A stretch of DNA of 25,563 bases. It comes from a virus. Of the stretch, positions 1 to 25,563 are shown piece after piece. How positions within the stretch are numbered: position 1 is the stretch's first letter; each line of letters begins with the position of its first letter. Location: the IMG/VR virus record IMGVR_UViG_3300048588_000094, positions 1 to 25,563 of that record. One strand, 5' to 3'. The translations under genes were made by a program, and so were the position numbers. Under the pieces are notes generated by a model. The model searched no databases. It was not told the origin of the DNA and saw only the letters and a program-made list of their open reading frames with translations.

Positions 1-127
1 TAGTAAGTATGTCAGCACATACCTCAATAAGCTCGTCTTTACTGCCAGCCGTCCAGCTTATGCCGAAACCTAAAACGTCAGACGTGGCACCACTACTGAT
101 AACCTGCCTAGACCCCGTATAATTGCC
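1..127. repeat. Left copy of 127-bp terminal overlap
   Basis: These bases are identical to the last 127 bases of the window. The tail gene reads in frame across the joint when one copy is removed, so this is a circular-genome overlap. The length of 127 equals a common assembler k-mer, which suggests an assembly overlap of a circular or circularly permuted genome and not a true phage terminal repeat. Confidence 0.95.
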
Positions 128-1615
128 ACCCATACCAGTAGTTACGTATTTGGCTGGGCGTTGCCCTACATAATCAACAGTGGCAAGTTGCACCTCGTTG
201 TTATATACCTTGCCGTCAAGACCGATACGAAAGATAGGTATACCGACAGGCAGTACGAGATTGAGTGTTGAGGTGTTGAGTTTGTCGGTGATCTCTACCT
301 GTATGTCCCACGCATAATTACGATCGAGTGCAGTAGGTACGTTGAAGTCGGTTACTGATACGTTACCAGCCGACGTCGAGCTTGTCTTGTTTACCCAGCT
401 ACCCCACGTGGCGTCGGTCGTCTTTTTATAGCGGTATCGTACACCTGTTGAGGTATTGACGGTGTTTTTGTCGGTACCGCCGATCGTAAGCCTTGAGATA
501 ACCCCCTCGATATGAAAGTTTGTAGATGTCTCAAAGTTATTTACACGTTGGGCGGTAGCGGTTACTTGAGGTACGACGTAAGGCAAGACGTGTACTGTCA
601 GAGGTACGGTTGTGCTGTTATTTCGGCTGTCGATTGCTTTTACGTTTAGCGTAGCGTCGGCGTTGATACCCAGCGTGCCGAGGTTCTGGGCTATATTGCT
701 GGTCGTATACGTTACGTCGGTGTTGATCGAGCCGATCGCCATATTATACTTTGTCATTGTCGCTTGTTTTTGGGCGACTGCTTTGTCGGCACTCAAAATA
801 TCGACCTCTAGTGTCGAGTAGCCTTGTATCAAGTACTGATCGTTGCCAGTGATAGCGGTTGTAGTGCTGTTTGCGTCCTTATAAGTGGCGGTAGTAAAAA
901 CAGGGTTGCCGTTTATGATCGTGATAGTGCGGTCGATCCACGTCCACTGATTTGCACCGCCGAGCGTATCGTGTACTACCAGTCGTAAAGTCGTTGATTG
1001 TACGCCTGCCATAGCAGACCGTATAGCGTTCAGCTCTGTAGTTGTAAGCGTCCACGTATAGCGACTACCTACCCCCGACCGAGGTGCAAGACCGCTAACA
1101 CCGAGCGACGGTAGCTCTAGGTATACGTCGACCGAGGTACCAGACGGGTTAGAAAACTCTACCCACGGGTTTGTTACTTCGTCATTTTGATTACCGCTTG
1201 CATTTGTGATCTGCGAGTGCAGAGGTATATTATCGAGCCACCACGAGCCAGACCCCGAGGTATTGACTGCACTTGTGTAGATACCAGCTTGTGCAGAGGC
1301 ACCGAAAGACCTGTTACCTGCACTGTCTGTATAGAGTGTCTTGCTACCAGACAAAATAGTCGTAGCACCAGCCCCGTAGACTTGTGTTTGCCCACGGCTG
1401 TAGCCCGTACCGTCGACGTTCATAGAGTTGTTGTAGCAGTACATCCAGTAGCCAGAGGCACCGCCGTAGCTTTTCAGCGTGTACGATATGTTGTGGTAGC
1501 CGACGCTACCCGATATACCTGCACCAGTACGCCACCACTCAAAGATCAGACGATCGAAGTAACTACCGCCACCTTGCCCACTTGGGGACGTTAGAAAATT
1601 ACCGCTAGTTGCCAT
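1..1615 (-). CDS. Large tail protein / tail fibre, N-terminal part (gene crosses circular joint)
   Basis: The ATG is at 1615, and the frame is open through base 1 and continues at 25436 down to a stop at 25183, giving about 622 residues in total. The start of the protein is rich in Gly, Ser, Tyr and Trp (motifs GQGGGSYFD and FEWWRTGAG), followed by repeated beta-type stretches rich in Thr, Val and Asn. This resembles the siphophage minor structural proteins of the DUF859 type known from streptococcal phages. It follows the tail endopeptidase-type gene and overlaps the preceding small gene by 11 nt, the usual place for a receptor-binding or tail-tip protein. The family assignment is from memory of composition and position. 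The host receptor cannot be inferred. Confidence 0.8.
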   Translation of the reverse strand, partial: MATSGNFLTSPSGQGGGSYFDRLIFEWWRTGAGISGSVGYHNISYTLKSYGGASGYWMYCYNNSMNVDGTGYSRGQTQVYGAGATTILSGSKTLYTDSAGNRSFGASAQAGIYTSAVNTSGSGSWWLDNIPLHSQITNASGNQNDEVTNPWVEFSNPSGTSVDVYLELPSLGVSGLAPRSGVGSRYTWTLTTTELNAIRSAMAGVQSTTLRLVVHDTLGGANQWTWIDRTITIINGNPVFTTATYKDANSTTTAITGNDQYLIQGYSTLEVDILSADKAVAQKQATMTKYNMAIGSINTDVTYTTSNIAQNLGTLGINADATLNVKAIDSRNNSTTVPLTVHVLPYVVPQVTATAQRVNNFETSTNFHIEGVISRLTIGGTDKNTVNTSTGVRYRYKKTTDATWGSWVNKTSSTSAGNVSVTDFNVPTALDRNYAWDIQVEITDKLNTSTLNLVLPVGIPIFRIGLDGKVYNNEVQLATVDYVGQRPAKYVTTGMGGNYTGSRQVISSGATSDVLGFGISWTAGSKDELIEVCADILT

Positions 1616-1919
1616 TTTCTAGCACCCCCAGCTCGGCGAGCCACGTAGCCACGGCGTCGACGAGTTTTTGCCCGTACGTCGGCTGTAGTTCTTTGGTTGG
1701 CACGTCTTTCAGTTGATCATCGAGGGGTAAACCCTCGCCCCATACAAAAAGCATACTCTCGACACCCTTGTAGTGGTCGGGGAAGTCAGCAGGGAAGTCT
1801 CGGGCGACGTCGGCGAGTAGGGTAGGGTAGTCGTTGAAGTGTTTGCCGTCGTAGCCCCACGACTGCATACTGCCGTCTGCGTAGTTTGCGTATATTTGTA
1901 GTTTTTCTGTGTCTTTCAT
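1605..1919 (-). CDS. Small tail-region protein of unknown function
   Basis: This encodes 104 residues if translation begins at the ATG at 1919 (MKDTEKLQIYANYADGS); an in-frame ATG nine codons upstream lies in the promoter and is less likely. The protein is acidic and aromatic-rich, with no recognised domain, signal or membrane segment. Its end overlaps the start of the large tail protein by 11 nt (ATGGCAACTAG), implying coupled translation. A perfect TATAAT lies exactly 6 nt before the chosen ATG, so its mRNA may be leaderless, adding a local promoter for the tail-fibre gene. It sits between the tail endopeptidase-type gene and the fibre gene, so a tail-tip or fibre-assembly role is an inference only. 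Confidence 0.7.
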   Translation of the reverse strand: MKDTEKLQIYANYADGSMQSWGYDGKHFNDYPTLLADVARDFPADFPDHYKGVESMLFVWGEGLPLDDQLKDVPTKELQPTYGQKLVDAVATWLAELGVLENGN

Positions 1920-1925
1920 AGCCCT

Positions 1926-1931
1926 ATTATA
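1926..1931 (-). promoter_or_regulatory. -10 box TATAAT, leaderless geometry
   Basis: A perfect TATAAT ends 6 nt before the ATG at 1919, so the expected transcription start falls on the A of the ATG. No good -35 box is evident. It lies at the end of the upstream tail gene. Confidence 0.5.
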
Positions 1932-1935
1932 CCCC

Positions 1936-3603
1936 TTATGCCTCATCTAGTTTCACAAACGCCCAGCCTGCCTGTGTACCCGTAGGTATAGGCACGATCT
2001 TGATAGGCGTCATTTGTATTTGCTCTCTGGCGTTCAATTTTGCTATGTCTGTTACGTCTCGGTCGATACTAAAGACCTCTTGCTCGGTGCCTGATATGGT
2101 ACTGAAAGCAGACAGACCATTGACGGGGCTTATTTCGAGGCGGTCGCCGTTCGGGTTTGTCAAAACTATGCCGTCTTGGTCGATTTGCCCGACCTCGTTG
2201 CCGAACTCGTCGTAAAGCTCGATCAGACCGTTATTGCCCTCGTAAAAACCGAGCCGTAAGCTACCGCCTTTGATACGATCTGCCACTAGGTTGATCACGT
2301 TTATCTGTTGCATATCGAGGGTGCCGTCGATCTGCCACGCAGAGGTAAACGTACCGCCTATGCCCGACGTACTAAAGCCGATACCGCCCGAGTTGATACG
2401 CATTACGTTTGTAGCGTCCTCTTTTGGCAGTGCGTCGACTACAAGTATCTCGTCGCCGTCGTAGATCACGTACGAGTTGCCCAGTATGCCGTTGATAGCG
2501 AGCGTAGCGTCTTGCAGGGCACTATTAAAGGCAGACGTAACGCCAGCCTGCACCTGCTCGGTCGCAGTGTCGATCGCCGACTGTGTATTGTTGACTAGGT
2601 TTGATAGTTTCGGGTTGAAGTTGCCGAACTCGACCTTGTCTACACGCTCTGCGATCGCATTGTACTCGATAGCGATTACGTTTGTTTCGAGTGGCACCGT
2701 CAAGCGTGGGTGATTGACACGTATAACGTCGCCGATGTCGGTTATGCCCTCGATAAAAGCCGAGAAAGAATAGTTTACTTTCGGGTAGTGGTTTTCAGCT
2801 AGGTAGGTAGTGGCTTGTGCGAGCAGATCAGACTTGAGGGCGTCGGTATATGCCGTCTCGTCGAGCACGCCTGCGTCGTCTCGGTAAGCGTCAGGGTCTA
2901 CGTCGTTTTGATTGAAAGAAACGACCTTGCTGTAGGGTTTAGGGTAGTCGGTAGGGTTATTTTCGACGTATACGTCGTCGAGCTGTAGCCCGTCTTTGCC
3001 TACAGGTAGCACTTTCGTACAAACATCGTCCCAGTTGTCGCCGATTGCGTAGTCGGTGATGTTCTTGCCATAGGCGATCGTTACGCCACGGTCTTGACCG
3101 ATCACTGTACGCAAACCTATGTCCCAGTTGTCGAGGTCGAGGTGTCCACCCCAGCGATCGACGACCGATAATACCGCCGTGTAGAGGTCTTTGCGTACAA
3201 TACGCAGAGACGTCGTCGTAGTAACGTCAGATATGGTAGTAAACGGCGAGGTTTGATCTGTAGCCGTATTGAGGTGGTCGAGGGCGTAGTTTGCGTCATT
3301 GACCACTACGTAACTGTCCTCGATCAGGTAGCCTTTACTGTCGTAAAACAGGTGATACGCCTTGATGTCGACTTTCGTACCCTTTACCTTACTGGTAGCA
3401 ACTCGAAAGCCCTGCCGACCCCACGGGGTGTCGACGGCGATAATATAATCACGTATATAGAGGTGTGCATTTACAGAGGTATCACGCAGATCGAGGTAGT
3501 AGTCGCCGTTGTCCTCTTTTCGTACCACTGCATAGAGTGGCTGTAGCACTTTCAAGCCTAGCGTAGTGAAGTCTGTAGCGGTATCGTTGAAAAGTATGAT
3601 CAT
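1936..3603 (-). CDS. Tail-associated protein, prophage endopeptidase-type (Tal)
   Basis: This encodes 555 residues from the ATG at 3603, which overlaps the distal-tail stop as ATGA and has AGTAGG 5 nt upstream. A GTG two codons earlier overlaps that ribosome site and is less likely. The first 350 or so residues have the look of the gp27-like hub / endopeptidase tail family (early strands, then motifs such as PVGKDG and LAENHYPKVNYSF). A helical segment follows (SAIDTATEQVQAGVTSAFN), and then a beta-rich C-terminal stalk with short Gly/Asn/Asp repeats. In siphophages this protein forms the tail tip below the distal tail ring and often carries wall-degrading or receptor-contact domains. No catalytic motif can be identified by eye, so activity is not claimed. 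Confidence 0.85.
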   Translation of the reverse strand: MIILFNDTATDFTTLGLKVLQPLYAVVRKEDNGDYYLDLRDTSVNAHLYIRDYIIAVDTPWGRQGFRVATSKVKGTKVDIKAYHLFYDSKGYLIEDSYVVVNDANYALDHLNTATDQTSPFTTISDVTTTTSLRIVRKDLYTAVLSVVDRWGGHLDLDNWDIGLRTVIGQDRGVTIAYGKNITDYAIGDNWDDVCTKVLPVGKDGLQLDDVYVENNPTDYPKPYSKVVSFNQNDVDPDAYRDDAGVLDETAYTDALKSDLLAQATTYLAENHYPKVNYSFSAFIEGITDIGDVIRVNHPRLTVPLETNVIAIEYNAIAERVDKVEFGNFNPKLSNLVNNTQSAIDTATEQVQAGVTSAFNSALQDATLAINGILGNSYVIYDGDEILVVDALPKEDATNVMRINSGGIGFSTSGIGGTFTSAWQIDGTLDMQQINVINLVADRIKGGSLRLGFYEGNNGLIELYDEFGNEVGQIDQDGIVLTNPNGDRLEISPVNGLSAFSTISGTEQEVFSIDRDVTDIAKLNAREQIQMTPIKIVPIPTGTQAGWAFVKLDEA

Positions 3604-4289
3604 AGCCACCTACTGTTAGGCGTTATAGTTACTGTCGCCGTACCCGTCCAGCCTATATCACTACTACCAGCAGGTAACACGGCAAAATTGCCTACTACTT
3701 TGTCATTTTGCGAGCCTGTACCGTCGTATGCCTCGACGTTTTCACCGTCTAGGTAGATTTCGCCCGAGGCAGGTATCGTAACAGTGGCAAAATCTTGCCC
3801 GTCAACGTCTAAAGTGATCACGTCGTCGGGTGTACCCTCTACTTTGATCAGTGGTTTGCTGTCCTCGTAGCCCTGATTTACGACTGTCAGTGGGCTAGTA
3901 CTGCCCGAGACGTTGCTTTCAGTTACGAGTTTCTTATACGGCTGTACCGTCCACTTTACCTTTGCAGTGCGGTATCGAATAAGGGCGTCAAAGTCGATCT
4001 GCGAGGTGATACGACCCCAGTACTTCTTTGTAGGCTCGTTTGCAAAGATCACCCAGCCCTCGCCACTGAAAAAGTTAGCGATTGCGTCGACGTCATAGCT
4101 ACCGTGTAGCCCGATCGTCGCCTCTTTGACGTAGGTATCATAGCCGAGGTAGTTTACGACGTCCCCGTCTCTACCGTCGACGTCGATACTCTCGGTTTTG
4201 CGTGGTGCACGGGTGATCGTAGGCTGTTCACTGATAAGCAGACCCGTTATAGTGTCGCTATCTACGCCCTTGAAAGTGACTTTACCCAT
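3600..4289 (-). CDS. Distal tail protein (Dit)
   Basis: This 229-residue protein has the phage-tail family N-terminus: a short beta start, then TITRAPRKTESIDVDGRDGD, a conserved feature of Sfi21/SPP1-like distal tail proteins, followed by GLHGSYDVDAIANFF and the WTVQPYKK segment. It would form the hexameric hub joining the tail tube to the tip. Its start overlaps the end of the tape-measure gene by 8 nt, and its stop overlaps the next ATG as ATGA, so the three genes are translationally coupled. Length and position fit the family well. Confidence 0.9.
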   Translation of the reverse strand: MGKVTFKGVDSDTITGLLISEQPTITRAPRKTESIDVDGRDGDVVNYLGYDTYVKEATIGLHGSYDVDAIANFFSGEGWVIFANEPTKKYWGRITSQIDFDALIRYRTAKVKWTVQPYKKLVTESNVSGSTSPLTVVNQGYEDSKPLIKVEGTPDDVITLDVDGQDFATVTIPASGEIYLDGENVEAYDGTGSQNDKVVGNFAVLPAGSSDIGWTGTATVTITPNSRWL

Positions 4290-6525
4290 ATAGTGCCCCC
4301 TGTACTGTGTTTGTTACGAAAGTACCGACCTTTTGATCGTCTAGCTCTATTTTAACAGACTTAAAGCCCTCGACGACTGCCTTTGATAGGTTGTCGATAT
4401 TGAGTGCACTAGCGAGGCTGTTGCTGTCGGCGACTTTGCTTGCCAGACCCGTATTGTTTAGCTCGACAGACGTGTCAAACTTGGTCGGTATCGCCTTTTG
4501 CATATCTTTTGTTACGCTGTCCATACTGGCGGTAAAGCCCTCACCGACACCGAGACCGAGGTTTACACCGATTTCGTCTCTAAAGAGTGTCGACGGCGAG
4601 TGTATGCCGAAAAAGCCCTTTATGCCGTTGAGTACGGACTGCCCGAAACCTTTGATCTTGTCCATAATCCAGCCCGTTACGTTCTGTATACCCTGCCAGA
4701 GACCCCGTATAAGGTCGCCACCGACAGAGGCGAGCGAGCCGACGCCTGCTTTGAGACCGTTTACCAGTGCAGAGATGATCTGCGGTACCGCCTGTATAAG
4801 GGCAGGTATCGCTTGTATCAAACCACCGATCACGGCGATTATAAGCTGTATACTCGCCTGTATGATCAGCCGTAGCATAGTCGGGTTTGTCAGAGTGGTT
4901 ATAAGCGTGTTGATGATCTGCGGTATATAGCCGATCAGTTGCGGTAGGGCGTTTGCAAGCCCTTGCACGATCGCTATAAGCAACTGTATACCTGCAAGTA
5001 TGATCGCAGGCAGATTTTGCACCAGCGTCGTGATGATCGTCTCGATTGCAATAACGATCTGGGGTATAAGCTGGGGTATAGCCTGTGCGATACCCGTGAT
5101 CAAGCCCAGTAGCACGTCGATACCTGCCTGTATGATCATAGGCAGGTTTGTGATCAGTATATTTACGAGCTGGGTAAGCAGTTGTACGACTACAGGTACC
5201 AGTTGAGGCAGTACCGTAACGATCGCACCGACAAGACCCTGCACCGCCCCGATCAGTGGGGGCAAAATAGTGGTGATGATCGTCGGTATTTGCTCGATTA
5301 TGCCCTGTGCGAGCGAGCCGATACCCTCTACGATACTCGGTAGTATTGCAGTTACGTTTGTAGCGAGGTTGCCGACACCCTCAAGTAGCCCGTCGATCGC
5401 TTGCTGTATCTGTTCGTTGTTGCCCGTGCCGAAACTGGCTAGTACGTTTTCCCAGCTAGCCTTTACAGAGTTGAAACTACCCGATATGGTACTCGACGCC
5501 TCTTTTGCAGTGGTGCCCGTGATACCTAGCTCGGTCTGTGTCTTGTGTATTGCCTCGATCAGCTTGTCGAAAGGTATGTCTTTGACGTTTTCAGCCGTCG
5601 CCTTAAAGCTCGACCCCATAACACCGCTATTGTTGACCAGTCGTGCCATTTCACCAGCCGTACCACCGTAGCCCAGCTTGAGGTTGTCAAGCATAGTAAA
5701 GTTGTCTTTCGCAAAACCTTGATAGGCGTTTTGTATAAGCGATACGTCGGTGCCCATTTTGTTAGCGTTGTCGGACATATCGACGACTGCCGTGTTTGCG
5801 ATCTCGGTTGCTTTGGCAGTATCACCGCCTAGACCCTGCAAGAGGCTCGCAGAAAATCCCGTTACGGTTTCCATATAGGCATTTGCCGACAGACCTGCCG
5901 TTTTGTACGCCTCATTTGCGTAGGTTTGTACCTGTTTCGAGCTGTCCTTAAAAAGTGTCTCTACACCGCCTACAAGTTGCTCGTAGTCTGCAAACGCTTT
6001 GACGCTGTCCTTGACCATATCAACGACACCCGAGCCGATCGCTTTGATCGCCGAGCCGATCGCCTTTACACCTGCTACGATTGCGTCGCTAGCGAGGTTT
6101 GCTTTCAATACGTCGCCGAAAACTGAGACTTTTTTGCCCGTGCCGTCCATTTCAGAGCCGAGACTGCCCGTTTCTTTGCCCGTGCTGTTTAGCTGGGTCT
6201 CCATTTTGTTGAGGTTGGCGGTCGCATTGTTGATCTGTATTTGCAGTTTCTTGCTACTGTCGCTTGCCTCGCCGTTTTGCGAGTTGCTGTCGGCTAGTGC
6301 CTTATTGAGGTCTTGTAAACGGGCACGCTGGTCGGCGATCGCCTTGCTTAAAGCCTCTTTTTTGGCTTTGTCGGCGTCGCTAGCACTGGCAGACTTGTCG
6401 GTAGAGGTCGCCATAACTTTCATTTCAGACGACATAAGTCGCATATCGCTAGTGATGTCTTTTAGAGCCTTGCGGTAGTCGCTCTCGCCCGTAAGTTTTA
6501 TGCTACCGCCGAAAGTATTTGCCAT
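4282..6525 (-). CDS. Tail tape-measure protein
   Basis: This is the longest gene, at 747 residues. The N-terminal 140 residues are helical and charged (Ala/Lys/Asp/Ser-rich coiled coil). An Ala/Gly-rich hydrophobic region follows, and then roughly residues 375-640 hold many repeated hydrophobic segments such as LPQLIPQIVIAIETIITTL and LPAIILAGIQLLIAIVQGL, spaced about 35-40 residues apart. The C-terminus contains FFGIHSPSTLFRDEIG, a motif common in tape-measure proteins (GIHSPS). The protein sets tail length and enters the host membrane at infection; by the usual 0.15 nm per residue rule, a tail near 110 nm is expected (inference). GAGGTAG lies upstream of the ATG. Confidence 0.95.
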   Translation of the reverse strand: MANTFGGSIKLTGESDYRKALKDITSDMRLMSSEMKVMATSTDKSASASDADKAKKEALSKAIADQRARLQDLNKALADSNSQNGEASDSSKKLQIQINNATANLNKMETQLNSTGKETGSLGSEMDGTGKKVSVFGDVLKANLASDAIVAGVKAIGSAIKAIGSGVVDMVKDSVKAFADYEQLVGGVETLFKDSSKQVQTYANEAYKTAGLSANAYMETVTGFSASLLQGLGGDTAKATEIANTAVVDMSDNANKMGTDVSLIQNAYQGFAKDNFTMLDNLKLGYGGTAGEMARLVNNSGVMGSSFKATAENVKDIPFDKLIEAIHKTQTELGITGTTAKEASSTISGSFNSVKASWENVLASFGTGNNEQIQQAIDGLLEGVGNLATNVTAILPSIVEGIGSLAQGIIEQIPTIITTILPPLIGAVQGLVGAIVTVLPQLVPVVVQLLTQLVNILITNLPMIIQAGIDVLLGLITGIAQAIPQLIPQIVIAIETIITTLVQNLPAIILAGIQLLIAIVQGLANALPQLIGYIPQIINTLITTLTNPTMLRLIIQASIQLIIAVIGGLIQAIPALIQAVPQIISALVNGLKAGVGSLASVGGDLIRGLWQGIQNVTGWIMDKIKGFGQSVLNGIKGFFGIHSPSTLFRDEIGVNLGLGVGEGFTASMDSVTKDMQKAIPTKFDTSVELNNTGLASKVADSNSLASALNIDNLSKAVVEGFKSVKIELDDQKVGTFVTNTVQGALYG

Positions 6526-6526
6526 A

Positions 6527-6865
6527 TTACGCTACCTCTTTCTCAAACTCTAGCAAACGGTGGTAGAGTTTCGTGTCGGTGTCGTAGGTATCTTGCCCTC
6601 GACCCTTGTAAACCCAGCCTGCGTCGATAAAAGCCTGCTTTATTTGTGTTGATAATACTAGGTAGTCGCCTTTGCTGTATAGGTCGATGTCCCACGCCTC
6701 GACGTACTCTAGCGGTACGTTGTCCCCAGACAAGCCGACACCCTCGTTAGTCGGCGAGTAAACCGCAAAGGTGTCGGCTTGTCCGTCAAAGTGCAACAGT
6801 GCAATAGGCAGGGCGTTACCGCCTACCGTTATTGTCTCTAGTATTGTTTTTACTTGGTCGTTCAT
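6527..6865 (-). CDS. Tail completion / minor tail protein (gp11-like)
   Basis: This 112-residue acidic protein has the pattern of the tail-terminator family in Sfi21-like phages: a helical N-terminus, then a WDIDLYSKGDY motif and a final helix after AGWVYKGRGQDTYD. The WDIDLYSKG segment is the family's most recognisable part. It follows the HK97 gp10-like gene with a TAATG stop/start overlap and directly precedes the tape measure. It would cap the tail tube at its head-proximal end. The identification rests on motif and position, without an alignment. Confidence 0.75.
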   Translation of the reverse strand: MNDQVKTILETITVGGNALPIALLHFDGQADTFAVYSPTNEGVGLSGDNVPLEYVEAWDIDLYSKGDYLVLSTQIKQAFIDAGWVYKGRGQDTYDTDTKLYHRLLEFEKEVA

Positions 6866-7275
6866 TATTGCATACCCTCAAAAAGTCTTGGCTCTACACG
6901 ACGCATAGCACCCTCGATCGCCGATTTGTTGAAACTTTTGCGAAAGAAAGGTCGCTTTGCCTCGCCTCTTTTTGTACCTCGATCTCGTGCCGAGGCTATA
7001 AGTGGCACCGCCACGCCTCGATCGTTGTAGCCACTGAAAAGCACCTTTACGGCGACACCGCCGTCGCTGGGTGTTTTGTAAACTCGGGTCTTTTTCAGCC
7101 CTTGCTCTAGGCTACGGGTCGTCTTAAACGACGCACGCATATTTGATCGCATATTTCGCAGTACTACGTCGGCACCTGCGTCGACCATTTGACCGAAAAC
7201 GTCGTCGGCTTTGCCGTCTAGCTTTTCGATCTGGTGCAGTAGGTCGTTGCCTACCTCAACGTCAAAACGTGCCAT
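6865..7275 (-). CDS. HK97 gp10-like head-tail connector / tail component
   Basis: This 136-residue basic protein begins with a helix (DLLHQIEKLDGKADDVFGQM), typical of HK97-gp10 family proteins, and its middle holds basic patches plus the ETRS-like KTRVYKTPSDGG and KRPFFRKSFNKS segments. It is the third gene in a four-gene connector cassette, with a 1-nt gap from the head-closure gene and a 1-nt overlap with the next. In relatives the protein takes part in joining head and tail. Size matches the family. Confidence 0.85.
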   Translation of the reverse strand: MARFDVEVGNDLLHQIEKLDGKADDVFGQMVDAGADVVLRNMRSNMRASFKTTRSLEQGLKKTRVYKTPSDGGVAVKVLFSGYNDRGVAVPLIASARDRGTKRGEAKRPFFRKSFNKSAIEGAMRRVEPRLFEGMQ

Positions 7276-7276
7276 A

Positions 7277-7606
7277 TTACTGCTCTACCTTTCGTACTTG
7301 TAACTCGATCAGACCCGTGGTTTTCGCCTCGGCGTCGTTGATATAGACGATCGACCAGTCGTGCCCGTCGAAACGTACAATATCTTTGCGATCAAACGTA
7401 GCGGTCGGCTTGCGAAACTCTAGCCCTACGGTAGCGTCCTCGAAGTTCGAGCCACTTTGTACGATCGTATAGCCACGAGTACCGCTTGCTTTCGCCCACG
7501 CCTTGCAGACGACCGTTTCTGAGACGGTATCAAACCCGTTTGTGTTCGTATTTTTGGTACGTCGCACAATACTGATACGTCGGTTATAGTCGCCTGCGTT
7601 TTTCAT
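7277..7606 (-). CDS. Head-closure / head-tail adaptor (SPP1 gp16-like)
   Basis: This 109-residue protein opens with AGDYNRRISIVRRTK, the classic start of the phage head-tail adaptor family (a beta-barrel that begins with R-I-x-I). It continues with CKAWAKASGTRGYTIVQSG and ends with DWSIVYINDAEAKTTGLIEL, both family-typical. It would close the DNA channel below the connector ring. Its start overlaps the preceding stop by 4 nt with little ribosome site, so coupled translation is likely. Confidence 0.9.
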   Translation of the reverse strand: MKNAGDYNRRISIVRRTKNTNTNGFDTVSETVVCKAWAKASGTRGYTIVQSGSNFEDATVGLEFRKPTATFDRKDIVRFDGHDWSIVYINDAEAKTTGLIELQVRKVEQ

Positions 7607-7956
7607 AGAAAGTTTACCCTGTGCATACCGAGTATGCTATCAAGCACTGCCTCGACCTGCCCCTTGTCAGTGTAAAAAGTGCGGTTGTCGTACTGATTTT
7701 GCACCAGTACGCAGATCGCCGTTACAAACTCTGGCTTACTGTCAAGCGTTGTAACGTCGCTCTCGTCGACGTCGGTAGTATCTGGGTCGTCGGCTGGTGC
7801 CGTAGCAGGCAAGCCAGTGTAGGACGTCAGAAAGCCCTTTGCAGACGCAAGCATAGTACCGAGTTCGTCGGTTAGCTCTGTGTCTGGGTCGTCGACACGC
7901 AGGTAGCTAGCAAGGTAGGCGGTTGTGATGTCGCTTACTTTTTCGATAACTGCCAT
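7603..7956 (-). CDS. Head-tail connector, HK97 gp6-like
   Basis: This 117-residue acidic, mostly helical protein matches the gp6/gp15-like DNA-packaging connector family. It has a first helix with YLRVDDPDTELTDELGTML, then AKGFLTSYTGLP, an acidic insert, and a C-terminal helix with LVQNQYDNRTFY, where the YDNR motif is typical. It would form a ring under the portal. AAAGGGA lies upstream of the ATG. It is the first gene of the connector cassette, here placed after the major tail protein and chaperones instead of directly after the capsid gene. Confidence 0.9.
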   Translation of the reverse strand: MAVIEKVSDITTAYLASYLRVDDPDTELTDELGTMLASAKGFLTSYTGLPATAPADDPDTTDVDESDVTTLDSKPEFVTAICVLVQNQYDNRTFYTDKGQVEAVLDSILGMHRVNFL

Positions 7957-7977
7957 AGTTTTGCTGTCCCTTTCTGG

Positions 7978-8199
7978 CTATAGCCACTCGTCTGATTTTT
8001 GCTGTTGCTCTCTCAGCTCTGCGTAGCTAGTGCCCTTTACTTTTATGTCGTGGTAGTTCTGAAAATGTTTATACAGACGATACCACTTGCCGAAAGTCAT
8101 ACGCCCTACCTCTTTGACCGTGTAACCTAGTTGCGTATGTCCGACGTATTCTATCCACGAGAAGTCGAGGCTACTGTCGTCGTCGTCGTGGACTACACG
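7978..8199 (-). CDS. Tail-assembly chaperone, -1 frameshift extension (GT part)
   Basis: This frame has no start of its own that fits. It is reached from the upstream chaperone gene by a -1 slip on A AAA AAC, giving a fusion of about 198 residues (125 plus 73). The extension begins RVVHDDDDSSLDFSWIEYVG and ends QQQKSDEWL; it has an acidic linker, then the WI-Y..HT..G.T..EV.RMTFGKW pattern seen in GT-type C-terminal domains. In lambda-like and Gram-positive siphophages the G and GT products bind the tape measure and guide tail-tube assembly. The frame is clean to its stop. Confidence 0.85.
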   Translation of the reverse strand, partial: RVVHDDDDSSLDFSWIEYVGHTQLGYTVKEVGRMTFGKWYRLYKHFQNYHDIKVKGTSYAELREQQQKSDEWL

Positions 8200-8573
8200 T
8201 TTTTTGAGGTATCGTCGCCCGTATCAGTAGCAGAGGCGATAGTCGCCTGCATAGCTTTCTGTACTTCGTCCTTGCCCCACGTGGTGATCAAGCGACCGAC
8301 TTGTCGCTCTGTGAAAGGTACCTTTTTCTTGTCGGCTGGCAGATCGTCGTTTTCGATTTCGACGCCCTCGTTCAACATAAACGTAAACCCTTTGATGAAA
8401 GCCTGCATATCAGGCTCGCCACCTCGGGTAGGGTGCTCGTCGTCGTCCTCTAGCAACTCTACCCACGCCGACACGCTACCGTACTCAGACTGTATTTGTG
8501 CCATTACGTTTAGGTTGAAAGCTAGCGTCGCCTCTTTTTCGCCCTCGCCGATCTTAAAGATTTTCTCTTGCAT
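8193..8573 (-). CDS. Tail-assembly chaperone (gpG-like, gp13 type)
   Basis: The 126-residue zero-frame product has the pattern of tail-assembly chaperones of Gram-positive siphophages: FKIGEGEKEATLAFNLNVMA near the start, YGSVSAWVELLEDD, then a helix with MQAFIKGFTFMLNEGVEIEN. It ends at TAG just after the slippery heptamer, so two products are expected, as in lambda gpG/gpGT. The gene overlaps the preceding small gene by 20 nt. Unusually, four connector genes separate it from the tape-measure gene it should serve. Confidence 0.85.
   Translation of the reverse strand: MQEKIFKIGEGEKEATLAFNLNVMAQIQSEYGSVSAWVELLEDDDEHPTRGGEPDMQAFIKGFTFMLNEGVEIENDDLPADKKKVPFTERQVGRLITTWGKDEVQKAMQATIASATDTGDDTSKNV
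8199..8205 (-). other. Programmed -1 ribosomal frameshift site A AAA AAC
   Basis: The last sense codons of the short chaperone read TCA AAA AAC GTG TAG, placing the canonical heptamer A AAA AAC in register 6 nt before the stop. A perfect 6-bp inverted repeat, CCACGA with TCGTGG, lies just downstream and could act as a stimulatory stem. The -1 frame continues open for 73 codons. Confidence 0.85.
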
Positions 8574-8757
8574 TTTTTTTACTCGCCTTTCGCTTGCTAG
8601 ATTTAGCTTTACTCGCCACGGCTTGATCGTCTAGCATTTCGACCTTGCCCTGCTCGATAAGTTCGGCAGTGTAGGCGTCGTCAAACTCAGCGAGTGCACC
8701 CTTTACTCGGGTAAACTGCTTACGATCAACGAAACCTACGACTACTCGAACTTTCAT
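8554..8757 (-). CDS. Small basic-tailed protein, possible decoration/connector-type (MKV start)
   Basis: This 67-residue protein has an N-terminal 45 residues with a short beta-type domain (MKVRVVVGFVDRKQFTRVKG, then an acidic helix ending in EMLDD) and a C-terminus that is a Lys/Ser/Ala-rich basic tail. The N-terminal pattern recalls the small proteins encoded beside capsid genes in many phages, and it resembles the first 45 residues of the larger gene after the capsid (9304-9666). It lies between the major tail protein and the chaperone. GGGGTAG lies upstream of the ATG. Function is unknown. Confidence 0.65.
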   Translation of the reverse strand: MKVRVVVGFVDRKQFTRVKGALAEFDDAYTAELIEQGKVEMLDDQAVASKAKSSKRKASKKNARENL

Positions 8758-8758
8758 A

Positions 8759-9301
8759 TTACGCTACCCCGAAACAAGTATCTAGGTAGTCGGTTGCCTC
8801 TGCTAGGGTGTCAAACGTGTTCGTCTTTGACCACGTACCGTCTGCAAACGTAGAGGCGTCGCCCTCAAGAGTAACGGTGCCGAAAGTAACGCTGTCAGCT
8901 TTCGTTGTGTCCTCTTGGTTAGGCTCCTTAAACTTGACCTTGCAGATAAACTCTGCCTTGTATTTTTGTACACCGCCTACGATCTTGGTGATCACTCGAC
9001 CGAGACCGACGTAAGGTGCGATGTCGTCTGCCTTACGTACAACTTCACCCGAGGTACCGTCTGGGGTACGTCCGAGCAAAGTAGCTAGTACATCTTGTCG
9101 ATCGTCGTCGACTTCCATTGAAACACTTGCCGAGCTAAAAGTACTGTCGCTCTCTGCGAGGGCGTTGTCTGCGTACAGCTTTGCGTCGTTGTTTTTGACG
9201 CTTACCGAACACTTGACGCCTTTACCAGCAGAGGCAGGGGTACCGTAGGTTTCGCCCGTAAGTACGGCATATCGTATGCCTTGTAGTCCTGTTTTTGCCA
9301 T
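8759..9301 (-). CDS. Major tail (tube) protein, phi13-like
   Basis: This 180-residue protein matches the phi13-type major tail protein: it begins KTGLQGIRYAVLTGETYGTP, continues with KLYADNALAESDSTFSSASVS (ladder-like strand with YADN), contains DDIAPYVGLGRVI, and ends with the TKADSVTFGTVTLEGDAS strand and a C-terminal aromatic. It builds the tail tube. The gene lies directly after the capsid and small decoration-type gene, earlier than usual, because the connector genes follow instead of preceding it. Confidence 0.9.
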   Translation of the reverse strand: MAKTGLQGIRYAVLTGETYGTPASAGKGVKCSVSVKNNDAKLYADNALAESDSTFSSASVSMEVDDDRQDVLATLLGRTPDGTSGEVVRKADDIAPYVGLGRVITKIVGGVQKYKAEFICKVKFKEPNQEDTTKADSVTFGTVTLEGDASTFADGTWSKTNTFDTLAEATDYLDTCFGVA

Positions 9302-9303
9302 AA

Positions 9304-9666
9304 CTACTTACTACCTTTCTGTGCGTTAGTTTTGTCAGTTTCGCCAGTTGTAGGCTCTTTGTCAGCCTCGCCGTTGGTCTGGTCGCCACCGTCGGCGTTT
9401 GTGGTTTGCTCGTCGTCAGACACTACCTCGCCACTGTCTGCCTCGCCGTCGCCTGCCTCGTCGACCTTTGCAGGTTCGACGGGTGCAGGTGGGGTCTGGG
9501 TAGCAGGTGTTGAGGTAGTAGCTGGGGCTGGTGCCGAGCCTTTGACAGCGTCGGCTTTACCAGCCTTGACGAGTACCTTGCCGAACTTGTCGGCTACTTC
9601 GTACTCTCGACCAGTCCTGAAACTGGTGCCCTGTCCGAAAAAGTTACTCTTTGCTACTACTTTCAT
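9304..9666 (-). CDS. Small head-region protein with disordered acidic tail
   Basis: This 120-residue protein has a compact, basic first 42 residues (MKVVAKSNFFGQGTSFRTGR and KVLVKAGKADAV), the kind of short beta domain found in many phage head-decoration or connector-associated genes. The remainder is low-complexity Pro/Ala/Thr and then Glu/Asp/Thr/Gly, clearly disordered. It follows the capsid gene with a 12-nt gap and has a GGGGGA ribosome site. A role on the capsid surface or in assembly is inferred from position only. The N-terminal part is similar in style to the 67-residue gene further downstream. Confidence 0.65.
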   Translation of the reverse strand: MKVVAKSNFFGQGTSFRTGREYEVADKFGKVLVKAGKADAVKGSAPAPATTSTPATQTPPAPVEPAKVDEAGDGEADSGEVVSDDEQTTNADGGDQTNGEADKEPTTGETDKTNAQKGSK

Positions 9667-9678
9667 ATTGTCCCCCTA

Positions 9679-10860
9679 CTACGCAGACTTGACTTTAAGT
9701 ACTGCAAGCATTTGGTGGTTTTCGACTTCGGCGTCAGCCTCAAGCCACGCAACTACACCAGTAGCGTGCTGTGTTGCAAACTTTTCACGCAAGACGTTGA
9801 TTTCAAGTTCTTCACTCCATTTCAGAGCAACACCTGAAAAATCACCGAAAGCGATCACGTTTTCGTCGTCTGCAACTTCTGGCATTTTGTCAGAAACGTA
9901 TGCAGGGTAGCCGAGAATACGACCGTCAAACTCGCCTGTCAAGTCCTCAGTAAAGAGGTAGCGACCGTTGTCGTCTTTCAATTTTTCGATAGCAGATTTT
10001 GTTTCGGTAGCCATAACCCAGATAGCACCCTTACGAAACGCCTGCTTGACTTGGTTCTTGAGGTCGATAAGGTCGTCAGCGTCAACAACGCTAGCGGTAG
10101 CTGTCTCAAAGATACGACTTGCGTCGAGACCTGAAAGACCTGCCATTTTACCACTCGTACCGATCAAGATTTCGCCCTCTAGGAAGCGTGCAACTTCGTA
10201 AGAGATACGCTTGATAACAAAGTCAACAAGGTTTACATCGGTGTTGTTGATCAGGCTGTTAGACAGCTTGACAAGCGTACCAGCGAGGAAGTTTTGCAAC
10301 TCTACGCTGTCGAAAGCACCGACTTTGCTTTCAAGATCAGTAAACTCAGTTGCGTAAGCGACAGTGATGTCGTTACCGCTACCGTCAGCACCGTAAACAG
10401 GGATTTCAAGAGTACCCTTTGTTACGTACTTGGTAGCCTTTTCAACAACTGGCGAGATGTCGTAGATTTTTTCTACGATCTTTTTTGCGATCGTTTTAGG
10501 CACTACGGCGTTGTTGTTGGCAGAGAAAGTCAAGTTTACGTCTGCACGTTCTTGCTTGCTGTTACCACCGTAGACCGAGCGAATATAGCTAGCGAAAGCA
10601 CGAGTTTCACGGTCTGCGACCTGTGTTTCGGTTTCGGTAGTTGTAGCACCGTCCTCTTGTTCGGTGCCTTCCTCGGTTTCACGCATAGCTTGGATTTCCT
10701 CGACTGTGCGTGTGATGTTGGCGACTTCAGTTTTGAGGTCGTCCCACTTCTTTGCCTCGTCCTCGGACATAGCCCGAGTTTCGGTTGTTACTTTGTCAGA
10801 GATAGCCCGCATTTCTTTCTGTAGGCTAGCTCGCTTTTCAAGTAGAGCTTTCAGGTTCAT
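9679..10860 (-). CDS. Major capsid protein, HK97 fold
   Basis: This 393-residue protein starts with a helical delta-type region of about 60 residues (ALLEKRASLQKEMRAISDK), then a Glu/Thr-rich linker to near residue 85, and then the mature shell sequence beginning near AFASYIRSVYG. HK97-family landmarks follow: VVPKTIAKKIVEKIYDISPV, LVKLSNSLINNT, an Ile/Gly-rich segment with LIGTSGKMAGL, and GRILGYPAYVSDKMPE near the end. A prohead protease gene lies upstream, so the N-terminal region is probably removed on maturation, with the cut site perhaps near residues 84-90 (inference). Codon use is visibly different from its neighbours, with more GTT, ACT, CTT, GCT and AAC, consistent with high expression. 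The AAAGGAC site is 9 nt before the ATG. Confidence 0.95.
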   Translation of the reverse strand: MNLKALLEKRASLQKEMRAISDKVTTETRAMSEDEAKKWDDLKTEVANITRTVEEIQAMRETEEGTEQEDGATTTETETQVADRETRAFASYIRSVYGGNSKQERADVNLTFSANNNAVVPKTIAKKIVEKIYDISPVVEKATKYVTKGTLEIPVYGADGSGNDITVAYATEFTDLESKVGAFDSVELQNFLAGTLVKLSNSLINNTDVNLVDFVIKRISYEVARFLEGEILIGTSGKMAGLSGLDASRIFETATASVVDADDLIDLKNQVKQAFRKGAIWVMATETKSAIEKLKDDNGRYLFTEDLTGEFDGRILGYPAYVSDKMPEVADDENVIAFGDFSGVALKWSEELEINVLREKFATQHATGVVAWLEADAEVENHQMLAVLKVKSA

Positions 10861-10869
10861 AGTTGAAAA

Positions 10870-10905
10870 GTCCTTTCCGCCCTTACGGGCTACTTATTTT
10901 TTATA
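10870..10905 (-). promoter_or_regulatory. Capsid-gene leader: -10-like box, GUAA hairpin and strong ribosome site
   Basis: Upstream of the capsid ATG the minus strand carries TATAAA (10905-10900), then a perfect hairpin GCCC-GTAA-GGGC with a GNRA-type loop, then AAAGGAC. If the TATAAA is used, the mRNA would start about 3 nt before the hairpin, giving a 5' stem-loop that could stabilise a very abundant message. The hairpin and ribosome site are seen directly; the promoter is an inference. Confidence 0.45.
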
Positions 10906-11602
10906 TGCTTACTTCTCTGATGTCAGCCTCACGCTGTAGACGTTGGCTTTCGAGTTCGGCTTTCGCCTGCTCGTCTGCCTCGCCGTCGTCCGACCTATCA
11001 GAGTTAGTAGCCGTAGTTTCAGTAGATGTTTTACCGTCGTCGCCGACGTCCTCGGTATTGTCTGTCTCGGTGTCTATTTCGGTATCGTCAGAAACACGTA
11101 TGCTTACCTCTACACCGTCAAGACTGCGAGTTTCGATACTGGTGCCGATATAGGCAGGTAGGGCACGATCGTCGATGATCGAGACTTCGTGTAGGTCGAG
11201 GCTTTTGATCACTCGCTCGACAAGACCGTCGGCTCGTGTGCTCTGGTCGGCTTGCTCGTCAGAGAAACCGAAAGACCAGCCCCGTAGCTTGCCTGCTCGG
11301 GCTTTGGCGATCACTTCGGGGTCGGTGATCTCTACGGTTGCTCGTAGTCCGACATTGTCCTCGACGATCTTTGCAGTACCGCTAGCGGTGTCTGCGAGCT
11401 TACGATCAGGGTTGTGGTTTAGCAATACCTCGATGTTTCGGGCACGCTGTATAGCTTTCTTAAAGACGTTCGGTAGTACTTTCTCTACGAAACGTGCGAC
11501 CATACCGACGCCCATTTGTGGGGGCAGTGGTCGACTAAAACGATCGACTGCATTTACGTAGCCGTCGATAACTACTTTGTTTGCTCGTACGGTGATTTTC
11601 AT
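10901..11602 (-). CDS. Prohead maturation protease (HK97 U35 type)
   Basis: This 233-residue protein has the family features in order: IDGYVNAVDRFSRPLPPQMG near the start, a catalytic-type His in VLLNHNPDRKLA (His63), Ser110 in RGWSFGFS, and DLHEVSIIDDRALPAYIGT (His138, Glu139). These match HK97-type prohead serine proteases that trim the capsid and scaffold. The C-terminal 70 residues are acidic and probably disordered, perhaps a scaffolding or self-cleaved tail. The gene overlaps the portal stop as ATGA and ends 40 nt before the capsid ATG. Confidence 0.93.
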   Translation of the reverse strand: MKITVRANKVVIDGYVNAVDRFSRPLPPQMGVGMVARFVEKVLPNVFKKAIQRARNIEVLLNHNPDRKLADTASGTAKIVEDNVGLRATVEITDPEVIAKARAGKLRGWSFGFSDEQADQSTRADGLVERVIKSLDLHEVSIIDDRALPAYIGTSIETRSLDGVEVSIRVSDDTEIDTETDNTEDVGDDGKTSTETTATNSDRSDDGEADEQAKAELESQRLQREADIREVSI

Positions 11603-12849
11603 TTTGTTTGCTCCTCTGCGTTAGCGTCGTCGGTGGTGGTGCCGTCGCCCTCACCGTCGAAAGTTTTAGTATCGCCAGTGTTCGGCGTGTAGTATTGCTT
11701 TGTCTTGACGTCAAAGACGACGTCGCCGAGACCCATAGAGACGATGTCGAGACCGTCGATAGGCGATAGGTTCTCGCTTTCTCGTATCTCGTTTTTCGTA
11801 AAGACACCGATCTCGCTAGCGATCTTGTAGCTCTCGAAACGGGCTTGCAGTTCAGCCTTTAGTACCTCTCGTTTGTCAAAGGCAAAAAAGTGATCTTTCT
11901 TTTCGGTCTCTAGTAGCAGTGATTTGTTTAGGGCACTTTCGATCGCCTCAAGTACTGGCAGTACGGCGTCTCTGAAAAAGTCGTCAAACGTCGAGCCTTG
12001 TGTGATCGCAAAGACCTCTAGCAGTTCGTCGTGCAGAGTTTTCTTACGCTCGTTGACCTGCATTTCTCGGGCAGTATCGTTTGCCTCTTGAAACTTGAGA
12101 CCAGAGTTTAAGATCACCACGTTTTCGCTTGTGTTAGCGTACAGGTCTTGCCACGCCTTTTTTAGAGCCGTCATAGCGTCTTTGTCGAGTACTTTGTCAG
12201 ACTGCAAAAAGCCCTTTTTGCTACCGCCCTTTTTGACGATACCCAGCTCGTATAGCGTATTGTTGAAAGACGTAGCCAGTACGTCGTTGATCTGCTTTGT
12301 CAGAGGCACGCCGAGAAAACCGTCGTCGGTATCACGTAGCACGCTTACAAAATCAAACTGCTCGTACTGTTGCCCGAGCACGTTGTATCGCCCGTCTTTG
12401 TGCAGAGGGTTTACGTCGTTGATCGTAGCGGTGATCTGGCGAGCTGGCACGTACTTGAGTGCTTTAGGGTCGCCACCTTTGCGATCACGTTCGATATAAA
12501 GAAAGGCACCTTTTTCGAGCAGGTAGTCTCGGGCTAGGCGTTTCTTTGTAGCAAACTGATCAAGCGTATCGCCACTGTCGACGTTTAGCAGGTAGACACG
12601 ATCGTCGTCGTCGACGGTCTCGGTCGTTGGCTTGCCCTCGTTAGACTTGCCACGCTTGTAGAGCTTGACAGGCAAGATCGCCACCATAGTAGAGATACGA
12701 TTTACGGCAGAGGCGATAACAGGTATAGACAGGGCTTTGTCGGCGTCGATGTCCTCGCCAGTCAGTAGGGCACGCAACACAACATCATCGACAAACTCTT
12801 TCGTCGCTGTGTCAGTTGTGCGAGTTTCCCGTCTACCGAATAGCCCCAT
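11599..12849 (-). CDS. Portal protein, HK97 type
   Basis: This 416-residue protein shows the portal pattern: an early VDDVVLRALLTGEDIDADKALSIP, then SAVNRISTMVAILPVKLYKR, a central DGFLGVPLTKQINDVLAT, and the helical clip and crown region with LLLETEKKDHFFAFDKREVLKAE and TKNEIRESENLSPIDGLD (residues about 300-370). The C-terminus is acidic and Thr-rich. It forms the dodecameric channel through which the terminase pumps DNA. AAAGGG lies upstream of the ATG. An extended -10 promoter lies just upstream, so the head genes may have their own transcript. Confidence 0.95.
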   Translation of the reverse strand: MGLFGRRETRTTDTATKEFVDDVVLRALLTGEDIDADKALSIPVIASAVNRISTMVAILPVKLYKRGKSNEGKPTTETVDDDDRVYLLNVDSGDTLDQFATKKRLARDYLLEKGAFLYIERDRKGGDPKALKYVPARQITATINDVNPLHKDGRYNVLGQQYEQFDFVSVLRDTDDGFLGVPLTKQINDVLATSFNNTLYELGIVKKGGSKKGFLQSDKVLDKDAMTALKKAWQDLYANTSENVVILNSGLKFQEANDTAREMQVNERKKTLHDELLEVFAITQGSTFDDFFRDAVLPVLEAIESALNKSLLLETEKKDHFFAFDKREVLKAELQARFESYKIASEIGVFTKNEIRESENLSPIDGLDIVSMGLGDVVFDVKTKQYYTPNTGDTKTFDGEGDGTTTDDANAEEQTK

Positions 12850-12881
12850 TTTTGCCCTTTACCCTGCTTTCTTTTGTTTTG

Positions 12882-12890
12882 ATTATAGCA
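12882..12890 (-). promoter_or_regulatory. Extended -10 promoter TGCTATAAT before portal
   Basis: The motif TGCTATAAT lies in the 67-bp gap between the large terminase and portal genes, with transcription expected to start near 12875 and a leader of about 26 nt carrying AAAGGG before the ATG. The same nine bases recur at four other intergenic sites of this genome. Confidence 0.6.
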
Positions 12891-12916
12891 TAACCGTAAG
12901 AATTACAATAGCCATT

Positions 12917-14590
12917 TTACCCCGTTTGTACTACAAAGTCGAGCTGGTCGTTCATAAAGCGATCGAGCTGTAGTAACGCCACTGCGTTGATCAGAGATAC
13001 GACGCCGTCGATCTTGCCCTGCGACTTCTTTTTCGTTACGTAGCGGTTCATATTTGTATCGTAGGTGCACTTTGCATTTGTAAAGTTTAGCTCTAGCAGT
13101 TGGTTTTTCTCGTACAGAAAATCTTGCTCGTCGATCTTTTCAGATAGCAACTTTGTCGGGGGGTGCAGGGTATCGCTGTGCTGTCTGATCTGCACGGTCG
13201 TAAACTTCTTGTCCCACTTTTGGGCAGAGCTTAAAGCGTTGAAACGGTCGTAGCCGATCGCCTGTATCTGCACGCCTAGAGTGCTCGGCAGTGAAAACAC
13301 AAAGTCCTCGATAAAGCCGTAGTCTACCGTTTTGTTACCGCAGGCAAAGACCCAGCCTTGCTCGATATAGTTGCGGTAGTCGATACGCTCCATAGCGTTT
13401 TTTTCGTCGATACGACCCTCGGGTATGAAAAACCACGTAGCCGATAATATCTTGCCCTCGTCCTCTGTAACCATACTCACCGAGCAGTTGTCGTTTGTCA
13501 TTGAAAGGTCGACGCCGAGCCAGACGACCCGATTTTTCCAGTCGATCGACTGCGTACGGCAAGCCAGTACGTCGTTGATGTCGACGTACGTTTCGGTGCC
13601 ACTGCCCGAGTAGATAATGTTGCAGTGCTTTGTCAAAAAGTTTTCTCGGGTGTTCGGCATAGCGAGGGCACGCCCCCGAGCTTTTACGAGGTCGTCCCAG
13701 ACGTACTGTAGCTCGCTTGCGACTGGGTTTGCGTGTCGTAGTATGCTGTCGTCGGTCTGCCAGTCGGCGACGTTGTCAGGCTCGTATAGCAGTGCAAAGT
13801 TTGTGTCGTCCTCGACGATACGATCGAGCACCGACTTGCTGTAGGCGATCTCTGCCTCGAAAGGGTTGTCGGCTGTCGGGTACTTGGTCGAGATAATACA
13901 CCCCAGTTTGTTTTTGATACCAGTCTGCCCCGATCGCATAGCGTCGATCGCATAGCTTGACGGCAGTGCCCCGACCTCGTCGGCGAGAAACGCCGTAGGC
14001 AAACGACCGTCCATACGGCTGTTGCTATAGGCTAGTGGCTGGTACGTGCTCTCGGTAAGCAGGCAGTCGATACGCCTTTGCCAGACGTTGAAACGTGCCT
14101 TACCGTTGTGCTCTTTGATCGCTACCGAGGCGTTGAGTGTGTCCTTGATCGCAAGCATAACCTCACCAGAAAGCGAGGCGTCAGGGGCGACCGAGAAAAA
14201 CTTGCTGTACCTCGGCTCTGTCAGCATAAGAATAATAAACACGACGCCGATCGTGTAGGTCTTAAAGTTCTTACGGGCGATCTCTAGCGTGGCAGTCTCG
14301 TAGCGACGGCGTTGCCGATCGTTACGGTGCACCGCACAAAGTACCGCCGTTATGAAAAACCACTGATACCCCATAAGGGCTTTAGACATAGGCTCGCCCG
14401 ACTTGAGACCTTTAGGCATAATCAGCACGTCAAGTAGAGCCTTGACGATCTTTACTTTTTGCTGGTCGATCACGTATAGCTCGTGCTCGTCCAGTGCCAT
14501 TTTGATAAACTCCTCGGCTTGCAGTTTCACGTATTTAGGTGCGTCGATCTGCCCCGAGACGACGTCGTTTGCGTAGCGTAGTGCGTCCAT
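12917..14590 (-). CDS. Large terminase subunit (ATPase and nuclease)
   Basis: This 557-residue protein has a Terminase_1 / Sfi21-type pattern. The ATPase Walker A region is EIARKNFKTYTIGVV at residues 103-117 (a Phe at the place of the usual Gly is typical of this subfamily as I recall it), and the Walker B motif is FLADEVGALP near 201-210. FSVAPDASLSGEV and LGCIISTKYP are further family landmarks. The nuclease part begins WLGVDLSMTNDNCSV (Asp361) and ends near KIDGVVSLINAVALLQL. It cuts and pumps phage DNA into the prohead. Its ATG overlaps the small-terminase stop (TAATG). Confidence 0.97.
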   Translation of the reverse strand: MDALRYANDVVSGQIDAPKYVKLQAEEFIKMALDEHELYVIDQQKVKIVKALLDVLIMPKGLKSGEPMSKALMGYQWFFITAVLCAVHRNDRQRRRYETATLEIARKNFKTYTIGVVFIILMLTEPRYSKFFSVAPDASLSGEVMLAIKDTLNASVAIKEHNGKARFNVWQRRIDCLLTESTYQPLAYSNSRMDGRLPTAFLADEVGALPSSYAIDAMRSGQTGIKNKLGCIISTKYPTADNPFEAEIAYSKSVLDRIVEDDTNFALLYEPDNVADWQTDDSILRHANPVASELQYVWDDLVKARGRALAMPNTRENFLTKHCNIIYSGSGTETYVDINDVLACRTQSIDWKNRVVWLGVDLSMTNDNCSVSMVTEDEGKILSATWFFIPEGRIDEKNAMERIDYRNYIEQGWVFACGNKTVDYGFIEDFVFSLPSTLGVQIQAIGYDRFNALSSAQKWDKKFTTVQIRQHSDTLHPPTKLLSEKIDEQDFLYEKNQLLELNFTNAKCTYDTNMNRYVTKKKSQGKIDGVVSLINAVALLQLDRFMNDQLDFVVQTG

Positions 14591-15372
14591 TACTCACCGC
14601 CTCGCAGGGCTTTCGCCAGTGGGTCGTCGTCGCCGTCGCTGGCGTTCATTTTGGCGACCATAGAAAGCAACACCTTGATAGTGGCGTTACTCTCTTGCGA
14701 TACCTGCTTGTACTGTACGATCAACGGGTTTGCGACTTGGGCACCTGTAGAGCCTACGATCGTCAGCTCGACGCTGGCGTGGTTCATTTTTCGCTCTAGC
14801 CGACGGGCGATATGCACGAGTGTCAGGTACCGCTTAAAGGTGTTGATAAAGATAAACATAGTCGAGGCGTCGAGGTTTTTTGCCTTGCGTATGATCTCTA
14901 CGGCTTGGCTATCTACGTCGATATTGAGTGCCTGCTTTACCTCGTCGGACAGTTCGAGACTGTCGGGCCAGCTAAACTCGTCGGCGTCGTCGTCGGTAAG
15001 CGTGGTCTGATCAGGCAGGGCGTCGGCACTTGCGTCGGCGACTACTCGCTCTGCCTCGGCTTTTTTGGGGGCAGGCGTGATAACGAAACCGTGTTGATTT
15101 GTCTGTACACGGGTACCGTCTGCCTTTGTGTGCAGTAACGGGTGCATAGTTTCAGGCTCGGCTTTCTGTTTCTCGATCTTGACGTTTGCGTCGCACCCTC
15201 TATGTTTCGAGCCGAGACGGTTTGCCCAGCGTTTCACTTTCTCACCGCAAAGTAAGCACTCGCAGTAGATCACTAGGTTTTTGACGTTCGGTTCAGAGGG
15301 TAGGGGTTTGATGATCTCGTACAGCCCCACCTTGTCGCCTTTTTCGTACTTGTACTTTTTCGCTTTTGACAT
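14590..15372 (-). CDS. Small terminase subunit (P27-like) with N-terminal zinc-binding region
   Basis: This 260-residue protein has a P27-family small-terminase C-terminal part, with LVHIARRLERKMNHASVEL and then ANPLIVQYKQVSQESNATIK. The first 60 residues are distinct, with cysteines at about 37, 39, 42 and 60 (YCECLLCGEK and KHRGC), suggesting a zinc ribbon fused ahead of the terminase domain. The middle is acidic. It would bind the packaging start site and load the large subunit. GAGGG lies before the ATG and two TATAAT boxes lie upstream. At 260 residues it is longer than typical P27 proteins (about 100-170 residues), which the extra N-terminal region explains. Confidence 0.8.
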   Translation of the reverse strand: MSKAKKYKYEKGDKVGLYEIIKPLPSEPNVKNLVIYCECLLCGEKVKRWANRLGSKHRGCDANVKIEKQKAEPETMHPLLHTKADGTRVQTNQHGFVITPAPKKAEAERVVADASADALPDQTTLTDDDADEFSWPDSLELSDEVKQALNIDVDSQAVEIIRKAKNLDASTMFIFINTFKRYLTLVHIARRLERKMNHASVELTIVGSTGAQVANPLIVQYKQVSQESNATIKVLLSMVAKMNASDGDDDPLAKALRGGE

Positions 15373-15421
15373 TTTTACCCTCGATCAGATCGCTACCCCT
15401 GTTTTTATACTTATGCTAACA

Positions 15422-15450
15422 ATTATAGCACGTCTTTGTTGGGGATTATA
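15422..15450 (-). promoter_or_regulatory. Two stacked -10 boxes before the terminase genes
   Basis: The 161-bp gap between the HNH gene and the small terminase carries TGCTATAAT (15430-15422) and another TATAAT (15450-15445). The upstream box has a weak TTTTTG about 16 nt before it. Transcripts would start near 15415 and 15438. The rest of the gap shows no gene. Confidence 0.6.
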
Positions 15451-15533
15451 GACCTTTCCATACAAACAAAAAACAGAGGTAGGCATTTTTTCAACGGACG
15501 TGTGCGTTTACAAGTCGCCGATAAAATAACAGA

Positions 15534-15923
15534 TCAAAGGGTAGGGGGGGTAGCCGTTTCTGAGTAGTAGGGTATCTGATCTAGTAGCTCTTGTAGGTTG
15601 AGATTTCCAGCGTGTACCTCTCTGTGGTGGTGCTGGCACAAGGTTATAGTGTTGATCAGGTCGTAGGCACGCTCTGGGTAGTCTCTCACCCCTAGAATAT
15701 GGTGTACTTCGAGCCTGTAGGCGTTGTAGTAGTGGTCGATCAGACGGCAGGCGACGCAAAGGTGGTGATCTCTTTCTTTCGCTTGGTCTCTGATCTTATG
15801 CCACCGACGGTTATTTCGTATGGTATAGCCCTCATCATCACGATAATAGCGGTCGAACTTGCCGACAGTACAGTTTGTATCGTGATCGTGTAGCTTGTTG
15901 CACTTACCGCAAAACCTTTTCAT
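15534..15923 (-). CDS. HNH endonuclease with N-terminal zinc finger
   Basis: This 129-residue protein starts with FCGKC (Cys5, Cys8) and a further Cys18, then a basic helix RWHKIRDQAKERDHHLCVACR (Cys56, Cys59), and the HNH core: LEVHHI (His74, His75), Asn91 and LCQHHHREVH. HNH nucleases beside terminase genes are a known part of the packaging machinery of many cos-type phages, where they work with the large terminase. The start at 15923 is supported by a -10 box 6 nt upstream; no convincing ribosome site is present, so a leaderless message is likely. Confidence 0.93.
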   Translation of the reverse strand: MKRFCGKCNKLHDHDTNCTVGKFDRYYRDDEGYTIRNNRRWHKIRDQAKERDHHLCVACRLIDHYYNAYRLEVHHILGVRDYPERAYDLINTITLCQHHHREVHAGNLNLQELLDQIPYYSETATPPTL

Positions 15924-15929
15924 AGTCCC

Positions 15930-15938
15930 ATTTTACCA
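15930..15938 (-). promoter_or_regulatory. Extended -10 TGGTAAAAT, leaderless geometry, HNH gene
   Basis: TGGTAAAAT ends 6 nt before the HNH ATG. Expected transcription would begin at the A of the start codon. The spacing is the same as at three other genes in this genome. Confidence 0.5.
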
Positions 15939-15959
15939 CTTTGCGAACAAACATAAGGC

Positions 15960-15989
15960 TTGTTTTGTGGCTATTGTTGGTGGTATAAT
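15960..15989 (+). promoter_or_regulatory. Plus-strand promoter TTGTTT-18-TATAAT with extended -10
   Basis: TTGTTT at 15960-15965 and TGGTATAAT ending at 15989 are separated by 18 bp, giving a start near 15996. It is the only strong plus-strand promoter I see, and it points away from the HNH gene into the gene-free stretch. Confidence 0.6.
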
Positions 15990-15995
15990 CGTATC

Positions 15996-16479
15996 ACCTA
16001 GTCGATTTGTATAGTCGAAAACAACACAAAAAAACTAGGGGTATAAGGTAAAAGCCAGACGGTAGATATGAAAAAATACCGCCTCTGTTTCTTATGGTAA
16101 GAGATTGTGCGATTTGTACAGTCGAATACCTACGATACTAGCACGCTTTCACTCTGTACACAAGTACCTTTACACGATTTGAGATACTTACCCCTCAATA
16201 AAAACACAAGGGTAACTGTCTGGTGATTATAAAATGTCTCGCAACGACGCCCACTGTCGACGAGCACCTGATACCCGAAAGGGTCGCATAGTCCTATAGC
16301 CGAGGTTTCAATATAAGGCAGGGCGATCACTCTTGACAGAATAATAAACAGTTGAGTAAACGTCTGGGTTTATCGCCATACGAGCCGACTACAGTGTAAA
16401 GACCACGCCTCGCCTACTGCCGATCGCAACATATCAGGTATAGAGTGGGTAGTGCCCAGACAACGCCTGAAAGCGTTGT
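15996..16479 (+). ncRNA. Possible structured plus-strand RNA
   Basis: A transcript from the plus-strand promoter would run through gene-free sequence with several stems: CCTAG with CTAGG near its 5' end, CGGTA with TACCG near 16060-16082, CCC-GAAA-GGG near 16274, a long-range 7-bp pair GTCTGGG/CCCAGAC enclosing about 86 nt, and an end hairpin CAACGC-CTGAAA-GCGTTG. There is no U-run after the last hairpin, so the 3' end is unclear; an earlier end near 16095 after the CGGTA stem is also possible. The size is within the range of large ornate phage RNAs such as ROOL or GOLLD, but I see no proof of kinship. Confidence 0.25.
16003..16126. repeat. Two 17-bp operator-like sites (16003-16019 and 16110-16126)
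   Basis: CGATTTGTATAGTCGAA and CGATTTGTACAGTCGAA differ at one base and lie 107 bp apart in the same orientation. Each begins CGA and ends TCG(A), so each is an imperfect palindrome. They flank a stem with A-runs in the gene-free stretch, which suits binding of a phage or host regulator or of terminase. There are only two copies and the spacing is too long for a CRISPR array. Confidence 0.55.
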
Positions 16480-16515
16480 AAAAATTAGCAAAAAATCAAA
16501 AAAATCGCCGAAAAA
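16480..16515. other. Phased A-tracts (likely bent DNA)
   Basis: Four runs of five to seven A residues at about 16480, 16490, 16498 and 16511 are spaced roughly one helical turn apart. This predicts intrinsic curvature, as found at origins, packaging sites and upstream promoter elements. Confidence 0.5.
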
Positions 16516-16539
16516 TCGACGTTTCACCCCTGTTATTTG

Positions 16540-16959
16540 CTAGTTGACTGCGTATAAGAAACGATCAGGCAGTACCAGACCCTCGACCACGTACGGTCGT
16601 GATCGCTCCAGAGCGTCGATTGTAGCCTCGCTGTAGCGTCTTTCGTCGGCTGGTAGTGTGTTTACCCGTCTCGTAGCGTCGATCGTGCTTATAAGCCCGT
16701 CTAGCGAGCCTACGTAGTCGCCCTGCACTGCCCGATAGTCTTTGACGACCCGTTGCAACGTAAAGCGACCGAGCAACGGCACGAAAGCGACGTCTGCGTG
16801 CTTTGCCTCGTGCACCTCACGATCTAGGTGCGGTATCAGCATAGGGTTGTTGCGTAAAGCTCGTGATAGTGCGTTTAGGCACCACTCAGGGCGATAAAAG
16901 AGTAGGTGGTCTCGATCGACACCTTTTAGGTGCTCGGCTGTTGCCACCCGACCGCCCAT
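16540..16959 (-). CDS. Protein of unknown function with His-rich core
   Basis: This encodes 139 residues. The recognisable part is an ALRNNPMLIPHLDREVHEAKHADVAFVPLLGRF-type core; the pattern of Arg, Pro and spaced His resembles a small family seen in some actinobacterial phages with H-x(3)-LH motifs, function unknown to me. The rest is helical and has no membrane segment. The gene has its own extended -10 promoter and is preceded by a terminator, so it is an independent unit between the early operon and the gene-free stretch. It might bind the neighbouring DNA, but nothing shows this. GGCAGG lies about 10 nt before the ATG. Confidence 0.7.
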   Translation of the reverse strand: MGGRVATAEHLKGVDRDHLLFYRPEWCLNALSRALRNNPMLIPHLDREVHEAKHADVAFVPLLGRFTLQRVVKDYRAVQGDYVGSLDGLISTIDATRRVNTLPADERRYSEATIDALERSRPYVVEGLVLPDRFLYAVN

Positions 16960-17005
16960 ACTACAAACCTGCCCTGCACGTTTCTGCTTTTAGTATCATA
17001 CTGCC

Positions 17006-17033
17006 ATATTATCACGCTTACGGCTTGCAACAA
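17006..17033 (-). promoter_or_regulatory. Promoter TTGTTG-16-TAATAT before the 139-residue gene
   Basis: TTGTTG at 17033-17028 and TGATAATAT (extended -10) ending at 17006 are spaced 16 bp apart. The start would fall near 16999, giving a leader of about 40 nt. It lies just downstream of the early-operon terminator. Confidence 0.55.
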
Positions 17034-17071
17034 TAGAAAAAGACGACCGTATAGTCGTCTTTCTTTTTTTC
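17034..17071. terminator. Bidirectional rho-independent terminator
   Basis: A perfect 9-bp stem, AAAGACGAC with GTCGTCTTT, has a 6-nt loop and is followed by a U-rich run on both strands (TTTTTC on the minus strand, TTTCTTTTTTT on the plus). On the minus strand it ends the early operon; on the plus strand it would stop any rightward transcript from the gene-free stretch. Confidence 0.85.
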
Positions 17072-17096
17072 GTGGCTTACAGAGCCTCTACGTGCG

Positions 17097-17243
17097 TCAT
17101 ATTTTAGTTAGCTTGTACACTTCGACCTTGTTGCCCAGTTTTCGGGCTAGTTTGGGGACGTATCGTATCTCGTACCGACTAAAACGATAGGCGTATTGCA
17201 CTCGCCTGTCTGGGCTTACGATCTTTGCGTAGTACCGAGCCAT
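17097..17243 (-). CDS. Small basic protein, 48 residues
   Basis: The frame reads MARYYAKIVSPDRRV, then YRFSRYEIRYVPK and ends KLTKI. It is strongly basic with many Tyr and Arg, compact, with no cysteine or membrane segment. It is the last gene before the early terminator. The start is supported by TGCTAAAAT ending exactly 6 nt before the ATG, with no ribosome site, so it is probably leaderless. The composition suggests nucleic-acid contact; function is unknown. Confidence 0.6.
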   Translation of the reverse strand: MARYYAKIVSPDRRVQYAYRFSRYEIRYVPKLARKLGNKVEVYKLTKI

Positions 17244-17249
17244 ACGACC

Positions 17250-17258
17250 ATTTTAGCA
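17250..17258 (-). promoter_or_regulatory. Extended -10 TGCTAAAAT, leaderless geometry
   Basis: The motif ends 6 nt before the ATG of the 48-residue gene, the same spacing as at the HNH gene. It lies in the short gap after the previous stop. Confidence 0.5.
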
Positions 17259-17263
17259 TAAGC

Positions 17264-17644
17264 CTAGTAGTTGTCGGCTCCCCACTGCTCCCACGCCTGT
17301 TCTGATAGCCAGCTTTCGTACTCGTCCTCGAAGTTGTAGTCTTTTAGTGGTTTATCTTTACCATAGTTTTGACGCAGTATTTCGATCGCCTCTAGTGCGA
17401 CGTTGTCTGATACTGGTAACTCTGGGGTGTAGCCGTTGATAACGTAAGACAGTTCTAGCCCGTCCTCAAGCCATTTCGACCGTATAACCACTTTCTGCAC
17501 GACGTAGGTATTACCCATAAGATTAAAGTCTACAGGCTCGATCATAGGTAGCTCTAGGTCGATTTCGCTTACGTACTCGTCGGTGATGTCTCTATACGTT
17601 TTGAGTTTGTGCACTATAAGCTCGCCCGACAGGTATTTCGTCAT
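17264..17644 (-). CDS. Acidic protein of unknown function
   Basis: This encodes 126 residues from the ATG at 17644 (MTKYLSGELIVHKLKTY), chosen because GCGAGG lies 5 nt upstream and the previous gene stops 2 nt before it (TGATATG). A longer in-frame reading would overlap that gene by 30 nt. The first half is beta-rich (EIDLELPMIEPVDFNLMGN, TYVVQKVVI), the second half helical and acidic with a Trp/Glu-rich end (EYESWLSEQAWEQWGADNY). The pattern is reminiscent of small phage proteins with a split beta/alpha layout. I do not recognise a family. Confidence 0.75.
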   Translation of the reverse strand: MTKYLSGELIVHKLKTYRDITDEYVSEIDLELPMIEPVDFNLMGNTYVVQKVVIRSKWLEDGLELSYVINGYTPELPVSDNVALEAIEILRQNYGKDKPLKDYNFEDEYESWLSEQAWEQWGADNY

Positions 17645-17645
17645 A

Positions 17646-17861
17646 TCAGCCTCGCCTCGTCGTATCGACGTAGCCACGCTTTGTCATAGCCTCGTCAAAC
17701 GCCTTGTCCATATAGAATAGGTCAGCGATCGCACCCATATACAGGTAGTCGATCGTGATCACTCGCATAAAGCTACCAGTGCCCAGATACAGCCTGTTTA
17801 TGCCGATAGGCACGAGCAGGTTTACGAGCACGAGTACCTTGTAAGTCTTGCGGTCTTTCAT
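17646..17861 (-). CDS. TM2-domain-like membrane protein
   Basis: This encodes 71 residues with two hydrophobic segments: VLVLVNLLVPIGINRLYLGT near residues 9-28, and VITIDYLYMGAIADLFYM near 34-51. The G-x-N-R-L-Y-L-G turn and the IADLF end match the TM2 domain (short helix, turn with RFYLG-like motif, second helix ending in a D-x-F pattern). TM2 proteins are common in bacteria with poorly defined roles. The start overlaps the previous stop. It follows directly after a helix-turn-helix protein with a membrane anchor, so the pair may work at the membrane. Confidence 0.7.
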   Translation of the reverse strand: MKDRKTYKVLVLVNLLVPIGINRLYLGTGSFMRVITIDYLYMGAIADLFYMDKAFDEAMTKRGYVDTTRRG

Positions 17862-18256
17862 TAGAAAAGCCCCCCGATAAAGTTTGCTATTTGTACTACG
17901 CCCCAGCCGATCGCCACGAGCACGCCGAGCACGATGATCACTGCGATCACGTTTGCGACAGGGCTTACCCGTCGAACTGTTGCAGGGTCAGGGTTATAGA
18001 GCGACTGTTGCCTTGCCTGCTCTGCGTCTTGCTCTGCCTCGTGCAGTTGTCGCTCGGTTTCAAGCCGTACGATCGTCTCAAACTCGCTTACGTTGCCCGA
18101 TAGCTTGACTAGGTCGACTACGTCAGTAGAAACCTCGTACTGCTTTGCTATGTCGGCGACAGACGTGTTTTTTGCCTTTGCCTTGATCGCTAGGTAGCCT
18201 GCACGTGCAAGATCGTGCTTTGCGTTGATATAGTCTTGCGGTGTTATTTTACTCAC
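17861..18256 (-). CDS. Helix-turn-helix protein with C-terminal membrane anchor
   Basis: This encodes 131 residues starting at a GTG that overlaps the previous stop by 8 nt. Residues 31-53 (NTSVADIAKQYEVSTDVVDL) look like a helix-turn-helix. A charged helix (about 58-86) follows, then a single hydrophobic segment (about 100-128, VANVIAVIIVLGVLVAIGWG) close to the C-terminus. The order of DNA-binding domain, coiled coil and tail anchor is unusual in a small lytic phage. It could tether DNA to the membrane or sense a membrane event; both are inferences. The TM2 protein is encoded immediately after it. Confidence 0.7.
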   Translation of the reverse strand: MSKITPQDYINAKHDLARAGYLAIKAKAKNTSVADIAKQYEVSTDVVDLVKLSGNVSEFETIVRLETERQLHEAEQDAEQARQQSLYNPDPATVRRVSPVANVIAVIIVLGVLVAIGWGVVQIANFIGGLF

Positions 18257-18452
18257 CTTGTTTTTGCCTTTCTAGCAGTTCTTTCGCCTGCTCGGTTAGA
18301 TTGCCTTGCTCGTCGATCATACCTGCATTTTGCAGGGTTTCAGTGATCGACCGAAAGATAGGCACCATAATCTCGGTAACTTGCTTGTAGACGTTGAGTA
18401 TAGCTTGCCTTGCCTGCTCGATCTGTTCTGGTGTAGGTTGTTGATCACTCAC
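18249..18452 (-). CDS. Small helical protein of unknown function
   Basis: This 67-residue protein is hydrophilic and Gln/Glu-rich, predicted almost all helix: TPEQIEQARQAILNVYKQV, then ITETLQNAGMIDEQGNLTEQ. There is no cysteine or membrane segment. It starts with GTG and overlaps the preceding stop as GTGAGTGA; the next gene overlaps its end in the same way (GTGAGTAA). Tight coupling suggests fixed-ratio expression in the early operon. Confidence 0.7.
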   Translation of the reverse strand: MSDQQPTPEQIEQARQAILNVYKQVTEIMVPIFRSITETLQNAGMIDEQGNLTEQAKELLERQKQGE

Positions 18453-18678
18453 TTAGTGCCTCGATATTTTCTAGCAGTTCGCCGATCTCACGGCTTACAC
18501 GTCGCATTTTGAGACGCATAACCTTGTCGACCTGCGGTGTTGCTTTTACGTTTGCTGTAGGTTCGATACCAGAGCCTTGTACTGCGTTGGCGATCTCGGA
18601 CAGTTCGCCCGACCATAGCCAGAGCAAGCCCGTAAGCTCCTCGACGGTGTAGGGCAGGGTAGTAGTGTCTTTTGCCAT
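18445..18678 (-). CDS. Small protein of unknown function
   Basis: This 77-residue protein has an amphipathic helical N-terminal part (PYTVEELTGLLWLWSGELSE), followed by a basic stretch VDKVMRLKMRRVSREIGEL. No known motif is recognised. It has a TAATG overlap with the preceding gene and an 8-nt overlap with the next, placing it firmly in the early operon. Confidence 0.7.
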   Translation of the reverse strand: MAKDTTTLPYTVEELTGLLWLWSGELSEIANAVQGSGIEPTANVKATPQVDKVMRLKMRRVSREIGELLENIEALSE

Positions 18679-18926
18679 TACTCTGCCCCCTCGGTGCCGT
18701 TCTGATTGAGACCGTGCACCTCTACGTCGTTACCTGTTTTCATTTTCCAGTCGATAACCCGACGTACGTGCCAGTTGAAAGTCTGGTAGCCGTTGATACC
18801 GAAACGCTGGGCGATCTCGTCCTTGTGGGCGTTGTAGATCGCTTTTACGTTGGCTGTCTCGGCGTTCTCGGCGTGCCTACGCATAAAGTCGTAGACCATT
18901 ATGTTTTTGAGTGTTGGCTTTGTCAT
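18678..18926 (-). CDS. Small possible DNA-binding protein
   Basis: This encodes 82 residues. The stretch AHKDEIAQRFGINGYQTFNW, followed by HVRRVIDWKMK, has the spacing of a helix-turn-helix, with IAQRFGIN as the turn region and basic residues after it. It might be a phage transcription or replication regulator. It is coupled by ATGA to the preceding gene. Confidence 0.65.
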   Translation of the reverse strand: MTKPTLKNIMVYDFMRRHAENAETANVKAIYNAHKDEIAQRFGINGYQTFNWHVRRVIDWKMKTGNDVEVHGLNQNGTEGAE

Positions 18927-19111
18927 ACGTCGCCCTCTGGGTCTTTCTGGGCGACTTTCAGCTCGTCGATGATAGCACGTACGTCTTTGCGTGCGTTCGT
19001 GCCCTCTCGGGTTGGTGCGATCGTCGTAACTGTACGCTCTAGTCTGGCTATGATCTCAGAGTAGGCTTTTTGTCGCCCCATATTGTAGATGAAAGTTGCT
19101 AGTCGTAGCAT
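18923..19111 (-). CDS. Small protein of unknown function
   Basis: This 62-residue protein is basic in its first half (LRLATFIYNMGRQKAYSEII, then ARLERTVTTIAPTREG) and acidic at the end. It is mainly helical with no recognised motif. AAAGG lies about 10 nt before the ATG. It follows the clamp-like gene by 15 nt. Confidence 0.65.
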   Translation of the reverse strand: MLRLATFIYNMGRQKAYSEIIARLERTVTTIAPTREGTNARKDVRAIIDELKVAQKDPEGDV

Positions 19112-19126
19112 ATCTGTAAACCTTTC

Positions 19127-19717
19127 TTACTTTTTAAGTGGCATAATTGCCACGGTTTTTTTGATACCTGCACTGTCGGTACGCAGAAAGACGGGTGCAT
19201 ATTTGTCGCTCGATACACTTATGTCGACGTCCGTGTCGTCCTTAAACATAGCCAGAGCCTTTTTAAGATACTTCGGGTTGATCGTAGTAGTGTAAAACTG
19301 TTTTGCACTTTCTCGCTCGATCAGCTCTCGATACTTTGGGTAGTTACCCTCTGGCGATCTGAAAGTCAGCGTCGTAACTTCCTCTAGGTCTGTCGTGGTT
19401 GCGGTATCGCTTTCGACAAGTGCATAGTTCAATACTGGCAATACACCACCTTTTTTGATTGCGTCAGATAGACGCTTTGCAGTAGAGGCAGGCATAAGTA
19501 CCTCGTCAGGGTCAGTTGGTTTATGATCGTGCGGTAACTCTGGGTACTCGTCGATTGCTGGTGTCTGCTCGATCACCTCGGCAAGTATATAGCTGTCGGT
19601 TGATACCGATACTACTTTGCCGTCCTCTTTGTAGAGTTTTATGCAAGTCAGCAGTGGTCGGCTATCGTCATTACTGGCGGTAGCAATAACCGATAGTAGT
19701 GATTTCGATACGAGCAT
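19127..19717 (-). CDS. Two-domain DnaN-like sliding clamp
   Basis: This 196-residue protein carries typical features of the bacterial beta clamp: SRPLLTCIKLYKEDGKVVSV with the following STDSYILAEV (compare the family's RPVLTG..L...DG.L.LVATDGYRLA), then VLMPASTAKRLSDAIKK, NYPKYRELI (compare the family's FPDYERLIP) and a C-terminus VAIMPLKK (family end VMPMRL). This covers the equivalent of roughly two of the three clamp domains; full bacterial clamps have about 365 residues. A two-domain clamp could close as a trimer, as T4 gp45 does. No polymerase gene was found, so it would serve host polymerase or transcription, or interfere with host clamp traffic. Confidence 0.75.
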   Translation of the reverse strand: MLVSKSLLSVIATASNDDSRPLLTCIKLYKEDGKVVSVSTDSYILAEVIEQTPAIDEYPELPHDHKPTDPDEVLMPASTAKRLSDAIKKGGVLPVLNYALVESDTATTTDLEEVTTLTFRSPEGNYPKYRELIERESAKQFYTTTINPKYLKKALAMFKDDTDVDISVSSDKYAPVFLRTDSAGIKKTVAIMPLKK

Positions 19718-19718
19718 A

Positions 19719-20063
19719 TTACTTTACCTCGACCTTTTTAGCTTTCGGCTCTACGGTAAGTGGGTTCGGTTTCGTGTCCTCATCGTCGAGCAGATTAAAA
19801 CCTAGATCGTCGGCGTCGTCGGTACTGATACCGATTGCCTTTGCCTCTTTTTCGTAGGCTTTTTCGTCGGCTGTTTTGACACGGCTTAAAATGTTACGAC
19901 CCTGCCAGATCAAGTCGACCGCCTCGGTAAACTTCTCTTTGTCTGCCTTACTGAGGCTGGTGATGTACTCGATAGCATACTCACGTAGCACCTCGGCACG
20001 CTCCTCGATCGTCATAGGTTGCTCGACTGGTGCCTCTGGCTGTTTACTCTTGAATAGACCCAT
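19719..20063 (-). CDS. Acidic protein of unknown function, upstream of the clamp
   Basis: This encodes 114 residues with helical stretches MTIEERAEVLREYAIEYITS and DKEKFTEAVDLIWQGRNILS, then an acidic stretch containing DDLGFNLLDDED and a basic tail. The DLGFNLL segment loosely recalls the hydrophobic clamp-binding peptides of bacterial proteins (QL-x-LF type), of interest because the clamp gene lies 1 nt downstream, but the match is weak. GAGGGTAAG lies before the ATG. Confidence 0.7.
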   Translation of the reverse strand: MGLFKSKQPEAPVEQPMTIEERAEVLREYAIEYITSLSKADKEKFTEAVDLIWQGRNILSRVKTADEKAYEKEAKAIGISTDDADDLGFNLLDDEDTKPNPLTVEPKAKKVEVK

Positions 20064-20306
20064 TTACTTACCCTCGCTTTCGCTGTTAGTTTCTTTCTCG
20101 ATTGACTTGTCTACGTTTTTGGCATTTGCCTTTGCCGTAGCTTGATCGACCATTTTTTTGAGGCGGTCGGCGTCCTCTGGCGACACGATCATATAACCGA
20201 CTGGTACGTCTGGGTTTTCCATAACCTGCATATCAGCGATACGTATTTTGTGTCGTGCCACGGCTTTGATTGCCTGCTTACTGCGACGTTGTTTTCTATT
20301 TAGCAT
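20064..20306 (-). CDS. Small protein with basic N-terminus
   Basis: This encodes 80 residues that begin MLNRKQRRSKQAIKAVARHK, very basic, followed by MENPDVPVGYMIVSPEDADRL and a charged low-complexity C-terminus. Starts of the NRKQRR type are common among small phage early proteins. Function is unknown. The start overlaps the preceding gene by 11 nt. Confidence 0.65.
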   Translation of the reverse strand: MLNRKQRRSKQAIKAVARHKIRIADMQVMENPDVPVGYMIVSPEDADRLKKMVDQATAKANAKNVDKSIEKETNSESEGK

Positions 20307-20502
20307 TATCTGGTACCTCTTTTACTTTGATTGCCTCGCCCGTTTCGGTGATCACTACGATACCGTTTACGCCGAGACGCTGTAGCTGTTTAGCAAGCCC
20401 CTCGCTCGCCTCAAGCCCCAGATCGCCCCGTCTGATCTCGACCACGTACTTTTTAGTAGGGTCAAGCTCGTGGGCTGTTACGTTGATTGTTACGTCTGCC
20501 AT
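20296..20502 (-). CDS. Small protein of unknown function
   Basis: This 68-residue protein looks like a compact beta/alpha domain: VTINVTAHELDPTKKYVVEI, then GDLGLEASEGLAKQLQRLG and GIVVITETGEAIKVKEV. Its shape recalls small phage proteins with one helix packed on a sheet, but I do not recognise the family. It is coupled to both neighbours by overlaps, and AAAGG lies upstream. Confidence 0.65.
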   Translation of the reverse strand: MADVTINVTAHELDPTKKYVVEIRRGDLGLEASEGLAKQLQRLGVNGIVVITETGEAIKVKEVPDNAK

Positions 20503-21029
20503 TATAGTAGCCTTTCTTGTGGGTTTGCATATTCTCGGGCGACGTCTACAAAGTCTGATCGCTGTTGCCAGTACGGGTCAGCCTTTGATCGCATTACGTC
20601 GATGATCGAGACCATAGGTATATCGTCCTGCTCGGTTTCGTCCCAGTGCACGATACGGTTGCGAAACGATCGAGCCTGCTTAAAGACACGTATGTCGCCA
20701 GCTAGAAACTGCCAGCCTTTGCGTGTGATCGTCCAGTGCCTCGGTACGTGCTTGCCGTCGTCGCCGACTGTCATTACCATAAGCCCGAAGTATCGTAGCT
20801 TTTGCAGGTTGCATAGTTGGCTGTACGTCAACTCTACGTCGTCTGTGTCGATCACGTAGCCCCCTTTGTCTCGGGCGACGTTAGCACAAGCCTGCAAGAT
20901 ACCCACTAGCCCACGTGTCAGGCTGTGTACGGGCATTACAAGGCTCGCACCGCAACAACGGCACTCAGTGTCGCCCTCGGGCCAGCAGGTGCAGTTTTCG
21001 GGCACCTTTACGTCTTTGCGTCGTGCCAT
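20502..21029 (-). CDS. Zinc-ribbon / winged-helix-like phage protein
   Basis: This encodes 175 residues. Cysteines at 13, 15, 23, 25 and 26 (ENCTCWPEGDTECRCCG) suggest a metal-binding knuckle. Residues about 32-112 (MPVHSLTRGLVGILQACANV, then LTYSQLCNLQKLRYFGLMV and WTITRKGWQFLAGD) match a widespread phage family of zinc plus winged-helix proteins whose exact role is unknown; the NLQKLRYFGL and GWQFLAG parts are the strongest resemblance. It probably binds DNA. It is the fourth gene of the early operon as read from the promoter near 21570, counting the short ORF at 21431. GGGGTAG lies upstream of the ATG. Confidence 0.75.
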   Translation of the reverse strand: MARRKDVKVPENCTCWPEGDTECRCCGASLVMPVHSLTRGLVGILQACANVARDKGGYVIDTDDVELTYSQLCNLQKLRYFGLMVMTVGDDGKHVPRHWTITRKGWQFLAGDIRVFKQARSFRNRIVHWDETEQDDIPMVSIIDVMRSKADPYWQQRSDFVDVAREYANPQERLL

Positions 21030-21031
21030 AG

Positions 21032-21244
21032 CTATACTACCCCCTCGATCTCGTCTAGGGCGTCTCGTAGCTCGGTCAGTGCGTCGATACGTTCTTGCAT
21101 AAGATCGCCTCGACTACTCGACTGTATGCCCTCGGGCATATTGTCGTAGCTGTCCTGCATATCGTCGATCAAGCTGTCGATCTCGTCCGAGAAGTCGCTA
21201 GCCTTTTGCTGTATCGCCTCGATTTGCTTTTTACGGTTTGCCAT
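21032..21244 (-). CDS. Small acidic coiled-coil protein
   Basis: This encodes 70 residues: a short basic start, then KASDFSDEIDSLIDDMQDSY and MQERIDALTELRDALDEIE, with heptad-like hydrophobic spacing that suggests a coiled coil. Such small acidic helical proteins are common in phage early operons, with unknown roles. AAGGCGAG lies before the ATG. Confidence 0.7.
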   Translation of the reverse strand: MANRKKQIEAIQQKASDFSDEIDSLIDDMQDSYDNMPEGIQSSSRGDLMQERIDALTELRDALDEIEGVV

Positions 21245-21263
21245 AATTTACTCGCCTTTCTTG

Positions 21264-21431
21264 CTACGGTTTGTAGCATACTGTGTTACCGCTTTCGAGT
21301 GTCCGACAGACGCTCGGGCGGTTGGCGTACTCGGCGTCGTTGTGTCCGACTATGCCGAGTGCGATTACGAAAAACGCCACGGCTCCGATCGCCTTTAGTT
21401 TTGTTTTGACTGTTTGTTTTTTGTTGCCCAT
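21264..21431 (-). CDS. Small single-span membrane protein
   Basis: This encodes 55 residues from the ATG at 21431 (MGNKKQTVKTKLKAIGAVAF). GGAAAGGA lies upstream at a rather long spacing; a longer reading from 21485 lacks any ribosome site. A basic head precedes one hydrophobic segment (about residues 14-28), then a short periplasmic or extracellular tail with two cysteines (SVCRTLESGNTVCYKP) that could form a disulphide. It may be a secreted or anchored early protein, such as one acting in superinfection exclusion; this is speculation. First gene after the early promoter. Confidence 0.65.
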   Translation of the reverse strand: MGNKKQTVKTKLKAIGAVAFFVIALGIVGHNDAEYANRPSVCRTLESGNTVCYKP

Positions 21432-21568
21432 TTTGTTGAGTGTGTCCTTTCCCGAGGTCGGCTTACGACGCCTCGTAGACGTCATAAGCTCGGCTCGTGT
21501 TTATGGTGTCGCTTTGTTTGGGTGTCGCTCTTGGCTCTACTACCCTCGCCGTCGCCTGCGTTACTACG

Positions 21569-21597
21569 ATTATAGCATACTTTCGCATAGCACAAGT
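21569..21597 (-). promoter_or_regulatory. Early-operon promoter with TGCTATAAT
   Basis: TGCTATAAT (21577-21569) is preceded by ACTTGT at 17 bp (21597-21592). The start would fall near 21562, giving a leader of about 130 nt to the first gene. The leader contains GACGTC and GGCGTCG repeats that could fold. The promoter lies 37 nt past the terminator of the upstream unit. Confidence 0.65.
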
Positions 21598-21633
21598 ACT
21601 TTATCGTACGATTTTCGCAGACTTATACACAAG

Positions 21634-21660
21634 CAAAAAGCCCGATCTTTCGACCGAGCT
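21634..21660 (-). terminator. Rho-independent terminator with GAAA loop
   Basis: A 9-bp stem (AGCTCGGTC with GATCGGGCT, two G-U pairs) closes a GAAA tetraloop and is followed by TTTTTG. It ends the small RNA and the glutaredoxin unit. Confidence 0.85.
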
Positions 21661-21743
21661 TTCGACTTTCATAAGCCTCTCATTTTTCTAGCTCCCGACT
21701 AGAAAGGACAGACGGCAGGGGGTGGGCACCTACCGCCTAGTCC
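21634..21743 (-). ncRNA. Probable 110-nt small RNA with three hairpins
   Basis: An extended -10 box sits just upstream and a rho-independent terminator closes the unit, with no credible gene between. From the 5' end: hairpin 1 (21743-21706) pairs GGAC with GTCC and GCGGTAGG with CCTGCCGT around a C-rich loop; hairpin 2 (21705-21685) has a perfect stem TTTCTAG/CTAGAAA with loop TCGGGAG and abuts hairpin 1 directly, so the two could stack; a purine-rich linker (AATGAGAGGCTTATGAAAG) follows; the third hairpin is the terminator with a GAAA loop. GACTAG at the 5' end can alternatively pair with CTAGTC in hairpin 2, so two folds are possible. No known RNA family is recognised. Regulation of early genes or a host RNA is an inference. 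Confidence 0.55.
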
Positions 21744-21749
21744 GTCATA

Positions 21750-21758
21750 ATTATAGCA
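21750..21758 (-). promoter_or_regulatory. Extended -10 promoter TGCTATAAT for the small RNA
   Basis: The motif lies 17 nt after the stop of the 40-codon gene. The start near 21743 falls exactly on the first base of the first hairpin (GGAC), which supports the assignment. There is no clear -35 box. Confidence 0.6.
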
Positions 21759-21774
21759 CAAGCGAGTAGGGCGT

Positions 21775-21897
21775 CTATAGCTCTGGTGGGTCGATCACGT
21801 CGGGTAGCATACAGTCGTCGCACGTGTAGTCAAAGGCAGGCGAGCCGTCGTCGTTCGAGCCGTGGGCACCGCACCCGACACGTTGGCTATCGTCCAT
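21775..21897 (-). CDS. 40-residue Cys/Asp-rich protein
   Basis: The frame starts MDDSQRVGCGAHG and ends LPDVIDPPEL, with Cys at 9, 26 and 29 (TCDDC) and several Asp. The cysteines could bind zinc, but spacing alone does not prove it. Its ATG lies 11 nt inside the end of the glutaredoxin gene (ATGGACGATAG), implying coupling; there is no strong ribosome site. It is too short for firm support, but composition fits the genome. Confidence 0.5.
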   Translation of the reverse strand: MDDSQRVGCGAHGSNDDGSPAFDYTCDDCMLPDVIDPPEL

Positions 21898-22135
21898 TGA
21901 GACCGTCTACGATTTCGATTACACGGGGCAGGTTGAGACCTACTACGACAGTCATACCGACGGCTAGCTGGGGTATGATAATTGAGTTCGACCAGACCTG
22001 CACCTCGGCAAACTTTTCGGGGTGTTCGTCCACGTCGATATAGTCAAACTGCACGCCCTTTTTGGTTAGATAATTTTTCAGCATACGACACGGTGCACAA
22101 GTCGATCTGCCGTAGAGTTTTGGTATCATAACCAT
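21887..22135 (-). CDS. Glutaredoxin-like / NrdH-type redoxin
   Basis: This encodes 82 residues from the ATG at 22135 (MVMIPKLYGRSTCAPCRML), chosen because GAGGT lies about 6 nt upstream. An ATG at 22129, with TATAGT exactly 6 nt before it, is an alternative leaderless start. The CAPC motif (Cys13, Cys16 of the 82-residue form), FDYIDVDEHPEKFAEV, then IPQLAVGM (the cis-Pro region) and a closing helix match the glutaredoxin/NrdH family. Such proteins feed ribonucleotide reductase or reduce disulphides. No reductase gene is in this genome, so it would use a host partner. It stands alone with the 40-codon gene in a small unit. Confidence 0.85.
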   Translation of the reverse strand: MVMIPKLYGRSTCAPCRMLKNYLTKKGVQFDYIDVDEHPEKFAEVQVWSNSIIIPQLAVGMTVVVGLNLPRVIEIVDGLNGR

Positions 22136-22170
22136 ACTATACCTCATTACTATAACCATAAGCTATAGGG

Positions 22171-22347
22171 CACTCCCCTACCGAGCACTGTGTGTCGCCT
22201 GAAAAAAAGTTGTAAGGTGTTGCACCACTCCCCTGCCCTACCGTGGGTGTCGGTCTGTAACAGGGGTCAGAGCCGTTTTTGAGACCCCCCCGCAAAAAAC
22301 GTCGGGGAAGTGGTCGGGGAAGTGGTTTTGCAGGGTCGGGGAAGTGG
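22171..22347. repeat. Iteron-like array of GGGGAAGTGG-type repeats
   Basis: Three exact copies of TCGGGGAAGTGG lie at 22302-22313, 22314-22325 and 22336-22347: two abutting, the third after 10 bp, so the second-to-third phase is 22 bp. Two inverted, degraded copies (GGGGAGTGG and GGGGAGTG on the minus strand) lie near 22229-22239 and 22171-22180. A GGGGTC/GACCCC inverted repeat lies between (22263-22288). No gene occupies this part of the 321-bp gap. Such arrays are typical of replication origins or repressor/terminase binding sites. Confidence 0.6.
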
Positions 22348-22357
22348 TAGCAGGGCA

Positions 22358-22381
22358 CGAAAAAAGCACCTCTAGGGTGCT
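22358..22381 (-). terminator. Late-operon terminator
   Basis: The hairpin AGCACC-CTAGA-GGTGCT is followed by TTTTTTCG on the minus strand. It lies about 100 nt after the last lysis-region gene and ends the very long late transcript, as well as the short unit above. Confidence 0.85.
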
Positions 22382-22446
22382 AGTTCGACCAGTTGTTTAT
22401 ACCCCTGCAAGGTGGGTCGGGGTACGACGTTTTGTGTTTGTCGCTA
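22359..22446 (-). ncRNA. Possible 88-nt structured transcript
   Basis: An extended -10 TGCTATAAT (22461-22453) predicts a start near 22446, and the terminator follows. In between, CGAC/GTCG could pair near the 5' end and a perfect 6-bp stem, TACCCC (22424-22419 on the minus strand) with GGGGTA (22405-22400), encloses a 13-nt loop. No gene lies inside. It might be a small RNA, or simply a promoter before the late terminator whose product is an attenuated leader. Confidence 0.4.
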
Positions 22447-22452
22447 CGCCTG

Positions 22453-22461
22453 ATTATAGCA
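22453..22461 (-). promoter_or_regulatory. Extended -10 promoter TGCTATAAT
   Basis: The same nine bases as before the portal, terminase, early operon and small RNA. It lies 20 nt past the last lysis-region stop and points at the terminator. Confidence 0.55.
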
Positions 22462-22480
22462 CGAACACATTTTTTATACG

Positions 22481-22987
22481 CTAGTTTTTTGGGGCTACTA
22501 CTTGGTACTTTGTCGAGCAAAAATGCACGGTCTTGAGTTGCTGGTAGTACGTGTAAAAGTCGAACTCTTGGCAAAACCTATACGTGCCGATTTCGTCTGG
22601 TCGCTGGTCGGGTTTGATCGTCAAAACTTGGCACGGGTTGTCGGTGCGTTCGTAGGCTATGCCGTCGGGTAGGTTGCGTTGTAAGACGCTACGGTTCTGC
22701 TCGTCGACGTAAAACGTACGTACGTTATTTACTGCGATAATACGTGTGCGTGGGTCTCGACAAAACGTAACTGCAAGGTCGTCGCCCTGCTCTACTTCGG
22801 GGCTTGCTGTTACGCTCTGCACGTTCAGTAGATAGTCGCCAGTTGCCCAGCCATAGTAGATCGCCCGTGCTGGGTAGAGTACGACTAGCGACCCTACCGA
22901 CAGCACTACAAAGATTGTCAGAAACCCGACGAGGTAGCGGTGCAGTGGACTACGACGTATAAAACTCAAAAGTGCTTTTGTTGCCAT
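22481..22987 (-). CDS. Membrane-anchored protein with extracytoplasmic domain
   Basis: This encodes 168 residues: a basic start, one hydrophobic segment (about residues 17-40, YLVGFLTIFVVLSVGSLVVL), then a beta-rich domain with four cysteines (VTFCRDP, NPCQVL, YRFCQEF, HFCSTK) that could form two disulphides outside the membrane. It follows the holin-like gene by 7 nt and closes the lysis cassette. It could be a lysis accessory factor or a superinfection-exclusion protein; no family is recognised. AGTAGG lies before the ATG. Confidence 0.75.
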   Translation of the reverse strand: MATKALLSFIRRSPLHRYLVGFLTIFVVLSVGSLVVLYPARAIYYGWATGDYLLNVQSVTASPEVEQGDDLAVTFCRDPRTRIIAVNNVRTFYVDEQNRSVLQRNLPDGIAYERTDNPCQVLTIKPDQRPDEIGTYRFCQEFDFYTYYQQLKTVHFCSTKYQVVAPKN

Positions 22988-22994
22988 ATTGTGC

Positions 22995-23288
22995 CTACTT
23001 TCCCTCTCTCTTTTCTAGTACTTTTTCTAGCAGTTCACCGCCTCGGGCACCATAGCCAGTAGCTAGAATTGCGACCGAGATTACCCACTGAGGGTCTTTG
23101 CCGAAAGCGAAACTTACGAGCAAGTAGCCGAACAGTGTGATCACGGCGAGCAGTTGTACGGCTGTTATTTTGCTCTCTGGCTTTTTCGATCGTAGAGCTA
23201 TGATATAGCCGACTACGATACCGAACATAAGACCGAGCATAAGCCCTGCAAAAAACTGATAGTGCAAAGGTGCCTCAAGCGGTGTCAT
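22995..23288 (-). CDS. Holin-like small membrane protein
   Basis: This encodes 97 residues with three hydrophobic segments (about 11-32, 42-62 and 66-82) and a charged C-terminus (LLEKVLEKREGK). This fits a class-I holin layout, and its place right after the lysin supports a role in membrane permeabilisation. The lysin's own N-terminal part is also holin-like, so this one may be a second holin or an antiholin. The start is preceded by TATAAA exactly 6 nt upstream and has no ribosome site at the normal distance, so a leaderless message is possible. Confidence 0.75.
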   Translation of the reverse strand: MTPLEAPLHYQFFAGLMLGLMFGIVVGYIIALRSKKPESKITAVQLLAVITLFGYLLVSFAFGKDPQWVISVAILATGYGARGGELLEKVLEKREGK

Positions 23289-23294
23289 TTTTGT

Positions 23295-23300
23295 TTTATA
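23295..23300 (-). promoter_or_regulatory. -10 box TATAAA, leaderless geometry
   Basis: TATAAA ends 6 nt before the ATG of the holin-like gene, so transcription should begin at the start codon. The nearest AAAGGG is too far upstream to act as a ribosome site. Confidence 0.4.
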
Positions 23301-23313
23301 GCCCTTTCCCTTA

Positions 23314-24744
23314 CTAGACCTTTTTTAGGTTGCTTGTCCTTACTGCCGACCATACCTGCCCACGAGCCGACAGCACGGCACGATCGCCGTTGAGTTCGGT
23401 TATGGTATAAGTCTGATCGTACTGAGTTAGTGGTAAGCCATTATATGCCACTGGCTTGAGTGGTGCGACACGATCGCCGACAGCAAACGTAGCACTCGGG
23501 GCACCGCCCTCGGGCACGCTCTTGTTTACGATCGCCTGTATAGCGTTGTAGTCGTAGCCTGCCTGTTCGAGGCGTGCTTTACGATCTGCACCGTTGCCCC
23601 AGTCGCCACGGCGTACCTCTAGGGCGATCTCGTCGTTTGATTTGCGTGCTGGTGCTGGTGCCGTGCTAGCACCGTTTACGATCGCCTGTATAGCGTTGTA
23701 GTCGTAGCCTGCACTTTGCAGACGTGCCTTGCGTACGTCGCCGTTGCCCCAGTCGCCACGTAAGACCTCTTTTGCGATCTCGTCGTTACTCTTGCGAGCT
23801 GGTGCAGGTGTCGGTGCTGGTGCTACTGACCACTTCTTAAAGCGAAACGCCCCAGCGAAAGCCGACTTACTGATACGTGCAAGGTTGAAAGCACTACCGC
23901 CAGCAGGGTTAGTCGGGCTACCGCCCTGATTTTGCCCCAGAATAACCATATAGTTGCCGTCGTAGCCGTCGAAAAAGCCGATATGGTTAGGTCGCATACA
24001 AACGACGTCGCCACGCTGTAGGCTGTTTACGTCGGTGATCAAGTCAAAGTCGCCCCCTGCGTTGACGTCTCGTTTCAAGTCCCAGCACCCGATCGCTAGA
24101 CCGTTACCAGTAACTAGAGACCTGCCGAGCTGTTGCCATAGCAACGCCGTGCCGTCCCAGCACTGCCAGCCGTAGTAGTTGTCTACGTCATAGCCGTTAC
24201 CGAGCACTGTGTTACGTAGTTGATCGTACGAGCCTGTAGGTATGCTGTAGTACGTACCGACACCGCCCTCTTTTTCGTCCTGTAGCTTGGCTTTGATATA
24301 CGCCTCGCTAGGTTGTGGCAAGTCGGCGACGTTGACGATCAAAGGCTTGTCGGCGTCAGTGTTGACGCTCTGCTCTTGTAGCTTTTTCAGCTCGTCGGCA
24401 GGCACGCCCATAGTAGTAGCGAGCTTGCTTACGATCTTGCCGAGCATAACGGCAGAGGCGAGTATAACGACGCCCAGAATAACCCGTGGGGCTACTGCCT
24501 GTGCGTTTACGATGTTGATACCCTGTGCTTCAGCTTGTGCCAGTAGCAGAAACGCCCCGAAAGTGGCACCTACAACAGAGGCACCCAGAGCGAGCCATTT
24601 TACTAGCCCGTTGACGTATATTTTCCAGTTGAAAGACATACCCCAGATGTTGATATTTTGGTACGCCCCGACGAGCGTGTAGATCAGCACGAAAAGACTG
24701 TAGATACCGTAGTCGATCAGTGCGTTTATGATTACCCCTTGCAT
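23314..24744 (-). CDS. Holin-like / CHAP lysin fusion with two CW_7 repeats
   Basis: This encodes 476 residues from the ATG at 24744, which has AAAGG 8 nt upstream; a GTG three codons earlier overlaps that site. The N-terminal 110 residues hold three hydrophobic segments (about 4-26, 46-68 and 82-104), as in a phage holin. Next comes a CHAP-like amidase/endopeptidase domain (about 160-305) with the nucleophile candidate Cys195 (YGWQCWDG), His254 (RPNHIGFFDG) and Asn272. After Pro/Ala linkers follow two Cpl-7-type wall-binding repeats (about 319-357 and 369-407, each with RRGDWGNG or LRGDWGNG) and an SH3-like C-terminal domain (about 415-476). One polypeptide thus carries membrane, catalytic and wall-binding parts. 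It could be a tail-less lysis effector or a membrane-anchored lysin; experiments would be needed to say which. Confidence 0.85.
   Translation of the reverse strand: MQGVIINALIDYGIYSLFVLIYTLVGAYQNINIWGMSFNWKIYVNGLVKWLALGASVVGATFGAFLLLAQAEAQGINIVNAQAVAPRVILGVVILASAVMLGKIVSKLATTMGVPADELKKLQEQSVNTDADKPLIVNVADLPQPSEAYIKAKLQDEKEGGVGTYYSIPTGSYDQLRNTVLGNGYDVDNYYGWQCWDGTALLWQQLGRSLVTGNGLAIGCWDLKRDVNAGGDFDLITDVNSLQRGDVVCMRPNHIGFFDGYDGNYMVILGQNQGGSPTNPAGGSAFNLARISKSAFAGAFRFKKWSVAPAPTPAPARKSNDEIAKEVLRGDWGNGDVRKARLQSAGYDYNAIQAIVNGASTAPAPARKSNDEIALEVRRGDWGNGADRKARLEQAGYDYNAIQAIVNKSVPEGGAPSATFAVGDRVAPLKPVAYNGLPLTQYDQTYTITELNGDRAVLSARGQVWSAVRTSNLKKV
23524..23712. repeat. Direct DNA repeat in the lysin (23524-23562 and 23674-23712)
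   Basis: Thirty-nine bases are identical at a 150-bp distance, and the surrounding units are nearly alike. They encode the two CW_7 wall-binding repeats with their linker, so the repeat arose by tandem duplication of that domain. Confidence 0.85.
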
Positions 24745-24773
24745 ACTTGCCACCTTTCTATAGTGTTATGTTT

Positions 24774-24782
24774 ATTGTATCA
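24774..24782 (-). promoter_or_regulatory. Extended -10 promoter TGATACAAT before the lysin gene
   Basis: TGATACAAT lies in the AT-rich gap before the lysis genes; the start near 24767 would give a short leader carrying AAAGG before the ATG. It may allow separate timing of lysis. Confidence 0.45.
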
Positions 24783-24797
24783 CTATTACGATTATGT

Positions 24798-25139
24798 TTA
24801 TACACTTGCCGATCGTAAAACCTCACGAGCCTGTTGTCGCTGTTCGAGTATCGACCTGTACTCGTCCTCGGTACGGTTGTGCGGTATACCTAGCTCGTCC
24901 TCGTCTCGCCACTGGGTAGGTATATAGTCTGTTGACTGTAGATAGTTGATTGCCTCTACTCGGGCAATACTCTGCACCGCTTGATCGTATGCCTCTTGAT
25001 CGTAGCCGACAGCAACATAGTGTATCGAGTTCATAACGTCTACATTTGTTTCGTCTGGCACCTCTGCCGTCTCTGCACCGCTATCATCAGCCTGTTTATC
25101 ATCAGACCATAAACGGTCTAGTCTGTATATAGTTTTCAT
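24798..25139 (-). CDS. Small tail-fibre-associated protein
   Basis: This 113-residue acidic protein has a C-terminal half with EAINYLQSTDYIPTQWRDED and YRSILEQRQQAREVLR, matching a common small family encoded after phage tail-fibre genes (I-x-Y-L-x-STDY/W plus a C-terminal Arg-rich helix), whose members are thought to be tail or fibre-assembly factors. It follows the fibre stop by 43 nt and precedes the lysis cassette. GTAAGG lies before the ATG. The match is from memory, not from an alignment. Confidence 0.7.
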   Translation of the reverse strand: MKTIYRLDRLWSDDKQADDSGAETAEVPDETNVDVMNSIHYVAVGYDQEAYDQAVQSIARVEAINYLQSTDYIPTQWRDEDELGIPHNRTEDEYRSILEQRQQAREVLRSASV

Positions 25140-25182
25140 ACCTTACTCGCCTCGCTTTCTATTATTCTATAACGCATATACT

Positions 25183-25563
25183 TTATACCGTACCCTTGAA
25201 AGTAGCATATAACTGCCCTGCGAAACTGTTAGTCTTGTCGGCGAGGGCATTGACGACAGTGATAGAGGCTGTCGCACCCTTACCCCTCATCTTAAACGTA
25301 ACGGTTGTGTTTGCTGGGACGACATACAAACCTCGTAGGTTTGCTGTTTCCCACGACGTACCCTCTTGATAGTGGCTACTGCCGACCTGCACGTTAGACC
25401 CCGTAGCTATAAACATTTCACAGCCAGCCGACGAGGTAGTAAGTATGTCAGCACATACCTCAATAAGCTCGTCTTTACTGCCAGCCGTCCAGCTTATGCC
25501 GAAACCTAAAACGTCAGACGTGGCACCACTACTGATAACCTGCCTAGACCCCGTATAATTGCC
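25183..25563 (-). CDS. Large tail protein / tail fibre, C-terminal part (continues from base 1)
   Basis: This is the 3' end of the gene that starts at 1615. The frame enters across the joint as GFGISWTAGSKDELIEVCAD, TTSSAGCEMFIATGSNVQVG, and ends FAGQLYATFKGTV. The C-terminal region is small, beta-rich and Gly/Ala-rich, like a receptor-binding or cap domain. The last 127 bases of the window repeat the first 127, so this part is unique up to 25436. Confidence 0.85.
   Translation of the reverse strand, partial: GNYTGSRQVISSGATSDVLGFGISWTAGSKDELIEVCADILTTSSAGCEMFIATGSNVQVGSSHYQEGTSWETANLRGLYVVPANTTVTFKMRGKGATASITVVNALADKTNSFAGQLYATFKGTV
25437..25563. repeat. Right copy of 127-bp terminal overlap
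   Basis: Identical to bases 1-127. The two copies show that the sequence closes into a 25,436-bp circle. Confidence 0.95.

Follow-up and report, generated by a model that had tools for sequence, protein, structure and literature searches.

The minus-strand stretch at positions 21743–21634 of this phage genome is likely to be a real, stand-alone non-coding RNA gene that is transcribed, as had been proposed from the letters alone; the proposal is now backed by a promoter motif, the predicted fold, a terminator, strand asymmetry and conservation. The fuller account that we consider the best explanation, a stand-alone gene whose product would act in trans during infection, we hold with about even confidence. 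The RNA would count among the phage-encoded sRNAs, a broad kind that is already known, and no known family takes it in.

Genomic setting of the RNA stretch

The window, which is the whole 25,563-base IMG/VR record, carries a 127-base direct terminal repeat (positions 1–127 and 25437–25563), and because of this repeat the phage assembly of 25,436 bases (~25.4 kb) is apparently complete and closed. The genes that can be recognised are on the minus strand and comprise an HNH endonuclease, the large terminase, portal, capsid and tail genes, an endolysin, a glutaredoxin and the early block; the nearest isolate relative by terminase is the Lactobacillus phage c5 group. The RNA stretch is placed at the late/early boundary, 3′ of the glutaredoxin gene and of a 40-aa ORF with CxxH and CxxC motifs, and 5′ of the first early gene. 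The 40-aa ORF (21897–21775, minus strand) overlaps the end of the glutaredoxin gene, has its stop codon 16 nt ahead of the extended −10 motif of the RNA, and shows a single change in relatives, which is synonymous. The first early gene downstream of the RNA (21485–21264, minus strand) would encode a small protein with a hydrophobic segment, and ATG 21431, with GAAAGGA upstream, may be a likelier true start for it than ATG 21485. A 10-bp leader hairpin, GCUUAUGACG/CGUCGUAAGC, at 21489–21461 of the same strand covers ATG 21485.

Promoter motifs

The extended −10 promoter motif of the RNA gene, TGCTATAAT (TTGTGCTATAAT), lies at 21758–21750 on the minus strand, with its TG at 21758–21757, TATAAT at 21755–21750 and a 6-nt spacer to the predicted +1, G21743, and it is kept in both of the relatives considered below. 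The coding strand holds five copies of TGNTATAAT and the opposite strand one, where 0.19 are expected per shuffled strand, and the coding-strand sites fall in intergenic gaps in a genome of which only 8.6% is noncoding. Since it is both over-represented and situated in gaps between genes, TGNTATAAT very probably serves the phage as a promoter element.

A second extended −10 promoter with TGCTATAAT is found 3′ of the RNA terminator, at 21577–21569 on the minus strand, and presumably serves the early operon separately. This second promoter, lying past the terminator, gives the RNA unit a boundary at either end, and an early operon that has its own downstream promoter makes a leader role for the RNA unnecessary. 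We picture RNA polymerase starting from the extended −10 promoter at 21758–21750 and making a non-coding transcript of ~108 nt, which would end at its own terminator as a discrete RNA, while transcription of the early operon would begin at a separate promoter, 57 nt downstream.

Predicted fold and terminator

The 110 nt fold with a minimum free energy of −50.1 kcal/mol, compared to −32.95 ± 3.94 kcal/mol for dinucleotide shuffles (z −4.35, 0 of 200 as good), and the opposite strand of the same stretch reaches a z of only −1.72. Among 5091 minus-strand segments of 110 nt, −50 kcal/mol was reached in only one other area, 6838–6684, which is coding.

The elements that had been read in the original prediction, namely the extended −10, a hairpin starting at the predicted +1, abutting stems, a purine-rich linker and a GAAA-loop terminator, were all found on the minus strand. 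Stem-loop 1 (21743–21706, +1 to +38) has 14 bp with one U bulge, and its first base is the predicted +1; its apical loop, UGCCCACCC, is C-rich, and CCCACC is unpaired with a probability above 0.7 as one of the few unpaired patches of the molecule. Stem-loop 2 (21705–21685, +39 to +59), with 8 bp and the loop CGGGA, follows with no base between it and stem 1. Beyond it come the unpaired 7-nt linker AAUGAGA (21684–21678), a weak third hairpin of 5 bp (21677–21664) that was absent from the earlier list of elements, and the intrinsic terminator (21663–21635), composed of a 12-bp stem (21663–21636), a GAAA loop and U5. In a dedicated scan this terminator was the strongest canonical hairpin terminator on the coding strand; it was missing from the output of a consensus terminator scan, probably because the stem runs into the T run. 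The stretch has, as sequence motifs, the promoter and the terminator of its own that are looked for in an sRNA gene. Its supposed lack of a credible coding frame holds as well: ATG 21682, which is lost in one relative, opens a 4-codon frame, and ATG 21672 opens a 23-codon frame with differing ends in the relatives. We know of no phage sRNA in which two abutting stems at +1 lead into a linker, a third hairpin and a terminator.

The suggestion that the 5′ end might act as a switch by pairing GACTAG with CTAGTC fared less well. The two hexamers are indeed perfectly complementary, but the alternative fold reaches −38.3 kcal/mol compared to −50.1 kcal/mol, and is thus 11.8 kcal/mol worse, its pairing probability in the ensemble is 0, and stem 1 would have formed once nt 38 is reached, ahead of the synthesis of CUAGUC. 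We regard such a switch as having next to no likelihood. Separately, the stem junction UCCUUUCUA resembles a 16S rRNA 3′ tail, but the junction is wholly base-paired and the likeness was noticed post hoc.

Conservation and search for relatives

IMG/VR was scanned for relatives by terminase, endolysin, glutaredoxin and early protein and by capsid alignment, and the region was present in only two contigs besides this record, with ~93% identity around the RNA; a contig with a 78% terminase ends short of the RNA region. The RNA differs by 0 and 1 changes per 110 nt in the two relatives, the lone change lying in the unpaired linker, which holds the sole varying position. The 148 nt between the RNA and the early gene contain 12 and 10 changes, the early gene itself 24 and 44 changes in 222, and the neighbouring genes vary by roughly 4–20%. 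Equal conservation was seen in 112 of 3440 overlapping 110-nt segments, arranged in four blocks, and the conserved block over the RNA (21628–21745) adjoins a block over the small ORF. The combined span of 21628–21940 means that part of the conservation of the RNA may reflect recent shared local ancestry. All 39 pairs are invariant in the three near-identical sequences, which offer no stem change for judging covariation.

The position exactly on the late/early junction also invites a reading in which the functional part is the terminator, ending the late (lysis/glutaredoxin) transcript, with the hairpins stabilising its 3′ end and the promoter yielding at most a by-product. The late/early junction of phage c5, where terminator T2 is followed by promoter P1 with no annotated RNA gene, is in line with such an arrangement. 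However, it would leave unexplained why a dedicated extended −10 should stand just before stem 1, and why two stems besides the terminator should be conserved. We consider it unlikely on the whole, and rank it next after the trans-acting sRNA gene.

That no recognised family would claim the RNA was also borne out: Rfam release 15 gave 0 matches at the gathering threshold in the window and the relatives, nothing credible at E ≤ 10 (the best, BTnc231, had 22.3 bits against a threshold of 80.4), and a tRNA/tmRNA search of the sequence returned none. A covariance model of the RNA (R1) recovered just the three known copies from 1.2 Mb of terminase relatives and no credible copy from 19 viral records, phage c5, other loci and ~200 bacterial genomes, the best extra match having 12.6 bits and an E of 0.3. 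BLAST of phage and plasmid collections returned short matches only, the plasmid ones hitting the terminator part. Searching IMG/VR for the patterns of stem 1, of stem 2 and of the promoter with its start led to the same two relatives only, and 16 other matches to the stem-2 pattern were discarded, as they failed to fit the covariance model. With so small a number of close relatives, and without a known host, these empty searches are weak evidence. For now the RNA is a candidate seen in a single narrow clade, in three near-identical phages.

Predicted pairing with phage transcripts

For the loop-1 segment, predicted pairing is stronger at phage start regions than at random coding-strand sites (P 4e-4), but with phage ribosome-binding sites it does no better than same-composition shuffled loops, of which 69 of 200 were as good. 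Full cofolding of the RNA with phage start regions gave a best gain of −8.3 kcal/mol, and 30 of 30 shuffled RNAs paired more strongly, in a comparison that is biased toward the shuffles, which fold less tightly. In these target tests the first early gene was taken to begin at 21428, 3 nt off 21431, and the conclusions are unaffected. The pairing models lend no support to antisense action on phage mRNAs.

A particular form of such a role would be antisense action on the early leader, in which the 5′ arm of the terminator, GUCGAAAGCUCGG, would bind CCGAGCUUAUGAC, a part of the hairpin in the leader of the ORF at 21485. The two are complementary at 12 of 13 positions, counting one G-U pair; however, 10 of 200 shuffles (5%) equal this complementarity, cofolding yields only −3.9 kcal/mol and is bettered by 59 of 60 shuffles, and the GUCGAAAGCUCGG segment is locked within the terminator stem. 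We therefore think it very improbable that the RNA acts in this way.

Known systems and possible modes of action

Known phage-encoded sRNAs, such as PreS of lambda (~88 nt), sar of P22 (68/69 nt) and SprY of prophage phi12 (~125 nt) (PMC12197685), are likewise short, non-coding and of similar size, and no sequence or family relation between them and the RNA was detected. Another likeness is to Gram-positive sRNAs of the RsaE/RoxS type, which are ~100 nt long with an exposed C-rich motif, and in the case of RsaE such motifs act on G-rich ribosome-binding sites (PMC6435200). The UGCCCACCC loop is an unpaired C-rich motif of this type. Unlike RsaE/RoxS, the RNA is without an Rfam match, carries its C-rich motif only once and lacks an unpaired C-rich stretch joining its stems, and its pairing with phage start regions is no better than chance.

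If the trans-acting sRNA gene is the correct reading, what acts in the infected cell would be either the stable folded body of the RNA or its exposed C-rich loop, and the putative partner might be a host factor or, as for C-rich-loop sRNAs of Gram-positive bacteria, the G-rich ribosome-binding sites of host mRNAs. This action on a host partner is tentative and weakly held. Most of the RNA is double-stranded in the predicted fold, and shuffled RNAs outdo it in pairing with phage start regions, which is the ground for considering a folded-body action; that it might represent a new phage RNA family working as such a body, binding protein or polymerase, for example as a put-like antiterminator outside the lambdoid phages, seems to us rather improbable.

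The put RNA of HK022 deserves separate consideration, because a cis antiterminator of this type, whose abutting 5′ stem-loops bind their own polymerase, would here cause read-through into the early operon. The layout of putL, with a promoter, two adjacent stem-loops, a terminator and then the early genes (PMC9378689), is shared by the present locus. On the other hand, HK022 is of an unrelated phage group, the two-stem region spans 59 nt here and about 70 in put, and the early operon has a separate promoter-like site downstream, past the terminator. Nor is there a further canonical terminator before 17041 for such an element to suppress, and positions +23 to +28 read CCCCUG and not the −10-like NANNAT common to all putL sequences at these positions (PMC9378689). 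We judge a put-type function in cis to be improbable.

Small RNAs of small phages without known hosts are hardly catalogued. If expressed, the RNA considered here would be a compact and well-bounded one, with its own promoter and its own terminator, in which an effect on the host could be tested; a fold this tight allows few base-pairing modes and narrows the range of possible actions.

Other features of the genome

A second unit of TGCTATAAT promoter plus terminator, at 22461–22358 on the minus strand, would yield an RNA of ~89 nt; its fold has a z of −2.1, and it carries 5 and 3 changes in the two relatives. Pairing between the RNA and this second unit was rejected by cofolding. Upstream of the glutaredoxin gene, at 22348–22298 (minus strand), three direct copies of CCACTTCCCCGAC(C) lie inside a very stable predicted structure and are possible origin or protein-binding repeats. 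The endolysin (24753–23314, minus strand) has two CW_7 repeats and an N-terminal region with membrane segments that looks like a fused holin. Lastly, ~600 bases without a clear gene at 15924–16539, adjoining the HNH endonuclease, are possibly a cos or origin region; they contain hairpins and a sequence closely resembling the promoter at 21577 (GTACTTGTG...TGCTAGTATCGTAG).
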